Below are positions 1-64,000 of a DNA stretch of 64,000 nt, piece after piece. Position 1 is the stretch's first letter. Every line of letters begins with the position of its first letter. The notes beneath the pieces are model-generated. The model was not told the DNA's origin. It saw only the letters and a list, made by a program, of their open reading frames with translations, and did not search any database. Where the stretch lies: NCBI RefSeq assembly GCF_029433105.1, contig NZ_JARNTW010000009.1, positions 124,001 through 188,000 of the forward strand. The letters run 5' to 3'. The position numbers and the translations under genes were made by a program. The stretch is from Runella sp. MFBS21 (GTDB lineage: Bacteria; Bacteroidota; Bacteroidia; Cytophagales; Spirosomataceae).

Positions 1-568
1 TTAAGACCCCTGCCGTCATATACATCAAATTGTTGTATTGATATTGGGCATATACTGGTTTTGAAAGAGGCAAGTATTTGAGCCGCTGATACAGGCTTTG
101 GCGGTCGAGGTTTGCATAGAGCCAAGTCCAATCGTGGCGTGGTAGGCCTGTGCGGTGTGATACCAAGTCGCGGGCAGTGATTATTCGAGTAGCGTATTCG
201 TCATGAAGTTGAAAATCAGGTAAATAATCTTTGACAGGTTTGTTCCAATCTAATTTTCCTTCGTCTGCTAATATACCTAAAGCTGTCGCCGTAAATGATT
301 TAGTACATGAAGCAATTGGGAAGAGCGTTTGAGCCGTAACGGGGAGGTTATTTTTTAAATCTTTAAATCCATATCCTTTGGTATAAAGGATTTTGCCGTC
401 TTTGACAATCCCCACCGCTGCTCCTGGGACGCGCCATTCGATGAGCATTTGATTTACAAAATTATCGAACCCAACAAGCGGGTCAGTAGGAGGAGAGGCG
501 ACTTTTTTTTGGGCGTAACCAAAACTGATAATACAAATCAGTAAAATAGTTTGAACAAGCGGGCGCAT
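1..568 (-). CDS. serine hydrolase, beta-lactamase/class C PBP family (3' part missing)
   Basis: The gene starts at the ATG at 568 and runs off the left edge, so only about 189 N-terminal residues are visible. A signal peptide of about 19 residues ends in the type GYAQ. The SxxK nucleophile motif is seen as SCTKS near residue 89, and a YNN motif near residue 180 matches the YxN box of class C beta-lactamases and DD-peptidases. These two boxes define the serine beta-lactamase-like fold, which hydrolyses peptides, esters or beta-lactams in the periplasm. The substrate cannot be told from this fragment. The KTG box would lie beyond the edge. Confidence 0.85.
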   Translation of the reverse strand, partial: MRPLVQTILLICIISFGYAQKKVASPPTDPLVGFDNFVNQMLIEWRVPGAAVGIVKDGKILYTKGYGFKDLKNNLPVTAQTLFPIASCTKSFTATALGILADEGKLDWNKPVKDYLPDFQLHDEYATRIITARDLVSHRTGLPRHDWTWLYANLDRQSLYQRLKYLPLSKPVYAQYQYNNLMYMTAGVL

Positions 569-649
569 ACGGAGAGAGGGGGTGTTAGACCAACAAATAT
601 AGTTTTAAAGCATATAGTTTGATGTAACCTTGCTCCGAAAGTTCTTATT

Positions 650-2002
650 TTAGTGCATTATCGCTGTTTTTTTGATATTAGTAGACATTTTATCAATCAA
701 CCAATAAAAACGAATGGTAAGGAAGAGCGCCGAAAAGGTAAGGCCAGCAGATAAGGCAATCCATACTCCTTCTACATCCATTTTAAAAGTAAAAGCTAAG
801 AGATAACTCAAAGGTAAAGCAATAACCCAATAGGCCACTAATGTAATACCTGTAGGAACATTGACATCAGTTAAGCCCCTTAATGTGCCTAAGCCTGTAG
901 CTTGAATCCCGTCGGATAATTGGAAAAAGCCTGCATAAATCATCAAAGTAGAGGCAATGCTTGTGACGGCGAGGTTGTCTTTGAGATAAAGTGAAACCAA
1001 AAAATCATTGGCTGTCAAGAAAGTAATACAGCATACTCCCATAAATGCTGCCACAATCACAAATGCTGCTGTGCCTGCCTGCTTTACTTTGGAGAGGTTG
1101 TTTTGTCCCCATGCTTGGCCCACTCTGATAGCACCTGCGGCGGCAATGCCTGTAGCCATCATATAGGTGGTAGAGGCCAAATTAATGGCAATTTGGTGAG
1201 CGGCTAGTTGACTTTCGCCCAGCCATCCAATCAACACTACGGCAAGTGAAAAGGCTGCTACTTCAAAGAAAAATTGAAAACCTACTGGAATCGTAAGCTT
1301 GAAAATTCTTTTTATTAAGGGAGTAATATTTTGATTAGGAAAATGGAGGTAGATTTTGAAGTACTTACTTCTAAAAATATATCCTAAGATAACAATCGCC
1401 ATATAAAGCCGTGAAAACAGAGTGCCTAAGGCTGCCCCATTAAGCCCCATTTTAGGAAAAATCCATACTCCTTTAATTAGTACCCAATTGATGAGGGCAT
1501 TGAAAAACAACGCTGAAACGGTCACAAACATGGCTACTTTGGTATAAGAAAGCCCATCTGCTAGTTGCCGAGCGGCAACAAAAACTAACAACGGTAGAAT
1601 AGAAATACTTAGGATGTAAATAAATGGTTTAGCGAGGCGTGTCACTTCGGGAGTTTGCCCAAAAAAGTCTAAACTTAACCCCAATCCTATTCCCACTATG
1701 CCAAGCAAAATACCCAGCATTATGCCTACGTTCATGCCTGCCCTGAATAAATTCCCAATTTCTTGCGTATTGTTTTGTCCTTTGGCTTGTGAAATAAGGC
1801 TTGATACAATTCCTAATCCCCCAAACCCAATACTAGAAACCAAAAAAGTAAGCGAAGTGGCTAACCCTGACGCTCCTAGAGGAACCGCCCCTAGAAAACG
1901 CCCTACCATCAGGTTGTCGGTAACTCCCATTAAAATGACTCCAAGCTGAGCAATAATAATAGGAATACTAAGCTTGACGGTTGCTAAAATTTCGCGACGC
2001 AT
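650..2002 (-). CDS. MATE family efflux transporter
   Basis: The 450-residue protein has the length and about 12 hydrophobic helices of MATE (NorM/DinF) exporters, which expel cationic drugs and metabolites in exchange for Na+ or H+. The N-terminus (SIPIIIAQLGVILMGVTDN) is the usual first helix, and an equivalent stretch near residue 240 (LTIPVGFQFFFEVAAF) starts the second half of the two-fold repeat. It lies 81 bp upstream of the serine hydrolase on the same strand, and the two may be cotranscribed. The substrate is not predictable. Confidence 0.92.
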   Translation of the reverse strand: MRREILATVKLSIPIIIAQLGVILMGVTDNLMVGRFLGAVPLGASGLATSLTFLVSSIGFGGLGIVSSLISQAKGQNNTQEIGNLFRAGMNVGIMLGILLGIVGIGLGLSLDFFGQTPEVTRLAKPFIYILSISILPLLVFVAARQLADGLSYTKVAMFVTVSALFFNALINWVLIKGVWIFPKMGLNGAALGTLFSRLYMAIVILGYIFRSKYFKIYLHFPNQNITPLIKRIFKLTIPVGFQFFFEVAAFSLAVVLIGWLGESQLAAHQIAINLASTTYMMATGIAAAGAIRVGQAWGQNNLSKVKQAGTAAFVIVAAFMGVCCITFLTANDFLVSLYLKDNLAVTSIASTLMIYAGFFQLSDGIQATGLGTLRGLTDVNVPTGITLVAYWVIALPLSYLLAFTFKMDVEGVWIALSAGLTFSALFLTIRFYWLIDKMSTNIKKTAIMH

Positions 2003-2094
2003 GAACTACTGTTTTTGGAATGACTTACACAGGGGCAACCTAAGTTTTAGAAAAATAGTTTGACTACGGAATAATTTGTCATGGGAGGAAGCCA

Positions 2095-2132
2095 ATAAAA
2101 TAATAAAAGCGGTCAATCGACCGCTTTTATTA
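2095..2132 (-). terminator. Rho-independent terminator of grpE-dnaJ
   Basis: A perfect 14 bp inverted repeat (2101-2114 with 2119-2132, loop aatc) is followed by a T-rich stretch when read on the minus strand. It overlaps the dnaJ stop codon, so the hairpin begins at the end of the gene. Confidence 0.85.
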
Positions 2133-3281
2133 ATGGAAGAAATCTTTCATCTTCTCAAAAAAACCTTTCTCATTTTTACCCGGCTTGGGTTGAAAATTAG
2201 GTGAGTTTCGAAGTTTTTCAAGCAAGGCTCGCTCGTCGTTATTGAGTTGCTTTGGTGTCCAGATATTAATATGTATCAATTGATCGCCTCTGCCGTAGCC
2301 GTTGAGTTCTTTGATTCCTTTTCCTTTAAGTCTTAATATTTTACCACCTTGTACACCCGCTTCAATAGGCACTCGCGCTTTACCGTCGAGGGTAGGAACT
2401 TCTACACTGGTACCCAGGGCCGCATCTACAAAATTAAGATGGAGGTCATACACTAGATTGTTGCCGTCGCGTTTGAGGTTTTCGTCCTCTTCTTCTTCTA
2501 CCACAATCAGCAAGTCGCCTGCTACACCACCGCGAGGGGGCACATTGCCTTTGCCACTCATAGAGAGCTGCATGCCGTCGGCTACGCCACCGGGGATTTT
2601 GATGCTGATTACATCTTCTTCCAACACACGTCCTTCGCCTGCGCAGACTTCACAGCGCTCAGATACAATTTTACCTTCGCCATTACAAGTAGGACAGGTG
2701 CTAGTTGAGACCATTTGGCCGAGCATGGTACTTACTACTTTACGTACTTGCCCGTTACCATTACAAGTATGACAAGTTTTGAGGGAGGCTCCATTTTTAG
2801 AGCCATTTCCTCCGCAAGTGTTACAGCTTACGTATCTTTTTACTTTGATTTTCTTTTCTGCACCTTCGGCTACTTCGCGGAGGTCAAGTTTGAGTTTGAT
2901 TCTCAAATCGGTACCTCGTCTGACGCGCCTTCCACCTCCACCGCCATTGCCAAAAATATCTCCAAAAGGCGAAGAATCACCAAATATGTCGCCAAATTGA
3001 GAGAAAATATCGTTGATGTCAAATCCTTGACCACCGCCAAAACCACCATTACCACCCATGCCAGCATGGCCAAATTGGTCGTAACGTTTGCGTTTTTCGG
3101 CATCGCTCAATACGCCATAGGCTTCGGCTGCTTCTTTAAATTTTTCTTCAGCCGAAGGGTCATCAGGGTTTTTGTCGGGGTGATATTTGATGGCTAGCTT
3201 ACGATAAGCTTTCTTTATCTCATCGTCCGATGCTGATTTGCCGACGCCAAGGACTTCATAATAATCTCTTTTCTGTGCCAT
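2130..3281 (-). CDS. dnaJ: molecular chaperone DnaJ
   Basis: This is a full-length type I Hsp40 of 383 residues. The J domain (residues 1-70) carries the HPD triad (YHPDKNP) that stimulates the DnaK ATPase. A Gly/Phe-rich linker follows (about 75-120, with GFGGGQGFD and GNGGGGG). Then come four CxxCxGxG zinc-binding repeats ([32 protein letters not shown]) and the C-terminal substrate-binding domains. It acts in the cytoplasm, delivering unfolded clients to DnaK. It lies 58 bp downstream of grpE and is very probably in the same operon; dnaK itself is not in the window. Confidence 0.98.
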
Positions 3282-3339
3282 TGTTTTGTGGGTTAATCAT
3301 CATAAATACTTTCTCAAGCATTCATAACATATCACAAAG

Positions 3340-3885
3340 TTAACTTCCTACTACGACTTTAGCGTAGCGGATTACTTTTTCATTTAAAAAATATCCTTTT
3401 TCGACTTCGTCAATTACTTTTCCTTTCAGGTCTTCACTTGGAGCTGGGAATTGGGTAATTGACTCATGCAAATCAGCATCAAATACTTCACCTTTAGAGG
3501 TCATGGGTTTGAGGCCTTTGCTTTCAAGCGTTTTTGAAAACTTATTGAAAATCAGACCCACGCCTTCTTTGAGAGGAGCGATGTCGGTAGTAGTTTCAAA
3601 TGAGGCCATAGCACGTTCGAAATCATCCACTACGGGCAAAACAGCCTTCATCAGATCTTCATTAGCACTTGAAATTAATTCTAATTTCTCTTTGGCAGTG
3701 CGGCGACGGAAGTTTTCGAAGTCGGCGTACAAACGCAAATATTTATTTTTTAACTCTGTAATTTCTGCTTCTAATTTTTCTGTAACCTTTTCTTCGCCTT
3801 CTTGGGCTATCTCAGGAGCAGCATTAGCTGCCAATTCGTCTTCTATGGGTGTGTCTTCTTGAATGTGTTGGTTATCGGTTGTCAT
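3340..3885 (-). CDS. grpE: nucleotide exchange factor GrpE
   Basis: The 181-residue protein has an acidic, disordered N-terminus, then a long helix (EKLEAEITELKNKYLRLYADFENFRRR). The signature YLRLYADFENFRRRT is followed by the C-terminal beta domain (GEVFDADLHESITQFPAPSED). GrpE releases ADP from DnaK and so completes the chaperone cycle with DnaJ, encoded next. It starts at the ATG at 3885. An imperfect palindrome at 3958-3972 lies upstream and may be part of heat-shock control. Confidence 0.97.
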   Translation of the reverse strand: MTTDNQHIQEDTPIEDELAANAAPEIAQEGEEKVTEKLEAEITELKNKYLRLYADFENFRRRTAKEKLELISSANEDLMKAVLPVVDDFERAMASFETTTDIAPLKEGVGLIFNKFSKTLESKGLKPMTSKGEVFDADLHESITQFPAPSEDLKGKVIDEVEKGYFLNEKVIRYAKVVVGS

Positions 3886-3920
3886 GACAAATCAATTCAC
3901 AATGAAACATTTTTTCTTCT

Positions 3921-3972
3921 ACAAAGTTCGTCAATTATTTTGCCAGTACCACCACAACTGACAGATTGGCAG
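3921..3972 (-). promoter_or_regulatory. probable grpE promoter region with palindrome
   Basis: On the minus strand the sequence GAACTTTG (3928-3921) matches seven of eight positions of the Bacteroidota -7 box TAnnTTTG. About 30 bp further upstream is an imperfect palindrome, CTGACA-gat-TGGCAG (3958-3972 on the plus strand). Its place near the -33 region suggests an operator or activator site for the chaperone operon. This is inference from position and symmetry only. Confidence 0.4.
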
Positions 3973-4098
3973 AAACTCCCTTTTGAAGAAGTGGTAAAGA
4001 AGCCTTTTTGACGAAATTTTTATGAAAGAGATTGTAACTTTTTTGTGAATGTCCGTCTAATATAAATAGTGATAAATATGATTTTTAATGGTTTTTTT

Positions 4099-4239
4099 AT
4101 GATGAAAAAAAATATACCTTCCCCTCGTCGCATCTATTCCAAACCAACCCTTCTGAAAATAGGGAAAGTTGCAAATCTTACAAAAAAGACTGGCAGTCAA
4201 TTTGATATGTTGACTAGTACTAATTCTTTTACCCCCTGA
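4099..4239 (+). CDS. putative lasso-type RiPP precursor peptide
   Basis: This short ORF encodes 46 residues from the ATG at 4099; an ATG at 4102 and one at 4078 are in the same frame. Residues 13-28 fit the lasso leader pattern YxxPxLxxxG(x)5T exactly: Tyr13, Pro16, Leu18, Gly22, Thr28. In lasso peptides the conserved Thr is the penultimate leader residue, so the core would be KTGSQFDMLTSTNSFTP. Asp36 would then be core position 7, able to close a seven-residue macrolactam ring. A Lys at core position 1 is unusual, so the cleavage site is uncertain. A cyclase homologue lies 1.2 kb downstream on the same strand. No peptidase or leader-binding gene is near. The leader match is seen directly; the product is inferred. 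Confidence 0.62.
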   Translation: MMKKNIPSPRRIYSKPTLLKIGKVANLTKKTGSQFDMLTSTNSFTP

Positions 4240-4299
4240 TTTTATGGCTTATAGTTGGATCAAAACAAATGGGTTTACACTTTAATATCCTGAAAATAT

Positions 4300-5409
4300 A
4301 TGAAAAAAATATACCTTTTTGTGCTATTCTTAGGTGTCTTATTTAAAGCTGCCTCCCAAGGTGGCGGGATTTTGCAGACCTTTGATGGAGCAGCAGCATT
4401 GCCGACAGGATGGAGCACTACAGCAACGTCTAATGCCCTAGTAGAAAATGCGTCTAATAGCAATGGGTATACTATTCCTACTACAAACCCTACGGTGAGT
4501 GCTTCTGGTACCAACAACTTATCAATGAGAAACTGCGGTAGCGCGACAGTGTCGATTACCACGGTAGCTTTTGACCTAACGGGCAAGAGCAATGTCATAG
4601 TGGGATTTGGTCGGCGGCGTACAAGTACTTTCGCCCCCACAGTATCGTTTTCGGTTAGTGTAGATGGCGGGACTACTTTTAGCACGTTAAACAGTGATGT
4701 GTCATCAGCGGCCAATACTACATGGGCTTTTTTGGGGCCGATTTCGGTTCCTACTGCGGCCAATCAAGCAAGTGTGATTTTTAGGTTTGATTATGTATCT
4801 ACAAGCTCAACTTCCTGCACAGGAAGCTCGGCCAATTTTCGAATCGATGATTTTATTGTGGGTTGGAATGATGTATTTCCTGTAAAACTGACGTTTTTCA
4901 AAGCAGAAGCACGTAGCACAGGTGTAGAATTGTCATGGCAAACTTCGGAAGAAATAAGCAATCAACGTTTTGAGATTGAGCGTAGTCTTGATGCTAAATC
5001 CTTTGAAAAAATAGGCGCGATAGAAGGAAAAGGTACGATATCAATTGCCCAGAATTATTCTTTTTTGGATAGCAGTCCCCTACAAGGATTGAATTATTAT
5101 CGATTAAAACAAGTGGATTTTGATGGCAAATACAGCTACAGTGTTATCAGAGATATACGCGCCAAAGGTGAAGAGTCTAGTTTTCGAGTATATCCCAATC
5201 CTGCCACGAATGAACTGAAAATAGAGGTGCCACAGCAGGAAGAAATAAGCTATGGAGAACTTCTCGACTTGACGGGCAGGATAGTGAAGCGTTATGGAGC
5301 AGGCTCAGACAAAGTCTCTATAGGTGACATCAGGCCGGGCGTCTATATCCTGAAGATTAAAACTCAAACGGGAGCTAGGTATCAGCAACGAATCATAAAA
5401 ATAAATTAA
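4300..5409 (+). CDS. secreted protein with type IX secretion (type A) sorting domain
   Basis: The 369-residue protein begins with a signal peptide (MKKIYLFVLFLGVLFKAASQ). Residues 25-190 form a beta-rich region of the choice-of-anchor type (TFDGAAALPTGWS, FRIDDFIVGW). Next is a fibronectin-like segment (VELSWQTSEEISNQRFEIER, about 205-285). The C-terminal 75 residues are a Por secretion tail (VYPNPATNELKIEV, GVYILKI), which directs export through the type IX system and attachment to the cell surface. No catalytic motif is visible. It sits between the lasso-like peptide gene and the cyclase homologue, 22 bp before the latter, so it may be cotranscribed with it; its role there is unknown. Confidence 0.8.
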   Translation: MKKIYLFVLFLGVLFKAASQGGGILQTFDGAAALPTGWSTTATSNALVENASNSNGYTIPTTNPTVSASGTNNLSMRNCGSATVSITTVAFDLTGKSNVIVGFGRRRTSTFAPTVSFSVSVDGGTTFSTLNSDVSSAANTTWAFLGPISVPTAANQASVIFRFDYVSTSSTSCTGSSANFRIDDFIVGWNDVFPVKLTFFKAEARSTGVELSWQTSEEISNQRFEIERSLDAKSFEKIGAIEGKGTISIAQNYSFLDSSPLQGLNYYRLKQVDFDGKYSYSVIRDIRAKGEESSFRVYPNPATNELKIEVPQQEEISYGELLDLTGRIVKRYGAGSDKVSIGDIRPGVYILKIKTQTGARYQQRIIKIN

Positions 5410-5431
5410 TGCATATTTGCGCATTTGACTC

Positions 5432-7381
5432 ATGTCTGGAATCTGTGGTATTATTTATTTTGAGAAACAACCGCAGCCGCATGATCTCCTCAGCATGGTA
5501 CTTTCTATGAAGCATCGCGCGAAAGATGGAGTTTTTGAAAAAACAACCGAAAATGCAGCAGTCGCTTATCTAAAACTTAATGTATCTGACTTATCAAAAA
5601 TACAAACGGGACCTCTTGAAACGACAGAAGGGATACTGGTAGTGGCAGATGCTCGGCTTGATAATCGCGATACTTTGCTCAAAACCTTTTTTGAAGGAGA
5701 CCTTCAAAAATTACGTGATTCAGTCAGCAATACAGCGCTCATTTTGGCTGCTTACGAATTTTGGGGAGAAGATTTACTTTTTCATTTGATTGGCGATTTT
5801 GCCTTTGTGATTTGGGACAAATCTCGGCAAAAAATCATTTGTGGACGAGACCACGTAGCTGCGCGTCCTTTGTATTATCATTATTTGGAGGGTGAATATT
5901 TTGCGTTTGCGTCTGAAGTTAAAGCCTTATTGACGTTGCCTAACGTTCAAATCAGGCCTTCATTCGAAAAAATACACGAATATGTCTCGTGGAAAGCGCA
6001 TCGTCAACCTTATCAACCTACTTCTTTTTATGAAGGGATTAGTGCAGTACAGCCTGCGCATGTGTTGAGGGTTGAGGCTGAAAAATGTGATTCACGGCAG
6101 TGCTGGGATTTGGATTTGAAACGTTTTGAAAATTTGAGGGGTGATCAAGAATATTTTGATGTCTTTAGAGCTACTTTTTTTGAGGCTGTAAGATGCCGTA
6201 TAGACAGTTACGGGCTATTAGCCGCGCATTTGAGTGGAGGGTTAGACTCTTCTTCTATTTGTACAGTGGTAAATTTGGTGTTTGGTCAACCGCTCTTGAC
6301 GCAGTACTTCGATATCGGAGGGAATGCGGATGAAAAAGAATTTGTGGATGAAATGTTAGCAAATCACGATTATCATCATCAAAATATCCTTCCTACCATA
6401 GATTGGAACGAAGCAAGTCGGAATTTGTCTAATATACTAGGACATCCCAATTACTTCTTAGTACTACCAAGTTATATCGTTACATCATCTGAAGCCTTGG
6501 CTGCCTGTCAATGCACGCTTTTACTTACAGGACATGATGGTGATAGCGTAGTAGGATACGGACATGACTATCCTCTTTCTTTGTTGGAAACTCATCAAAA
6601 AAAAGAGTTTGTAGAGCTCATGCGAGAGTATGCCTTGGTAGCAGATTTTGGGTCACAAATCAAGGAGTGGAATGAGTGGTCTTTTCTTCAAAAGTATCGA
6701 TTCCTTGTAAAGATTTATTTCAAACAGCATATCAAGAAAAAATGGTATAAGAAGCATTACGGACTAGCAATCTTGGAAATATTGCGTTGGAGTTTTACTT
6801 TGAAATTTGTTCCATTAGATGTTAATGCGCGTATCTTAAAGAAGAAAAATAGTTTTTCGCCAAATTCTGGCCCAAAAGAAATCAACACATCGTATGGTTT
6901 TTCTGAGGTTGAAAATCAATTAGTGGGGGATATTTTGCATGAAGCAATGCTTCAAAGCATTGAAGAATTTGAGCAAATTGGGGCTTGGTATGGCTATGAA
7001 GTAGTACATCCGTTTTATGACAAACGGCTGATAGAATTATGTTTAGCTATTCCTAATCGTCTCAAGTTTGACCGGGGCTATCGAAGAGGGCCACTCAGAC
7101 ATGCCATGGAAGATTTTTTGCCCGACAAAGTGAGACTACGTACCAGTAAAGTGACAATGAATGAGTCAGTAGAGAATCAATTAAACGCAGTAAGAACGGA
7201 AGTGGTGGAATTGCTCATAAAAGCTCAAAAGGGATTGCCTTCATTTTTTGACGAAGCACAAAGTCAGACCTTAACCCCTTATTTTGAAAAGGCAATTCAA
7301 GTGTTTTCAAATCCTGAATGTACGGGACTTGCACGATTTGTGCGAGAAGTAAACCTTGCCCAATGGTTGTTGTCTATCTAA
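5432..7381 (+). CDS. asparagine synthetase-like protein, probable lasso peptide cyclase type
   Basis: The 649-residue protein has an N-terminal class II amidotransferase fold (1-210) and a C-terminal ATP-pyrophosphatase domain with the PP-loop SGGLDSS at 268-274. True glutamine-dependent asparagine synthetases start MCGI, with Cys2 as nucleophile. Here the start is MSGICGI, with Ser2, so glutaminase activity is not expected. Loss of that Cys is typical of lasso cyclases, which adenylate an Asp or Glu side chain and join it to the core N-terminus. A lasso-like precursor gene lies upstream (4099). The last 8 bp overlap the convergent LptD gene. A role in another amide-forming pathway is possible, because no B protein or peptidase gene is adjacent. 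Confidence 0.72.
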   Translation: MSGICGIIYFEKQPQPHDLLSMVLSMKHRAKDGVFEKTTENAAVAYLKLNVSDLSKIQTGPLETTEGILVVADARLDNRDTLLKTFFEGDLQKLRDSVSNTALILAAYEFWGEDLLFHLIGDFAFVIWDKSRQKIICGRDHVAARPLYYHYLEGEYFAFASEVKALLTLPNVQIRPSFEKIHEYVSWKAHRQPYQPTSFYEGISAVQPAHVLRVEAEKCDSRQCWDLDLKRFENLRGDQEYFDVFRATFFEAVRCRIDSYGLLAAHLSGGLDSSSICTVVNLVFGQPLLTQYFDIGGNADEKEFVDEMLANHDYHHQNILPTIDWNEASRNLSNILGHPNYFLVLPSYIVTSSEALAACQCTLLLTGHDGDSVVGYGHDYPLSLLETHQKKEFVELMREYALVADFGSQIKEWNEWSFLQKYRFLVKIYFKQHIKKKWYKKHYGLAILEILRWSFTLKFVPLDVNARILKKKNSFSPNSGPKEINTSYGFSEVENQLVGDILHEAMLQSIEEFEQIGAWYGYEVVHPFYDKRLIELCLAIPNRLKFDRGYRRGPLRHAMEDFLPDKVRLRTSKVTMNESVENQLNAVRTEVVELLIKAQKGLPSFFDEAQSQTLTPYFEKAIQVFSNPECTGLARFVREVNLAQWLLSI

Positions 7382-10154
7382 AACCTCCTTGGTCGTAGAA
7401 AGTACGGCGGCGCGAAAGCTTCAAATCGCGCAAAAGGGCCGATTTGGCACGGATTTCAAAACTATAATTATTTGACCTAAATCCTGAACCTGCATACGGT
7501 GTCCAGTTAAATGACATTTCCCAGCAGTGTAGATCGCGCGTGATACCGATATTAGTAATAGAAGGCGCTTTGGCTACAATATCCAAACCTGTATCAAATA
7601 CAAATTTCCATTTGGGCGTAAGACTAAAATCACCATTCATACGCAGAGTTTGGATTGTAGTTCCTGCTGATAGCCCTTGGCGCGAATAGTTGAAACTATA
7701 ACTCATGCTCAATGTCCACGGGATATTGAAATCGATATAAGCATCAGGATTGGCATTGATCATTCGTTGTTGCTCTTCGGTATTGGGCGTATTTGCTTTT
7801 TTAGGTTTATCGGCTCCTTTAGGGGCAAACCTTTTGGAGAGAGCTACGTTGACATTGCTCAGGCGTGCCAAACCTTGATTTTGTGTGAAAGACCAACGAT
7901 TGATTTTACGCCCTGTAGTACCATAAAGTTCATCTTTTACGTAAGCATAGGGATCAAAGTTGGCAGAAAGGTTGAAGTTCAAATCTTTAAAAATGCGAGC
8001 ATTGGTATTGAAACTAATATCCGACATTTTTAAAGAGTCTGCCATCAGATTATAAGAGCCATTAAAGCTAAAGTTGTCGAGGATGTTTATTTTTTCAAAT
8101 TGCTTACCACTTGAGTCGGATTTAGGGCGTACTTTGGCTTCAAAGAGGTTGTTGAGACTCCACGTAATGCCTGCGGCTGAAGTACCAGAAGTGGTAAGAT
8201 TTCCTCCAATAGTTCGGTACCTATTAAGATACCTTACATCGCCGCGTTCGTTTACGGTAAGACGTTGGAGTAGGTTAGATTGGTCGGGCACATAGCTAAA
8301 GCTTGCTGAAGGAATGAGGGTATGACGAATTGCCTCCAGACGTTTACCTCCTACCCGAAACATCCCATAGATGCGAGTGTTCATACTTGCACTAAACGAG
8401 ACATTATTGGCAAAATAAAAACCATTCAGGGTATCTACCCGAACTTGGTTATTACCTACATATTCATAATTGAATTTTTTGGTAAACGTTTCACCCGAAA
8501 GTGAAATACCTGGGGTAATATTGATGTATTTGAAAAGCTTGATGTTGGGTAAAGAAATAGGAAGTGAAAAGCGACCAGTGAATTGTGAGTTTTTAATAAA
8601 TTCAGGAAGGTTTTGGGCATTAAGAGCATAGGTAGTAGGAGCCCCCGATTCGGGAGTAACTACGGTAGGAGCATTGGCTAGGGTAAACCCTAAACGAGAA
8701 CTAGAAGTATCGGCATACACAATGGTATTGTTGGCAGTAATACCCCCACTAAAATCCAGACCCAATCGAAAACTCTCATACCAAGCACCCGTACCGCCTT
8801 TGAGGGCAAAGGGGGCAAGTTGGTTAATTCCAAAGTTGAAATCAATTCCCGCATCTATCGAACCAGGGTCTGTTTGCTTACCAGTAGAATCGACTTTAGA
8901 GCGGTCAGGAAAACGTTGATTCACGCGTACGCTAGTTCCCATACGGGCAAACTGCCCAAATTGCTTGGTATATTGAACCGACGAACTCGCTACGTTTTGG
9001 ATATATTTCTGCGTATTAAACTCATTAAACTGATTGAAACTATTGCTACCTAGGTTGACCGAAGCACCAAAACTTGAAGTACCGCGTGGTACGGGCGAGT
9101 GAGTCCAGTTGAGACTAAAATCATTACGTGGTTGATTCAAGATTTTGATTTCATTGCCCTGAACATTGCGATTGAAGCGTAAGTTGAAATTTCCACTATA
9201 GCGATATTTTACGGCATAGGGCATCGCTACTCCAATCCCCCAACTCCCGCGTGAGTAAATCTGACCAGTGAGACTCAAATTGATTTTTTCACTAATGGCA
9301 AAATAATACCCGCCATCTCTCAAATAATATCCGCGTCCGTTGGGTTCTTCGCCATAAGTAGGCATCAAAATACCAGAGGTGCCTATTTCTTTTTTCTTAG
9401 GAACGGGGAAAAAACCAAAAGGCAACCCTACAAATGGAAGAGGTACATCTGAAACTACCAAATGGAATGGCCCCGAGATGACTTGTTTTTCGGGAATGAC
9501 TTTGATTTTTTTTGCAGCAATGTGGAAGTGAGGCTGGGCAAGGTTACAGGTAGTATAAATCGAGCCGCGAATATACATGTTGTTTTCTTCGTCTTTTTTG
9601 ACGGTCGTACCCCGTATGTTGCCGTCGCCTTGCTGCGTAACTACCCCCTTGATAAACCCTTTTTTACTTTTAAAATTATAGCGAATTTCTTTGGTATCGT
9701 ATTTTTCTCCATTGTCCTGAAATATAGGCTGTCCAATCCACTTTCGAGAAGTCGAATCATAATTTCCCCGGGCAAATACTTCATTGGTTTTCCAATTCAG
9801 ACGGATATAATCAGCCTCCAAAATGATAGCTCCATAAGTCACTTTGGCTGTGCCATAGAGGTGTACTTCCTGCTCGCCCGGGTCCATCACAGTAGAGTCT
9901 TGGGCGCTATATTGTACGGTATTTTTGAGGTCGCTTTCTGCTTCTAGTGTATCAGATTTGGTACTGTCAGAAGGTATAGGAAGTACCGAAGGAATAGTGG
10001 GAGTCGCTCGTTTGATAGAGTCCAAACGAACGGGGTTCGTAATCTTACGAGGAGTTAATGTTTGGGCGAAAGACCCAAAATGGACTCCTAACACAAGAAG
10101 CCAAAGTAGCCATTTCGCGGCTTTTTCAAGAACTTTTAATTTTTTCAAAGACAA
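7374..10154 (-). CDS. lptD: LptD-like LPS assembly outer-membrane protein
   Basis: The 926-residue protein has a signal peptide (LLWLLVLGVHFGSFAQ) and an OstA/LptA-like beta-jellyroll at about 95-215 (VHLYGTAKVTYGAIILEADYIRLNWKT is the entry). A long beta-barrel region ends the protein. This is the layout of LptD, which inserts lipopolysaccharide into the outer leaflet, and of its Bacteroidota relatives. There is no ATG at the N-terminus: TTG at 10154 is the likely start, just downstream of a TACTTTTG -7 box at 10182-10175. Its 3' end overlaps the convergent cyclase-like gene by 8 bp. Confidence 0.85.
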   Translation of the reverse strand: MSLKKLKVLEKAAKWLLWLLVLGVHFGSFAQTLTPRKITNPVRLDSIKRATPTIPSVLPIPSDSTKSDTLEAESDLKNTVQYSAQDSTVMDPGEQEVHLYGTAKVTYGAIILEADYIRLNWKTNEVFARGNYDSTSRKWIGQPIFQDNGEKYDTKEIRYNFKSKKGFIKGVVTQQGDGNIRGTTVKKDEENNMYIRGSIYTTCNLAQPHFHIAAKKIKVIPEKQVISGPFHLVVSDVPLPFVGLPFGFFPVPKKKEIGTSGILMPTYGEEPNGRGYYLRDGGYYFAISEKINLSLTGQIYSRGSWGIGVAMPYAVKYRYSGNFNLRFNRNVQGNEIKILNQPRNDFSLNWTHSPVPRGTSSFGASVNLGSNSFNQFNEFNTQKYIQNVASSSVQYTKQFGQFARMGTSVRVNQRFPDRSKVDSTGKQTDPGSIDAGIDFNFGINQLAPFALKGGTGAWYESFRLGLDFSGGITANNTIVYADTSSSRLGFTLANAPTVVTPESGAPTTYALNAQNLPEFIKNSQFTGRFSLPISLPNIKLFKYINITPGISLSGETFTKKFNYEYVGNNQVRVDTLNGFYFANNVSFSASMNTRIYGMFRVGGKRLEAIRHTLIPSASFSYVPDQSNLLQRLTVNERGDVRYLNRYRTIGGNLTTSGTSAAGITWSLNNLFEAKVRPKSDSSGKQFEKINILDNFSFNGSYNLMADSLKMSDISFNTNARIFKDLNFNLSANFDPYAYVKDELYGTTGRKINRWSFTQNQGLARLSNVNVALSKRFAPKGADKPKKANTPNTEEQQRMINANPDAYIDFNIPWTLSMSYSFNYSRQGLSAGTTIQTLRMNGDFSLTPKWKFVFDTGLDIVAKAPSITNIGITRDLHCWEMSFNWTPYAGSGFRSNNYSFEIRAKSALLRDLKLSRRRTFYDQGGFR

Positions 10155-10174
10155 TTTTACCAGCGCTTTATTTG

Positions 10175-10182
10175 CAAAAGTA
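10175..10182 (-). promoter_or_regulatory. -7 promoter box of the lptD-like gene
   Basis: Read on the minus strand, TACTTTTG matches TAnnTTTG perfectly. The transcript would start only about 10-15 bp before the TTG codon at 10154, which supports that unusual start. No clear -33 TTTG is seen. Confidence 0.5.
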
Positions 10183-10395
10183 AATCATTACGCGTTTGGA
10201 AATGCTGAAAGTTTGTTAAAAGTTATTAAATGATAAGTGCTTAAAAGAATGAAGGGTTTGATAATCAGCTCGATGATGGGAGTTGTTTCGAAATCATATC
10301 GCTAAAACAGAAGAAGAGATAGCAAAGAAAAACATCAGTAAAAATCACATAAAAGCAACTTAAAAGGTAACATTCTCTTTAATCGGTTCTTCTAT

Positions 10396-12030
10396 ATGAA
10401 ATATCTTTTTGCTTGTTTGGTATCCATTTTTTTGGTTGCTACTGGTTTCAATGTGAAAAATAAATTTATCCATGAGCCTCCAACACACCCAAATATCCTC
10501 TGGATTACGTGCGAAGACATGAGCTTTCATTTGGGATGCTATGGAAGTAAGCTAGCCAAAACTCCTCATTTAGACGAACTAGCCGCTAATGGCACTCGAT
10601 ATACCCGTGCGTTTACTACAGCGGGGGTGTGTGCTCCGAGCCGTTCGGCTATCATTACGGGCATGTATCAGCAGTCGATTGGTACTCAAAATATGCGCAC
10701 TTTGGCAGCTTCGGCGGCGGCTAAAGATGCTTATCCTTCTGGTTTTAAAGGCTACTCGGCAGTAATCCCAGAAGAAGTCAAATGCTTTTCGGAGTACTTA
10801 CGGGGGAGGGGTTATTATTGTACCAACAATTCCAAGGAAGATTATCAGTTTGTAGCGCCTCCTACTGCTTGGGATGAGAGCAACAACAAAGCCCATTGGC
10901 GAAATCGTCCCGACAAAAACCAACCTTTTTTTGCCATATTTAATTTTACTATCACGCACGAGTCACAAGTGTGGGTAAGAGCCAAAGAACCACTTTTAGT
11001 AAAACCCGAAGAAGTCGAGATTCCGCCCTATTATCCTGATACCCCAGAAGTACGTTTGGATATAGCGCGACATTTGTCTAATGTAATGGTGATGGACCAA
11101 CAAGCGGGCAACATTCTTGAACAGTTGAAAGAAGACGGTTTGGAACAAAATACGATTGTTTTCTTCTTTTCAGACCACGGCGACGGGCTGCCGTTTGTCA
11201 AACGTGAAGTGCTTGATAGAGGTTTACGAGTCCCTTTTATTATCAAAAATCCTTTTGATAATAACAAAAATGTGGTTGACAATCAGATGATTAGTTTTGT
11301 GGATTTAGCACCTACTATGTTGTCGTTGGCAAATATTCCTGTGCCAAAGTATATGCAAGGGCAGGCGTTTTTGGGAAGACAAAAAGCAAAAAGCCCTCGA
11401 CAATTTGTATTTGCCGCTCGCGACCGCATGGATTCGGAATACGAGCGAGTTCGTACGGTAAGAGACGACCGCTACCGATATGTAAGGAATTATATGCCAC
11501 AAAAGCCTCATTATCAGAATATAGGCTATCGACTTCAGCAGCCTTCGATGCAGTCGATTCTTAAACTCAAAGAAGAAGGAAAGCTTAATGCGACTCAGAT
11601 GCAGTGGTTTAGACCTACCAAGGCAGTGGAAGAATTGTATGATTGTGACAAAGACCCTTTTGAGTTTAACAACTTAGCCGAAAATCCTGCTTATCAGCCA
11701 CAACTGACAAAACTCCGTAAAATATATAATGACTGGATTCAGAAAGTAGGAGATACGGCCCAAGAACCTGAAATGGACATGGTGAAGCGATGGTGGGGAG
11801 GCAAAGACGAACCTCCATTGACTCAAACGCCACAGATACTTCTCAAATCTTCTAAAATTGCTTTATCTTGCGCGACCAAAGGCGCTTCTATTGGTTATAA
11901 AAAACACTGGAAAGAGCCTAGTTGGAAGGTATATACTCAGCCTATAAGTGTCACTTCGAGCGATTCGCTCTACGTGATTGCGCATCGGATAGGTTATACC
12001 AAAAGCAATATTGTAACCCAAAAATTTTAG
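10396..12030 (+). CDS. sulfatase (heparan N-sulfatase-like)
   Basis: The 544-residue protein has an N-terminal signal sequence (residues 1-20). The sulfatase signature CAPSR at 79-83 has the Cys that is converted to formylglycine, the catalytic aldehyde. Metal ligands are seen in ITCEDMSFHLGCYG (37-50) and FFSDHGDG (about 259-266). The overall form resembles N-sulfoglucosamine sulfohydrolases. A short C-terminal beta domain (LSCATKGASIGYKKHWKE) resembles the chitobiase C-terminal module. It probably removes sulfate from polysaccharides in the periplasm. The maturase is not in the window. A Gfo/Idh/MocA gene follows after 54 bp. Confidence 0.93.
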   Translation: MKYLFACLVSIFLVATGFNVKNKFIHEPPTHPNILWITCEDMSFHLGCYGSKLAKTPHLDELAANGTRYTRAFTTAGVCAPSRSAIITGMYQQSIGTQNMRTLAASAAAKDAYPSGFKGYSAVIPEEVKCFSEYLRGRGYYCTNNSKEDYQFVAPPTAWDESNNKAHWRNRPDKNQPFFAIFNFTITHESQVWVRAKEPLLVKPEEVEIPPYYPDTPEVRLDIARHLSNVMVMDQQAGNILEQLKEDGLEQNTIVFFFSDHGDGLPFVKREVLDRGLRVPFIIKNPFDNNKNVVDNQMISFVDLAPTMLSLANIPVPKYMQGQAFLGRQKAKSPRQFVFAARDRMDSEYERVRTVRDDRYRYVRNYMPQKPHYQNIGYRLQQPSMQSILKLKEEGKLNATQMQWFRPTKAVEELYDCDKDPFEFNNLAENPAYQPQLTKLRKIYNDWIQKVGDTAQEPEMDMVKRWWGGKDEPPLTQTPQILLKSSKIALSCATKGASIGYKKHWKEPSWKVYTQPISVTSSDSLYVIAHRIGYTKSNIVTQKF

Positions 12031-12084
12031 TAGGTCACTAACCAATCTCATTATTCAAAACCCACGTTCCAAAACTAAACTACT

Positions 12085-13227
12085 ATGTCAAAAACTCAAG
12101 TAGCTGTGGTAGGGCTAGGCTTTATTGGCCCCGCACACATCGAGGCACTCCGCCGATTACCAGATGTAGAAGTGGCCGGAATTGCTGATTTTTCGGCCGA
12201 AATCGCCCAAGCAAGAGCCCAAACGCTCGGCACCAACGCCTATGATTCGTTTGATGACTTGCTACGCGACGATTCTATTGAGTGCGTTCATATCTGTACG
12301 CCCAACTTCCTACACTACGAACAGTCTAAAAAAGCATTGTTGGCGGGCAAGCACGTAGTGTGCGAAAAACCTTTGGCTACCAACACCGCCGAGGCCGAAG
12401 AGCTTGTTGAGCTAGCTGATAAGCTAGGGTTGGTCAATGCGGTACACTTCAATTTGCGCTATTATCCTTTGATTCGTCAAATGAAAACCATGCGTGAAAA
12501 AGGTGAACTAGGCGAAGTATATTCAGTCCAAGGAAGCTATTTGCAAGATTGGCTTTTCTTACCTACTGACTACAACTGGCGCTTGGAGCCGTCGCAATCG
12601 GGTGATTCGCGTGCCGTGGCCGACATTGGCTCTCACTTGTTTGACTTGATTGAGTACATCACGGGCTTGCACATCACGGAAGTAATGGCCGATTTCAATA
12701 CGGTTCACAAAACCCGTATGAAGCCTAAAAAAGCAATCGCTACCTATTCGGGCAAGCTTCTCCAAGCTTCTGACTATGAAGAAGTACCTATTACTACCGA
12801 AGATTATGCCTCTATTTTGTACCGTTTCGAAAACGGTAACAAAGGAGTAGCTACTGTAAGTCAGGTATCGGCAGGGCGTAAAAACCGCGCTACGCTCGAA
12901 ATCAGTGGCTCAAACCAAACTTTCAATTGGTGTTCTGAAGCCCCCAACGAAATGTGGATTGGCCGTCGCGACGGATTTAATCAGTCACTCATCCGCGACC
13001 CAGCATTGGTACATGAAGACGCGCGTGCGTTGATTACCTTCCCAGGTGGTCACAATGAGGGCTTCCCCGATACTTCAAAGCAATTGTTTAAAGAAGTGTA
13101 CGCTGCTATTCGCAACGGCAAACCCGAAAAGCCCAATTATCCCACTTTTGCGGATGGATTGCGCGAGCTAAAATTGTGCGACAAAATTGTACAAAGTAGC
13201 CGCGAGCAGCGTTGGGTTCAAGTTTAG
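12085..13227 (+). CDS. Gfo/Idh/MocA family oxidoreductase
   Basis: The 380-residue protein has an N-terminal Rossmann fold with GLGFIG near residue 10, and the family motif EKP (VCEKPLAT, about 92-99). The C-terminal alpha/beta domain is complete. No signal peptide is present, so it is cytoplasmic, unlike the two Tat-type relatives in this window. Such enzymes oxidise or reduce sugars and cyclitols with NAD(P). It follows the sulfatase by 54 bp in the same direction, which suggests a shared role in sugar breakdown. The substrate is unknown. Confidence 0.92.
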   Translation: MSKTQVAVVGLGFIGPAHIEALRRLPDVEVAGIADFSAEIAQARAQTLGTNAYDSFDDLLRDDSIECVHICTPNFLHYEQSKKALLAGKHVVCEKPLATNTAEAEELVELADKLGLVNAVHFNLRYYPLIRQMKTMREKGELGEVYSVQGSYLQDWLFLPTDYNWRLEPSQSGDSRAVADIGSHLFDLIEYITGLHITEVMADFNTVHKTRMKPKKAIATYSGKLLQASDYEEVPITTEDYASILYRFENGNKGVATVSQVSAGRKNRATLEISGSNQTFNWCSEAPNEMWIGRRDGFNQSLIRDPALVHEDARALITFPGGHNEGFPDTSKQLFKEVYAAIRNGKPEKPNYPTFADGLRELKLCDKIVQSSREQRWVQV

Positions 13228-13273
13228 TAACTGACAATCAGTAAGCATACTGGACAAAACGATAATATTTTCG

Positions 13274-13281
13274 TAACTTTG
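13274..13281 (+). promoter_or_regulatory. -7 box upstream of the amidotransferase gene
   Basis: TAACTTTG matches TAnnTTTG perfectly and lies about 120 bp before the amidotransferase start. A -33 box is not clear. The 177 bp gap holds nothing else that I recognise. Confidence 0.4.
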
Positions 13282-13404
13282 TGGCGAATTTGTTATCGAT
13301 TCAAATCGTACTTCCACCATTTAAAGGTCTAGAAATAGCGCTTAAAAATCAGGTGAAAGTACGATTTTTCTTATTTTGTTTAGTCCCAATTAACCCCAAA
13401 GCTC

Positions 13405-14241
13405 ATGGAGCGGATTAAGATTGCGATTTTGGATATGTACGACGGCTATGCCAACGAAGGCATGCGTTGTATCAAAGCCTTGGTGGGTCAGTTTTTGGCG
13501 CAAGAAGGAATAGTAGGAACTTATGATGTTTTTGATGTCAGACAAAAAAATGAGGTTCCTGATTTAAGTTATGATATTTTTATCTCTTCGGGCGGGCCAG
13601 GCAATCCAGTACCTTCAGGGGAGCCTTGGGAGAAACCATTTTTTATGCTTCTTGATCAGATTTGGCAGTATAATCGACAGCCTCATCGTCCGCAAAAAAA
13701 ACACTTAATGTTGATTTGTCATTCCTTCCAAATGGCCTGTATTCATTGGGAAATAGGACTGGTTTGTAAACGACGTAAAACATCCTTTGGGATTTTTCCG
13801 ATGCACAAAACCCACTTTGGACTTCAAGAGCCTATTTTTAAAGAACTTCCAGACCCTTTTTATGCAGTAGATTCAAGGGATTTTCAAGTCATCAAAACCG
13901 ACCCAAAACAATTGGAACGTTTGGGGGCTAAAGTACTTTGTATTGAAAAAGAACGCTTACATATAGACTTAGAACGTGCCGTAATGGCGGTGCGGTTTTC
14001 GCGGGAGATTTTTGGAACACAGTTTCATCCTGAAGCGGATGCGGAAGGGATGCTGCGGCACTTTCAAAAAGATGAAAAGCGGGAAGGTATCATCAAAAAC
14101 TACGGAGAGGCCAAATACAACAGCATGGTTGATTCTTTGCAGGACCCTGAAAAAATTATGCGTACAGAGGCGGCGATTATTCCCACTTTTCTTGGACGTG
14201 CTGCCGAGCAATTGATGAGTGCAGTGGCAGTAGTATCATAG
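13405..14241 (+). CDS. type 1 (class I) glutamine amidotransferase
   Basis: The 278-residue protein has the class I glutaminase triad: Cys105 in LICHSFQMAC, and His208 and Glu210 in GTQFHPEAD. The oxyanion strand SSGGPGNP (61-68) is also present. The fold is like the GMP synthetase amidotransferase domain, which frees ammonia from glutamine for a partner synthetase. No synthetase domain is fused. An ATP-grasp-like protein follows 71 bp downstream and is the natural candidate partner. Confidence 0.88.
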   Translation: MERIKIAILDMYDGYANEGMRCIKALVGQFLAQEGIVGTYDVFDVRQKNEVPDLSYDIFISSGGPGNPVPSGEPWEKPFFMLLDQIWQYNRQPHRPQKKHLMLICHSFQMACIHWEIGLVCKRRKTSFGIFPMHKTHFGLQEPIFKELPDPFYAVDSRDFQVIKTDPKQLERLGAKVLCIEKERLHIDLERAVMAVRFSREIFGTQFHPEADAEGMLRHFQKDEKREGIIKNYGEAKYNSMVDSLQDPEKIMRTEAAIIPTFLGRAAEQLMSAVAVVS

Positions 14242-14312
14242 CATATTTTTTACGTATTTGGGACATTAATTGAAAAACTCCTTTTTCGTCAACACAAAAG
14301 TTCTAATAACCT

Positions 14313-15509
14313 ATGATTTCGACATATCGGCAAAACTACAACGCAGCTTTTAGCGAAGAAAAATACCATGAATTTGTAGAAGCTATCAAGGTTAATTGGC
14401 CTGAACAACTGGATTTTCGCGTAGCCGAAACACCGGTGTTTGTGCCAGCGGCTCTTAAAAACAAACTTATTGAAGCTTGTGAGTCATTTGTCGATGTAAT
14501 CGTTGGACCACATTTTAAGGTCAAAACTCAACATTCCATTCCTTTGGGGCAAAATGTACCCCACGAAAACGACCATGCTTCGTTTTTGGCAATCGATTTT
14601 GCCATATGTAAGGATACTGATGGAGAACTAATACCACAACTTATTGAGTTGCAAGGATTTCCTTCGATTTTTGGATTTCAGAGCTATGTGACAGAAAAGT
14701 TTCGTGAGTATTTTCCCATTCCGGCCGAGTTTAGTAATTATTTCAGTGGCGTTACTACCCAAGCCGAATATATCGCCAAGCTGAAAGAGGTGATTGTGGC
14801 AGACGAAAATCCTGAAAATGTGATTTTGCTAGAAATATATCCTGAGCAGCAAAAAACACGTATAGATTTTACAGTTACTGAGGCTTTTTTGGGGGTAAAA
14901 GCGGTGTGTTATACCAAAATAAAGAAAAAGGATCGTAAACTATATTATGAAAAAGACGGTCGTGAGCTTGAAATCAAGCGTATTTATAATCGTTTGATTT
15001 TTGATGACTTGACCAATTTTCCTGACCTTCAGACCGATTTTAATCTTACCGACGACCTAGATGTAACATGGGTAGGGCATCCCAACTGGTTTTTTCGTAT
15101 CAGTAAATATACGCTTCCCTATCTAAAGAGCCCTTACGTGCCAGAAACCCGTTTTTTGAGCGAATATGGTGATGAGTTTCCCGCAGATTTAGAAAACTAT
15201 GTACTCAAACCGCTTTTTTCATTTGCGGGAAGTGGCGTAAAAATCCACGTAGAATTACAAGATTTAAAAGAAATCTGTGATCCAGAAAATTGGATTTTGC
15301 AAAGAAAAGTAAATTATGAGCCAGTCATTCAAGCGCCAGATGGGCTTGTAAAATGCGAAATCAGAATGCTCTACGTATGGAAAGACAATGCATCTCGTCC
15401 TGAGTTGTTGACGAGTTTAAGTCGGTTGAGTAGAGGTGAAATGATTGGAGTGCGTTTCAACAAAGATTTTACTTGGGTGGGAGGGACTACCTGCTTCTAC
15501 GAACCCTAG
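14313..15509 (+). CDS. unknown protein, possibly ATP-grasp-like ligase
   Basis: The 398-residue protein has no signal peptide. Late segments resemble ATP-grasp nucleotide-binding strands: YVLKPLFSFAGSGVKI (about 302-317), ENWILQRKVNYEP (about 328-340) and KCEIRMLYVW (about 349-358). An earlier segment, LIELQGFPSIFGFQS, may bind substrate. The order recalls circularly permuted ATP-grasp enzymes, which join a carboxylate to an amine. The pairing with a free-standing glutaminase suggests an ATP-dependent amidation, but I do not recognise the product. The ligase assignment is inference from short motifs. Confidence 0.6.
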   Translation: MISTYRQNYNAAFSEEKYHEFVEAIKVNWPEQLDFRVAETPVFVPAALKNKLIEACESFVDVIVGPHFKVKTQHSIPLGQNVPHENDHASFLAIDFAICKDTDGELIPQLIELQGFPSIFGFQSYVTEKFREYFPIPAEFSNYFSGVTTQAEYIAKLKEVIVADENPENVILLEIYPEQQKTRIDFTVTEAFLGVKAVCYTKIKKKDRKLYYEKDGRELEIKRIYNRLIFDDLTNFPDLQTDFNLTDDLDVTWVGHPNWFFRISKYTLPYLKSPYVPETRFLSEYGDEFPADLENYVLKPLFSFAGSGVKIHVELQDLKEICDPENWILQRKVNYEPVIQAPDGLVKCEIRMLYVWKDNASRPELLTSLSRLSRGEMIGVRFNKDFTWVGGTTCFYEP

Positions 15510-15934
15510 CGTAAAATGGTGTACTGGTATTCCCCATTTTTTGGGTACGCTAGAAAATAGTGTAATTTTGAGTTTATTACCTTGATTTTTATATTTTTGT
15601 ATAAAGATTTGGTTATCTACACTAAAATTTTGCTTTGTATTTTGAGACATTTTTGCGAAAAAACAGAAAAATACCGAAAAAAAGGTGATTTTTCGTATCA
15701 CCCTATCTGCCATTTTTGTACTTCCTGTATTTGGGAAGATCCTATCTTCACAAATTTATCCCCCTACAAAATTTTTCGAGCTGAACGGGGAGGCACACTG
15801 TCTAGCTAAATACTTTTTAGGAACCAAGGCTATTGTGTAAGAAGAAACCCAATCTTTTAACGGATATATAGGGGGAAGGTTATCGCATTTCATTTTTTAC
15901 TTTTTATATTTTATCAACTTCTAACAAATCAAGT
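15510..15934 (+). promoter_or_regulatory. 425 bp gap upstream of susC, with a candidate promoter at 15567-15599
   Basis: TTTG (15567-15570) and TATTTTTG (15592-15599) are 21 bp apart, close to the Bacteroidota consensus. The distance to the susC start is about 335 bp, implying a long leader. At 15513-15541 aaaatgg pairs with ccatttt, a weak terminator-like hairpin for the upstream gene. A plus-strand ORF here has no family features, and I see no ECF sigma or anti-sigma gene. Confidence 0.4.
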
Positions 15935-18900
15935 ATGAGACAATTTCTACGTATGAGCCTATTGGTGATGGCGTGTATGTCTGGTCTTGCTCTGAGAGCA
16001 CAAGACATGGTAGTGACAGGCAAAGTCATGACCGCTGAGGATGGAACAGGTATGCCGGGGGTATCTATTTCGGTAAAAGGTACCACTCGTGGTGCTAATA
16101 CCGATGCAGAAGGAAACTATCGGGTGTCTGTTCCTAACAACGCTACTTTAGTGTTTAGTTTTGTAGGGTTTACTTCTATTGAAGAAAAAGTGGGAGCGCG
16201 CTCGGTGATTAATGTTCAGATGAGTGTAGATACCAAAACTTTGAGCGAAATTGTGGTGACAGGTTATGGTTCACAAATCAAGCGAGACTTGACGGGAAAT
16301 ATCGCCCAAGTAAAGTCCAAGGATATTGAAAATATGCCTACGCCTAGTGTGGATGCCGCTTTGCAAGGAAAAGCCGCAGGGGTATTTGTCAATTCTGGTA
16401 GCGGAAAACTCGGGCAAGGAATCACAGTACGCGTGCGTGGAAACTCTTCCATCAGTGCGAGCAGTCAGCCCCTTTATGTAGTAGATGGTATCCCCGTAAC
16501 AAGTGGTGATCAATCCAACTATGGAGGTGACACTAACCCTCTCGCCGATATTAATCCAAACGATATTGAGTCGATTGAGATTTTGAAAGATGCTTCGGCA
16601 GCGGCAATTTATGGAGCTCGGGCTGCTAATGGCGTTGTGCTTATTTCAACCAAACGTGGTAAAGCAGGCAAAACCAACGTTTCGTTTAACTATCAGGCGG
16701 GAGTGGCGCAAGCTACGCGTCGTTTGCCTTTCTTAAATACCGAACAGTATGAGAAATTTTATCGTCAAGCTGCGGGCTATGTAGATGGGTTAGACGGTGT
16801 AAGTCCTGAAGATCCTGATTCTCAAACTCAATATTTGTTTGGGCCGGGCGGGTTTTTGGAATATTACAGCTATGGTACTTACGGAACTCCCAAACAAACT
16901 GATAACAACTGGCAAGAGAAAGCTTTCCAAAAAGGACCCATGCAACAGATTGACCTTCAATTGAGCGGAGGAAATGAAAAAACTAAATTTTTTATGTCGG
17001 GCCAATACTTGAGCCAAACGGGTACTATTATCGGCAACAAACTTGAGCGTATTTCGGGGCGTTTGAACTTAGATCACCAAGCGACCAATTGGCTCAATGT
17101 AGGACTTATGATGAGTTTGGCTCGCACTGACAACTGGCGTTTGCCTGATGACAATGCCTTCTCAAATCCTTTGCAGATGGCTGCTTTGACACCTTTTACG
17201 CCTTTTATTGATCCTAATACCAATTTGCCCGCAGGAGCGCCTCCTGGTGATGTAAACATCCCGCTTTATTACAATCCTATTTTGAGCATTGATTACGCAG
17301 ATTTTGTACAGACTTCTTATCGTAATCTCACCAATACTTATGCACAAATAAATCTGATGCCAGGGCTTAAGTTTCGTAGCGAATGGGGACTTGATTTGTT
17401 GAATATGAACGAAGAAGCCTATTTCCAAAGCCAAACGGTACGTAATCAGAGTCGGGCTTCTAATGGAATCGGTGCCAATTATGGGACTTTTGTGACCAAT
17501 TATAACGCCAATAATTTCTTTAACTATCTAAAGGATTTTGGAAAGCATAGTATTGATGCTACTTTGGGAATGTCGTATCAACAATCTCAAACCAAGCGTA
17601 ATTATGTAGAAGGTACTCAGTTCCCTTCTGATTCATATCGCAAAATTGCGAGTGCAGCCGTCAAATCTGATGGAACTAGTACCGAAACCAATTATCGCTT
17701 CTTATCTTATTTCACGCGGGTCAACTATCGCTTCAACGACCGCTATTTGCTAGGGGCAAGTGCGCGGGTAGAAGGGTCATCGCGTTTTGGTAAAAATTCT
17801 CGTTATGGATTTTTCCCTGCTGTATCCGCTGGTTGGGTGATTTCGGAAGAAAATTTCTTGAAAAATAATAACCTCATTAGTTTCCTCAAACTACGTGCAA
17901 GTTATGGGTTGACTGGTAATGCCGAGATTGGTGATTTTCCACAATTGGGTCTTTTTCAGGGAGATGCGGGCTATGTAGGTGCCCCCGGACAACGACCTGC
18001 ACAAATTGCTAACCCTGATTTGAAATGGGAAAGTAGTCGTCAGGTAGATATAGGAATTGATTTTGGTATTTTCAACAACCGTATTAACGGAGAAATCGAT
18101 TACTATGTAAAAAATACCACTGATTTACTCTTGGAAGTAAATGTGCCAGGTACGACGGGTTTTGCACGTCAATTCAAAAATCTAGGTGCGCTTGAAAACA
18201 AAGGCTTGGAATTTGTATTGAATACCCAAAATACAGTTGGTAAATTCAAATGGAATACATCCTTCAACATTGCTACCAATGCCAATAAAGTAACCAACGT
18301 GCAAGGACAAATTATCGAAGGAGGGGTGAGAAGCATGAACCGTGTAATGGAAGGGCAACCTATCGGGGTGTTTTTTACGCGTGAGTATGCAGGAGTTGAC
18401 CCTAACAATGGAGACGCTTTGTTTTATAAAAATACCAAAAATCCTGACGGTAGCATAGATCGTAGCACAGTTACCAACAGCGGCTATAACTCAACCGAAC
18501 GTGTGGTTGTAGGAAATCCCAATCCGAAATTTATTGGAGGTATTACCAACACCCTTTCTTATGGAGGGATTGATTTCAGTATTTTCTTTAATGGAGTAGC
18601 TGGCAACGATGTCAATTTTTATGGAGTAGGACAGTACTCATCAGCCAACGGTATTTACGAAGATAACCAAACTACCGACCAATTGAAAGCTTGGACTCCC
18701 GAAAATCGCAACACCGATGTGCCACAAGCACGTTATTTAATCACGAATGGTAGTCAGCCTTCAAGCCGTTATATATTTGATGGTTCTTATTTGCGGTTGC
18801 GTACGCTTAGTCTTGGGTATACCATTCCTAAAAACTTGACTGAACGTTTGAAAATCGACCGTGTGCGGGTTTATTTCTCAGCAATGAACCTTGCTACTTT

Positions 18901-19030
18901 TACCAAATATAAAGGTTGGGATCCTGAAGTAAACTCTGATACGTTTACGAGCAATTTTGCGCAAGGCAATGATTTTTATACGCCGCCACAACCTCGTACT
19001 ATTTTATTTGGCGTCAACATTGGGTTTTAA
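15935..19030 (+). CDS. SusC/RagA family TonB-linked outer-membrane transporter
   Basis: The 1031-residue protein has a signal peptide ending in ALRAQ. Next is a carboxypeptidase-regulatory-like domain (VTGKVMTAEDGTGMPGVSIS onward, about 27-115), then the SusC motif and TonB plug (DASAAAIYGARAANGVVLIST). A beta-barrel fills the rest and ends in an aromatic C-terminus (FGVNIGF). It imports large nutrients, usually glycans or peptides, across the outer membrane with TonB energy. The susD gene follows after 32 bp, forming the standard complex. No glycoside hydrolase lies beside the pair; the nearest carbohydrate enzyme is the sulfatase 4 kb upstream. Confidence 0.96.
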   Translation: MRQFLRMSLLVMACMSGLALRAQDMVVTGKVMTAEDGTGMPGVSISVKGTTRGANTDAEGNYRVSVPNNATLVFSFVGFTSIEEKVGARSVINVQMSVDTKTLSEIVVTGYGSQIKRDLTGNIAQVKSKDIENMPTPSVDAALQGKAAGVFVNSGSGKLGQGITVRVRGNSSISASSQPLYVVDGIPVTSGDQSNYGGDTNPLADINPNDIESIEILKDASAAAIYGARAANGVVLISTKRGKAGKTNVSFNYQAGVAQATRRLPFLNTEQYEKFYRQAAGYVDGLDGVSPEDPDSQTQYLFGPGGFLEYYSYGTYGTPKQTDNNWQEKAFQKGPMQQIDLQLSGGNEKTKFFMSGQYLSQTGTIIGNKLERISGRLNLDHQATNWLNVGLMMSLARTDNWRLPDDNAFSNPLQMAALTPFTPFIDPNTNLPAGAPPGDVNIPLYYNPILSIDYADFVQTSYRNLTNTYAQINLMPGLKFRSEWGLDLLNMNEEAYFQSQTVRNQSRASNGIGANYGTFVTNYNANNFFNYLKDFGKHSIDATLGMSYQQSQTKRNYVEGTQFPSDSYRKIASAAVKSDGTSTETNYRFLSYFTRVNYRFNDRYLLGASARVEGSSRFGKNSRYGFFPAVSAGWVISEENFLKNNNLISFLKLRASYGLTGNAEIGDFPQLGLFQGDAGYVGAPGQRPAQIANPDLKWESSRQVDIGIDFGIFNNRINGEIDYYVKNTTDLLLEVNVPGTTGFARQFKNLGALENKGLEFVLNTQNTVGKFKWNTSFNIATNANKVTNVQGQIIEGGVRSMNRVMEGQPIGVFFTREYAGVDPNNGDALFYKNTKNPDGSIDRSTVTNSGYNSTERVVVGNPNPKFIGGITNTLSYGGIDFSIFFNGVAGNDVNFYGVGQYSSANGIYEDNQTTDQLKAWTPENRNTDVPQARYLITNGSQPSSRYIFDGSYLRLRTLSLGYTIPKNLTERLKIDRVRVYFSAMNLATFTKYKGWDPEVNSDTFTSNFAQGNDFYTPPQPRTILFGVNIGF

Positions 19031-19062
19031 TCAACATCACCTTAAAAGACATTGAATTCATT

Positions 19063-20442
19063 ATGAAAAAAATATTCATTCCATACATCATAGGAGCATT
19101 GGTAATGTTTGACAGTTGTCAGTCGCGTTTGGATGTTTCTCCTACTCAAACGATTGACCAAGCTGCAGCACTCAGTGCTTCTAAAGACGTAGAAGCGGCA
19201 CTTATCGGTGCTTACGATGGCTTGCAGGGGGCTAATACCAACGGTGATACTTACGCTGGAGGATACCAATATACTTCTGAGTTGTTGGCGGCAGTTACTA
19301 ATGAGGTTCGTTTTGGGGGAACATTTGCGAACTTACAAGAGCTTTTTAGAAAAGAAATTACAACCATTAATGTGACGGCTGAGGGACTTTGGATGCGTTC
19401 TTATTTAACTATCAATCGTACTAATAATGTATTGGCAAATATCGACAAGGTAACAGACGCCAAAAAAAGTGCGGTTGAAGGTGCAGCACGCTTTATCAGA
19501 GGGTCAGTATATTTTGAGCTTGTCCGTTTATATGCTAAACAATGGGGGGATGGTAATAATACCACTAATCTGGGTGTTCCTCTAGTATTTAATCCTACTA
19601 CCATTGTTACAGATGCTGATAAAATTCCGCGTAGCACAGTAGCTCAGGTATATACGCAAGCGATTGAAGACTTGACCAAAGCCGAAGAGCTCTTGCCTGC
19701 TACAAATGGGGCTTATGCTACTAAAGGTGCTGCGGCTGCGATTTTGGCTCGTTTATATTTGCAGCAAGGCAACTATGCGGCTGCTAGAGATGCTGCTAAC
19801 AGAGTGATTGCTTCAAATCGTTATCGTTTGGTAACACCTTTTGGGATGGCTTTTAATACGAAACTTAACAATAATGGAGGCACTCCCGCAGAGTATGTTT
19901 TTTCTATTCAAGTCAATGACCAAGATGGTTTTAATGGAATGAATACCTTTTTTGGAGCTACTGTAGGCTCTATTCCAGGAACGGCTGGGCGGGGCGATAT
20001 TCGTATCCAACCTGACCACATTGCGTTGTATGAAGCAGGAGATGCTCGCGGAGAATTTTTTATCAAACCTACCGCCAATACCTTTACTTATAAATTTCTC
20101 GACCGCTTTGGGCATGTGCCTGTGGTTCGTTTAGCAGAAATGATTCTGACGCGTGCCGAAGCCAATTTCCGATTGGGTACTGCGGTAGGAGCTACGCCTG
20201 TAGAAGATATCAATACTATCAGAAACCGTGCAGGGCTTCCTAGCGTGACAAGCGTTACTTTGGCATCTATTCTTAAAGAACGCAAACTAGAACTAGCGTT
20301 TGAAGGACACGCGCTTCATGATATTAAGCGTACAGGAGGAACCGTAGGAGCTTTACCTTTTAATTCGCCTAAGCTTATTTTACCAATTCCACAACGCGAA
20401 ATGGATGTAAACAAGCAATTGGTTCAAAATGAAGGATACTAA
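19063..20442 (+). CDS. SusD/RagB family nutrient-binding outer-membrane lipoprotein
   Basis: The 459-residue protein has a lipoprotein signal with Cys at about residue 19 (ALVMFDSC). The SusD fold shows TPR-like helices and family segments GAARFIRGSVYFELVRLYA (about 140-160) and LKERKLELAFEGHALHDIKR near the C-terminus. It caps the barrel of the SusC protein encoded 32 bp upstream and binds the substrate at the cell surface. A strong terminator follows, so the pair forms its own transcript. Confidence 0.95.
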   Translation: MKKIFIPYIIGALVMFDSCQSRLDVSPTQTIDQAAALSASKDVEAALIGAYDGLQGANTNGDTYAGGYQYTSELLAAVTNEVRFGGTFANLQELFRKEITTINVTAEGLWMRSYLTINRTNNVLANIDKVTDAKKSAVEGAARFIRGSVYFELVRLYAKQWGDGNNTTNLGVPLVFNPTTIVTDADKIPRSTVAQVYTQAIEDLTKAEELLPATNGAYATKGAAAAILARLYLQQGNYAAARDAANRVIASNRYRLVTPFGMAFNTKLNNNGGTPAEYVFSIQVNDQDGFNGMNTFFGATVGSIPGTAGRGDIRIQPDHIALYEAGDARGEFFIKPTANTFTYKFLDRFGHVPVVRLAEMILTRAEANFRLGTAVGATPVEDINTIRNRAGLPSVTSVTLASILKERKLELAFEGHALHDIKRTGGTVGALPFNSPKLILPIPQREMDVNKQLVQNEGY

Positions 20443-20466
20443 ATCATAGTAGTATAATCATCACTA

Positions 20467-20502
20467 AAACCCTGCTTACTTCGGTGAGCAGGGTTTTTTT
20501 GT
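20467..20502 (+). terminator. terminator of the susCD operon
   Basis: The arms aaaaccctgcttac and gtgagcagggtttt enclose a ttcg loop and are followed by further Ts. This is a strong Rho-independent terminator, 25 bp after the susD stop. Confidence 0.9.
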
Positions 20503-20540
20503 GGATATTTGCAGCTATTATCAACTATTTTGAAGTAAAT

Positions 20541-21770
20541 ATGTCAGATTTCCTTTCGCATCGTCAGCAGCTTTTTTACAATCATCTTGCCCAAACCTCC
20601 GATTTTCCTTTGGCTTTAGAAATCGAAAAAGCCGAGGGTATTTATTTATATGGAAAAGAAGGACAAAAGTATATAGATATGATTTCGGGGATTGCTGTAA
20701 GCAATGTGGGGCATCGGCATCCCAACGTGCTGGAGGCAATTCAGCAGCAATTGGATAAGTACTTGCATCTAATGGTATATGGCGAATACATCGAAACACC
20801 CCAAGTGAGATTGGCACAAACGCTCGTTAAAACTTTAGAAGTAAAAGATAACAATAATGTCCCCACACTTGATAATGTATATTTTACCAATTCGGGCGCA
20901 GAAGCGGTAGAAGGAGCCATGAAATTGGCCAAAAGATACACCCGCCGCCACGAAATCATCTCTTGCTACAATGCTTATCATGGCTCTACGCAGGGGGCCT
21001 TGAGCTTGGCAGGAGCGGAGTTTTTTAAGCGTAATTTTCGCCCTTTGTTACCAGATATTAAACACATAACGCACGGACGGATAGAAGATTTAGAGAAAAT
21101 CACTAAGCATACGGCAGCGGTTGTTATCGAAGTGATTTCGGGCGAAGCAGGGGTGAGAGTGCCGACGCGTGAGTATCATCAAGCATTAAGACAAAGATGT
21201 AATGAAACAGGGACGCTGTTGATTTTTGACGAAATTCAGACGGGGTTTGGGCGAACAGGAAGTTTTTGGGCTTTTGAGCAATACGGCGTGCGCCCTGATG
21301 TATTGCTTTGTGCGAAGGGAATGGGGGGAGGAATGCCGATTGGGGCATTTATCGCTTCCCAAGAAGTAATGTCGGTTTTTAAAAACAACCCCATTCTAGG
21401 CCATATTACCACTTTTGGGGGGCATCCTGTAAGCTGTGCGGCTTCTTTGGCTACTTTGGAAGTGATATGGGAAGGAATGGGATATGACGGTAATGACGAT
21501 ACGTTGACGGTAAAAGAAAAAGGTAAGTTGATTAAGAAGACGCTCCTTCATCCTAAAATCAGAGAAGTACGAGGAGAAGGCTTAATGTTAGCTGTCGACT
21601 TTGAGTCTTTTGACGCCTTAAAACCCATTATTGACCGAGCGATTGAAAAGGGGGTAATTACGGATTGGTTTTTGTTTTGTGACAACTCGATGCGATTGAC
21701 TCCGCCACTCATTATTTCAGAATCACAAATTCTCACGGCCTGTAATGTAATTTTAGAAGCAATTGATTGA
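20541..21770 (+). CDS. class III aminotransferase (acetylornithine/GABA aminotransferase-like)
   Basis: I chose the ATG at 20541 because the in-frame start at 20484 lies inside the susD terminator. The product is about 409 residues. It has the PLP-enzyme features of fold type I class III: NSGAEAVEGAMKLAKRYT, then LLIFDEIQTGFGRTG with the PLP-ring Asp, then the Schiff-base Lys in LLCAKGMGGGMPIGA. Such enzymes move amino groups from omega-amino acids to 2-oxoglutarate or pyruvate. The substrate cannot be told from sequence alone. No arg-pathway genes are adjacent; dapA follows but seems to have its own promoter. Confidence 0.9.
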   Translation: MSDFLSHRQQLFYNHLAQTSDFPLALEIEKAEGIYLYGKEGQKYIDMISGIAVSNVGHRHPNVLEAIQQQLDKYLHLMVYGEYIETPQVRLAQTLVKTLEVKDNNNVPTLDNVYFTNSGAEAVEGAMKLAKRYTRRHEIISCYNAYHGSTQGALSLAGAEFFKRNFRPLLPDIKHITHGRIEDLEKITKHTAAVVIEVISGEAGVRVPTREYHQALRQRCNETGTLLIFDEIQTGFGRTGSFWAFEQYGVRPDVLLCAKGMGGGMPIGAFIASQEVMSVFKNNPILGHITTFGGHPVSCAASLATLEVIWEGMGYDGNDDTLTVKEKGKLIKKTLLHPKIREVRGEGLMLAVDFESFDALKPIIDRAIEKGVITDWFLFCDNSMRLTPPLIISESQILTACNVILEAID

Positions 21771-21780
21771 CAAATTTTGA

Positions 21781-21788
21781 TACCTTTG
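21781..21788 (+). promoter_or_regulatory. -7 box of dapA
   Basis: TACCTTTG is a perfect TAnnTTTG match, starting 10 bp after the preceding stop codon. TTG triplets at 21763 and 21767 are the nearest -33 candidates, although the spacing is a little short. The leader would be about 55 bp and contains a hairpin at 21824-21840. Confidence 0.55.
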
Positions 21789-21823
21789 CAGCGTTTATTG
21801 AAATCACCTACCAGTATTTATTG

Positions 21824-21840
21824 ACGGACTGGAAGTCCGT
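21824..21840 (+). promoter_or_regulatory. hairpin in the dapA leader
   Basis: acggact and agtccgt form a perfect 7 bp stem around gga. It ends 12 bp before the dapA ATG, close enough to affect ribosome binding. No T-run follows, so it is not a terminator. Confidence 0.45.
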
Positions 21841-21852
21841 AACACAAACCAA

Positions 21853-22737
21853 ATGGACACCAAATTTTTCGGCGTAGGCGTAGCGCTAGTCACTCCTTTT
21901 GACGCCAATCATGATATTGATTTCTCGGCCCTTAAAGCACTACTTGATTTTGTGAGTGAAGGAGGGGTAAATTATCTGGTGGTTCAGGGTACCACCGGCG
22001 AAACTTCTACGACTACTTCGCAAGAGAAGTTGGATTTGTTGAACTTTGTGAAAGAAAATAACCCCAAAAAGCTCCCTCTCGTGTATGGTTTAGGGGGTAA
22101 TAATACGCGTGCCGTATTAGAAACTATCAGAAGTACAGACCTTACCGGAGTAGATGCGATTTTGTCGGTATGTCCTTATTATAATAAACCTTCTCAAAAA
22201 GGACTAATTGCGCACTTTACGGCGATTGCGGATGCAAGTCCAGTGCCTGTGTTTTTGTATAATGTACCCGGACGTACAGTGGTCAATATGAAGGTTGAAA
22301 CTATCGCTGAATTGGCAAAACATCCAAATATTATCGGAATCAAGGATGCGTGTGGCAATTTTGATCAATACATGGAATTGGCGAAGGTTTGTCCTGCTGA
22401 TTTTTTACTGATTTCGGGCGACGACAATCACGTCTCTCCTATGATTAGTGTGGGTTGGAAAGGAGTTATATCGGTAATAGCTAATGCGTTTCCCAAAGAA
22501 TTTACAGAAATGACTTGGCATGCGCTTGAAGGTCGGACTGATGAAGCTATGGCGATTCAAGGGAAGTTCTTGGATATGGATGCTCCATTGTATGCAGAAT
22601 CAAATCCAGTAGGTATTAAAAAATGCCTCGAAATCAAAGGGATTTGTGGGGTAGAAGTACGTTTGCCCTTGGTGAAAGCATCAGATGAATTGGGGGCTAC
22701 GCTAGAAAAGATTATGAAAAAGGAAGGCTTTATTTAA
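21853..22737 (+). CDS. dapA: 4-hydroxy-tetrahydrodipicolinate synthase
   Basis: The 294-residue TIM-barrel enzyme condenses pyruvate with aspartate semialdehyde in lysine and diaminopimelate synthesis. The Schiff-base Lys is Lys164 (IIGIKDACGN), the catalytic Tyr is Tyr136 (FLYNVPGRT), and the GTTGE loop is at 46-50. Length is normal for DapA. It has its own -7 box and shares a terminator hairpin with the convergent peptidase gene. Confidence 0.96.
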   Translation: MDTKFFGVGVALVTPFDANHDIDFSALKALLDFVSEGGVNYLVVQGTTGETSTTTSQEKLDLLNFVKENNPKKLPLVYGLGGNNTRAVLETIRSTDLTGVDAILSVCPYYNKPSQKGLIAHFTAIADASPVPVFLYNVPGRTVVNMKVETIAELAKHPNIIGIKDACGNFDQYMELAKVCPADFLLISGDDNHVSPMISVGWKGVISVIANAFPKEFTEMTWHALEGRTDEAMAIQGKFLDMDAPLYAESNPVGIKKCLEIKGICGVEVRLPLVKASDELGATLEKIMKKEGFI

Positions 22738-22774
22738 GGGGCAAGGCATACAAGAAAATAGATATTGAGTTAAT

Positions 22775-22809
22775 AAAAAAGGTGTTTCTGACGAGAAACA
22801 CCTTTTTTG
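22775..22809. terminator. bidirectional terminator between dapA and the M14 peptidase
   Basis: A stem of aaaaaaggtgtttct and agaaacacctttttt around a gacg loop has A and T tracts on both sides, so it can stop transcripts from either direction. Confidence 0.9.
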
Positions 22810-22826
22810 TTGGGAGTAAATCTTAA

Positions 22827-25361
22827 CTAAGGAAGCATAAAAACGGCATTTGAAAATAACAGTTTTCCATTGTACCAAAATCCACGGAAAAGAGGGTTGT
22901 TGGCCATATATACTATTTTGCCACGACCTACCTCCTCTACGCCGTAAAGTAAGGTATTTTGCAGTTTTTCTTTGACATTGCTACCTGTAAAGCCAGCAAC
23001 ATAGCTATCTTTTTCTTTTTTGAGGTATCCTACGTTCCAGCCATCTTTGAGAAAATCGTAGTTGTAGACGTTGTTGATAAGGGCGAAGTAATAATCCGGA
23101 AACCCAAATGCGAGTGGATGAGTATTGTCCAATTTGATTTTATAAATGCTCCCAGGACTCTCGTCTGAGACCGATTCTCTTTCGCGGTTAGCGTACACTT
23201 TCAAAGAGTCTGCGGCGGTTTTTTTGTCCGTTTTTTTAGTATCTTCTTTCTTACGTTTAAGACCAAAACCATCTTTGTCGGCCAAGAAATTGGTGGCAGT
23301 TTCCATCAAAATAAGTTTACCTCCGCCGCGAAGCCAATCACGCAAGGCAGGAAACTGATTTTCCCTCAACAAATTGCTACCAAAGGCCGTGGGGATAATA
23401 AGGACATCTAGCTTAGAGAAAGGAATACCTCCACTAAAACGGCTGTTTGGATCAAGTAAGGTAATGGGGTATTTGAGTTCTTGGTCAAAGAAATACCATA
23501 CTTCGCCCACGCTTGTCATCGAAGTACCATCGCCGGCGATGAGTCCAATGCGTGGAGTCGCTTTGATATTAAAAACATAATCTGACCCAAAATCGGAGCC
23601 TTTGCTAGCTGCGCCACTGGCTGTAGCAACCAAAGGCACCCCCAATTTACTAGCCTCTTGTTGGATGATTTTGTCGAAGGCGTCGCCGAGAGATTCGTTT
23701 CCTGCTCTAGTGACGATAAGTGTACCTTGGGCGTAAGATTTACCGTCGATTTCAAAAGGTTTTTCGGCAGCGCGAGCACGGATTTTATTTTTTAGAATCG
23801 CCGCCAAAAACTTAGCATCTTCGGCTGATTTCCAGGGGAGTATGTATGCATAAGGCTTATTGATGGTAATAGGAGCTACGGGAGTAGCTTTGGGAGAGGT
23901 AGTACTAGGAGTTAGCTTTTCTTTGGTCGCGTAGGTTTTGGCACCAAAAGCTAAGGGCACACACCATGAGGTAATATCATAAGTGACCGAATCTTCCAAC
24001 ATAGGTTTGATTTCAAACAAAATCTTCAATAAGTTGGATTTAGGTTGATAGGCGCTAATCACCAAATCACCAGCCTCGGTTTTGAAAGGTTCGTCTTTTT
24101 GGGTAAGATAATTGAAACCCGTCAATGATTTGGTGTCAGAAGCATAACCATATCGGATTTGATTTCTGTCGAGAAGTTCTTTTAAGGCCTTTACCCGCCC
24201 TTCATCACCAGTGGTTTTTATGACATACGATTTGTATGGCCCTACAGGATTGTTTTGATTTCGATCATAAAACTTAATAAACTCATCCACAACCTTAGTA
24301 GAACGGTCGGCGATAGCCTCCATTGTTGCAATACTTGCGGCAGATACGTGGGCTACACGGTCGGTAAGGCGTAGTGTATCTCCTTCGTCGGTACGCTCAT
24401 AGGCAAGTCCGGCGATGCCACCGCCACCTTGTTCGTAAGTCATCGCAATGGCTCCGTTGTAAGTAGGCCAAGTATCGCCATAGCTAGGATAAAGCAAATC
24501 AAAACGCTCACGTGTATAGTATAGCCAATTGTTACGGTCAAAATATTTTTTGTTGTAAGTACCTACTACTTCTTGCATTTCGCGTTGCCAAGGAGTGATA
24601 TCTTCGTGATAAGGCTTGGCAGAAGGGGCAAAATAATAAGGACTGTTGGGACCCATTTCGTGAAAATCAGCGTGAACGTGAGGCATCCATTTATGATATT
24701 CGGCTACTAGCTGCCGCATCACTTCTTGGGTTTGCCATGCCCAGTCGCGATTGGGGTCAAAGAGATAATGATTGTAGCGTCCGCCCGGCCAAGGCTCTCC
24801 ATGTTCCCAAGCTGAAGTGTTGGCATTGGGCGAAACTCCAATTTTTTGATTATACCAGTTTACATAGCGGTCGTGTCCGTCGGGATTGAGACAAGGAGCC
24901 AAAATCACGATAGCGTTTTTTAAGATTTTGTCGGCTACGGCTCCCCCTGCTAGCAATTCATGCAATACTTTAGGAAAAGCGGCGGAGTTGGTGGCTTCAT
25001 TGCCGTGTACGTTGTAGCTCATCCAAATGACGGAAGGGCGGGTTTTGGTAGTAGGGGCGCCACTCATCAGACCGATACTTTTGAGGTGGTCGGTACGGAT
25101 TTGTTCCAGATTACGCATGTTTTCTTCGGAACTAACCACCAACATCATCAAAGGGCGTTTTTCAAAAGTAGTACCGTAGCTCATCAATTTTACTTTGGTG
25201 GGTACTTGTTGGGCAGCATGCTCGGCGTATTGGTACAGGCGATGCGTAGGTACTAGTTGCTCACCTGGAGAAAACCCAAAAAATTGACTCGGAGATTGAA
25301 GTTGCGCAAAAGACTGGAAAGCAAGGAGTAGTCCAAGAAAGACGAAAGTAAAGTTTCTCAT
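22827..25361 (-). CDS. M14 family zinc carboxypeptidase, exported
   Basis: The start is taken as the ATG at 25361, which begins a clear signal peptide (FLGLLLAFQSFAQ); the frame stays open 51 bp further upstream. The product is about 844 residues. Zinc ligands of the M14 fold are seen as HGNE (SYNVHGNEATNS) and a later His in HADFHEMG; NPDGHDRYVNW and FDPNRDWAW are the substrate-side motifs. The C-terminal half resembles a glutamine amidotransferase-like (DJ-1/ThuA type) domain: IGLIAGDG, IIPTAFGS, LRGGGKLILM. It probably degrades peptides in the periplasm. It stands alone between dapA and an oxidoreductase gene. Confidence 0.9.
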   Translation of the reverse strand: MRNFTFVFLGLLLAFQSFAQLQSPSQFFGFSPGEQLVPTHRLYQYAEHAAQQVPTKVKLMSYGTTFEKRPLMMLVVSSEENMRNLEQIRTDHLKSIGLMSGAPTTKTRPSVIWMSYNVHGNEATNSAAFPKVLHELLAGGAVADKILKNAIVILAPCLNPDGHDRYVNWYNQKIGVSPNANTSAWEHGEPWPGGRYNHYLFDPNRDWAWQTQEVMRQLVAEYHKWMPHVHADFHEMGPNSPYYFAPSAKPYHEDITPWQREMQEVVGTYNKKYFDRNNWLYYTRERFDLLYPSYGDTWPTYNGAIAMTYEQGGGGIAGLAYERTDEGDTLRLTDRVAHVSAASIATMEAIADRSTKVVDEFIKFYDRNQNNPVGPYKSYVIKTTGDEGRVKALKELLDRNQIRYGYASDTKSLTGFNYLTQKDEPFKTEAGDLVISAYQPKSNLLKILFEIKPMLEDSVTYDITSWCVPLAFGAKTYATKEKLTPSTTSPKATPVAPITINKPYAYILPWKSAEDAKFLAAILKNKIRARAAEKPFEIDGKSYAQGTLIVTRAGNESLGDAFDKIIQQEASKLGVPLVATASGAASKGSDFGSDYVFNIKATPRIGLIAGDGTSMTSVGEVWYFFDQELKYPITLLDPNSRFSGGIPFSKLDVLIIPTAFGSNLLRENQFPALRDWLRGGGKLILMETATNFLADKDGFGLKRKKEDTKKTDKKTAADSLKVYANRERESVSDESPGSIYKIKLDNTHPLAFGFPDYYFALINNVYNYDFLKDGWNVGYLKKEKDSYVAGFTGSNVKEKLQNTLLYGVEEVGRGKIVYMANNPLFRGFWYNGKLLFSNAVFMLP

Positions 25362-25514
25362 TTGGTTTGGTTTGAAGATAAACAGACTATTGCTGATGTT
25401 ATGTAGGAACAAATATAGACAAAGTTATTTTGAAAGTAGTGGATAAATTTAGACGTAAACACCATAGAAAACGACGTATAATTGCTTTTAAAAAAAACTA
25501 ACTTCAATAGATTC

Positions 25515-26615
25515 ATGAAATCTCGTCGTGATTTTTTACTTGAACTTGGCGGCTCGGCCTTTAGCCTGCCTATATTATCTTCTTTGACAAGCAATGATGC
25601 TGATGCTACTATTGCTGACAAACAGCTTAAAGTGGTATTGGTAGGACTAGGCAGCTATGCCGAACGCGTAGCTACGGCTATGAAAGATTGCAAGAAGGCA
25701 AAGCTAGTGGGAGGTGTAACTGGAACTCCTTCCAAAATCGATACGTGGTCGAGTAAATTTGGAGTAGACAAAGCCAATTTTTACAGTTATAAAGATTTTG
25801 AAAAACTTAAAGATAACCCTGACGTAGATGCTGTATACATCACCTTACCCAATTCCATGCACCACGAATACGTGATAAGAGCAGCTAAAATGGGGAAACA
25901 CGTGATTTGTGAAAAACCGATGAGCGTGAGTGTCAAGCAAGCAGAAGAAATGATAGCTGCTTGCAAAAAAGCAGGGGTAAAACTTTACATAGGATATAGG
26001 ATGCATTTTGAGCCTTACACTCGTGAACTTATACGGATGCGAAAAGCAGGGGAGTTGGGCAAAATCATGCACGTAAATGCTTATTTTGGATTTAAAAGTG
26101 GTGACCCTAATCAGTGGCGTCTCAAAAAAGCACTAGCTGGAGGTGGAGCACTAATGGATGTCGGTATTTATTGTATCAATGCAGCTCGCTATGCTACGGG
26201 CGAAGAGCCCGTGTGGATTTCGGCTGAAGAAGCCAAGACAGACCCAGTAAAGTTTAAGGAGGTCGATGAAACAATTACGTGGCAAATGGGCTTCCCTAGT
26301 GGTGTGATTGCTTCTTGTGCTACTACTTACAACTTCAATAATTTTGAGCGACTCTATGTAGTAGGTGACAAAGGATTTGTAGAATTAAGCCCTGCTTATG
26401 GATATGGGCCTATCAAAGGCCGTACCCACAAAGGCGAAATGAGTTGGGATACCTCAAAGATGCATCAAACTTGGCAAATGGATGGGCTGGCAGATTGTAT
26501 TTTGAATGGAAAGCCAGATCCCAATGTAACGGGTGAAGAGGGATTGAAAGATATGAAAATCATAGACGCTATCTATAAGTCCATTGCAGCGGGCGGAAAA
26601 AAAATAATGCTTTAG
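25515..26615 (+). CDS. Gfo/Idh/MocA family oxidoreductase, Tat-type signal
   Basis: I chose the ATG at 25515; it begins MKSRRDFLLELGG, a twin-arginine signal, and the in-frame codons before it are unlikely starts. The product is 366 residues. The Rossmann motif GLGSYAER and the family motif CEKPMSV are present. Tat export implies folding with bound NAD(P) before transport to the periplasm. Such exported family members are common in Bacteroidota and act on sugars or glycosides. A terminator follows immediately. The substrate is unknown. Confidence 0.9.
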   Translation: MKSRRDFLLELGGSAFSLPILSSLTSNDADATIADKQLKVVLVGLGSYAERVATAMKDCKKAKLVGGVTGTPSKIDTWSSKFGVDKANFYSYKDFEKLKDNPDVDAVYITLPNSMHHEYVIRAAKMGKHVICEKPMSVSVKQAEEMIAACKKAGVKLYIGYRMHFEPYTRELIRMRKAGELGKIMHVNAYFGFKSGDPNQWRLKKALAGGGALMDVGIYCINAARYATGEEPVWISAEEAKTDPVKFKEVDETITWQMGFPSGVIASCATTYNFNNFERLYVVGDKGFVELSPAYGYGPIKGRTHKGEMSWDTSKMHQTWQMDGLADCILNGKPDPNVTGEEGLKDMKIIDAIYKSIAAGGKKIML

Positions 26616-26633
26616 CAGTTAGTGAGTTATCTA

Positions 26634-26671
26634 CAAAAAAACGGAGAGGGCCTATCCCTCTCCGCTTTTTT
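26634..26671 (+). terminator. terminator after the Tat-type oxidoreductase gene
   Basis: cggagaggg (26642-26650) pairs with ccctctccg (26656-26664), loop cctat, with an A-tract before and a T-tract after. It works in both directions and touches the stop of the next, minus-strand gene. Confidence 0.9.
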
Positions 26672-26966
26672 AATGGTTTTCTAAAACTGCCGTATTTTCA
26701 GGCTGGATTTTTTCGGGAAAACCAGAAGGGGTGAGCATGGGTTCTTCCATTTCGTGATCAAAACTATCAGGTTGGATTTCTACATTTTCCACAGCCTTCT
26801 CGTCATCTCCACTGATTCTTCTTCTACGCCTTTTGGGGCGATTTTGAGACTGTGTCCGGTCTTGAAGCCATTGTCTTTGGTAAGATAAAGTCTCGGCAGT
26901 GGATAAAGGAATAAAATTTTTGGAATAAGAGCTTCTTTGACCTACGTTTTCTTGATTGCTTTTCAT
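26670..26966 (-). CDS. hypothetical small basic/acidic protein
   Basis: The 98-residue product starts at the ATG at 26966. It has no membrane segment or signal peptide. A basic run (RPKRRRRRISGDDE, about 43-56) is followed by an acidic, proline-rich tail. It is probably disordered and the Arg cluster could bind nucleic acid, but I recognise no family. Its stop coincides with the edge of the terminator shared with the convergent gene, which fits a real gene. Confidence 0.5.
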   Translation of the reverse strand: MKSNQENVGQRSSYSKNFIPLSTAETLSYQRQWLQDRTQSQNRPKRRRRRISGDDEKAVENVEIQPDSFDHEMEEPMLTPSGFPEKIQPENTAVLENH

Positions 26967-27167
26967 AATGCTGATTTGTTTTATAGGGGTTGGACAAGAC
27001 TATACGTCGAAAACTTTGTTCCAAAACACTTTTGAAGGATTTGAGGAAAAATAACAACATCTCATTTCCCTATTTGAGGAAAGGGTGGGGCAGCGTAGAA
27101 GTGCTTTTGGGTTGATTTGGGGAATGGCATAGGTTTTTTGATGAAAATATCCCAAAGAGTAAAAAAA

Positions 27168-27175
27168 TAGTTTTG
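27168..27175 (+). promoter_or_regulatory. -7 box before the ferritin-like pair
   Basis: TAGTTTTG fits TAnnTTTG and lies 28 bp before the ATG at 27204. A TTTG at 27137-27140 is too far upstream for a normal -33 box. Confidence 0.45.
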
Positions 27176-27203
27176 GTACGTATTTTTTTAACAAATCAGT
27201 AGT

Positions 27204-27902
27204 ATGAACATCATGAAAAACACACCGTCGCTCTTTGGAGGTCATCCAGAGCTAGTAAAAAGCGTTCATCGCCGTTCGTTCTTAAAATGGGCAGGTGGAA
27301 CAGCCGCTGTCACGACTCTCGTTTTGACGGGCTGTAAGGAAGATGAAACCACGCCAGTGGTAGGGGAGGTAAATCTTGGCACAGGTGATTTTGCCGTGCT
27401 GAATTATGCCTATGCGTTAGAACAGCTTGAGGCTGCGTTTTATACCAGAGTGATAGAATCGCAGTTTTCAGGAATTACAGCTGATGAAATTGCTTTATTG
27501 ACTGACATTCGTGACCACGAGGTAGCACATCGGGAGTTTTTTAAAGCAGCTTTAGGTAGCAATGCTATCGGAGGACTAGACGTTGATTTTAGTTCAATCA
27601 ATTTTGGTAGTAGAGAAAGTGTACTCAATACTGCCAAAACATTTGAAGATTTGGGAGTAGCAGCCTACAATGGCGCTGGAAGATTTATCACTTCACCTGA
27701 TTATCTTACTTTGGCTGGAAAGATTGTATCGGTAGAGGCACGTCATGCTGCCTATATCCGTGATTTGTTGAGCAATGGTACTTTTGCCGACAACACTGTG
27801 GTAGACAGCAACGGCTTGGAAATGTCTAAAGACCCCGCAGCCGTATTGCAGGCAGCAGCCCCTTTTATAAAAAATACTATCAACGCCAGCGCATTGGCAT
27901 AA
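27204..27902 (+). CDS. ferritin-like domain protein, Tat/lipoprotein-type signal
   Basis: The 232-residue protein has a twin-arginine signal (HRRSFLKWAGG), then a lipobox-like LVLTGC, so it may be an exported lipoprotein. The four-helix ferritin-like core shows metal-ligand patterns: ALEQLEAAFY, DHEVAHREFF (ExxH) and SVEARHAAYIRD (ExxxH). This is the Ferritin_2 type, whose function is poorly known (oxidant or desiccation protection has been proposed). The next gene, 15 bp downstream, encodes a relative with the same layout. Confidence 0.85.
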   Translation: MNIMKNTPSLFGGHPELVKSVHRRSFLKWAGGTAAVTTLVLTGCKEDETTPVVGEVNLGTGDFAVLNYAYALEQLEAAFYTRVIESQFSGITADEIALLTDIRDHEVAHREFFKAALGSNAIGGLDVDFSSINFGSRESVLNTAKTFEDLGVAAYNGAGRFITSPDYLTLAGKIVSVEARHAAYIRDLLSNGTFADNTVVDSNGLEMSKDPAAVLQAAAPFIKNTINASALA

Positions 27903-27917
27903 AACTCTTTGAACGCC

Positions 27918-28751
27918 ATGGATTTCTTAAAAATATTGAATCTCCTTGAAGAGCGCGATCCCGAAATGAGCGACCGCCTCAATACCCGTCGTCAAGCATT
28001 AAAGGATTTTGCCAATTTAGGTAAAAAACTCTCGATGGCAGCAGTACCAGTAGCGATGGGAAGCATGTTTCAAAAAGCATACGGCCAATCTACCGCCACA
28101 GTAGTAGATGTACTTAATTATGCTTTGACGTTGGAGTATTTGGAGTATCGTTTCTACGAAAAAGCTTTAGCTAGTACAGGGTTGATTCCGACGGGTGCGC
28201 CCAATGGGGCTATCACTACGATTATGAATCATGAAAAAGCGCACGTTGATTTTCTAAAACAAGCCATTACTAGCGCGGGTGGTACGCCAGTTGCTGAGCC
28301 TACTTTCGATTTTTCAGGAGGTCAAGGGACGGGGAACGGGCCTTTTGCAAGTGCATTTTCTAATTATCAATTGTTTTTGGCCGTAGCGCAAGCACTTGAA
28401 GATACAGGGGTAAGAGCTTACAAAGGACAGGCGGGCAATCTTGTGAAGCAAAATGCCGTCCTTACCGCAGCACTCAATATCCATTCGGTAGAGGCTCGCC
28501 ACGCTTCTCATATCCGTCAAATGCGTAAAGCAAACGGGGCTAGTGTAAAGCCTTGGATTACAGGAAAAGAAAGTGGGATTGACAACTCAGTGGTGCAGGC
28601 TATCTATAATGGTGAAGAAAATACTACCCAAGGAGAGGTAAATATTACAAGCCTAGGAAGTATTTCGGCCAATGTCGCCTCCGAAGCATTTGATGAACCA
28701 CTTACCAAAGAGCAAGTGCTCGCAGTGGCTACTTTATTTTTAGCATCTTAG
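27918..28751 (+). CDS. ferritin-like domain protein, second of pair
   Basis: The ATG at 27918 is preferred over a TTG at 27909; the product is 277 residues. After a short N-terminal helix comes NTRRQALKDFANLGKK, a Tat-like segment before a hydrophobic stretch (MAAVPVAMGSMF). Ferritin-like helices carry ALTLEYLEYRFY, NHEKAHVDFL and SVEARHASHIRQ. The gene starts 15 bp after the preceding ferritin-like gene and ends before a terminator, so the two form an operon and the proteins may act together. Confidence 0.85.
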   Translation: MDFLKILNLLEERDPEMSDRLNTRRQALKDFANLGKKLSMAAVPVAMGSMFQKAYGQSTATVVDVLNYALTLEYLEYRFYEKALASTGLIPTGAPNGAITTIMNHEKAHVDFLKQAITSAGGTPVAEPTFDFSGGQGTGNGPFASAFSNYQLFLAVAQALEDTGVRAYKGQAGNLVKQNAVLTAALNIHSVEARHASHIRQMRKANGASVKPWITGKESGIDNSVVQAIYNGEENTTQGEVNITSLGSISANVASEAFDEPLTKEQVLAVATLFLAS

Positions 28752-28778
28752 TGTTGACTATAGATTAGTTGACTGATT

Positions 28779-28822
28779 AACTAAAAAGAGGCTATTTCAA
28801 CTGAAATAGCCTCTTTTTAGTT
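28779..28822 (+). terminator. terminator of the ferritin-like operon
   Basis: A long stem, aactaaaaagaggctattt with aaatagcctctttttagtt, surrounds a short loop (caactg). The T-tract lies within the 3' arm. Confidence 0.9.
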
Positions 28823-28835
28823 AAAGAAAATGAGT

Positions 28836-28863
28836 ATACCAAAGAGATAAGATGCTTTGGTAT
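28836..28863 (+). repeat. inverted repeat next to a promoter
   Basis: ataccaaag (28836-28844) and ctttggtat (28855-28863) are a perfect 9 bp inverted repeat with a 10 bp spacer. It ends 1 bp before the TATCTTTG box at 28865. This is where a dimeric repressor or activator could bind. A structural role in RNA is less likely, because it lies before the expected transcript start. Confidence 0.5.
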
Positions 28864-28864
28864 G

Positions 28865-28872
28865 TATCTTTG
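28865..28872 (+). promoter_or_regulatory. -7 box of a candidate small RNA
   Basis: TATCTTTG is a perfect TAnnTTTG match. A TTTG in the -33 position is missing; the inverted repeat at 28836-28863 occupies that place. Confidence 0.5.
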
Positions 28873-28878
28873 CTATAC

Positions 28879-28967
28879 GACGCTGTGAAAAACTCTTATC
28901 CTCGGTAAGGGTTGTTACTATAGGCCAATGTGGACTTCTAACAGAGGAGTATTGGCCTATTTTTTAT
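28879..28967 (+). ncRNA. candidate small RNA of about 90 nt
   Basis: Downstream of the TATCTTTG box are two hairpins: 28891-28898 with 28906-28913 (8 bp, one G-U) and 28920-28929 with 28951-28960 (10 bp perfect, ataggccaat/attggcctat). The second is followed by a T-tract, as in a terminator. No sensible ORF lies inside. The order of promoter, two hairpins and T-tract is that of a free-standing small RNA. The family is not recognised; a 6S-like RNA is possible but unproved. Confidence 0.5.
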
Positions 28968-29365
28968 TATTTTCTTAAGTCAATAGTATAAGTGATACCA
29001 AGACTATTCTCAACGCCTTTCATTGTTCCATTCAGTGCTTTAGCTCCGTCCCATGTCGCATCTATCGAGTAGGTTGTGCCAGATGTTTTAGGCTTTAGCG
29101 TAAGCGTATAAATAAGCCCTAGCCCGTTGCCGGTTACATCACCTTCTACTTTGCTACTTCCACTTAGGAGTGTATAAGTGCCAGTGACTGGATTGGTCGC
29201 ATTCGTCAAATTTATTTGGAGTGTTTTGGAATTAGACGCATTCGCTTTGTCTACTGCTGTGCCTTGATAGTTTCCTTCAGCGGTAGTTTCTTCTTTGAGC
29301 TTACTACAATTTGCGAGGCTTATAAGTAAGCCTCCTGCTAATAATGAAGTGATAATTTTTTTCAT
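28967..29365 (-). CDS. small lipoprotein of unknown function
   Basis: The 132-residue protein has a lipoprotein signal with the lipobox SLANC (Cys20). The mature part is rich in Thr, Gly and beta-strand-forming residues (GNYQGTAVDKA, VTGTYTLLSGS, LGLIYTLTLKPK), suggesting a small beta-barrel or sandwich. I recognise no family. Its stop codon meets the T-tract of the plus-strand candidate small RNA. Confidence 0.7.
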   Translation of the reverse strand: MKKIITSLLAGGLLISLANCSKLKEETTAEGNYQGTAVDKANASNSKTLQINLTNATNPVTGTYTLLSGSSKVEGDVTGNGLGLIYTLTLKPKTSGTTYSIDATWDGAKALNGTMKGVENSLGITYTIDLRK

Positions 29366-29488
29366 TGTTATAATTTTTTACAAAATTGTAAGGCGGGGTT
29401 TCTTTGCGGAATAGTTGCTTCTAACTATTTCGGTTTCTGGAGGTAATCTACACTTTTGGGTTATCAAACATTACACATTCAGAAACTT

Positions 29489-30235
29489 ATGAAAACACAA
29501 ATTTTAATAAGCGGATTATTGCTGATGTCGACTTTGGCTAAAGCCCAAGAATTGATAAACCGAACTTTAGTAAAATTCAATGTATCAGGGGCGGTGTTTC
29601 AAAATTACACAGTTCAGTATGAGAGAATTTTGACAAAAAATAGCTCAATTACTTTTACGGCGGGTACCTCTCAAAATGCTCCTTTGCCTTTCAAACAAGC
29701 TTTATTAGATAGGTTTAGCGACAATGCCGACGCGGTGAGGGCTATCAATACTACTCTTTTTACCAAATATATTGGCACCTTCGAGTATAGATTTTATTTG
29801 GCGGGACATGCTCCCACAGGGTGGTATATTGCTCCCTTTGTACGTTATATCAACATGACTATCAACCAAGATTATACTTACACCGACTTAAAGGGAGTAT
29901 TGCATCGTCCCAATTTGAAGGCACAGTTTAATGCGGGAGGGGCGGGTGTTTTGCTAGGTTATCAATGGATGTTAGGAAAGCGTATTGGGGTAGACTTATG
30001 GTTGTTGGGACCCTTTTATGGCACCAATGTCAAAGCCGATTTTGTAGGATACGACCCTCTTTGGCAAAGCCTAACGACCGAAGATATTCAAAATATAAAA
30101 AGAGATATTACAAGTACTAAGCTGCCTGGATATACGGCTACCGACCGCATCAACTTGCCCGTGATAGAAGCCCTCCTAGAAGGACCTTATTATGGTGTAA
30201 GAGCATTGGGACTTGCCTTATCATATCGGTTTTGA
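29489..30235 (+). CDS. outer-membrane beta-barrel protein, DUF3575-like
   Basis: The ATG at 29489 begins the signal peptide ISGLLLMSTLAKAQ; a TTG 33 bp before is less likely. The mature protein (248 residues in all) shows beta-barrel strands, such as NYTVQYERILTKNSSITFTA and GTFEYRFYLAG, and ends ALGLALSYRF, with the C-terminal Phe of outer-membrane proteins. The mid-part (GAGVLLGYQWMLGKRIGVDLWLLGPFYG) matches DUF3575-type proteins as I recall them. Function is unknown. Confidence 0.75.
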   Translation: MKTQILISGLLLMSTLAKAQELINRTLVKFNVSGAVFQNYTVQYERILTKNSSITFTAGTSQNAPLPFKQALLDRFSDNADAVRAINTTLFTKYIGTFEYRFYLAGHAPTGWYIAPFVRYINMTINQDYTYTDLKGVLHRPNLKAQFNAGGAGVLLGYQWMLGKRIGVDLWLLGPFYGTNVKADFVGYDPLWQSLTTEDIQNIKRDITSTKLPGYTATDRINLPVIEALLEGPYYGVRALGLALSYRF

Positions 30236-30248
30236 GAAACAACAAAAT

Positions 30249-30272
30249 AGGGGGCTTTTAAATAAGCCCCTG
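30249..30272. terminator. hairpin between convergent genes
   Basis: ggggctt (30251-30257) and aagcccc (30264-30270) pair around ttaaat. No strong T-tract follows on either strand, so it may be a weak terminator. It overlaps the stop of the response regulator. Confidence 0.4.
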
Positions 30273-30881
30273 TTCTTGGGCAAAGTGTAATAAACCGATA
30301 GGGGTGTCAATTCCTGTCTTACGGGCGATATTTCGGCGATGAGCGTTGATGGTAAATTCGCTTACTGAGAGTTGAGTGCTTATTTGTTTAGTAGTAAGTC
30401 CTTGCACAATTAAGATTATGATTTCGATTTCGCGGGGAGTGAGTTGGTATCTATGATTGAAATCATCCGAAAGCGTTTCGTGAGAAGGTGTAGGGGTTTT
30501 GAGATTGGGAAACCATTTTTGCCCCTCCATCACTGCTACCACTGCCGCTTTGAGTTGTACTGACGAAGATGTTTTGAGTAAATACCCCGCTGCGCCGAGT
30601 CCTTGAACTTCCTTTACAAAAGCGGGATGATCATAGCTGGTAAATACAATGACACGCACTTCTGGAAAATCCCGACGAATAATTTTTAAGGCACTAAAGC
30701 CGTCTATTTTGGGCATATTGAGATCGAGCAGCAAGACATCAACGCGATGTTTGTGTAAAAAATCAATGACTTGGTGACCGTTGTTGACAGGAGGTAGTAA
30801 TTCTAAATGAGGTACCTCTCTCAATACCGCTAGTAAGCCATCGATAAGCAGAGGGTGGTCGTCGGCAAGCAATAGACGCAT
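30258..30881 (-). CDS. LuxR/NarL family response regulator
   Basis: The ATG at 30881 is preferred to a TTG at 30914; the product is 207 residues. The receiver domain has the acidic pocket ADDH, the phospho-acceptor Asp53 (LLLDLNMP), and the conserved Lys in YLLKTSS. The C-terminal LuxR helix-turn-helix (LTPREIEIIILIVQGLTTKQI) binds DNA. Its kinase is the gene 75 bp upstream on the same strand. Confidence 0.94.
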   Translation of the reverse strand: MRLLLADDHPLLIDGLLAVLREVPHLELLPPVNNGHQVIDFLHKHRVDVLLLDLNMPKIDGFSALKIIRRDFPEVRVIVFTSYDHPAFVKEVQGLGAAGYLLKTSSSVQLKAAVVAVMEGQKWFPNLKTPTPSHETLSDDFNHRYQLTPREIEIIILIVQGLTTKQISTQLSVSEFTINAHRRNIARKTGIDTPIGLLHFAQEQGLI

Positions 30882-30955
30882 AAGATTGAGAGTCAAGGAT
30901 AGAGTGATTGACAAATATCTCGTTCTTAATCGAATCCAAAAATCGTTAGTAGTAA

Positions 30956-33214
30956 CTATTCGGGGCGGGGAACTAAATGCTCAATGACGACCAAAGTCCC
31001 TCCATTAGGGGCGTTTTGTATCTCTATTTTGCCTCCCAGATATTTTACTTTAGCTCGGATAGAGCTCAAACCTTTACCTTCGCTAAGAGGAAAAGGCTTG
31101 AGACCTACGCCATTGTCTTCGACCATGACAGACAAGGTGTGGTTGGGCTGCTCTACTACTTCTACAAATGCTTCAGTGGCCTGAGCGTGTTTGAGGGTAT
31201 TCTGGATAAGTTCTTGGATGATTTTAAAAACATCATGAAGAAAAGAAATAGAGTAATGAGGGTTTCCTTCGATGCCTATCACAAGGGTATCAAGATGTAA
31301 TTTGCCAGAGAGGTTGACAGTATCAGCCAAATCTTGGACGGCATGAGCAAATCCGTACCTTTCTATAAGTAAGGGGGTGAGTCGGTGACTGATATTCCGA
31401 ATCGTAGTACTCACATTGCCCAAGACTTCGTAGGCTTTGGTAAGCTTTGGCTCGCTATGAACATCGGTGAGACCTTTTTCTAATACCGAAGACACATTGA
31501 GAGAGACAAGTGCCAAAGATGAATTGACTTCATCGTGGAGCTGATCGGCTACTTTACGACGTTCGTTTTCTTCGGCTTCCATGATTCCTTTGATGAGGTC
31601 AATATGGCGTTGATTTTTTAATTGTTCTAGCTCGGCTTGTTTGAGTTCTAAAGCTTGACGATTTCTAATTTGACGGTTGCGTAGATAAAGCATCAAAAAA
31701 ACAATAGCCAACAAAGCCGTGCCTGTGATAGCACCGTACAAAAGGCGTTCGCGTTTGATTTGCAGTTCACGGGCATTTTTTTCTTTATTTAGTCTCACCA
31801 CTTGTTGTTCTTTTTCTCTCAAACCCACTTTTGCCAATACTTGCTGAATAGCTCTATAACGGTTAAGATTGGTAAGCGAATCTTTGATGGTGTAGTAGGT
31901 TTGCAGATGTTGGAGATGTTGAGGTAATAGCCCTCGCGCTTTCTCCAACTCTGCCAAATATTGATAATAATAAAGCCCAGTGGCCGAATAAGGTCGGTTA
32001 TGTGCCAATGTATCAAAGGTTTGTAATATGTTTTTGGCTTTTTCAAAAGCACCCGTAAGAGTAAGAGCATGGGCATAATATAGAGGAGGAGGCATAAAAT
32101 AAAACGCTGCTGTGCTGCCTTTTTCGAGTGCTTGCTGATGATAGGCAAGTGCCGATTGAGGGCGTTTTTCGTGCTCTGCTACCAGCCCTGCCGCCGTAAA
32201 ATAATTTGGAAAAGGAATGTCTTTCTCCGGGAGTTGAAGTAAGGCTTGGGTCTGTTTTAAATAATTTTTAGCTTCTTTATATTGGCCTATCGTCGCTTTT
32301 GTAAAAGCCATTTGAGTCGTAAAAAAAGGCGTTTGAGTAGGAATAAGATTGGGCTTAATGACGACTTCATTTAATAAATCCGCAAATTGATTGGCGTTGA
32401 AGTTGTCGGCCAAAATGAGATTTTGCTGGAGCATATAAAAGTAAAGTGTGGGGATAGGGTTCCTAAACCAAAAATTACTTCTTTCATAAAATCTTGGTCG
32501 CCGCGCCAAGGAGGAATCTTTGGCTAGCTCTAGCAATGCTTCTGCTTCTGCTACTTGTTGGGCGGGGTTTTCATCCAGGAAATTGGCAACAAAATTATAA
32601 CGAGCCGTAAACTCGGCATTTTTATCGTTGAGCCCTTCGGTTAGCTTAATGGCCTGACGGTAAAAATTTTCGCGAGATTTAACATCATTGGGCGGAATGT
32701 GATAGGCAGCGTGTAGTGTATAAAAAAAGGCGAGATTTTCGCGGTCATTAGCTGCCTTGGCACTTGCTTCTCCGAGGGCTAAGTATTTGGCTGATGAGTC
32801 GGCTTTTTCCCAATGATTGTATAAAAATACAAGCCCTACCAAGGCTTCTCGATATTGTTCTGAATTCAAAGGCGCGTTTCGAAGGGTTTTTTGATAAAGA
32901 ATTTCTGATTCATCAAATACCCCAAACGACTCCTTAGCCCGTGCCCAAGCCATGAGCAACATATGAGCCCATTTCCATTGGCCTGCTGCTTGTATTTTAG
33001 GAACATAGTCTTTGAGCCAAGCATAGCTTAGATTTAAATTGCTTTTTCCCGTATCCTGAATGAGGTCACACGCTTTCCGAAATGATTGTTCAGTAAGAGG
33101 TTGTTTTTGGAGGTTGCTCCATGTCGTTTGTGCTTCGGTATCGGGGGGGGCTTGGGCAATGGTGTGATAAAAACTTAAAAATATACCCAACAAAAGAAGC
33201 TTCAGTTGTTTCAT
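30956..33214 (-). CDS. sensor histidine kinase with periplasmic TPR region
   Basis: The 752-residue protein has a signal peptide ending in IAQA. Residues about 30-470 are helical TPR-like repeats. A transmembrane helix lies at about 490-513 (ITGTALLAIVFLMLYL). Then come a coiled coil, a HisKA_3 dimer domain with the phospho-His near residue 558 (VADQLHDEVNSS), and an HATPase domain with N box LIQNTLKHA and G box VEDNGVGL. It is a NarX/DesK-type kinase, probably phosphorylating the regulator encoded just downstream. The ligand sensed is unknown. Confidence 0.93.
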   Translation of the reverse strand: MKQLKLLLLGIFLSFYHTIAQAPPDTEAQTTWSNLQKQPLTEQSFRKACDLIQDTGKSNLNLSYAWLKDYVPKIQAAGQWKWAHMLLMAWARAKESFGVFDESEILYQKTLRNAPLNSEQYREALVGLVFLYNHWEKADSSAKYLALGEASAKAANDRENLAFFYTLHAAYHIPPNDVKSRENFYRQAIKLTEGLNDKNAEFTARYNFVANFLDENPAQQVAEAEALLELAKDSSLARRPRFYERSNFWFRNPIPTLYFYMLQQNLILADNFNANQFADLLNEVVIKPNLIPTQTPFFTTQMAFTKATIGQYKEAKNYLKQTQALLQLPEKDIPFPNYFTAAGLVAEHEKRPQSALAYHQQALEKGSTAAFYFMPPPLYYAHALTLTGAFEKAKNILQTFDTLAHNRPYSATGLYYYQYLAELEKARGLLPQHLQHLQTYYTIKDSLTNLNRYRAIQQVLAKVGLREKEQQVVRLNKEKNARELQIKRERLLYGAITGTALLAIVFLMLYLRNRQIRNRQALELKQAELEQLKNQRHIDLIKGIMEAEENERRKVADQLHDEVNSSLALVSLNVSSVLEKGLTDVHSEPKLTKAYEVLGNVSTTIRNISHRLTPLLIERYGFAHAVQDLADTVNLSGKLHLDTLVIGIEGNPHYSISFLHDVFKIIQELIQNTLKHAQATEAFVEVVEQPNHTLSVMVEDNGVGLKPFPLSEGKGLSSIRAKVKYLGGKIEIQNAPNGGTLVVIEHLVPRPE

Positions 33215-33318
33215 GACTTGTCAACGTTGTATAAAGTAAAAGTACTAAATATTTTTGCTTATATAATTGGGGAGTTTTGAGACTTCAAGCTCTTTATGTG
33301 GTATAAAAACAATTGGTT

Positions 33319-34623
33319 ATGAATCGTCGCTCTTTTATCCAAAATACCGCAGCTGGCGCAGCTGTCACCCTTTTTTCTCCTTATGGCATTGCTGCCCCTC
33401 GAGCTAGCAAGTACCGCACTGCCCTGATTGGTACAGGATGGTGGGGGATGAATATTTTGAGAGTAGCTATGGCGGCTGGCCAATCCAAAGTGGTAGCAAT
33501 GTGTGATGTGGATCAAAATCAAATGGAAAAAGCTACTGCGGAAGTCGAAAAACTCAGTGGCGATAAGCCCAAGCAGTATCGGGATTTTCGAGAGCTTTTG
33601 TCAAAAGAAAAACCTGAGATTGTGATTGTGGCTACCCCTGACCATTGGCATCCGTTGATTTGTATTGCTGCCGTAGAAGCAGGGGCGCATGTGTATGTCG
33701 AAAAGCCCATTAGCCATACTATCAACGAGGGAAAGGCAATGGTGGCGGCAGCGCGCAAGCATGGAAAAATAGTACAAGTAGGAACTCACCGAAGGGTTTC
33801 ACCTCATAATATCTCAGGGCGGGATTTTATTCGTTCGGGCAAAGTGGGCAAAATTGGTATGGTACGCACTTTTGTAAACTACGGAGGTGGACCTGGACAA
33901 GTTACGCCCGATGCTGAAACCCCCAAAGGGTTGGATTGGGATATGTGGTGTGGGCCTGCGCCTTTGCGTCCTTTCAACCCCAAAATTCACCCACGGGGTT
34001 TTCGTCAATACTTAGACTATGCCAACGGTCAACTAGGCGATTGGGGGATTCACTGGCTCGACCAATTGCTGTGGGTAATGGAAGAAAAGTATCCCCGGAA
34101 AGTATTTTCGACGGGTGGGCGAGCCATTCGTACCGACAATACCGACGCGCCTGACCATCAGGTAGTAGCCTATGAATTTGAGAATTTTACAGCTACTTGG
34201 GAGCATCGGCAGTTTGCGGGCAATAACGCCGAAAAAACCCACCCCCAACAAGCGGTAGGTTGTTATTTTTATGGTACCGAAGGTACTTTTCATATGGGGT
34301 GGCTCGACGGTTGGACCTTCTATCCGGTAGATTCCAAAAAGCCCGTTATTCATGAAGATGCCAAGCTTGATATGCCCGACCAGCAAAATATCGCTAATCT
34401 TTGGAGTGATTTTTTGACTTCTATCGAAAAAAACAAGCCCTCAGTATGTGATATTGAAATCGGCTACCGCTCTACCAATATGGCTTTGCTAGGGATGCTT
34501 TCGATGAAAGCAGGAAGAAGCGTAGAATGGGACGGCGAAAAAGGTATGATCAAAAATGACCCTGAGGCTAATAAATTACTAGAAAGACCTTACCGCAAAG
34601 GGTGGGAATATCCGAGAGCGTAG
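33319..34623 (+). CDS. Gfo/Idh/MocA family oxidoreductase, Tat-type signal
   Basis: The ATG at 33319 starts MNRRSFIQNTAAG, a twin-arginine signal; a TTG at 33313 adds two residues and is less likely. The 434-residue protein has GTGWWGMN as its Rossmann loop and VEKPISH as the family motif. Downstream segments (WDMWCGPAPLRPFNP, GDWGIHWLDQLLW) are typical of the long Bacteroidota and Planctomycetota members. It is likely periplasmic, acting on a sugar derivative. It lies alone between two signalling gene pairs. Confidence 0.92.
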   Translation: MNRRSFIQNTAAGAAVTLFSPYGIAAPRASKYRTALIGTGWWGMNILRVAMAAGQSKVVAMCDVDQNQMEKATAEVEKLSGDKPKQYRDFRELLSKEKPEIVIVATPDHWHPLICIAAVEAGAHVYVEKPISHTINEGKAMVAAARKHGKIVQVGTHRRVSPHNISGRDFIRSGKVGKIGMVRTFVNYGGGPGQVTPDAETPKGLDWDMWCGPAPLRPFNPKIHPRGFRQYLDYANGQLGDWGIHWLDQLLWVMEEKYPRKVFSTGGRAIRTDNTDAPDHQVVAYEFENFTATWEHRQFAGNNAEKTHPQQAVGCYFYGTEGTFHMGWLDGWTFYPVDSKKPVIHEDAKLDMPDQQNIANLWSDFLTSIEKNKPSVCDIEIGYRSTNMALLGMLSMKAGRSVEWDGEKGMIKNDPEANKLLERPYRKGWEYPRA

Positions 34624-34658
34624 TGGAGGTAAAGCAATAATCTGTCCTCTTCATTTAT

Positions 34659-34722
34659 GGGAGAGTAGGCCTATTACTTTTGGGTAGATGCCGAAGTAAT
34701 AGGCTGCTCTCCCGTTTCTTTT
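34659..34722 (+). terminator. terminator after the oxidoreductase gene
   Basis: A long stem, gggagag...cctattactt (34659-34679) with aagtaatagg...ctctccc (34694-34713), has a small internal loop and is followed by tttctttt. Confidence 0.8.
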
Positions 34723-34757
34723 CCGGTATACCATAAATACCTCAGTTTTCTTTGTGG

Positions 34758-34765
34758 TATATTTG
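34758..34765 (+). promoter_or_regulatory. -7 box of the 7TM kinase operon
   Basis: TATATTTG is a perfect TAnnTTTG match 18 bp before the kinase ATG. A matching -33 TTTG is not seen. Confidence 0.5.
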
Positions 34766-34783
34766 AACATTTGCGTTTGAGCT

Positions 34784-36631
34784 ATGATACGATGCTTGTT
34801 TCGAGTTTTAGTAGGTTGTTTATTGCCTTTTTCTTTATTGGGGCAGTCGGTGCTTCGGCTAGATGGGCGTGATGACTATGCTCTTGAAGGATTTGTACGG
34901 TACTATAAAGATACCGTTTGGCTGGAGCCTTCACAGGTGTTTGATAAAATAAAGCAAGGGCATGGTATCATGCTGCCCAAGTCCTATTTTGGTGAGAAGG
35001 CTTTGAACAAAATTCACTGGTTGCATTTTCGAGTTCAAAACGACTCTATTAGCCGAACGGTTGTATTCAGATTTAAACGTCATGACTTGCATCATTTTCA
35101 GGCTTTTAAGAAAACCTCCAATTATCTAGATACCTTAGCCTTTACGGGAGATGCGTATCCCTTTATGCAGCGCCCTATTTTGGTAAGTGATTTTTGTTTT
35201 TCCCTTTCTGTTGGTCCTAATGAAGCAGTGGAAATCCTTATTTTGTTGGAAAAACGCTGGGAAGAACTCAATGCCGAATTTAGTCTCCAATCAGAACAGA
35301 AGTTTTATTATGATGTTCGGCAAGATTACTTACTTATCTTTTTTTATGTAGGGGCTATTTTTTTTATGTTAATTTTTAATGTTTTTCTGTGGCTCAACCT
35401 TAAAGATAAAATTCACCTCTATTATATCCTTAATTTACTGTGTAATGCTACTTTGGTATTCAATGCTTTTGGCTTAGGTTTTGAATATCTCTGGCCTGAT
35501 TTTACCTATCAACAGTCTATCATCAATAGTATATTAGCGATTTTAGGGTCAGCGACTAATCTTCTCTTTCTTTCACAATTTTTGGGACTTAAGGGCAATA
35601 GCTCGTTTTTTAAACCCATTCAATATTTCGGTTGGTTTTTGGCCATATGGGCAGGACTAAGTCTACCCTTTTTATTTATTAAAATAATTCATTATCCTGG
35701 ATGGCTGATAGTGGCTTATCGATATATATTACTATGGATTATCGGAATTGCTGCTGTATTAATAATTTTAGTGATTTGGGAACAATTCAAAAAATCCAAT
35801 CCTCTCGTAAAAATTTATGCAGTATCTATTTCTTTTTTTATAGTGGGCGCTATTCTTTATGTATTATCGGTGGTATCTGAAATCCCTTGGCTGCGTTCAT
35901 CTGATTTTGTGATGCTAGGCAATTTATTGGAGGTAGTGACTTTGACTCTAGGACTAACCGTGCGATATAATTCATATAAGGAGCATAATGCCAAATTAGC
36001 TCTTCAGCTCTCTGAAACCCAAAATGCAATTGCCAAGCAGATTATTCAGACTCAAGAAGCCGAACGCCAACGCCTCGCCCAAGATTTGCACGATGACCTA
36101 GGAGGTACACTGTCAGCGTTAAAATGGAGAGTAGCGGTTGATGCCCCTCAGTCTGAAGTACTTGATTTAATTGATAAATCTATCGAAGACCTTCGTAGTG
36201 TTTCAAGAAATTTGCTTCCTCCTGAGTTGGCAAAAGAGGGGCTATCGCGTGCAATTCGCTTCACAATAGAACGCCTCCAAAATGCGTCAAAAATTGAATT
36301 TACCTACATCGTTTTTGGTCAGGAGTTTCGTTTCCCTCAAGAATATGAGCTAAATTTATATCGAATCATAGCCGAACTACTCAATAACGTAGTCAAGCAT
36401 TCAAAAGCCACAAAAGCCGTTGTTCAAATGATTTTTCATGTGGACTATTTACATGTGTCGGTAGAAGACAATGGAACAGGTATCAAAACCGAACAAAATA
36501 CTTGGGGAATAGGACTGAAAAATATATCTTCAAGAGTTGAATTTTTGAAAGCTCATTTGTTTATTGATTCTAGTCGTGATAGAGGGACGACTATTATTGT
36601 AGAACTATCTTATCCCGCTGTAAGTGCATAA
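34784..36631 (+). CDS. sensor histidine kinase with 7TM (7TMR-DISM) input
   Basis: The 615-residue protein has a signal peptide (LVGCLLPFSLLGQS) and a periplasmic beta domain (about 25-175, DISMED2-like). A seven-helix membrane region follows (about 185-390). The HisKA_3 domain has the phospho-His near residue 434 (RLAQDLHDDLGGT), and the HATPase domain has N box ELLNNVVKHS and G box VEDNGTGI. 7TMR-DISM receptors sense small ligands, perhaps carbohydrates. The response regulator starts directly after the stop codon, so the two are translationally close and probably a pair. Confidence 0.92.
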   Translation: MIRCLFRVLVGCLLPFSLLGQSVLRLDGRDDYALEGFVRYYKDTVWLEPSQVFDKIKQGHGIMLPKSYFGEKALNKIHWLHFRVQNDSISRTVVFRFKRHDLHHFQAFKKTSNYLDTLAFTGDAYPFMQRPILVSDFCFSLSVGPNEAVEILILLEKRWEELNAEFSLQSEQKFYYDVRQDYLLIFFYVGAIFFMLIFNVFLWLNLKDKIHLYYILNLLCNATLVFNAFGLGFEYLWPDFTYQQSIINSILAILGSATNLLFLSQFLGLKGNSSFFKPIQYFGWFLAIWAGLSLPFLFIKIIHYPGWLIVAYRYILLWIIGIAAVLIILVIWEQFKKSNPLVKIYAVSISFFIVGAILYVLSVVSEIPWLRSSDFVMLGNLLEVVTLTLGLTVRYNSYKEHNAKLALQLSETQNAIAKQIIQTQEAERQRLAQDLHDDLGGTLSALKWRVAVDAPQSEVLDLIDKSIEDLRSVSRNLLPPELAKEGLSRAIRFTIERLQNASKIEFTYIVFGQEFRFPQEYELNLYRIIAELLNNVVKHSKATKAVVQMIFHVDYLHVSVEDNGTGIKTEQNTWGIGLKNISSRVEFLKAHLFIDSSRDRGTTIIVELSYPAVSA

Positions 36632-37252
36632 ATGCAAACTAAAATACTGATTGTTGACGATCACACCCTTTTCAATGAAGGTATTCGCCAATTGTTGCAA
36701 GAGGATTACCATATCATTGGGCAAGTGTATGATGGCAAAAATGTATTACATGAAATACAATCTAAAAATCCTGATGTTGTATTACTCGATATTAATTTGC
36801 CTACTATCAATGGTTTAGATTTGGCTAAAAATCTAAAATATTCTTTCCCCGCCCTTAAAATAATTTTTCTTTCAATGTACAGCGAACCACGTTTTGTAGA
36901 ACAAGCAAAGCAGCTTAATATCGACGGTTATCTGCTGAAGCATTCTACAAAAAGAGAGCTGATAATAGGGATTCAAAAAGTACTAGAGGGTAGTCAGTAT
37001 TTTGATTCTAAACTTCAAGATTTACGCTCCAATCTTCATCACGATGATTATTTTGTGAAAACGTATTCACTTACGCCTCGCGAGGTAGAAATAATTAAAA
37101 TGATTAAACGAGGAATCTCAAATCCCCAAATTGCTGAAGAGCTTTTTATTGCGGAAGAAACAGTCAAATCTCACCGAAAAAATATTTATTATAAACTGGG
37201 TGTTAAAAACGTGGTCGAATTGGTAGAATTTGCCAATAAAAATGGGTTGTAA
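36632..37252 (+). CDS. LuxR/NarL family response regulator
   Basis: The 206-residue protein has a receiver domain with IVDDH, the phospho-acceptor Asp53 (LLDINLP) and the switch Lys in YLLKHST. The LuxR helix-turn-helix is at the C-terminus (LTPREVEIIKMIKRGISNPQI). Its ATG adjoins the stop of the 7TM kinase gene with no gap, so it is almost certainly the cognate regulator. A hairpin follows at 37257-37295. Confidence 0.95.
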   Translation: MQTKILIVDDHTLFNEGIRQLLQEDYHIIGQVYDGKNVLHEIQSKNPDVVLLDINLPTINGLDLAKNLKYSFPALKIIFLSMYSEPRFVEQAKQLNIDGYLLKHSTKRELIIGIQKVLEGSQYFDSKLQDLRSNLHHDDYFVKTYSLTPREVEIIKMIKRGISNPQIAEELFIAEETVKSHRKNIYYKLGVKNVVELVEFANKNGL

Positions 37253-37256
37253 AAAA

Positions 37257-37295
37257 TTAAGAGCCAAGGCCCAGCTAGTTGGGTCTTGGCTCTTA
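37257..37295 (+). terminator. hairpin after the 7TM kinase operon
   Basis: ttaagagccaaggccca pairs with tgggtcttggctctta over about 16 bp. No good T-tract follows, so termination would be weak or factor-assisted. Confidence 0.5.
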
Positions 37296-37350
37296 CACTA
37301 AACGCCTTAAAATTAGTTCCGGGGAGGCTCAATATTTAATCATAAATGCA

Positions 37351-37394
37351 TAGACAGCAGGGGCAGGGTATAGACAGCAGGGGCAAGCCCTGCC
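37351..37394. repeat. short tandem repeat with GC-rich palindrome
   Basis: tagacagcaggggca occurs at 37351-37365 and 37371-37385, a 20 bp period. The second copy runs into gggcaagccctgcc, which can pair with itself. It ends next to the stop codon of the minus-strand DUF885 gene. It may be a REP-like element or a slippage duplication. Confidence 0.6.
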
Positions 37395-37395
37395 G

Positions 37396-39141
37396 CTACT
37401 TTAATACGGGGGGAACATAAAACTTCCAATCTGATTTATAATCACGACTCAGTTTCTTGTTGGTCATAATCGCCCGCACCATATCCACGGGCATGGAGTT
37501 TTGCTGCATGATGGCATCATGAAACTGCTTATAGGTCATTTTTTTAGTGTCCACTAATTCTTTTTTGAGGGCATAAAATTGGAACGCGCCTGTCATATAC
37601 GCAAGCTGATAAAGCGGAGGATACCCGCCCACAAAAGACCGCCGTACTTCTCCTTCGGCATTGGCACGTTCATGACCTACGCGGTCTACCAAAAAGTCGA
37701 TGCATTGCTGAGGTGTCCATTGACCTAAGTGGTAGTTGAGCGAAAATATAATACGAGCGCAGCGGTGCATACGCCAAAACAACATCCCCACGCGGTCTTC
37801 GGGCGATTGGGGAAAGTTCATATCCCACAAAATCATCTCCCAATACAATGCCCAGCCTTCGGTCCAGAATGGCGTACGGAAGCGGCGATAGGTTTTGTAA
37901 CGGTTGTTCATAAACCCTTGGAGATGATGCCCTGCAATGAGTTCATGATGCACCGTAGCGCGCGAAAAATGAGGGTTGTTGCCGCGCATACTCATCAATT
38001 TGTCTTCGTGCGACATAGCCTCGGTAGGGTATGAAATCAAGATGGTTTCGCCTCCTAAAAAGAAAGGGCTAAATTTTTGACGCTCAGCCGACATCATGGC
38101 CATACGCCATGTCTCCTCGGCGATAGGCGGAATAGTAATTAAGTCTTTTTGTTTCAAAAAAGATACCGATTCATTATAGAGCCTCAAAATCATTTCGGGT
38201 TGTTTGCCGACTGGCACCATCGAATTTTTGACCTTTTCTTGGGCTTTTTTCCAATCATCGCCAAATCCCATTTCGCGCGAAGCCTTAAGTAGCTCGCGGT
38301 CGCACCAGGCAAATTCTTTGTTGGCGATTTCGATGAGTTGTTCGGGGGTATAAGAAATAAACTCAAATTCCAATTGACGAATGAGCTCGGCTCGCCCTAC
38401 GGCCACTCCGTCGATGCCACTACCGTCGTCTTTTTTGGGAGCAACCACTTTGGCTTTTTTAGTAAAAAGACTAGCGTAAGAAGCGAGCAACGTATCTACT
38501 TTTTTGTAAGGCTCTGGTACCCACCATGTAAAGTTGGGGTCATAAGAGTTATAAAATTCAAACACACTTCTAAGAGCAGATTTGAGACCTGTAGCGGTAC
38601 CGGCGGCTCTTTCGGCCAGTGCAGGCTCAATTTTGTCTAATTTTTCGACCACTTTACGTGCTTCCCAAATCTCTTTACTGAGCGCATTTAGCTCACTAGC
38701 GATTTGTTCTCCACTCACCGAAGCTCCTCTACGTCTGGTTTTTTCGAGCGCATAGATTTGATTGGCAAATGGAAACCAAGCTTGGGTTTGGGCTACTTCT
38801 TTGGCTTCAGTGGCAAGTTCTTCCAAATCCACCTTCAAATTACGCTGAAACAATACATAATCTACTTGGCTATCGACGGGCATTTTGTCGAAATCCATTT
38901 TCTGTAATTGTTGTAGATAATCATTGCTAAGTTGCTCTAGTCTTTGGCGGCGTTCGGGTGAATTTTCAATTACATAAAAACGCGTCAAACTGCCACGGTC
39001 GGCGGCGTAGTTGGTCATCAGATGATGTACATCGCTGGTTTGTCGATAGAGCGAATTAATGGGAGCGGGCTGGGCAAAAGCAGTAGTAAAACACAAAAAA
39101 GCTAATACCACGCTCGCCAACAAAGGTTTAGGTGAGAGCAT
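37396..39141 (-). CDS. DUF885 family protein, predicted exported metallopeptidase
   Basis: The 581-residue protein has a signal peptide (LASVVLAFLCFTTAFAQ). Family DUF885 is marked by a His-rich zinc-like motif, seen here as VHHELIAGHHLQGFM (about 397-411), and by WALYWEMILW further on, which may supply a glutamate ligand. The length suits the family. It is probably a periplasmic peptidase. An M42 aminopeptidase gene lies 204 bp upstream on the same strand. Confidence 0.85.
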   Translation of the reverse strand: MLSPKPLLASVVLAFLCFTTAFAQPAPINSLYRQTSDVHHLMTNYAADRGSLTRFYVIENSPERRQRLEQLSNDYLQQLQKMDFDKMPVDSQVDYVLFQRNLKVDLEELATEAKEVAQTQAWFPFANQIYALEKTRRRGASVSGEQIASELNALSKEIWEARKVVEKLDKIEPALAERAAGTATGLKSALRSVFEFYNSYDPNFTWWVPEPYKKVDTLLASYASLFTKKAKVVAPKKDDGSGIDGVAVGRAELIRQLEFEFISYTPEQLIEIANKEFAWCDRELLKASREMGFGDDWKKAQEKVKNSMVPVGKQPEMILRLYNESVSFLKQKDLITIPPIAEETWRMAMMSAERQKFSPFFLGGETILISYPTEAMSHEDKLMSMRGNNPHFSRATVHHELIAGHHLQGFMNNRYKTYRRFRTPFWTEGWALYWEMILWDMNFPQSPEDRVGMLFWRMHRCARIIFSLNYHLGQWTPQQCIDFLVDRVGHERANAEGEVRRSFVGGYPPLYQLAYMTGAFQFYALKKELVDTKKMTYKQFHDAIMQQNSMPVDMVRAIMTNKKLSRDYKSDWKFYVPPVLK

Positions 39142-39345
39142 AAGATAACGTTTAGTTTGGTAATGAAAAAAGGTGTTTATGACGAAAATTTAGGGAGATA
39201 CTATACTTTAGCAAAAATAGCCAAATGTCCCGATTTTTTCTAAAAGAAAAGACCTATTGCTTGAATCGCTTATATAGAAGCAAGGTCGAAAGGGGAGGGG
39301 AGAGAGCCTCAGAAAGTAACATGCTTCCTAAGGCTCATAATGGTA

Positions 39346-40416
39346 CTATTTGATATATCTAAAATCCTCATCTCCTTTGAGTTGAATAAGGACTTCGTAC
39401 ATGAGATTGATTACGTTTTGCACATCATCTTTGTGAACGGTTTCGACGGTAGTGTGCATGTATTTGAGAGGTAGTGAAATCAACGCCGAGGCTACTCCCT
39501 CGGTAGCATACGCAAAGGCATCAGTGTCGGTTCCAGTGGAGCGACTTACAGCTTGGCGTTGAAACGGAATCTTTTTCTCTTCCGCAATCCCGATAATCAT
39601 ATCCAAGACGTTGTTTTGCACCGCTGGGCCATAGCATAGCACTGGGCCGTGACCGCATTTTAAGTCACCTTGTTCTTTCTTTTTGTAGAGGGGCGATTGG
39701 GTGTCGTGTGTTACATCCGTACAAATCGCCAAATCGGGCTTCAAACGGCGCACTATCATCTCTGCTCCTCTGAGACCGATTTCTTCTTGCACCGAGTTGA
39801 CAATGTAAAGAGTAAAGGGGAGATTGATACCGTTTTCGTCCAAACGGCGTGCCACTTCGGCTATCATGTATCCGCCCATTCGATTGTCGAGGGCGCGTCC
39901 TACATAGTAGCGGTTGTTCATTTCAAAAAGCCCATCCACAAAAGTGACCACTGTCCCCACATGAATGCCCATTTCGAGCACTTCTTGTTTGTTGCTTGCG
40001 CCTACGTCGATGGTCAAATCTTGAACTTTGGGAGAAGTATCTTTGGCTAGCTCGCGAACGTGAATCGCCGGCCATCCAAATACGCCTTTGACTACGCCTT
40101 TTTTGGTATGAAGGTTGACCCGCATTGATGGCGCAATGACCGCATCGGAGCCACCGTTACGAATCACATAGATATAGCCATCGTCTGAAATGTAATTGAC
40201 AAACCACGAAATTTCGTCTGAGTGAGCTTCAATCACTACTTTATAAGGTTTGCCTTCATTGATAACTCCCACGGCTGTGCCGTAGGTATCCACAAAATAA
40301 TCGTCGATGTAGGGTTTTAAGTAATCTAGCCAAATTTGCTGACCAGAGGCTTCAAAACCAGTAGGGGAGGCATTGTTGAGATAGGTGTACAAAAATTCGT
40401 TGCTCTTGTCTGACAT
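39346..40416 (-). CDS. M42 family metallo-aminopeptidase
   Basis: The 356-residue protein has the metal ligands of M42 (glutamyl aminopeptidase/PepA type): His65 and Asp67 in EAHSDE, Asp in RALDNRMGGY, the Glu pair in SVQEEIGLRG, Asp in CTDVTHD, and the late His in KYMHTTVETVH. These cytoplasmic dinuclear enzymes form large tetrahedral oligomers and trim peptides from the N-terminus. A TAACTTTG box (40477-40470 on the minus strand) may be its promoter. Confidence 0.93.
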   Translation of the reverse strand: MSDKSNEFLYTYLNNASPTGFEASGQQIWLDYLKPYIDDYFVDTYGTAVGVINEGKPYKVVIEAHSDEISWFVNYISDDGYIYVIRNGGSDAVIAPSMRVNLHTKKGVVKGVFGWPAIHVRELAKDTSPKVQDLTIDVGASNKQEVLEMGIHVGTVVTFVDGLFEMNNRYYVGRALDNRMGGYMIAEVARRLDENGINLPFTLYIVNSVQEEIGLRGAEMIVRRLKPDLAICTDVTHDTQSPLYKKKEQGDLKCGHGPVLCYGPAVQNNVLDMIIGIAEEKKIPFQRQAVSRSTGTDTDAFAYATEGVASALISLPLKYMHTTVETVHKDDVQNVINLMYEVLIQLKGDEDFRYIK

Positions 40417-40469
40417 AAATTCCTAATGCTTTATTGGTTGTCGGTAAAATACTCACTTTAATGATAACG

Positions 40470-40477
40470 CAAAGTTA
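40470..40477 (-). promoter_or_regulatory. -7 box of the M42 peptidase gene
   Basis: On the minus strand TAACTTTG fits TAnnTTTG exactly, 54 bp before the ATG. The -33 element is unclear. Confidence 0.45.
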
Positions 40478-40524
40478 GCAATCCACCCGAAACCTGTTTA
40501 TCAATGACGAATTTTGTGGTATTT

Positions 40525-42072
40525 CTATTGATTTTTTCTTTGAAAGAACCAAACTCCTTCTACTTTTTTGACGAGCTTGTAGTGCTGATTGATGTAGGCT
40601 CGAATGAGCGGAAAGTGAGTATAGCGGGTTTTGCCATTTTGGGGCAAATACGCAGTAGTAGCCTCGGCTACCATAGCATCCAAAAACAAAATGGGTCGAT
40701 TTTCTTCCAAATCTTTGATAAACTGCTGCTGACGATAAGCTTGCAAAGGACTTTCAGTATACACCCAATACGTATGTGGAAGACGGTTACCAGCGGCTTT
40801 GTGTGTATAAACAAAAAAGCGGTCGGCATATCCCCAAATCGTCATTTTTTCGTCTTTGGGGCATAAAGTTTCTATTGTTTTTGTAATAGCCACATCGGTA
40901 GCAGGTAAGGTCGGGATAGGGGTTTGTGGAAAGAAAAAAATGTTTTTTATTCCTTCAAGACTTATTAATAAGATGCCTGTGATGTAAGCTTTACGAAAGG
41001 TATTGGCGGGGAGATACAAAGAGAGTAAGGAGACCGCTATAACGGCTGGAACGTAAAAAAGCAATAAATAATGGTCAAAAGGATTGCCAGCTTGCAGTAC
41101 TGCATATAGAGTGACCACTGCTAATACAAGGGATAACCATACAACTGAAGGGGGAACAGGTGAAGCGGTTTTTTTGAACGAACGTAAAAACGGGATTCCC
41201 CCTATCAAAATAAGTAATAGCTGCACTCCCCAAAAAATCCGGGTAGAAGCAGGACGAAAGATGGCTTTTCCAATGGTAAGAGGACTAAAACGTGTACTAA
41301 TTTCTAAATCAGAGTGGACGGTTGAAAAAGAATAATAGTAGTAATTCCAAAAATAATCGTTCCAGAAAGTTTCGATGTGATCATAATGATAATAAATGCC
41401 ATTCACAATTACCAAAGGTAAAATCCCTCCTACGATAAGGGCTAGCAAACTCCGCCATTGGGATTTGAGAATCAGCTCCCAAGCAGCGTAAGCCGCTAGA
41501 ATAAGCCCCATCGGCACGATTTGGATTTTGGCAAAGGGCATCCAGCCAAGCCATAGTCCAAAAACAAGAAAAAGCCAGCTATGGGAGGTTTTGTTTTGGA
41601 GTTTGACCACCGCCCAAAAACCTACGGCAAGCATCAAAATGCATATATGTTCGGAGTTGTAAGTCATGAATCCTAGCCATAAGTGGGTAGCTTGGAAGAT
41701 GACCAAAGGAGCCGTAAAAAGAAAAGATTTGGCGGCCGAAAACCAATGCCGAAACGTCAAAAAAACAAAAATCAAAGTGCCTACCCACAGCAAAACGCCG
41801 ATACCGTCGGCCATGGCCCATGTGACCCTAATGCCGAGCATTTCTACTAATGCCAAAGGCAGTACCGTCAGCGGACGACTATCGCAAAAGTTGAGAATTG
41901 TCCACCAAGGGCGGGGAGATTGTGCCGTACTGATAGCCGAGCTTATCCATGTACTTGTATCTACGTCCAACTCCGTCGGGACTTGAAAGTACCACCTGAC
42001 CCCAATTACCATAAAAAGTGAACCTATAAAAGCCCAATTCCAAGGTGTATCAGTTGTCATGGAGTTAATCAT
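40525..42072 (-). CDS. multi-pass membrane protein, probable glycosyltransferase (ArnT/PMT-like)
   Basis: I placed the start at the ATG at 42072, 2 bp after the preceding gene; an ATG at 42060 is also possible, and the frame is open to 42156. The product of about 515 residues has roughly ten transmembrane helices. A first-loop acidic pair (ELDVDTSTW) suits GT-C glycosyltransferases, which use polyprenyl-linked sugars. The C-terminal soluble part (about 400-515) is probably periplasmic. It ends the glycan cluster that begins at 45279 and may do the last transfer step. The family match is by layout only. Confidence 0.65.
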   Translation of the reverse strand: MINSMTTDTPWNWAFIGSLFMVIGVRWYFQVPTELDVDTSTWISSAISTAQSPRPWWTILNFCDSRPLTVLPLALVEMLGIRVTWAMADGIGVLLWVGTLIFVFLTFRHWFSAAKSFLFTAPLVIFQATHLWLGFMTYNSEHICILMLAVGFWAVVKLQNKTSHSWLFLVFGLWLGWMPFAKIQIVPMGLILAAYAAWELILKSQWRSLLALIVGGILPLVIVNGIYYHYDHIETFWNDYFWNYYYYSFSTVHSDLEISTRFSPLTIGKAIFRPASTRIFWGVQLLLILIGGIPFLRSFKKTASPVPPSVVWLSLVLAVVTLYAVLQAGNPFDHYLLLFYVPAVIAVSLLSLYLPANTFRKAYITGILLISLEGIKNIFFFPQTPIPTLPATDVAITKTIETLCPKDEKMTIWGYADRFFVYTHKAAGNRLPHTYWVYTESPLQAYRQQQFIKDLEENRPILFLDAMVAEATTAYLPQNGKTRYTHFPLIRAYINQHYKLVKKVEGVWFFQRKNQ

Positions 42073-42074
42073 GA

Positions 42075-42839
42075 TTATTGGGAAGACATTACCGTGAAGA
42101 TAGAACTGCCAAAAGGTCCACGTCCTAAAACCATTTCTTCTAGCTTGACCAACCAATAAAGCGGTTCGTTAATAAAAGCGGGCGGTACAGCTACATCAGA
42201 CGATTGTTTGGAAAAATCAACTTTGCCTTGTTTGATTTGATAACGCTGCCACGCTCTCACTGTCATGATAAGAGGTGCTAAAGCAAAACTCCAATAGGTA
42301 GCGTATTTCAGCTGCAACTGTGCTTTTTGGGCGAGGCGCTCCATATCTTCTTTTACAAATCTTTTTTGTCCACCTACTACTATGTCGTGGATACCTGCAA
42401 AAGCTTGGTGGGCGTTGTTGTTGGTAATAAAAATACCTCCCGGCTTGAGTTTTTCTTTAAAAGAACTGAGGATACTGATGATAGTGGCATCGTCAAAATA
42501 CGTAAATACATCGTTGCAGACAATGACATCAAACTTTTTGGCAGGTTGATAATCAGCTACTTTGGTAAGGTCAAAATGCACCACTTTTAAACCCCTCGAC
42601 TGCGAAAATTGCACGCCATCTTCAGAAAAATCAAAACCTTCGATGTGGGTGAAACCTTTGTCTTTGAGGTGGGCAAGCATTCCGCCCGTGCCGCAGCCAG
42701 CATCCAAAATATCGATACCTTTCTGATTAGGGAAATGATTGTTGATAATGCGACTCACTTTTTGATGCAAAATACGATACCACCAAAGTTGCCGCTCGGC
42801 ATTAAACATCCTTTCGTATTCGTCGTATTTGCCTATCAT
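42075..42839 (-). CDS. class I SAM-dependent methyltransferase
   Basis: The 254-residue protein has SAM motif I as DILDAGCGTGGM (about 39-50) and the later strand FDVIVCNDVFTYF (about 105-117). The rest has no clear specificity. It lies 55 bp after the GT2 gene and directly before the membrane glycosyltransferase gene. Its likely target is the sugar or lipid made by the cluster, by inference. Confidence 0.85.
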   Translation of the reverse strand: MIGKYDEYERMFNAERQLWWYRILHQKVSRIINNHFPNQKGIDILDAGCGTGGMLAHLKDKGFTHIEGFDFSEDGVQFSQSRGLKVVHFDLTKVADYQPAKKFDVIVCNDVFTYFDDATIISILSSFKEKLKPGGIFITNNNAHQAFAGIHDIVVGGQKRFVKEDMERLAQKAQLQLKYATYWSFALAPLIMTVRAWQRYQIKQGKVDFSKQSSDVAVPPAFINEPLYWLVKLEEMVLGRGPFGSSIFTVMSSQ

Positions 42840-42894
42840 AATTAGTAAAAATAAAGTCTTTAAAATAAAGTTGATGAAGAGTAATTGGCGACAT

Positions 42895-43818
42895 TCAGGG
42901 CTTGGTCTGTGAAACCTTAAATTTTTCGATGTATTGGGGTAAGCCGCTCTGTACCATGAAAATTCGTCCGATATATTCGCCTACTATTCCTAGGCTTGTC
43001 AGAATAGCTCCGCCAAAAAAAATCAGTATAATCAGGTTTGAATTAAGAAAAAAGAATTTGGAATGAATCGCAAAAAGGGCGATATCTATCAAACTAATCA
43101 ATACCGAAAGTCCTATAGAAAACAAACCCACGCCCGTCAGAATACGCAAAGGTTTGAGGGAGTAGCCAAACAAGATAGTCATAAACAAAGAGGTAAGTTT
43201 GCGAAGTGTGTATCCTGACTCTCCCTCTTGGCGTTTGTTATGAAATACTTCTACGCGTCCTATGTGCCGAGTGACCCTAAATATCAAACCATCTATGTAA
43301 GGATAAGGCCCTTTGTATTTGATGATTTCTTTGACAACGGGCTTGGAAATAAGCTTAAAACTTGATAGATACAAATCGGAAGGTTTTTCTAATAACCATG
43401 TAGTGATCCGATTGACGAGCCAGCTGCCAAAATTTCTAAAAGGAGAATGTTTTTTTTGGGGATAATAAGAATACACAACATCGAAATTGCCTTCTTGAGC
43501 GGTTTGTACCAGTTTCAGAATTTCGGAAGGAGGATTTTGAAAATCATCATCAATCATGACAGCATAGTCTCCTTCGGCGTGATTGAGGCCGCACATGACG
43601 GCGTTGAACTCACCAAAATTGCGACGGAGGGTGATGAATTTGACATTGGCAAATCGTTGTGCAAGCTCATTACATACACTTTCAGATTGGTCTCTACTTC
43701 CGTCGTTGACCAAAATAATTTCTAAATCGCTTTCTTCTAAAGTCTGTAGTACGTGCTCAACCAAACTGCCGATTGTTTGTTCGCTATTATATACTGGAAT
43801 AATAATCGACAGGCGCAT
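42895..43818 (-). CDS. family 2 glycosyltransferase, DPM1/GtrB-like
   Basis: The 307-residue protein has a GT-A domain: [12 protein letters not shown], the nucleotide-binding Asp in LVNDGSRD, and the metal motif DDD in [11 protein letters not shown] (about 91-101). Two C-terminal transmembrane helices lie at about 230-300. This layout is shared by enzymes that load a sugar on undecaprenyl phosphate. Its start overlaps the aminotransferase gene by 32 bp, indicating tight coupling. It probably supplies the lipid-linked sugar for the membrane transferase. Confidence 0.92.
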
Positions 43819-44914
43819 AGATTTGAGACACAGATTGGTTAACGGTTTTGACTATATAGGCAGCTTCGTCGTTGCTTAGAGAGGGATTTAGAGGGAGACT
43901 TACCACTTCATTATGAATTTTCTCCGTCAGAGGCAACGATAGATGATTGTAGGCTTCGTAGGCTTTTTGTTTGTGAGGAGGTACAGGATAATGAACCGTC
44001 GCCTGAATACCATTGTCCATCAGAAAATCTATGAACTGTTCTCTTTTAGGGTGACGTATCACAAACAAATGCCAAGCGTCTTCGGAGAGGGTATCAATAT
44101 TTGGTAGAGTAATTGAATGATTTTGAATCCCCTTGACAAAGACCCTTGCCAATTCGCGGCGGCGTTTATTTTCTGTATCTAAGTATTTGATTTTTACATT
44201 CAACACTGCGGCTTGTATTTCATCAAGGCGGCTATTGGTACCGATATCGTCGTTGTAGTATTTAATAGTAGAGCCGTAGTTTCGTAAGCTACAAAGCTTG
44301 CGGGCAAGTATAGGGTCATTGGTAGTGATAGCACCTGCATCGCCGAGAGCGCCTAAGTTTTTGGTAGGATAAAAACTAAAAGCAGCGGCATCCGAAAGGT
44401 CGCCTGCTTTTCGACCTTGATAGGTGGCACCATGTGCTTGGGCGGCATCTTCTACTACTTTGAGGTTGTATTTTTGCGCGATTTCCCAGATTGGCATCAT
44501 ATCACAGCATTTGCCATATAAGTGTACGGCCATGATAGCTTTGGTACGAGGCGTGATTTTTTTTTCTATTTCGTTAGGGTCAATATTGAGGGTATCAGGA
44601 TTGGGCTCTATCCAGATAGGTTTAAGTCCTAAGCTAGTTACTGACAAAATAGAGGCTATATAAGTATTGGCAGGGACTATTACCTCACTATTTTTAGGGA
44701 AATCAAACGCTTTGAAAATCAGTTCTAAAGCATTAAGACCATTGGCGACCCCTACACAGTGATTTACGCCACAGTAAGCGGCCCAGTTTTGCTCAAAAGT
44801 AGCGACCTCTTTTCCCAGCACATACCACCCTGATCTAGCCACTCTCTGAATAGCCTCCTCAATTTGTGCTTGATAAGGTTGATTTACACGTTGAAGGTCT
44901 AGATGTGGTATCAT
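43787..44914 (-). CDS. DegT/DnrJ/EryC1 family sugar aminotransferase
   Basis: The 375-residue PLP enzyme has [14 protein letters not shown] with the conserved Asp, and the Schiff-base Lys in [16 protein letters not shown] (Lys near 184). Such enzymes aminate keto-sugar nucleotides. The preceding gene encodes a ketoisomerase of the FdtA type, so the pair resembles FdtA/FdtB, which make dTDP-3-amino-3,6-dideoxyhexose. The start codon overlaps the ketoisomerase stop by 4 bp. The exact sugar is inferred. Confidence 0.92.
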
Positions 44915-45279
44915 GGTTTTTCAGTGATGTAATCGTTTTTATCATAATACTGGTTTGAGAGTACTAGTAAAATGGCATCTTTTGAAAACTGATCCATAAT
45001 ATGCCAATCACCTGGTTGCAAAATCAAGCATTGAGTAGGTTGATTCAGCAAAAATGTATGTTCGGTCTTATCTGTAGTTGTAACTGTAATGCGGCAACTT
45101 CCCGAAACAGGAATAAGGGCGTTCCAAGTAGTAGAGTGACCATGCTTGGCGCGTTCTTGCTCGGGCGGAACACCATAGATGTAAAAGGCACGCTTAATAT
45201 CGCCGGGTAAGATTTTTTCAAATACGGTAAGTTTTCCTTCGGCGGCGCCGTAGGTGTTGAGTTCAATCAATTGGGGCAT
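44911..45279 (-). CDS. FdtA/WxcM-like sugar nucleotide 3,4-ketoisomerase
   Basis: The 122-residue single-cupin protein shows the FdtA pattern: [13 protein letters not shown] with the conserved Arg and Tyr, [19 protein letters not shown] with the active-site His residues, and [13 protein letters not shown]. Relatives shift the keto group of dTDP-4-keto-6-deoxyglucose from C4 to C3 before transamination. Length is about 15 residues shorter than typical FdtA. It is the first gene of the five-gene cluster. Confidence 0.88.
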
Positions 45280-45426
45280 AATGGGTAAAGAAACGGAATT
45301 AAAGGTGCTGTTAGGCTTTTGACCGTAAATAAACGTATTTTTTTCAAAAAACCCGTTCTGTATGCCTTTTTTTTGAAAAGCTTAAACGAAAAGTAATAGA
45401 GTTTATTATAAAACCAAAGTGTAATA

Positions 45427-45461
45427 AAACAAAAAACCCCGTCAGAAACGGGGTTTTTTAG
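45427..45461 (-). terminator. terminator of glnA
   Basis: aaaaaaccccgt (45431-45442) pairs with acggggtttttt (45448-45459) around a cagaa loop. It stands 21 bp after the glnA stop, and both strands have A/T tracts. Confidence 0.88.
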
Positions 45462-45479
45462 TGCTATGTATTCCAAAAA

Positions 45480-46505
45480 TCAGATTTTAACAGCTTTGAC
45501 AGTCTTAATGATGCGAGCTGCCACTTTGTAAGGATCAGCCGCTGAGTTTGGACGGCGGTCTTCTAACCATCCTTTCCAGCCCTTTTGTACGGCTGCAATA
45601 GGAATGCGGATAGATGCTCCACGGTCAGAAACTCCATATGAGAACTGGTCGATAGATTGTGTTTCGTGTTTTCCGGTCAAACGGAGGTGGTTGTCAGCGC
45701 CATATACTGCAATGTGTTCAGCTACCACTGGAGCAAAAGCTTGACAAATTTTGTCGTAAGCTTCTTTGTTACCAGCTGTGCGAAGTACAGTATTTGAGAA
45801 GTTGGCGTGCATACCTGAGCCATTCCAGTCGGTAGCTCCAAGAGGCTTACAATGCCAGTTGATACCTACGCCGTATTTTTCGCCGATGCGCTCCAACATA
45901 TAGCGAGCAATCCAGATTTGGTCGCCCGCTTCTTGAGCTCCTTTAGAGAAAATTTGGAATTCCCACTGACCTGCAGCTACCTCAGCATTGATACCTTCTA
46001 CGTTAAGGCCAGCTTGTAGACAATACTCAAGGTGTTCTTCGATAATATCACGTCCAAAGGCATTTTTTGCACCTACTGAGCAGTAGTATGGACCTTGGGG
46101 AGCAGGGTAGCCATTGGCAGGGAAGCCAAGGGGTTTATTAGTTTCAAGGTTCCACAAGAAGTATTCTTGTTCAAAACCAAACCAAAAATCATTGTCATCA
46201 TCATCAATAGTAGCACGGCCATTAGACTCATGAGGAGTACCATCTGAATTTAAGACTTCGCACATCACCAAGTAAGCAGGAGTTCCCAATTTAGAACGCT
46301 CTGGATCTGAAACGATATATACTGGTTTCAATAAACAGTCTGAAGACCCGCCTGGTGCTTGCTCAGTTGATGAACCATCAAATGACCACATGTCGCAATC
46401 TTCCAATTTCCCAGAGAAGTTGTTCTCAATTTTGGTCTTACTACGCAAACTTTGGGTGGGCTTGTAGCCGTCTAACCAGATGTATTCCAATTTAGCCTTT
46501 GCCAT
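45480..46505 (-). CDS. glnA: type II glutamine synthetase
   Basis: The 341-residue length and motifs (WSFDGSSTEQAPG, FGFEQEYF, INAEVAAGQWEFQI, NGSGMHANFS, SDRGASIRIP) mark the eukaryote-like GSII, which assembles as a decamer and makes glutamine from glutamate, ATP and ammonia. It is alone on its strand with a strong promoter (46567-46598) and a terminator. GSII lacks the adenylylation site, so control is likely transcriptional or by feedback. Confidence 0.97.
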   Translation of the reverse strand: MAKAKLEYIWLDGYKPTQSLRSKTKIENNFSGKLEDCDMWSFDGSSTEQAPGGSSDCLLKPVYIVSDPERSKLGTPAYLVMCEVLNSDGTPHESNGRATIDDDDNDFWFGFEQEYFLWNLETNKPLGFPANGYPAPQGPYYCSVGAKNAFGRDIIEEHLEYCLQAGLNVEGINAEVAAGQWEFQIFSKGAQEAGDQIWIARYMLERIGEKYGVGINWHCKPLGATDWNGSGMHANFSNTVLRTAGNKEAYDKICQAFAPVVAEHIAVYGADNHLRLTGKHETQSIDQFSYGVSDRGASIRIPIAAVQKGWKGWLEDRRPNSAADPYKVAARIIKTVKAVKI

Positions 46506-46566
46506 TGACAGTATAATTTTAGGTGGTTGAATAAATCTTTTGTAGTTGTTGTACTTTTTACGGATT

Positions 46567-46598
46567 CAAAATTAAGGTCTTTTTATGGAATCACCAAA
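46567..46598 (-). promoter_or_regulatory. glnA promoter
   Basis: On the minus strand TTTG (46598-46595) and TAATTTTG (46574-46567) are separated by 20 bp, an exact match to the Bacteroidota -33/-7 consensus. Transcription would begin about 55 bp before the ATG. Confidence 0.75.
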
Positions 46599-46599
46599 T

Positions 46600-46864
46600 A
46601 AAATTTTATATTTTTTAACATTAACCATTTTTTATACAACAAATTGGCTGTTTATTATATAAATATGATAATTTTTTGTACTAATTCAAGATGTATTGAA
46701 ATTTGTGAGCTTTTGGATTAAAAAGGTAAAATATGGAGAAAGTAATATTAAAAATAATAGTAAAACTAGTTATGAATAGTGAACTAAGCAAAAGTTGGAT
46801 TATTATAAATTGCCGCGAATGCGTATAAAATGTAGTATATTTCTAGGAAGTCAGTTTTATAATC
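46600..46864. other. AT-rich part of the gap between ABC-F and glnA
   Basis: The gap from 46506 to 46989 is 484 bp. Apart from the glnA promoter at one end and the ABC-F terminator at the other, this stretch is very AT-rich (long A, T and TA runs) with no ORF of note. It could bend or bind regulators, but I see no repeated motif. Confidence 0.4.
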
Positions 46865-46899
46865 ATAAAAAAAGGCAGTTCTCTAGTGAGATACTGCCT
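46865..46899 (-). terminator. terminator of the ABC-F gene
   Basis: ggcagt-tctc pairs with gaga-actgcc (46874-46899) around a tagt loop. On the minus strand it is followed by a T-tract, and it lies about 90 bp after the ABC-F stop. Confidence 0.75.
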
Positions 46900-46989
46900 A
46901 AATGAATAGAATGAAAATCTAAATAATTAGCTCAAAGAAGTAGCGAAGAGTAGTTTGGGCAACAGCATAGCCATCATAGACTTGCTCAC

Positions 46990-48630
46990 TTATTTGGCTT
47001 TTCGCTCAATTTCCCGAAGATTCTCCATTTTTTTGTTGCGCAAAAATCCATTGATGTCTTCGAGGTGTTCTTTTACACGCTGATTCCCAAATTCAAAGAC
47101 TTTTTCGGCCAGCCCGTCAAGGAAGTCGCGGTCGTGCGAAATCAAGATGATAGTACCGTCAAAAGCCTTGAGCGCATCTTTTAAAATATCTTTGGTTTTG
47201 AGGTCGAGGTGGTTGGTAGGCTCATCCAAAATAAGTAGGTTGACGGGTTCGAGCAGCAGTTTAATCATTGCCAAACGCGTACGTTCGCCACCCGATAGTA
47301 CATTTACTTTTTTGTTGATGCTTTCACCGCTAAACATAAACGCCCCCAAAATATCCTTGATTTTGGTACGAATCTCGCCCACGGCGATGTTGTCGATGGT
47401 TTGAAAAACACTTAGTTCGCCGTCTAGGAGTGAAGCTTGGTTTTGGGCAAAATACCCAATCATCGAATTATGACCGAGTTTCATGCCGCCTTGATAATCG
47501 ATTTCGCCCATGATGGCTTTGACAAGCGTCGATTTTCCTTCACCGTTTTTACCCACAAAAGCCACTTTTTGGCCGCGTTCGATAGTGATACTCACGTCTT
47601 TGAACACCAAGTGGTCGCCATATGACTTGCTCAGTTGTTCCACAATCACGGGATAATTGCCCGAACGAGGCGCTGGTGGGAATTTCAGATTCAGGGCCGA
47701 AGTATCCACTTCATCTACTTCTACGATTTCCAGTTTCTCCAGCATTTTGACCCGCGATTGCACCTGCAACGTCTTCGAATAAGTACCCTTGAAACGTTCG
47801 ATAAATTCGGTCGTTTCGGCAATCATTTTTTGTTGGTCGTTGTACTGCTTTTGCTGCTGCTCAAGGCGCTCTTTGCGGAGCTGTAAATAATGGGAATAGT
47901 TTACCTTATAATCATAGATACGCCCCATGGTGATTTCGATGGTGCGGTTGGTGATATTGTCCACAAAAGCGCGGTCGTGGGAGATAACAATCACCGACTT
48001 GGCGGTATTGACCAAAAACTCTTCAAGCCACTGAATTGATTCAATGTCGAGGTGGTTGGTAGGCTCATCGAGCAAAATCAAGTCTGGAGTTTTCAGGAGA
48101 ATCTTGGCTAGCTCAATCCGCATCCGCCAGCCTCCGCTAAACTCACTGGTTTTGCGGGCAAAATCGGTTCGCAAAAAGCCCAATCCCAGCAGTGTTTTTT
48201 CTACTTCTGCATCGTAGTTGACTTCTTCGTTGGAGTAAAACTTTTCGCTTAGTTCTGATACCCGCTCGATAATCGCCATGTATTCGTCCGATTCGTAGTC
48301 GGTACGGGTTTCGAGCTGATGATTGAGGGCATCAAGTTCGGTTTTCATCTCCTGGGCTTCAGCAAAAGCCTTGGAGGTTTCCTCAAATACCGTCGAATCA
48401 TCTTTGGTCAGCAAATGCTGTGGAAGGTACGCAATGACGGCATCATTGGGAGCGGAGATTTTGCCACGTGTGGGCTTGTCGGCACCGGCGATGATTTTGA
48501 GCAAGGTGGATTTTCCTGCGCCATTTTTGCCCATAAGGGCGATTCTATCTTTTTCGTTGATGTTGAAAGTGACATCGCTAAACAGCGCCCTTCCCCCAAA
48601 CTCTACGGTTACGTTATCTACAGAAATCAT
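46990..48630 (-). CDS. ABC-F family ATPase
   Basis: The 546-residue soluble protein has two ABC domains: Walker A GKNGAGKST and GKNGEGKST, signatures FSGGWRMRIELAKILL and LSGGERTRLAMIKLLL, and Walker B LILLDEPTNHLD in both. A linker of about 80 charged residues (LRKERLEQQQKQYNDQQ) joins them. With no membrane domain it is a ribosome-binding ABC-F factor (Uup, EttA and YbiT group), helping stalled translation. Membership in a resistance subgroup is not shown by sequence. A TATCTTTG box at 48660-48653 (minus) may be its promoter. Confidence 0.93.
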   Translation of the reverse strand: MISVDNVTVEFGGRALFSDVTFNINEKDRIALMGKNGAGKSTLLKIIAGADKPTRGKISAPNDAVIAYLPQHLLTKDDSTVFEETSKAFAEAQEMKTELDALNHQLETRTDYESDEYMAIIERVSELSEKFYSNEEVNYDAEVEKTLLGLGFLRTDFARKTSEFSGGWRMRIELAKILLKTPDLILLDEPTNHLDIESIQWLEEFLVNTAKSVIVISHDRAFVDNITNRTIEITMGRIYDYKVNYSHYLQLRKERLEQQQKQYNDQQKMIAETTEFIERFKGTYSKTLQVQSRVKMLEKLEIVEVDEVDTSALNLKFPPAPRSGNYPVIVEQLSKSYGDHLVFKDVSITIERGQKVAFVGKNGEGKSTLVKAIMGEIDYQGGMKLGHNSMIGYFAQNQASLLDGELSVFQTIDNIAVGEIRTKIKDILGAFMFSGESINKKVNVLSGGERTRLAMIKLLLEPVNLLILDEPTNHLDLKTKDILKDALKAFDGTIILISHDRDFLDGLAEKVFEFGNQRVKEHLEDINGFLRNKKMENLREIERKAK

Positions 48631-48652
48631 TAAGCAAGGTTATAATGAAGTG

Positions 48653-48660
48653 CAAAGATA
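48653..48660 (-). promoter_or_regulatory. -7 box of the ABC-F gene
   Basis: TATCTTTG on the minus strand matches TAnnTTTG, 22 bp before the ATG at 48630. The nearest CAA (-33) is only 14 bp away. Confidence 0.45.
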
Positions 48661-48835
48661 AGGGGAAGGAGGGGCAATAATATCTATTATAATAATGATT
48701 TTTATTGAAAAACGGGATTTTTCCCCTACAATTAGGGGGGAAATACTCTAGTTGAAATATTTTTTGTTTAAGATATTTGTACTTCTATTTAAATAGAATA
48801 TCTTTCAATTTATTAATCTAAATCTCTTTACTCTT

Positions 48836-49330
48836 ATGGAATTAAACCTAATACAGTTAATCGAAGATTTACAAGAGGCTAAGCATTTACTTGCTCATTC
48901 ATTTGTCGAAAATGAACGTTTGCAGGGAAGTATTGACGAAAGTATAGCTATTCTTCAAGAATTAGATTTGTTTTACTTTAGCTCTAAGCAAAAAGCTAGA
49001 TCTATCGACATTGGGCTGGAAAAAGCACTAGAACTAAGAGCACTTTTTAAGGACAAATTTGGCACTCTTTCTAAAATTTTTCCAACTTCTTTTGCTATTG
49101 ATGTAACGGATATTAATACTCTTTTAAGTTTGAATGGCGGGGAGGGCAGGCTAAGAATGTATCCAGTATACGAAGAACGCGTTGTTAATAGATCGGGCAG
49201 TCCAATTTTAAACAAATTTAGCTGGGCATTTGTGGCTGAAAATAAAAATAAGGAAATTATTACTACATCAGTAATTGATGTTTTAGAGCCTTGCCCTCCT
49301 GATTGCCCTGCTATTGACGTTTTAGCCTAA
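48836..49330 (+). CDS. unknown protein upstream of a kinase cluster
   Basis: The 164-residue protein has no signal or membrane segment. The N-terminal 75 residues look helical (LIQLIEDLQEAKHLLAHSF); the rest is beta-rich and ends in a Cys-Pro-rich tail (EPCPPDCPAIDVLA). I recognise no family. It precedes a membrane protein gene by 12 bp and two kinase genes, so it may be part of the same signalling unit. Confidence 0.7.
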   Translation: MELNLIQLIEDLQEAKHLLAHSFVENERLQGSIDESIAILQELDLFYFSSKQKARSIDIGLEKALELRALFKDKFGTLSKIFPTSFAIDVTDINTLLSLNGGEGRLRMYPVYEERVVNRSGSPILNKFSWAFVAENKNKEIITTSVIDVLEPCPPDCPAIDVLA

Positions 49331-49342
49331 TATTTAATATAT

Positions 49343-49969
49343 ATGGTAATCTATCGTATTGTATACTATATTATTATTGGGATAGGAATTATCACAGGAC
49401 TTTATCGCTTTTTGAAATTGAATAAAAGTAGTAAAGTCCTTTGGTATTTACTTATAATGACGATATTTACAGAGCTATTGGCACTTTACGCAGGGAAGAA
49501 GTGGCGTAATAATTGGGCTATTTATGAAGTTTATCAATTGTTAAAGTATATATTAATTGTTTTTGTTTATTCACAAGAATTGCCACATTTTAGGAAATGG
49601 ATACTATATAGTGCTGTAATTGTTGTTTCTGTTTTCGTAATAGAAATCTCCTATTATCAACAAAAATATGCTTTTATTTGTCAGACGATAGAAGGGGTAT
49701 TTATTGTTTTATGGATGCTGATATTTTTTCGAGAGTTATTGAGAAGCAATACAGAGAACCCTTTTGTTAGTTATCCACTTTTTTGGATAAGTGTAGGTTA
49801 TTTGATTTTTGAGGTGTCAGTGCTTTTTAATTTTAGTGCATTTAATTTTATTTTAAAATATGGGAAAGAATATTTGCCTATTCTAAAAAATATTAGAATA
49901 GCGGCTAATTATGCCTTATACAGTATGTATATCGTAGCTTTTATGACAAAGCAAAATAGTCTAAAATAG
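49343..49969 (+). CDS. integral membrane protein of unknown function
   Basis: The 208-residue protein has about six or seven hydrophobic helices along its length, with short loops and no conserved enzyme motif. The next gene (49979) encodes a small membrane-anchored histidine kinase whose input domain is only one helix. This protein could be the sensor part, encoded separately. That is inference from order (9 bp gap) and topology. Confidence 0.7.
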   Translation: MVIYRIVYYIIIGIGIITGLYRFLKLNKSSKVLWYLLIMTIFTELLALYAGKKWRNNWAIYEVYQLLKYILIVFVYSQELPHFRKWILYSAVIVVSVFVIEISYYQQKYAFICQTIEGVFIVLWMLIFFRELLRSNTENPFVSYPLFWISVGYLIFEVSVLFNFSAFNFILKYGKEYLPILKNIRIAANYALYSMYIVAFMTKQNSLK

Positions 49970-49978
49970 TGCTTTATA

Positions 49979-50776
49979 ATGCATCCTGAAATTATTATAT
50001 CATTTATTGCTTTTTCAATAGTATTTCTTCTTTTAGTAGGTTTTGTTGTTACTTTCGGATTGCTTTTCCAACGCCGCCAAACCCAAAACCGCCAAGAAAA
50101 AGCCGCCCTTCACGCCCAGTACCAGCAAGAAATCCTCCAAGCGCAGATTGAAATCCAGAATCAGACCCTAGCCCATGTGGGTAAAGAACTTCATGACAAT
50201 ATCGGTCAACTCCTCTCGGTGGCGCGGCTCCAACTCAATATCCTAGAATCAGAAGAAACACCTACACTTACTCAAGTAAAAGAAGTAAACGACGTAATAG
50301 CGCAGACTATTGATGAGCTACGCGCCCTCAGCAAAAGCCTTGACGGTGATTTTGTCAAAGATTTTGGCTTGGTCGAAAGCCTTTCGCATGAACTAGGAAG
50401 GATTCGGCAAACGGGGAAATATCACACCGAAATCATCCACCAAGGGGAGCCTTATCGCTTAGAAGGTAAAAAAGAAATGGTGATTTTTAGGGTAGTGCAA
50501 GAAATACTGAATAATATCCTCAAACATGCTGCCGCCAAAAATATCAAAGTACTGCTCCAATATCAGCCTGAAACGTTTGTGCTCATTGTACAGGACGACG
50601 GTCGGGGATTTGACAAAGCCCAAGTGCTAGACAAAACCTTGGAGGTGTCAGGTGCGGGTTTGCGCAATATACAACGCCGTACGGAGCTGCTAGGCGGCAA
50701 TTGCCTGATTGAATCTACACCGGGACTAGGTACCAAAGTACAGTTGGTGCTGCCTTCTTCCAAACCAATACCGTAA
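49979..50776 (+). CDS. sensor histidine kinase (HisKA_3, single TM helix)
   Basis: The 265-residue protein has one N-terminal membrane helix (about 7-30), a short coiled coil, and a HisKA_3 domain with the phospho-His near residue 71 (VGKELHDNIGQLLS). The HATPase has N box ILNNILKHA (about 177) and G box VQDDGRGFD (about 204). It lacks any sensory domain, so input may come from the membrane protein encoded before it. A degenerate copy follows (50969), then a response regulator at 51801. Confidence 0.93.
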   Translation: MHPEIIISFIAFSIVFLLLVGFVVTFGLLFQRRQTQNRQEKAALHAQYQQEILQAQIEIQNQTLAHVGKELHDNIGQLLSVARLQLNILESEETPTLTQVKEVNDVIAQTIDELRALSKSLDGDFVKDFGLVESLSHELGRIRQTGKYHTEIIHQGEPYRLEGKKEMVIFRVVQEILNNILKHAAAKNIKVLLQYQPETFVLIVQDDGRGFDKAQVLDKTLEVSGAGLRNIQRRTELLGGNCLIESTPGLGTKVQLVLPSSKPIP

Positions 50777-50779
50777 AAA

Positions 50780-50808
50780 TCCCCTGCTAAAAGGGGAGAT
50801 TTCCCCTT
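50780..50808 (+). terminator. alternative hairpins after the kinase gene
   Basis: tcccc (50780-50784) can pair with gggga (50793-50797), and aaggggaga can instead pair with ttcccctt (to 50808). There is no T-tract, so the function is uncertain. Confidence 0.35.
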
Positions 50809-50968
50809 GTGATTCAATGGGCTGTATTCTATTTTCGCTGTACCTAAAAAAGCTAGCTACTTTCACCTTTCTAGGGGCATTGTTTTGGCCACACCATTTT
50901 TTTGCATTTTACAAATTTCGCTAGTTTTTGAGTGTTTTGAAGTGCCCACTATCCGTTCATAATTTTAA

Positions 50969-51742
50969 TTGATTTTTTCGTTATCAACACCCCAAAGAAA
51001 AGCGGTGGCTCATGCTACTTGGCTTTATTGTAGTATTTTATTAATATTGAAATACATTGTGAGACAGCAACTAAATCGTCGGCCGAAGAATATTATTCTG
51101 ATGAACAATTTCCAGCAGGAAGTACTAGAGGCGCAAGTGGAAATACAAAAACAGGCCTTTGAGCGTGTAGGCGCAGAACTCTACGACAATATCGGGCAGA
51201 TGTTGTCGGTGGCTAAGTTGTATTTATACGCACTTGAAGACAGTCCACTTGATGACCAACAGCAAACCTATGTAAAACAAACCAACGACATTGTAGGACA
51301 GTCGATTACAGATTTGAGATCATTGATTAGAAATTTGGAGTCTTACTTGGTTCAAGATTTTGATTTAAGTAGTAGCCTGGCATTAGAAATACAGCGCATC
51401 CGCAAAATAGACCGAAAAGAGATAGAATTGGTGGTCAAAGGAACTGTTTATTCTTTAGGGTATGATAAAGAAATTGTACTTTTTAGGAGTATTCAGCAAT
51501 TGCTATTTATGGTTTGTGCCGCTTGTGAATTCGCTCCATTGGCGATTTTATTACATTATAAGCCAGCCAAGCTTGAGATTAGTATACAAGCTCAGCTTTG
51601 TGAAGGTGCGCAAATAGAAAATTCAAAAGAGTGGAGTCACATTCAAGAACGTTTGGGATTGATTGAGGGGGGATGTAAGTTCGAAAATGTTGACGCTAAA
51701 TCAGCTCTATTAGAGATGAAGGTCTCGGTAGATGTTCTATAA
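50969..51742 (+). CDS. degenerate histidine kinase homologue (pseudokinase)
   Basis: The frame opens at a TTG at 50969; the first in-frame ATG is at 51101. Alignment by eye with the kinase at 49979 is clear over QQEVLEAQVEIQKQAFERVG, but the phospho-His site ELHDNIGQ reads ELYDNIGQ (Tyr near codon 72). The HATPase N box is gone (QLLFMVCAACEFAP), and the G box DDGRGFD has become LCEGAQIEN. It should neither phosphorylate nor bind ATP normally. An ATG at 51012 in another frame gives MLLGFIVVFY then stops, like the helix of the intact kinase, so the N-terminus may be frameshifted. It could be a decaying copy or a regulatory dimer partner. Confidence 0.7.
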   Translation: MIFSLSTPQRKAVAHATWLYCSILLILKYIVRQQLNRRPKNIILMNNFQQEVLEAQVEIQKQAFERVGAELYDNIGQMLSVAKLYLYALEDSPLDDQQQTYVKQTNDIVGQSITDLRSLIRNLESYLVQDFDLSSSLALEIQRIRKIDRKEIELVVKGTVYSLGYDKEIVLFRSIQQLLFMVCAACEFAPLAILLHYKPAKLEISIQAQLCEGAQIENSKEWSHIQERLGLIEGGCKFENVDAKSALLEMKVSVDVL

Positions 51743-51800
51743 AATCAACGAAGAAACAACTCATAACCATCAAAAAGCTATACTACACCCTTTACTCCTT

Positions 51801-52448
51801 ATGAAAACCACTCTTGCTATTGTAGACGACCACGAACTAATGGCCAAAGCGCTATCGGGATTGATACAAAAATACGAGGACTATGATGTAATGTATGAAG
51901 TGACCAACGGTCGCGAATTGCTCAATCGTATCAAACTCAGAATGATACCAGAAATAGTGTTATTGGATATTAGCATGCCCGAAATGGACGGTTTTGAAAC
52001 GGCTCTTTGGCTCAAAAACAATCATCCAGAAGTGCGAGTATTGGCACTTTCCATGAATGATAAGGAAGAATCAATCGTGGGGATGCTGCGCAATGGAGCG
52101 CGGGGCTATCTTTTGAAAGGCTGTAAACCCTTCGAACTCAAACAAGCATTGGATGCTATAGTTCAAAAAGGGTATTACTATACCGAATTTGTGACGGGAC
52201 AATTGATTAAAAACTTAAATCCTGAACAAAACAGCAGCCCCGCAGCTAGCTTGGGTCTCAACGACCGTGAAATGGAGTTTATTAAGTGGGCCTGTAGTGA
52301 ACTTACCTACCAAGAAATTGCGGATAAAATGTGTGTAAGTCCCCGCACGGTAGATGGCTATCGAGAGGCGGTATTTCAAAAAATGGGTGTGAAAAGTCGC
52401 GTAGGAATGGTGATAGTTGCAATACGCCTCAAATTGGTGGATTTGTAA
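51801..52448 (+). CDS. LuxR/NarL family response regulator
   Basis: The ATG at 51801 starts MKTTLAIVDDHELM, a normal receiver start; the frame is open from 51732, overlapping the pseudokinase end. The 215-residue protein has Asp56 (LLDISMP) as phospho-acceptor, Lys in YLLKGCK, and a C-terminal LuxR HTH (LNDREMEFIKWACSELTYQEI). The likely partner is the intact kinase at 49979. Confidence 0.93.
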   Translation: MKTTLAIVDDHELMAKALSGLIQKYEDYDVMYEVTNGRELLNRIKLRMIPEIVLLDISMPEMDGFETALWLKNNHPEVRVLALSMNDKEESIVGMLRNGARGYLLKGCKPFELKQALDAIVQKGYYYTEFVTGQLIKNLNPEQNSSPAASLGLNDREMEFIKWACSELTYQEIADKMCVSPRTVDGYREAVFQKMGVKSRVGMVIVAIRLKLVDL

Positions 52449-52502
52449 AATAACCCTATTTTTTGTAAATTCGTAAAGTGAAAAAAAGAAGGAAAATAGA
52501 AC

Positions 52503-52992
52503 TTGATTTTTTTTGATAAACTGACTAACTCAATTGAAAACCTTGTAACAGGCGAAGTTTTTGATACAGAAATTATCAGATTAACAGCTGTTGATGTTAA
52601 GCAGATCAAGAAAACAGAATGGCAATTCAATTGGCAGAAAGAACTCAAAGACAAAAGCAAAGAAGTTTACAACAGTTAACAATCCAATGATTATTCAAGG
52701 ACTGTTAAGTATTGAAGATAAGAAAGATCATATTTTCATGCATTTGATTGAAAGCTCAAAGTTCAACAAAGGAAACAGAAAAGTTTATTTGGGCGTTCCA
52801 GCTAACTTGGTGGCTTATGCTTGTAAAGTTTCTGTTGACAAGGGTTACGAAGGCTTTCTTGCGTTTGATGCAAAATCTGTTTTAATCAAACATTACGAAC
52901 AAACGCTTCATGCGACCCATTTTCGTGGACTTAGAATGTTTATTGAGACAAAGGCTGCATTAAGACTTATATCACAATATTTTAAAAGTTAG
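52503..52992 (+). pseudogene. frameshifted gene, possibly of an addiction-type module
   Basis: Two frames carry what reads as one protein. Part one starts at TTG 52503 (MIFFDKLTNSIENL) and stops at TAA 52677 after KSKEVYNS. Part two, in the +1 frame, continues from 52672 as TVNNPMIIQGLLSIEDKKDH to the stop at 52990-52992. As I recall them, Bacteroidota homologues are single proteins running from the FDKLTNSI type start to a GNAT-like core (FMHLIES, YLGVPANLVAYACK, HYEQTLHATHF). A two-base loss or one-base gain near 52671 explains the break. The upstream frame lacks an ATG. A sequencing error or programmed frameshift is possible. A 56-residue gene follows after 4 bp. Confidence 0.65.
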
Positions 52993-52996
52993 AGAT

Positions 52997-53167
52997 ATGG
53001 GACTAATAAAAGAACAGAAAGATATAGATTTATCAACTAAATCTGAACCATGGACAGAGCAAGAACTTGCTGACTTTCGGAAGCTAATGCAAGACATAAA
53101 AGCTAAAAATGCAAAGCGTAAAGAACGAATCCTACGGACAAACGCTAAACAGGAACAACTTGCCTGA
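52997..53167 (+). CDS. small charged helical protein, possible antitoxin-like partner
   Basis: The 56-residue product starts at the ATG at 52997, 4 bp after the frameshifted gene. It is strongly charged and helical (WTEQELADFRKLMQDIKAK, then NAKRKERILRTNA), with no membrane segment. Small proteins of this kind paired with the preceding family suggest a toxin-antitoxin type or accessory pair, but that is inference; I know of no proven function. The frame is intact although its neighbour is broken. Confidence 0.6.
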   Translation: MGLIKEQKDIDLSTKSEPWTEQELADFRKLMQDIKAKNAKRKERILRTNAKQEQLA

Positions 53168-53270
53168 CAAAAAGAAAGGCAAAGGTATTTCTATAAATGC
53201 TTAACTGTAATGCTCAAAGCTAAACCTTTTGTTGTTTATCTATTTGATTAGTAAATGCATAGATAAAAGA

Positions 53271-55022
53271 TTATTTTTTTCTTTGTTGAAAATAGCTTTC
53301 GATTTCGGTCAGTGAAAGGGCATTAAAAGTCATTGCCTTGGTCAGCCCTCCTTTGCGTGCTACTCCTACGCCATAGTGCATATCATAATACCCTTCTTTT
53401 TCGTGGGCATCAGGGTTGATACTCAGCATGACGCCTTTTTCCATACAATAACGTATCCAGCGCCAATCTAAATCCAACCGCCAAGGACTCGCATTGATTT
53501 CAATCACTACGCCGTATTGGGCACAGGCGTCGATGATTGTTTTGTGGTCGATAGGATAACCCTCTCGAGCTAGCAAGAGCCGCCCAGTAGGATGCCCCAA
53601 AATAGTGGTAAAGGGATTTTCGATAGCGGTAAGCAAGCGGCTTGTGGCTTTTTCGATACCCATATTGAGATTGCTATGTACCGAGGCCACTACATAGTCG
53701 AAGGTAGCAAGGATTTCTGAAGGATAATCGAGCGAACCATCTCCCAAAATATCCGATTCTATTCCTTTAAAAATCTTGAAAGGTGCAAGTGTTTGGTTGA
53801 GTTGGTCTATTTCTTCGTGTTGGATTCGGATGCGGTCTTCGCGTAGGCCATTGGCATAAGCCGCTGATTGAGAGTGGTCGGCAATACCTAAATACTCAAA
53901 ACCAAGTTCTTTACAAAATCTTGCCATGGTTTCGAGGCTGTGTTTGCCGTCAGAGTAGGTACTATGGTTGTGCAAAATACCTTTCAAATCATTCCACGTA
54001 ATAAGGTCGTCATTTTGATGTTGGGCGAGCCATTCTAATTCACCCCAGCCTTCGCGCATTTCGGGTACTACATAGGGTAGGTTGGCTTTTTGGTAAATCA
54101 CCTCCACATTTTCTACGCTATCGCTATTGGCTATTTGGAAGAGTGTATGACCTGAAGAGGTGACAAGTGCCAAATGTGCTTCGCTACTTTCAAAAATAAA
54201 ACGGTCGTTTTCAAATTTCTCAGGAGCTGTAAATATAATTTCAACGTGAGCCTCAATAGTCTTTTTTACTTCGATTTCTTCGCCCTGTGGGGGAAGTTCG
54301 TCAGTAGAGGCTGTGCGGTCTCGTAAGCTGCCTCGCCATACAAAAGGAGAAGATTCTTTAGGATGCTGCACCAGCCATCCAAGTTGGTTGATAGTACGCG
54401 CAGCAGCTACGGGCGACTCCGTCGCTACCAGCAGCTGAATGGTTTCGACAATTTCGTTTTTGCGGGCTACATCTCCCGTAATCGCCACTTTACTAAAATG
54501 TTTTTGCAATTCTTCTAAAACGATAGCCGCCAATGCTTCTCCTTTATCCATACGGAGCTTACCAGCTTGGCTTTCCATGAAGGCTAATGAATCCAATATT
54601 TTTTGCTGCGTACCTGCCCCAAATCCTTTTAGCTTGGCGATTTGGCCATTTTCACAAGCTTCTTTTAGGGCTTGAATAGACTCAATCCCCAAGTCGCGCC
54701 AAATGGTTCCAATTTTTTTTGGGCCAATGCCCTTAATTTTGAACATCTCAAGTACGCCTGTGGGGGTTTGGGCAATCAATTCATCTAACTCTGGCAAATG
54801 GCCTGTTTGTACCAATTGCACAATCTTCTGAGCCATGCTTTTGCCGACTCCTTGGATTTTTACCAACTCTTCAACTGGTAACTCAGCCAAATTGGCGGTT
54901 TTGAAGCGATCTAAATTGAAAGTGGCATTGGCAAGAGTGCGAGTTTTGAAAGTATCAGTATTATGAAGCTCCATAAGCTTCACGGTGAGTTCAAGGATTT
55001 CGACTATTTGGTCGTTTGACAT
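53271..55022 (-). CDS. polX: PolX-like protein: HhH and PHP domains, polymerase site degenerate
   Basis: The 583-residue protein has the layout of bacterial PolX: helix-hairpin-helix motifs (IQGVGKSMAQKI near 57-68 and IKGIGPKKIGTIW near 96-108), a palm region, and a C-terminal PHP domain. The palm motif GSxRR...DxD of active enzymes reads GDVARKNEIVETIQ (183-196), so both catalytic aspartates are missing. The PHP metal motifs look complete: HNHSTYSDG (351-359), ADHS, GIESDI, ASVHSN, GHPTGR and NPDAH. It probably acts as a nuclease or phosphoesterase in DNA repair and not as a polymerase. Residues about 223-248 look like an inserted low-complexity stretch. Confidence 0.88.
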   Translation of the reverse strand: MSNDQIVEILELTVKLMELHNTDTFKTRTLANATFNLDRFKTANLAELPVEELVKIQGVGKSMAQKIVQLVQTGHLPELDELIAQTPTGVLEMFKIKGIGPKKIGTIWRDLGIESIQALKEACENGQIAKLKGFGAGTQQKILDSLAFMESQAGKLRMDKGEALAAIVLEELQKHFSKVAITGDVARKNEIVETIQLLVATESPVAAARTINQLGWLVQHPKESSPFVWRGSLRDRTASTDELPPQGEEIEVKKTIEAHVEIIFTAPEKFENDRFIFESSEAHLALVTSSGHTLFQIANSDSVENVEVIYQKANLPYVVPEMREGWGELEWLAQHQNDDLITWNDLKGILHNHSTYSDGKHSLETMARFCKELGFEYLGIADHSQSAAYANGLREDRIRIQHEEIDQLNQTLAPFKIFKGIESDILGDGSLDYPSEILATFDYVVASVHSNLNMGIEKATSRLLTAIENPFTTILGHPTGRLLLAREGYPIDHKTIIDACAQYGVVIEINASPWRLDLDWRWIRYCMEKGVMLSINPDAHEKEGYYDMHYGVGVARKGGLTKAMTFNALSLTEIESYFQQRKK

Positions 55023-55338
55023 GGCTTCTGACTCAAGTTATGATGGAAATAGCCGTGAAGTTACGTTACAAAAGTTTGCGTTTAAAATCTTTCGACAAGC
55101 TTATATCAAAAAAGCAGTGAGTTAAGCCATGGTAAGCAAACCCTAATTATACTAAATGAGATGGTGTTTGCTCGTTTTGGGAAAAAAGCTCTACATATTT
55201 ATTGCTGACTCACTCCAAAATCACGGTGGAATAACTTTTTTTGAATAATGGCAGAACCATCCTAATTGATAATTTATACATGACTCATTGCTTTACTTTC
55301 TATTTAACTCATGTTTCACTAATCAAACAATTACAATT
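55023..55338. other. 316 bp gap between divergent polX and the coiled-coil gene
   Basis: This gap should hold promoters for both divergent genes. I see no TAnnTTTG box with a good -33 partner, no hairpin with a T-tract, and no ORF with gene features. Confidence 0.3.
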
Positions 55339-56289
55339 ATGGAAAGCAACCAGCAAAACAAGGGCACATTCGCTTGGGTAGGATTGGTTATTATGACGTT
55401 GGCCGCGGGGGCTTTTGGCTTTATGTATTTCGATAAGAAAGAGCTAGCTGAGAGCAAAGAGGTAGTCATTTTGGAAAAAGCAAAAGAACTTGCTTTTACA
55501 CAAACCAGATTAGATTCTGTCTCACGTTCTCTAGACGCTAAAATTGCAGAAGTTCAGCAACTAGGCGGTAACATCGAAGAGTTGACTAAGATGAAAGCCA
55601 AACTTGAAGCAGACAAAGCCTCTTTGCGCAAAAGTAATAAGTTTGAAATCGCCAAATACAACACAAAAATTAAAGAATATGAGCAGTTTTTGGCTGATAA
55701 AGACGTAGAAATTGCCAAGCTAAGAGAAGAAAACACGATGTTGGCTACTTCAAATCAAACTTTGACCAGCGAGAATACTACCCTAAAAACTGAGAAAGAG
55801 ACATTGTCGCAAGAAAAACTTGCTTTAACCGATTCCGTAACGACTTATAATAGTCGTAACCGTGAATTGAGTGAAAAAGTGGCCATTGGAGCTGCTCTAA
55901 AAGCTGAAAACATTAAGGTTTTGGCCGTGACTCCTAAAGGCAAAGTGAAAAACAGTGATTCTTATCGTTCGAAAAGAGTAGATAAAATCAAATTGCAGTT
56001 TACGCTTCCCCCAAATCCACTCACTGTACCTGAAGAAAAAGAAATCATTGTTAGAGTTCTTGATCCAGAAGGAGCTGTTATTTCGGATGAAGCCATGGGC
56101 TCTGGTAAATTCTCATGGAAAGGACAAGAAATGGTGTTTACTACCAAAGATCGGGTAGCTTATCAAAACACCAACCAGACCGTAGAAATGACTTATGACA
56201 ATGCTCAACGCTTCCGTCCTGGCAAATATAGCGTAGAAGTATATGCAGAAGGATTCCGGATTGGTTCAAGCAACTTCACCATTAAGTAG
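55339..56289 (+). CDS. membrane-anchored coiled-coil protein
   Basis: The ATG at 55339 is preferred to an open frame from 55288. The 316-residue protein has one transmembrane helix (about 11-30, FAWVGLVIMTLAAGAFGF). A long coiled coil follows (about 35-180, with repeated Glu/Lys/Leu such as KEYEQFLADKDVEIAKLREE), and then a beta-rich C-terminal domain (LQFTLPPNPLTVPEEKEIIV). With the tail outside the cytoplasm it could span the periplasm or bind envelope proteins. I recognise no family. A terminator follows. Confidence 0.75.
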   Translation: MESNQQNKGTFAWVGLVIMTLAAGAFGFMYFDKKELAESKEVVILEKAKELAFTQTRLDSVSRSLDAKIAEVQQLGGNIEELTKMKAKLEADKASLRKSNKFEIAKYNTKIKEYEQFLADKDVEIAKLREENTMLATSNQTLTSENTTLKTEKETLSQEKLALTDSVTTYNSRNRELSEKVAIGAALKAENIKVLAVTPKGKVKNSDSYRSKRVDKIKLQFTLPPNPLTVPEEKEIIVRVLDPEGAVISDEAMGSGKFSWKGQEMVFTTKDRVAYQNTNQTVEMTYDNAQRFRPGKYSVEVYAEGFRIGSSNFTIK

Positions 56290-56343
56290 ATAAAGTTGAC
56301 TCTCCGATTTGGGGGATTCATCTATCAAAAAACGAACTCTATC

Positions 56344-56383
56344 AAAATGCGGTTGGGCATCCCCCAGCCGCATTTTATTTTTG
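56344..56383 (+). terminator. terminator of the coiled-coil gene
   Basis: aaaatgcggttggg (56344-56357) pairs with ccagccgcatttt, with one G-U pair and a T-rich tail. Confidence 0.85.
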
Positions 56384-56444
56384 AATCATCAAACAACAGC
56401 CTCCTTAATTGAATCACAACAAAACCCTAAACTATCTTACTCAC

Positions 56445-56717
56445 ATGGAAACACCACGCGATCCCCAGCTTTGGAAAATGGCCAAAAAAAGAGCCGCTTT
56501 CAAGACGCATTTACTCATTTATCTGTTAGTCAATACAGGGCTCTGGACACTCTGGGCCGTAGGCGTATACATGAGAGGCCAAAGCTCATATCCTTGGCCT
56601 ATTTGGAGCTCGTTGGGGTGGGGAATCGGGCTAGTGTCTCACTACCTCAGTACTTACGCTCTCAACGAAAAAGAGATGATAGAGCGAGAATATCAGAAAT
56701 TACTTAACAAACAATAA
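56445..56717 (+). CDS. 2TM domain-containing protein
   Basis: The ATG at 56445 is preferred to one in an open frame from 56409. The 90-residue protein starts with a basic amphipathic segment (DPQLWKMAKKRAAFKTHLL), then two transmembrane helices (about 22-40 and 55-75), and ends EREYQKLLNKQ. This is the Bacteroidota 2TM domain layout, sometimes fused to kinases and otherwise of unknown function. The next gene encodes a second copy. Confidence 0.85.
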   Translation: METPRDPQLWKMAKKRAAFKTHLLIYLLVNTGLWTLWAVGVYMRGQSSYPWPIWSSLGWGIGLVSHYLSTYALNEKEMIEREYQKLLNKQ

Positions 56718-56731
56718 ACCTAGGCACAAAT

Positions 56732-57016
56732 ATGGACTCTCGGGACGAAAAACTGTGGAAAATAGCCCGCCGTCGAGCGCATTTTCAGCGTGATTTGGTG
56801 TCTTATTTGTTTACAAATGCTATTTTGATTGTGATTTGGTATCTCACTAGTGGTTCTCATAGTTATTTTTGGCCAATCTGGGTTTTGGCTTTTTGGGGCA
56901 TAGGAATACTGACTCAATACTACTGGGCCTATATTAAACCAAGCGATTTGAATCTGGCCGAAAGAGAATACCAAAAGCTAGTGAACCAACAAACCAGAGA
57001 ACGAAATGGTCAGTAA
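56732..57016 (+). CDS. 2TM domain-containing protein, second copy
   Basis: The 94-residue protein repeats the layout of the preceding gene: KLWKIARRRAHFQRDLVSYL, two helices, PIWVLAFWGIGILTQYYW and a charged tail (AEREYQKLVNQQ). The 14 bp gap and similarity indicate a tandem duplication. The pair may form a membrane heterodimer, by inference. Confidence 0.85.
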   Translation: MDSRDEKLWKIARRRAHFQRDLVSYLFTNAILIVIWYLTSGSHSYFWPIWVLAFWGIGILTQYYWAYIKPSDLNLAEREYQKLVNQQTRERNGQ

Positions 57017-57038
57017 TGCTTCTTATTTCTCCAGGTTT

Positions 57039-57704
57039 TTACCATTCAATTTCGCTTAAGCCTTTGCTTCTTAGATAATTGTTGGTTTGACTAAAGTGTT
57101 TGTTACCAAACCAACCTCCAGCATTGGCCGACATAGGGGAGGGGTGCTTTGATTTTAAAACAAAGTGCTTTTTGGGATCTATGATGCGGCCTTTGTCTTG
57201 GGCATATTTTCCCCACAACAAAAAGACCAAACCTTCTTTTTTGTCATTTAATCGTTGAATGACCGCATCCGTAAATCGCTCCCAGCCGTGGCCTTGGTGT
57301 GAGCCGGGACTTGCTTCTCTCACAGTAAGGGTTGCGTTCAATAAAAGCACTCCTTGTTCGGCCCAGCGTTCAAGATTACCAGTTTTAGGAAAAGGTTTTT
57401 CAAGGTCATTCTGAATTTCTTTAAAAATATTGATAAGCGACGGCGGCATCGGGATACCATCGTTTACCGAAAAACACAAGCCATTGGCTTGACCGCGTCC
57501 ATGATAGGGATCTTGGCCTAGTATTACCACTTTTACTTTATCAAAAGGACACTTGTCAAAGGCATTGAAGATAAGCTTCCCGGGAGGGTAAACCTGCTGA
57601 GTCTTATATTGTTGTTTGACAAAATCGATAAGTTCAGCAAAATAAGGCTGTTCAAATTCGGTTTGTAGCAGGGCTTTCCAAGAAGTTTCAATTTTAACGT
57701 CCAT
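57039..57704 (-). CDS. ung: uracil-DNA glycosylase, family 1
   Basis: The 221-residue enzyme removes uracil from DNA in base-excision repair. Motif A is GQDPYHG (63-69, catalytic Asp65), followed by GQANGLCFSV. Motif B is HPSPMSANAG (His187). The sequence LLNATLTVREASPGSHQGHGW is also typical. Length and motifs are normal. Confidence 0.97.
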   Translation of the reverse strand: MDVKIETSWKALLQTEFEQPYFAELIDFVKQQYKTQQVYPPGKLIFNAFDKCPFDKVKVVILGQDPYHGRGQANGLCFSVNDGIPMPPSLINIFKEIQNDLEKPFPKTGNLERWAEQGVLLLNATLTVREASPGSHQGHGWERFTDAVIQRLNDKKEGLVFLLWGKYAQDKGRIIDPKKHFVLKSKHPSPMSANAGGWFGNKHFSQTNNYLRSKGLSEIEW

Positions 57705-57790
57705 TTTTTCTATTTTTTGCGAAAAGTATTGGTTTTTTTAACTTATACAACCTAATTTTGGTTGTAAAGTTAGGAAAAGCCTTAGAAAAC

Positions 57791-58177
57791 ATGACATCAG
57801 CGATTACAGAAGGCGTAAGAGTAAGCGTATTAACGCAATATCAGCCCGAATATTCGAGCCCGATGCAGGCCCATTTTGTATTCACTTACCGTATCACCAT
57901 CGAAAACCACAGCGAGCACACGATTCAGTTGTTGCGGCGGCATTGGTTTATTCATGATTCCAATGGCACTATGAGGGAAGTAGAAGGAGAAGGGGTTGTA
58001 GGTCAGCAGCCAATTCTGGAACCAGGCGAGGTGCATGAGTACGTATCGGGTTGTAATCTTCGAACTAGCATAGGAAAAATGGCAGGAACCTATCTCATGG
58101 AGCGAGTGATGGATGGTAAGCAGTTTAGAGTCACTATTCCTGAGTTTATGATGATTACGCCTTACCGTCTCAACTAA
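57791..58177 (+). CDS. apaG: ApaG/DUF525 family protein
   Basis: The ATG at 57791 gives 128 residues, the usual ApaG length; an upstream in-frame start at 57758 would add 11 unusual residues. The single beta-sandwich domain carries the pattern YRITIENHSEHTIQLLRRHW, GEGVVGQQPILEPGEVHEY and MAGTYLMERV. The cellular role is unclear. It is divergent from ung, 86 bp away. Confidence 0.95.
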   Translation: MTSAITEGVRVSVLTQYQPEYSSPMQAHFVFTYRITIENHSEHTIQLLRRHWFIHDSNGTMREVEGEGVVGQQPILEPGEVHEYVSGCNLRTSIGKMAGTYLMERVMDGKQFRVTIPEFMMITPYRLN

Positions 58178-58213
58178 AATCCTTTCTTATTCATTTGTTA
58201 TTGATCTTCCATT

Positions 58214-59029
58214 TTGCTTATTAGGTCTGCCTTCCGCTATTTTCTGAGTGCCCAAAACGAGCACGGTTTGCATTCTCCTTTTGTGTTCGATTTGTATCTG
58301 AATACTATCAAAAAAGATCCAATTAATGCCGAGTTTGAAGTGATTGAGTCGATTCGGCAGCAGATGCTTCAAAGCCGACAGCAGCTTCGTATTACTGATT
58401 ATGGGGCTGGGTCTAAAGTCAATGTTTCGCCTATTAGGGAGGTAAGAGATATCGCCCAAAACTCCAAAAAATCGGCCAAATTAGGACGCTTGTTTTATCG
58501 ACTAATAAAGCAATTTAACTACCAGCACATTTTTGATTTAGGTACGTCGTTAGGGTTAACTACGCTTTACATGGCAGCCGCTAATACTGATGCTCAGATT
58601 ACTACATTTGAAGGCTGCCCCGAAACGGCAAAAGTAGCAGAACAAAATTTTCAGCGAGCACAAGAGACTTATCGGGCCATGAATCATGATATAGCCACGG
58701 ATATTAGGACCATTACTGGAAATCTTGATTTATCACTTAGATCACAGGTGGAGGGTTGTTCTAAAATAGATTTCGCATTTTTTGATGCCAACCACCGCTA
58801 TGAGCCTACAATAAAATACTTTGAAACCTGCCTCACCAAAGCACACGAAAATAGTCTGTTTGTTTTTGATGATATTCACTGGTCTACCGAAATGGAAGCG
58901 GCTTGGGAATACATCAAAGCTCATCCTTCGGTTACGGTCACTATCGACCTACTAGCGGTGGGTTTGGTTTTTTTTCGAAAAAAACAACCAAAACAAAATT
59001 TCATTTTGCGATGGGGATTTTGGCAATAG
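58214..59029 (+). CDS. class I SAM-dependent methyltransferase-like protein
   Basis: The frame has no ATG at its start; an upstream stop at 58202 limits it, so TTG at 58214 is the best start, giving 271 residues. The N-terminus NEHGLHSPFVFDLY is typical of a Bacteroidota methyltransferase group. SAM motif I is FDLGTSLGLTTLYMA (about 108-122), followed by acidic FEGCPETAK and FAFFDANHRY. The target is unknown. It follows apaG by 36 bp. Confidence 0.8.
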   Translation: MLIRSAFRYFLSAQNEHGLHSPFVFDLYLNTIKKDPINAEFEVIESIRQQMLQSRQQLRITDYGAGSKVNVSPIREVRDIAQNSKKSAKLGRLFYRLIKQFNYQHIFDLGTSLGLTTLYMAAANTDAQITTFEGCPETAKVAEQNFQRAQETYRAMNHDIATDIRTITGNLDLSLRSQVEGCSKIDFAFFDANHRYEPTIKYFETCLTKAHENSLFVFDDIHWSTEMEAAWEYIKAHPSVTVTIDLLAVGLVFFRKKQPKQNFILRWGFWQ

Positions 59030-59123
59030 GTTTTGTTGCTTTTAAAAATCCTACGTTATTTTGTAAAACAATTATTAGCAGGCTAAAGCTTGCCATACAG
59101 CGACCCACATATTTACTAAACCA

Positions 59124-59564
59124 ATGACACATCCTTCCGACTCTCGGGCATATTTTTTTAAGATTGATACTACTATCAAGAAAATCCGAAACGTTTTACA
59201 AAAGCGTTTCAATGAATCTGGCTTTGACTTAACGGTAGATCAATGGGTGCTTATTGACCATGTGGCTCGCAATCAGGGTATTAGTCAGAATACACTCGCA
59301 GAGCTTACTACCAAAGATGCACCTACTGTAACTCGTATTTTGGATTTACTGGTTAAAAAAGGCCTTGTTGAGCGCCGCATGTCGGAAGAAGACAGGCGTA
59401 AGTTTAATATTTACCTTCAGCCAGAAGGAGTTAAAACTTTTGAGACGGTATTGCCAGTAGTAAAAGAAATCCGCCGACAAGGCTGGGGCAGCCTCAATGA
59501 AGAAGACTACGCCCACTTTGTCAGAATTATGGATTCTATTTATCAAAACTTTAGTGAATACTAG
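59124..59564 (+). CDS. MarR family transcriptional regulator
   Basis: The 146-residue protein has the winged-helix pattern of MarR: LTVDQWVLIDHVARNQGISQ, LAELTTKDAPTVTRILDLLVKKGLVERR and the wing MSEEDRRKFNIY. It binds DNA as a dimer and often responds to small aromatic ligands. Its stop overlaps that of the MFS gene on the other strand by 4 bp. Confidence 0.94.
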   Translation: MTHPSDSRAYFFKIDTTIKKIRNVLQKRFNESGFDLTVDQWVLIDHVARNQGISQNTLAELTTKDAPTVTRILDLLVKKGLVERRMSEEDRRKFNIYLQPEGVKTFETVLPVVKEIRRQGWGSLNEEDYAHFVRIMDSIYQNFSEY

Positions 59565-60673
59565 GTGATTTTTCGGCTCAGTAGTAGCATCACGCTAAAC
59601 AACCCTACCACAAAAAAAAGCGCAAACCGCAATCCTTGCCAATCTGCTAAAAAACCAATAACAGGCGGGCCAAACAAAAATCCAAAATAACCTAATGTAG
59701 TAACCATCGCTAGTCCTACTCCATTGGGAAGAGAAGGGTGATGACCTGCTTGACTATATACTACTGGGATGATAGTCGAAAGCCCTAATCCCACCGCAAA
59801 AAGCCCTACAATAACCCCCCAAACGGACGAAAATGCTAAGGCTACTATGAGTCCTAAGGTAGCAAGGAGGGAATTGAAAAAAATGAGTTTTCGATCGCCT
59901 AACCAAGTGCGTACTTTATCTCCGCCAAACCTACCGAGTGTCATGGCTGCTGAGAAGGACGACAAGCCTAAAGGAGCTAAAGCGTCGGTAGTATTGATGA
60001 CGTTTTTGAGGTAGTTTGTACTCCAATCGGCCATGGCTCCTTCGCCCAGCATGGCACAAAAAGCAATAATTCCCATCAATAGGAGTGCCTTGCCGGGCCA
60101 TACGAGTTTAAAACCTTCATCCGTAGGCTCAGCAGCATCTTTGACTAAATAAGGAATACACGCTATAGTGAGTATTAGACAGGCACCAGAGACAATAAAA
60201 AAATGCGAATAAATGTCGTATTGTACAAAGAATGAGCTTGTAAGGGCTCCTAACATCATCCCAATGCTAAAAATAGCATGAAACGACGACATCATAGGTT
60301 GAGTGGCACGTTGTTCTAAAGCCACTGCTTGAGCATTCATAGCTACATCTAATGCTCCCGTAAAAAAACCAACGATATAAAAGAAAATACTGAGTTGCCA
60401 AGTATTTTGGGCTAAGGGAAATAGAAACAATGTTCCACAAAACAATAATGCCGAGAGTGTAGTCGAAAATTTACTACCTCGTTGAGCCACGAGCCATCCT
60501 GTCAGGGGCATAGAAGTCAAAGACCCAATAGCGACACATAACAGTACAAGGCCTAGGGTGCTATTGGAAAGGTCAAATTGAGCTTGGATATGCGGCAGGC
60601 GGGTGCTCCAATTGGTATAAATATAACCACACACCAAAAAAATCAGACTAATTGCTAATCGGTGACGTATCAT
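59561..60673 (-). CDS. MFS transporter (YbjJ/FucP-like group)
   Basis: The 370-residue protein has about 12 transmembrane helices. Helix 1 and the following loop (CGYIYTNWSTRLPHIQAQFDLSNSTLG) match the MFS group with the YbjJ pattern of sugar or drug exporters. The loop between helices 2 and 3 carries the motif-A-like LVAQRGSKFST. The substrate is unknown. It is convergent with, and overlaps, the marR gene. Confidence 0.9.
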   Translation of the reverse strand: MIRHRLAISLIFLVCGYIYTNWSTRLPHIQAQFDLSNSTLGLVLLCVAIGSLTSMPLTGWLVAQRGSKFSTTLSALLFCGTLFLFPLAQNTWQLSIFFYIVGFFTGALDVAMNAQAVALEQRATQPMMSSFHAIFSIGMMLGALTSSFFVQYDIYSHFFIVSGACLILTIACIPYLVKDAAEPTDEGFKLVWPGKALLLMGIIAFCAMLGEGAMADWSTNYLKNVINTTDALAPLGLSSFSAAMTLGRFGGDKVRTWLGDRKLIFFNSLLATLGLIVALAFSSVWGVIVGLFAVGLGLSTIIPVVYSQAGHHPSLPNGVGLAMVTTLGYFGFLFGPPVIGFLADWQGLRFALFFVVGLFSVMLLLSRKIT

Positions 60674-60726
60674 AGGTGATAATGAAAAAATGGAAACTGC
60701 ATAATTGAGGGTAAATATACTTAGAG

Positions 60727-61656
60727 TTAGTGACTAGAAGGGAGCTTGGCACCGCGTAAAAACTCCTCAATACCCATTCTTTTTTTACCCTCAAGTTGTA
60801 AATCTTCAATGGCTAGCCAGCCGTCGGAGGTTTTGAAATGAAGAAAAGTCTTGTGGTCGGTTTTCCACGGGAGTTCAGAAGGCTCTGTAGATATCTCAGC
60901 CACAGTAGCTCGAAAAATCTTGCAAGTTTTACCATTGAGGTAAGTCCATGCCGCTGGATAAGGCGACAGCCCTCTGATAAAATTGCGGATAGCTTCAGTA
61001 GGTTGGTTCCAGTTGATTTCGCAGGTTTCTTTAAATATTTTAGGTGCATTTTTAATAACCTCTGAGTGAGGTTGGGGAATTTGGGGATAATCTCCCTCTT
61101 CGATGGCTTGCACGGTGCGTACTACCAACTCCCCGCCTTTGCGCATGAGTCGCTCGTAGAGCGTCCCCACATTGTCGTCAGGATGAATAGGCTCAATTTC
61201 TTGGAAAATGATTTTGCCAGTGTCAATCTCATGTTCAAGAAAAAAAGTAGTAACACCAGTTTGAGTTTCACCATTGATAATAGCCCAATTGATAGGGGCG
61301 GCCCCTCGGTATTGTGGGAGAAGTGATGCATGCAAATTGAAAGTGCCTTTGGTGGGCATATTCCACACTACCTCAGGTAGCATTCTGAATGCCACTACTA
61401 CCTGCAAGTCAGCTTTATAACTTTTTAGTTCCTCCAAAAATTGAGGGTTTTTTAGGCGTTCGGGTTGGAGTATTGGAATCCCTTGTGAAAGGGCATAAGC
61501 CTTGACAGGTGAGGGAGTGAGTTGGAGGCCACGTCCAGCGGGTTTGTCGGGAGCAGTCACTACTGCTACTACATGGTAGCCCTTTTCAATAAGTTTTTGC
61601 AAGCTCTCGACAGCAAATTCGGGAGTCCCCATGAAAATAATTCTGAGTTTTGTCAT
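60727..61656 (-). CDS. fmt: methionyl-tRNA formyltransferase
   Basis: The 309-residue enzyme formylates initiator Met-tRNA. The N-terminal formyltransferase fold has the catalytic set Asn107, His109 (FNLHASLLP) and Asp145 (EHEIDTGKI), with SLLPQYRGAAPINW between. The C-terminal tRNA-binding domain starts about residue 205. Length is typical. Confidence 0.97.
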   Translation of the reverse strand: MTKLRIIFMGTPEFAVESLQKLIEKGYHVVAVVTAPDKPAGRGLQLTPSPVKAYALSQGIPILQPERLKNPQFLEELKSYKADLQVVVAFRMLPEVVWNMPTKGTFNLHASLLPQYRGAAPINWAIINGETQTGVTTFFLEHEIDTGKIIFQEIEPIHPDDNVGTLYERLMRKGGELVVRTVQAIEEGDYPQIPQPHSEVIKNAPKIFKETCEINWNQPTEAIRNFIRGLSPYPAAWTYLNGKTCKIFRATVAEISTEPSELPWKTDHKTFLHFKTSDGWLAIEDLQLEGKKRMGIEEFLRGAKLPSSH

Positions 61657-61704
61657 GTTTATTAGATTATCGGGATGTTTTTTTGGACGTAACCGTTACG
61701 AGTA

Positions 61705-61735
61705 TTGATTTCGATTGCAAATATTGCTATTTTTG
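61705..61735 (+). promoter_or_regulatory. promoter of the candidate leader/small RNA before greA
   Basis: TTG (61705-61707) and TATTTTTG (61728-61735) are 20 bp apart, an almost exact Bacteroidota consensus. The start point is about 61742. Confidence 0.65.
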
Positions 61736-61741
61736 TCTTTC

Positions 61742-61849
61742 AAATTTCGACCATGAACCGACACACAGAATACTTTTCGGTCTTAAGGAAGAAGTGACAG
61801 ATTCTACAATCACTTTGGTAGAGCGGTCATTTCACCGTTCTTTTTTTTT
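61742..61849 (+). ncRNA. candidate small RNA or attenuated leader of greA, about 108 nt
   Basis: The region begins after a consensus promoter and ends at a strong terminator hairpin (gagcggt/accgttc, 61821-61840, then nine Ts). The 70 bp left before the greA ATG hold no second promoter that I can see, so this could be an attenuated greA leader or an independent RNA. The only ORF inside is 14 codons from ATG 61754. Confidence 0.5.
61820..61849 (+). terminator. terminator hairpin upstream of greA
   Basis: gagcggt (61821-61827) pairs with accgttc (61834-61840), one G-U pair, and is followed by T9. It stands 70 bp before the greA ATG. Confidence 0.8.
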
Positions 61850-61918
61850 GCCCTAAAGTGAAGAAAATATTGCTACTATTACATAAAACCATTAACAATT
61901 AACGTATAAGAAAGCAAA

Positions 61919-62392
61919 ATGGCTAAGATACAGTACTACACCGAAGAAGGTCTGAACAAGCTTAAGGCTGAGTTGCAAGACTTAAAAACGCGAGGACGTC
62001 AGGAGATAGCAAGGGCAATAGCTGAAGCTCGCGATAAAGGTGATTTAAGCGAAAATGCTGAATATGATGCGGCCAAAGAAGCCCAAGGGTTGCATGAGGC
62101 AAAAATTGCGAAATTAGAGGAGATTTTGGGAAATGCACGAGTACTAGATGAGACATCAATAGACCTATCGCAAGTGTCGATTCTTTCAAAAGTAAAAATC
62201 AAAAACCGCAAAAATAATGCGGTAATGTCTTATATGTTGGTAGCAGAAGAAGAAGCCGACCTTAAACAAGGAAAGATTTCGGTAGGGTCTCCTATCGGAA
62301 AAGGTTTGCTCGGAAAAAAAGTAGGAGATGCCGCCCAAATCCAAGTTCCGGCGGGAATTATGGAGTTTGAGGTATTAGAAATCTCACGCTAA
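61919..62392 (+). CDS. greA: transcription elongation factor GreA
   Basis: The 157-residue protein has the N-terminal coiled coil (LNKLKAELQDLKTRGRQEIA, acidic tip motif RDKGDLSENAEYDAAKE with Asp and Glu) and the C-terminal FKBP-like domain (ISVGSPIGKGLLGKKVGDA). It inserts into the RNA polymerase secondary channel and stimulates cleavage of backtracked transcripts. Upstream are a leader terminator and a consensus promoter. Confidence 0.97.
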   Translation: MAKIQYYTEEGLNKLKAELQDLKTRGRQEIARAIAEARDKGDLSENAEYDAAKEAQGLHEAKIAKLEEILGNARVLDETSIDLSQVSILSKVKIKNRKNNAVMSYMLVAEEEADLKQGKISVGSPIGKGLLGKKVGDAAQIQVPAGIMEFEVLEISR

Positions 62393-62408
62393 GATTAGAT
62401 ATATTTTG

Positions 62409-62452
62409 CAAAAAGTGGGTAGCTTCTTGGTTGAGGCTACCCACTTTTTATT
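62409..62452 (+). terminator. terminator of greA
   Basis: aaaagtgggtagc pairs with gctacccactttt around a tcttggttgag loop, with Ts after the stem. Confidence 0.9.
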
Positions 62453-62735
62453 TCATACTAAAATTGTTTTTATACGATAATTAGTTCTAAAAATGAGGAA
62501 GTGGAATGATTTTTTGGTGGATAAAGATTAAACACTATGCTGACGAGACCAATTATTTGTTATTGAAGGGCTTTTTGCTTAAACTTACTTTAAATGCAAA
62601 CTATTGAACTGCTTCGAATAGTTAAATTTTTTATAAAAAAAATTATGAATTTTGATTTTAGATTGCAATTATTGTTAAAATTTTAGCGTTTTAAGTATAA
62701 ATGCTAAGTATTCCAAAATCAGAACACTAGAAAAA
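62453..62735. other. AT-rich gap before the unknown gene at 62736
   Basis: The 343 bp between greA and the next gene hold the greA terminator and then very AT-rich sequence. I see no clear ORF, no perfect -7/-33 pair and no repeat longer than a few bases. Confidence 0.35.
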
Positions 62736-63131
62736 ATGAACTATCAACCAACTATATTTCTCACACCCCATCTTTATATGACCAACGAGGAGGTGGCCAT
62801 AGTAGATGGGTTAATAGACCATGATGAAATGCCTCGTCAGTTTGATACCGACCGGGTTATATCGTATTTTGAGGGTCAAAATTTCTGCCTTGTGCTATAT
62901 TTCTCTAATCAAAATGATAGAGGATTTCAGAAATATGTAGTCAACGATTTTTCGGTGAATATCGAAGAAATGTATATGCTCTCCAATTCTTTCAGTAAAA
63001 TGATTGAACAAGGCTATAGCATTCATTTATTGAGTCAAGCCAAAAATCGTGTCGACCATGTCATTCACATGGCTGGAACATTCCGAGCTTTGTTTGGCAA
63101 AAAACAACCCGACGAAATGGCCCAGTGGTAA
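62736..63131 (+). CDS. hypothetical cytoplasmic protein
   Basis: The 131-residue protein has no signal or membrane segment. It is a mixed alpha/beta, moderately acidic protein (EEVAIVDGLIDHDEMPRQF, VNIEEMYMLSNSFSKMIEQG). I recognise no family. Start and stop are well placed, with an AT-rich upstream region and a terminator downstream. Confidence 0.75.
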   Translation: MNYQPTIFLTPHLYMTNEEVAIVDGLIDHDEMPRQFDTDRVISYFEGQNFCLVLYFSNQNDRGFQKYVVNDFSVNIEEMYMLSNSFSKMIEQGYSIHLLSQAKNRVDHVIHMAGTFRALFGKKQPDEMAQW

Positions 63132-63134
63132 ACG

Positions 63135-63174
63135 CAATAAAGGCTCAAAAATCTAAATTTTTGAGCCTTTATTG
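63135..63174. terminator. bidirectional terminator between 62736 gene and ychF
   Basis: caataaaggctcaaaaat pairs with atttttgagcctttattg around a ctaa loop. A and T tracts on both sides let it serve both convergent genes. Confidence 0.9.
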
Positions 63175-63195
63175 TAAATATTAATCTTAGTAGAT

Positions 63196-63999
63196 TTAGA
63201 CGTTGAAACGGAAGTGCATGATATCCCCGTCTTGGACTACGTATTCTTTTCCTTCTACCGAAATCTTCCCTGCTTCACGACAACCCGCTTCTGTTTTGTA
63301 CTGAGCATAGTCGGTGAGCTTAATCACTTCTGCCCGAATAAATCCTCTTTCAAAATCGGTGTGAATGACCCCCGCCGCTTGTGGGGCTTTCCAGCCACGT
63401 TGGATTGTCCAAGCACGTACTTCTTTGACACCCGCCGTGAAGTAAGTAATCAAATTGAGAATGGCGTAAGAAGCTTTAATGAGTTTGTTGAGGCCAGACT
63501 CACTCAAACCATATTCCCCCAAAAACAAGGATCTTTCGTCGGGGTCTTCCATTTCGGCAATTTGAGATTCTATCGCCGCACACAATACGATTACTTGGGC
63601 ACTTTCTTCGGCTATGGCAGCTTTGAGCTGCTCTACGTACTCATTTCCGGTGAGGATAGAATTTTCGTCGACATTGGCCACATAAATCACCGGTTTTATA
63701 GTGAGTAGTTGGAGGTCGGCGATGGTAGCTTTTTCTTCTTCCGAGAGTCCTACAGCTCTTACACTTTTGCCCTGTAGTAAGGCGCTCTTGACCCGATTCA
63801 GAATATCTAATTCGACTTTGGCTTTGGCATCGCCTACTCGTGCTGCTTTTTCGACACGGCTAAACTTCTTTTCGATAGATTCTAAATCTTTCAATTGAAG
63901 TTCCAAATCGATGATTTCTTTGTCACTTACAGGATTGACACGTCCTTCGACGTGAACGATGTTGTCGTCCGAGAAGCAGCGTACTACATGTATAATAGC
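63196..63999 (-). CDS. ychF: YchF family GTPase/ATPase, 5' part missing
   Basis: The 267 visible residues are the C-terminal part of YchF (about 365 residues in full). At the window edge, HVVRCFSDDNIVHVEGRVNP is the family segment before the coiled coil. The NKxD-like specificity site is seen as PVIYVANVDEN, and the C-terminal TGS domain as FTAGVKEVRAWTIQRG and GWKAPQAAGVIHTDFERGF. YchF (OLA1 type) binds ribosomes and prefers ATP to GTP. The frame continues beyond 64000, so the P-loop is not seen. Confidence 0.95.
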   Translation of the reverse strand, partial: AIIHVVRCFSDDNIVHVEGRVNPVSDKEIIDLELQLKDLESIEKKFSRVEKAARVGDAKAKVELDILNRVKSALLQGKSVRAVGLSEEEKATIADLQLLTIKPVIYVANVDENSILTGNEYVEQLKAAIAEESAQVIVLCAAIESQIAEMEDPDERSLFLGEYGLSESGLNKLIKASYAILNLITYFTAGVKEVRAWTIQRGWKAPQAAGVIHTDFERGFIRAEVIKLTDYAQYKTEAGCREAGKISVEGKEYVVQDGDIMHFRFNV

Positions 64000-64000
64000 A

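Follow-up and report, generated by a model that had tools for sequence, protein, structure and literature searches.

The 46-codon open reading frame (ORF) at positions 4099–4239 of the window, the 64,000-nucleotide stretch of the Runella sp. MFBS21 genome analysed here, is, judging by its sequence, a real gene that codes for a lasso-type precursor peptide. Our overall reading, which we regard as probable, makes this peptide the precursor (A) in a dispersed lasso-type RiPP pathway that is functionally coupled to type IX secretion (T9SS). The genes concerned are conserved and lie scattered, and precursors of this kind are linked to genes for T9SS cargo proteins and for PorU2.

The frame runs from an ATG at 4099 to a TGA at 4239, and its product, MMKKNIPSPRRIYSKPTLLKIGKVANLTKKTGSQFDMLTSTNSFTP, carries Tyr13, Pro16, Leu18, Gly22 and Thr28 exactly where the original prediction, made from the DNA letters alone, had placed the five leader positions of lasso peptides. 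The search against lasso leader models that it proposed returned a marginal match, NF033521 (NCBIfam lasso_leader_L3) scoring 19.1 bits, where the curated cut-off is 19, over an alignment that spans residues 13–33. Across all 7.9 Mb of the genome that model gave no other match at E≤1. It lacks sensitivity, however: the precursor of the second lasso cluster, on contig C11, was missed in the same search. Together with the conservation of the ORF and of its frame in relatives, described below, the leader match supports the lasso-type reading. A longer ORF starting from the GTG at 4069 was rejected because its leader score falls to 18.5, under the cut-off. A chance ORF is ruled out by conservation and selection, and a known RNA element in place of the gene was discarded, there being no Rfam match over the gathering score between 3000 and 8000. 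Scans for sigma-70-like promoters gave 13 candidates vs 9.3 (s.d. 3.1) in shuffled sequence, and for terminators 4 vs 3.1 (s.d. 1.7).

The passages on lasso precursors that we drew on place a Thr at position −2, and by this general rule the putative cut would fall after Lys29, with Thr28 at −2. An acidic residue seven to nine positions into the core is then present as Asp at core position 7, as had been predicted. A cut directly after Thr28 would instead give an eight-residue ring starting at Lys29, which would be less usual.

Table 1. Features of the precursor locus, in window coordinates.
Feature	Position	Strand	Remarks
Lasso-type precursor peptide gene (A)	4099..4239	+	46 aa; leader model, conservation, selection
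Leader M1–K29	4099..4185	+	Y13, P16, L18, G22, T28
Predicted core KTGSQFDMLTSTNSFTP	4186..4236	+	K30 = core 1, D36 = core 7 (codon 4204–4206)
T9SS type A sorting-domain secreted protein (cargo)	4300..5409	+	369 aa; TIGR04183 41.8 bits, cut-off 23; PF18962
Asparagine-synthetase-like lasso cyclase (C)	5432..7381	+	649 aa, SGGLDSSS motif; NF033535, PF00733, PF13537
grpE, conserved left flank	3340..3885	-	PF01025
dnaJ, beyond grpE	2130–3281		PF00226/PF01556
LptD-like gene, conserved right flank	7374..10154	-	PF19838 LptD_2, 417 bits

The T9SS cargo gene starts 60 bases 3' of the precursor ORF on the same strand, and the cyclase gene that the original prediction had hoped for lies 1.2 kb 3' of the ORF. 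The cyclase scores 367 bits with the lasso cyclase model NF033535, under the model cut-off of 525, a value reached in neither of the two Runella genomes searched (the window strain and R. zeae). NF033535 is nevertheless its best family, the score vs asparagine synthase being 181 bits. The cyclase and LptD-like genes converge, with an 8-base overlap of their stop ends (7374–7381), and R. zeae has the same layout (L009, 11943–11950). No gene for a B1 or B2 protein is present at the window locus.

The trio of A, T9SS cargo and C occupies the same site in R. zeae, R. aurantiaca and two further genomes (G004 and G007), with grpE-dnaJ kept on one side and the LptD-like gene on the other; the suggested search for the same ORF beside a cyclase gene in relatives thus found it in both named species. 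Identity of the cyclase to that of the window is 92% in R. zeae and 46% in R. aurantiaca, and seven of 13 Runella genomes, the window strain's own counted, hold full-length relatives (43–100% identity). Both R. zeae and R. aurantiaca preserve the precursor frame despite divergence of the surrounding DNA, and the Runella precursors retain the leader residues Y, P, L, G and T and a core of the type K.GSQFD.LT. Lys30 and Asp36 are invariant and the frame is intact in all 13 aligned sequences, a set that includes the window and in which some members differ very little. When the window strain is compared with R. zeae, the dN/dS ratio is 0.13 for the precursor ORF, 0.13 for the cyclase and 0.19 for a second B1 gene beside PorU2 on contig C12, and the 17-codon core differs by five synonymous and no non-synonymous changes. 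These sequence comparisons demonstrate purifying selection on A, C and the second B1 between the two strains, and it is the frame, not the DNA alone, that is conserved. Whole-ORF dN/dS values of A in closer pairs of the R. aurantiaca type are 0.35–0.64, with few changes. The cyclase frame of one genome (G009) holds one in-frame TAA.

Two expectations attached to the ORF did not hold. Its length was thought to hide such a gene from gene callers, which is not always so, since eight relatives of 46–52 aa exist as predicted database proteins, one of these close relatives having a source name, which is 'hypothetical protein'. A Lys as the first core residue had been called unusual; it is instead the rule of the clade, being present in 106 of 117 distinct cores (Thr taken as −2; best 120 of 167 relatives, and others), and the idea that it is an oddity of the window strain was rejected. 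Asp7 accompanies it in 105 of these 106 Lys1 cores, six with Asp at both 5 and 7 being counted as Asp7, and the remaining one has Asn7. The 11 cores that start with Gly, Ala, Asp or Leu have Asp8 in ten cases and Asp9 in one; the core DAGSDTAD, with Asp at 5 and 8, was counted as Asp8. The 117 cores derive from 145 distinct peptide sequences, the window's own included, drawn from the best 120 of 167 matches, the eight close relatives (with some overlap) and 22 further peptides; cores met only in fetched loci were left out. As the search profiles contained both core types and the sequences are related, the pairings of Lys1 with Asp7 cannot be counted as independent events. The labels 'Spirosoma' type and 'Dyadobacter' type come from similar named database peptides.

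An ordinary α-amide ring of seven residues between Lys1 and Asp7 fits the sequence, and so does ring closure through the Lys1 side chain. By our own count the α-amide ring would have 22 atoms, one fewer than that of xanthomonin, which reportedly joins Gly1 to Glu7, unlike the Lys1–Asp7 pair predicted here. The side-chain ring would have 26 atoms vs 25 for an ordinary eight-residue Asp ring (own count); such closure would account for the pairing of Lys1 with Asp7 and of other first residues with Asp8 or Asp9, and, if it occurs, the Lys1 α-amine would be left free.

The remaining pathway genes lie elsewhere in the window genome. The sole B2 match is on contig C11 (PF13471; NF033537 83.1 bits, cut-off 33), and two PqqD-like B1 genes are found on contigs C11 and C12, both over the PF05402 cut-off and both under that of the lasso-specific NF033536 (60.6 and 60.7, cut-off 80). 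The C11 genes belong to a second lasso cluster (L002, 12348–18547), which has a precursor with core DAGSDTADVNGLMGMAMM, a cyclase, B1, B2, an HprK-like gene, a nucleotidyltransferase-like gene and a 354-aa protein without a family match; neither T9SS cargo nor PorU2 was among the members detected.

In R. zeae, whole-genome searches found one lasso cyclase, one PqqD protein (B1) and one B2, on three contigs. Their sites have different flanks, and none lies closer than 27 kb to a contig end: A, T9SS cargo and C stand at the grpE-lptD site, B1 adjoins PorU2, and B2, with an HprK-like gene and a PF14907 nucleotidyltransferase gene, occupies the site of the window strain's second cluster. With a single C, B1 and B2 that are unlinked, the R. 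zeae pathway must therefore act in trans, if it works. The orphan B1 is followed by another ORF and then by PorU2 both in the window strain (L145 on C12, 7363–11732) and in R. zeae (L144, 7458–11746). The R. zeae ORF has an internal start, MKNWWKKYS, that resembles the B2 start in L002, and from its sequence the ORF after the orphan B1 looks like a B2 gene replaced past its first codons. In two other lasso clusters, L148 (G007) and L147 (G011), the gap between B1 and HprK is only ~50 bases, and the B2 gene that relatives carry between them is thus absent; both genomes still have C and A in frame. The only B2 of G007 belongs to another system, and no B2 was found in the G011 genome, which is 83% complete. 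A further, diverged lasso-like system is seen in G007, G001 and G004 (L119, L120 and L121), with a PqqD-like protein starting MALFIRNNETISGQL or MAKFIRKNETISGQL, a cyclase-like protein of ~610 aa and an HprK-like protein.

Scattering is common in the family. Among 222 Spirosomataceae genomes, a PF13471 match is present in 97 of the 100 that are precursor-positive, the three without it being 80–83% complete, and in 23 of the 122 that are precursor-negative, 17 of these 23 matches being over the Pfam cut-off. An order-wide search of 390 genomes found precursors of the present type in 46, all Spirosomataceae. The matches listed gave 150 precursor places, three of them in genomes without a B2 over the Pfam cut-off, the level used for B2 in this survey. 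Only 24 of the other 147 places listed lie within 10 kb of B2, and 123 are farther away or on another contig; 50 of these 123 share a contig with B2, at distances from 26 kb to 7.3 Mb. The weaker precursor places were checked in part, and the precursor was confirmed in 39 of 40 fetched stretches, none being found in L195. Dispersal is not an effect of assembly, because genomes in a single contig show it too. In G188, A, B1, an HprK-like gene and C are at 6.44 Mb and the sole PF13471 match is at 7.94 Mb, and in G073 and G068 an A–C–PorU2 group stands ~600–700 kb away from B1–B2–HprK. Lasso genome mining usually seeks A, B and C side by side, so that systems dispersed in this way are easily missed.

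The precursors are linked to T9SS cargo genes. We compared 44 analyst-chosen loci, namely four Runella loci and the 40 fetched precursor stretches, 39 of which were taken around places far from a B2. Of the 150 places, these stretches cover 47, with 46 distant from B2 and one, L203, close to it. The 44 loci hold 50 precursors, 41 of the Lys1 type from eight genera and nine others. A T9SS cargo gene lies within 250 bases on the same strand in 39 of the 41 Lys1 cases and in none of the nine others, seven of which (Dyadobacter type) adjoin the cyclase instead. The two Lys1 loci scored as cargo-negative are L225, with a T9SS-matching ORF 65 bases away, and L217, with none. Across the 44 loci, T9SS cargo accounts for 40 of 61 precursor-adjacent ORFs of at least 100 aa vs 8 of 350 others, as counted with a T9SS profile built from two sequences. 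The 38 cargo proteins scanned, which were 37 of the 40 partners and the window's own, matched TIGR04183 in 35 cases and PF18962 in 26 (E≤0.001). Their passenger parts vary, with an ice-binding-like domain (PF11999) in 6 of 38, and several share an N-terminal stretch of the type ALFT.NGA.TN. One locus (L198, 6036–14325) has four tandem precursor–T9SS cargo pairs in one genome; three of its four precursors end in an identical core.

PorU2 is the second T9SS link. The proteins adjoining the orphan B1 of R. zeae and the C12 B1 of the window strain are both PorU2 (NF052324; 784 and 783 bits, respectively, cut-off 450), which NCBI names 'putative type IX secretion system sortase'. In a survey of 32 analyst-chosen genomes, 28 of them lasso-positive, 25 of these 28 carry a PorU2 at most 12 kb from a lasso gene, with ~0.9 copies expected by chance; none was found within that distance in G009, G059 and G217. 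Outside Runella, distances were measured to A and B2 places only, and pieces under 450 bits were left out of the count. No PorU2 frame of at least 1300 aa is near a lasso gene at 12 kb (0 of 14), vs 36 of 51 shorter frames, or 36 of 56 when five omitted split copies of the Dyadobacter type (G067, G072, G068, G073 and G106), all over the cut-off and all far, are added; the short frames far from lasso genes accordingly number 15, or 20. Within Runella, all nine lasso-positive genomes have short frames and none of the four lasso-negative ones does. A long PorU2-like protein (~1650 aa) occurs in G002, G003, G006 and other Runella, whether or not lasso genes are present. His and Cys at matching positions, which we take to be the C25 catalytic pair, are kept in the 11 short PorU2 proteins aligned and likewise in eight long ones. 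Three loci (L123, L240 and L241) have a compact form with PorU2 and C on one strand and B2, B1, A and T9SS cargo on the other, and L239 has its mirror image. The window trio and the B1–PorU2 pair look like scattered pieces of this compact form.

The proposed pathway would work as follows. A would be made from a transcript common to the cargo and cyclase genes; the PqqD-like B1, from either the C11 or the C12 copy, would grip the Y..P.L...G leader and hand the precursor to B2; and the B2 protease, of which the only copy found is that on C11, would cut near Thr28. The cyclase encoded in the window could then link the new N-terminal Lys30 to the side chain of Asp36, with threading of the ring presumed, and the product may act together with the neighbouring T9SS cargo and with the PorU2 encoded beside the C12 B1. 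Several observations count against this coupled pathway. A only just reaches its model cut-off, and C and B1 stay under theirs; B1 and B2 are absent from the locus, the G007 and G011 clusters are without B2, and the G009 cyclase carries a TAA. Whole-ORF dN/dS of A is higher in the closer R. aurantiaca-type pairs, the non-Lys1 precursors have no adjacent cargo gene, the C11 cluster shows neither cargo nor PorU2, and some PorU2-linked precursors have no Lys close to the start of the core. Three lasso-positive genomes have no PorU2 within 12 kb, and many of the short PorU2 frames lie far from any lasso gene.

That the peptide is the precursor of an ordinary lasso RiPP, and that cargo and PorU2 genes have only travelled with it and share no functional link, is arguable and yet, we consider, unlikely. 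The Dyadobacter-type precursors, seven of nine of which adjoin the cyclase with no adjacent cargo, speak for such a separation, as does the C11 cluster of the same genome, in which neither T9SS nor PorU2 genes were among the members detected; it accords poorly with cargo adjacency in nearly all Lys1 loci across the eight genera while the passenger domains change, with the four tandem precursor–cargo pairs in L198, and with the PorU2 linkage in all but three of the lasso-positive genomes surveyed. The scattering of the pathway pieces could also mark a decaying relic, in which A and C persist but, with no local B1 or B2, make no product. The B2-like internal start behind the R. zeae orphan B1, the stop codon in the G009 cyclase and the B2-less clusters of G007 and G011 all point that way. 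Against decay stand dN/dS values near 0.13 for A and C with no non-synonymous core change from R. zeae, a precursor frame intact in every aligned sequence, and the retention in R. zeae of one B1 and one B2, no other lasso cyclase having been found there; we therefore hold a relic to be very unlikely.

It is likewise highly improbable that the asparagine-synthetase-like enzyme forms no macrolactam on A and instead catalyses, for example, an amidation or an attachment to another molecule. The sub-threshold NF033535 score and an α-amide ring of only 22 atoms would suit such an activity, but the lasso cyclase family is still the best match by a score of 367 vs 181 bits, and the near-constant Asp7 of the Lys1 cores (105 of 106 in the set from the best 120 of 167 relatives, and others) argues for ring closure.

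As to what the coupled product would do, one tentative reading, drawn by analogy and in our estimate distinctly unlikely, is that the lasso-type peptide is a dedicated acceptor for PorU2, which would remove the sorting domain of the cargo and join the cargo to an amine of the peptide. This amine would come from the near-invariant Lys (K1, or in the Dyadobacter type the K2 of G1-K2), and the peptide would become the tail or anchor of a surface protein. In the passages available to us, PorU is described as the sortase of the Porphyromonas gingivalis T9SS (PMC4560394, PMC8545088), which attaches cargo to A-LPS in a proposed reaction where an amine acceptor replaces the sorting domain of the cargo (PMC4560394). 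In mutants without A-LPS, CTD proteins were attached to peptides from the medium, according to the same passages (PMC4560394), and this precedent may favour an acceptor role. Against it, PorU2-linked precursors without Lys near the core start are found in G001 (GMGSGGGD) and G004 (AMGSAGGD). The cargo and the peptide could equally be simply co-secreted or co-regulated. PorU2 resembles PorU in being a C25-type Cys/His enzyme, and differs from it in forming a separate NCBI family; in the portions of the literature that our search returned, no report of its acceptor was found.

The coupled system shares parts with known ones. The leader pattern Y..P.L...G....LT is common to the window precursor, the NF033521 family and named Spirosoma and Dyadobacter entries, and some Spirosoma and Dyadobacter relatives with the same core type bear the database name 'lasso RiPP family leader peptide-containing protein'. 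That label covers the leader only, and no entry that we met was annotated for a scattered pathway or for a link to T9SS or PorU2. For paeninodin, the parts of the report that we drew on describe a B1 that binds the leader and a B2 that cuts (PadeB1/B2, PMC5067487); the present system likewise has a separate PqqD-like B1 and transglutaminase-like B2, and unlike paeninodin it has A with C, B1 and B2 at separate loci. Kinase and nucleotidyltransferase genes occur in lasso clusters, as stated in passages of PMC8498205, and are matched here by the HprK-related protein (TIGR04352, under the cut-off) and the PF14907 nucleotidyltransferase. The seven-residue ring predicted for the window core has a parallel in xanthomonins I–III, to judge from a title cited in PMC7549694 that gives their macrolactam ring as seven residues. 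Metanodin, in the passages available (PMC12670498), has a precursor missed by antiSMASH, Asn at position 1, Thr at −2 and one gene cluster. The window precursor is like it in its non-standard first residue and Thr at −2, and unlike it in having Lys1, scattered genes and a T9SS partner, T9SS genes being absent from those metanodin passages. Our literature search found no report that pairs a lasso peptide with type IX secretion, and the Runella passages met in the lasso peptide literature concern a lanthipeptide.

For the biology of these bacteria, the T9SS linkage suggests a concrete role for PorU2 and a possible way for lasso-type peptides to be exported or displayed, and the Lys1 core offers a testable case of unusual ring chemistry.
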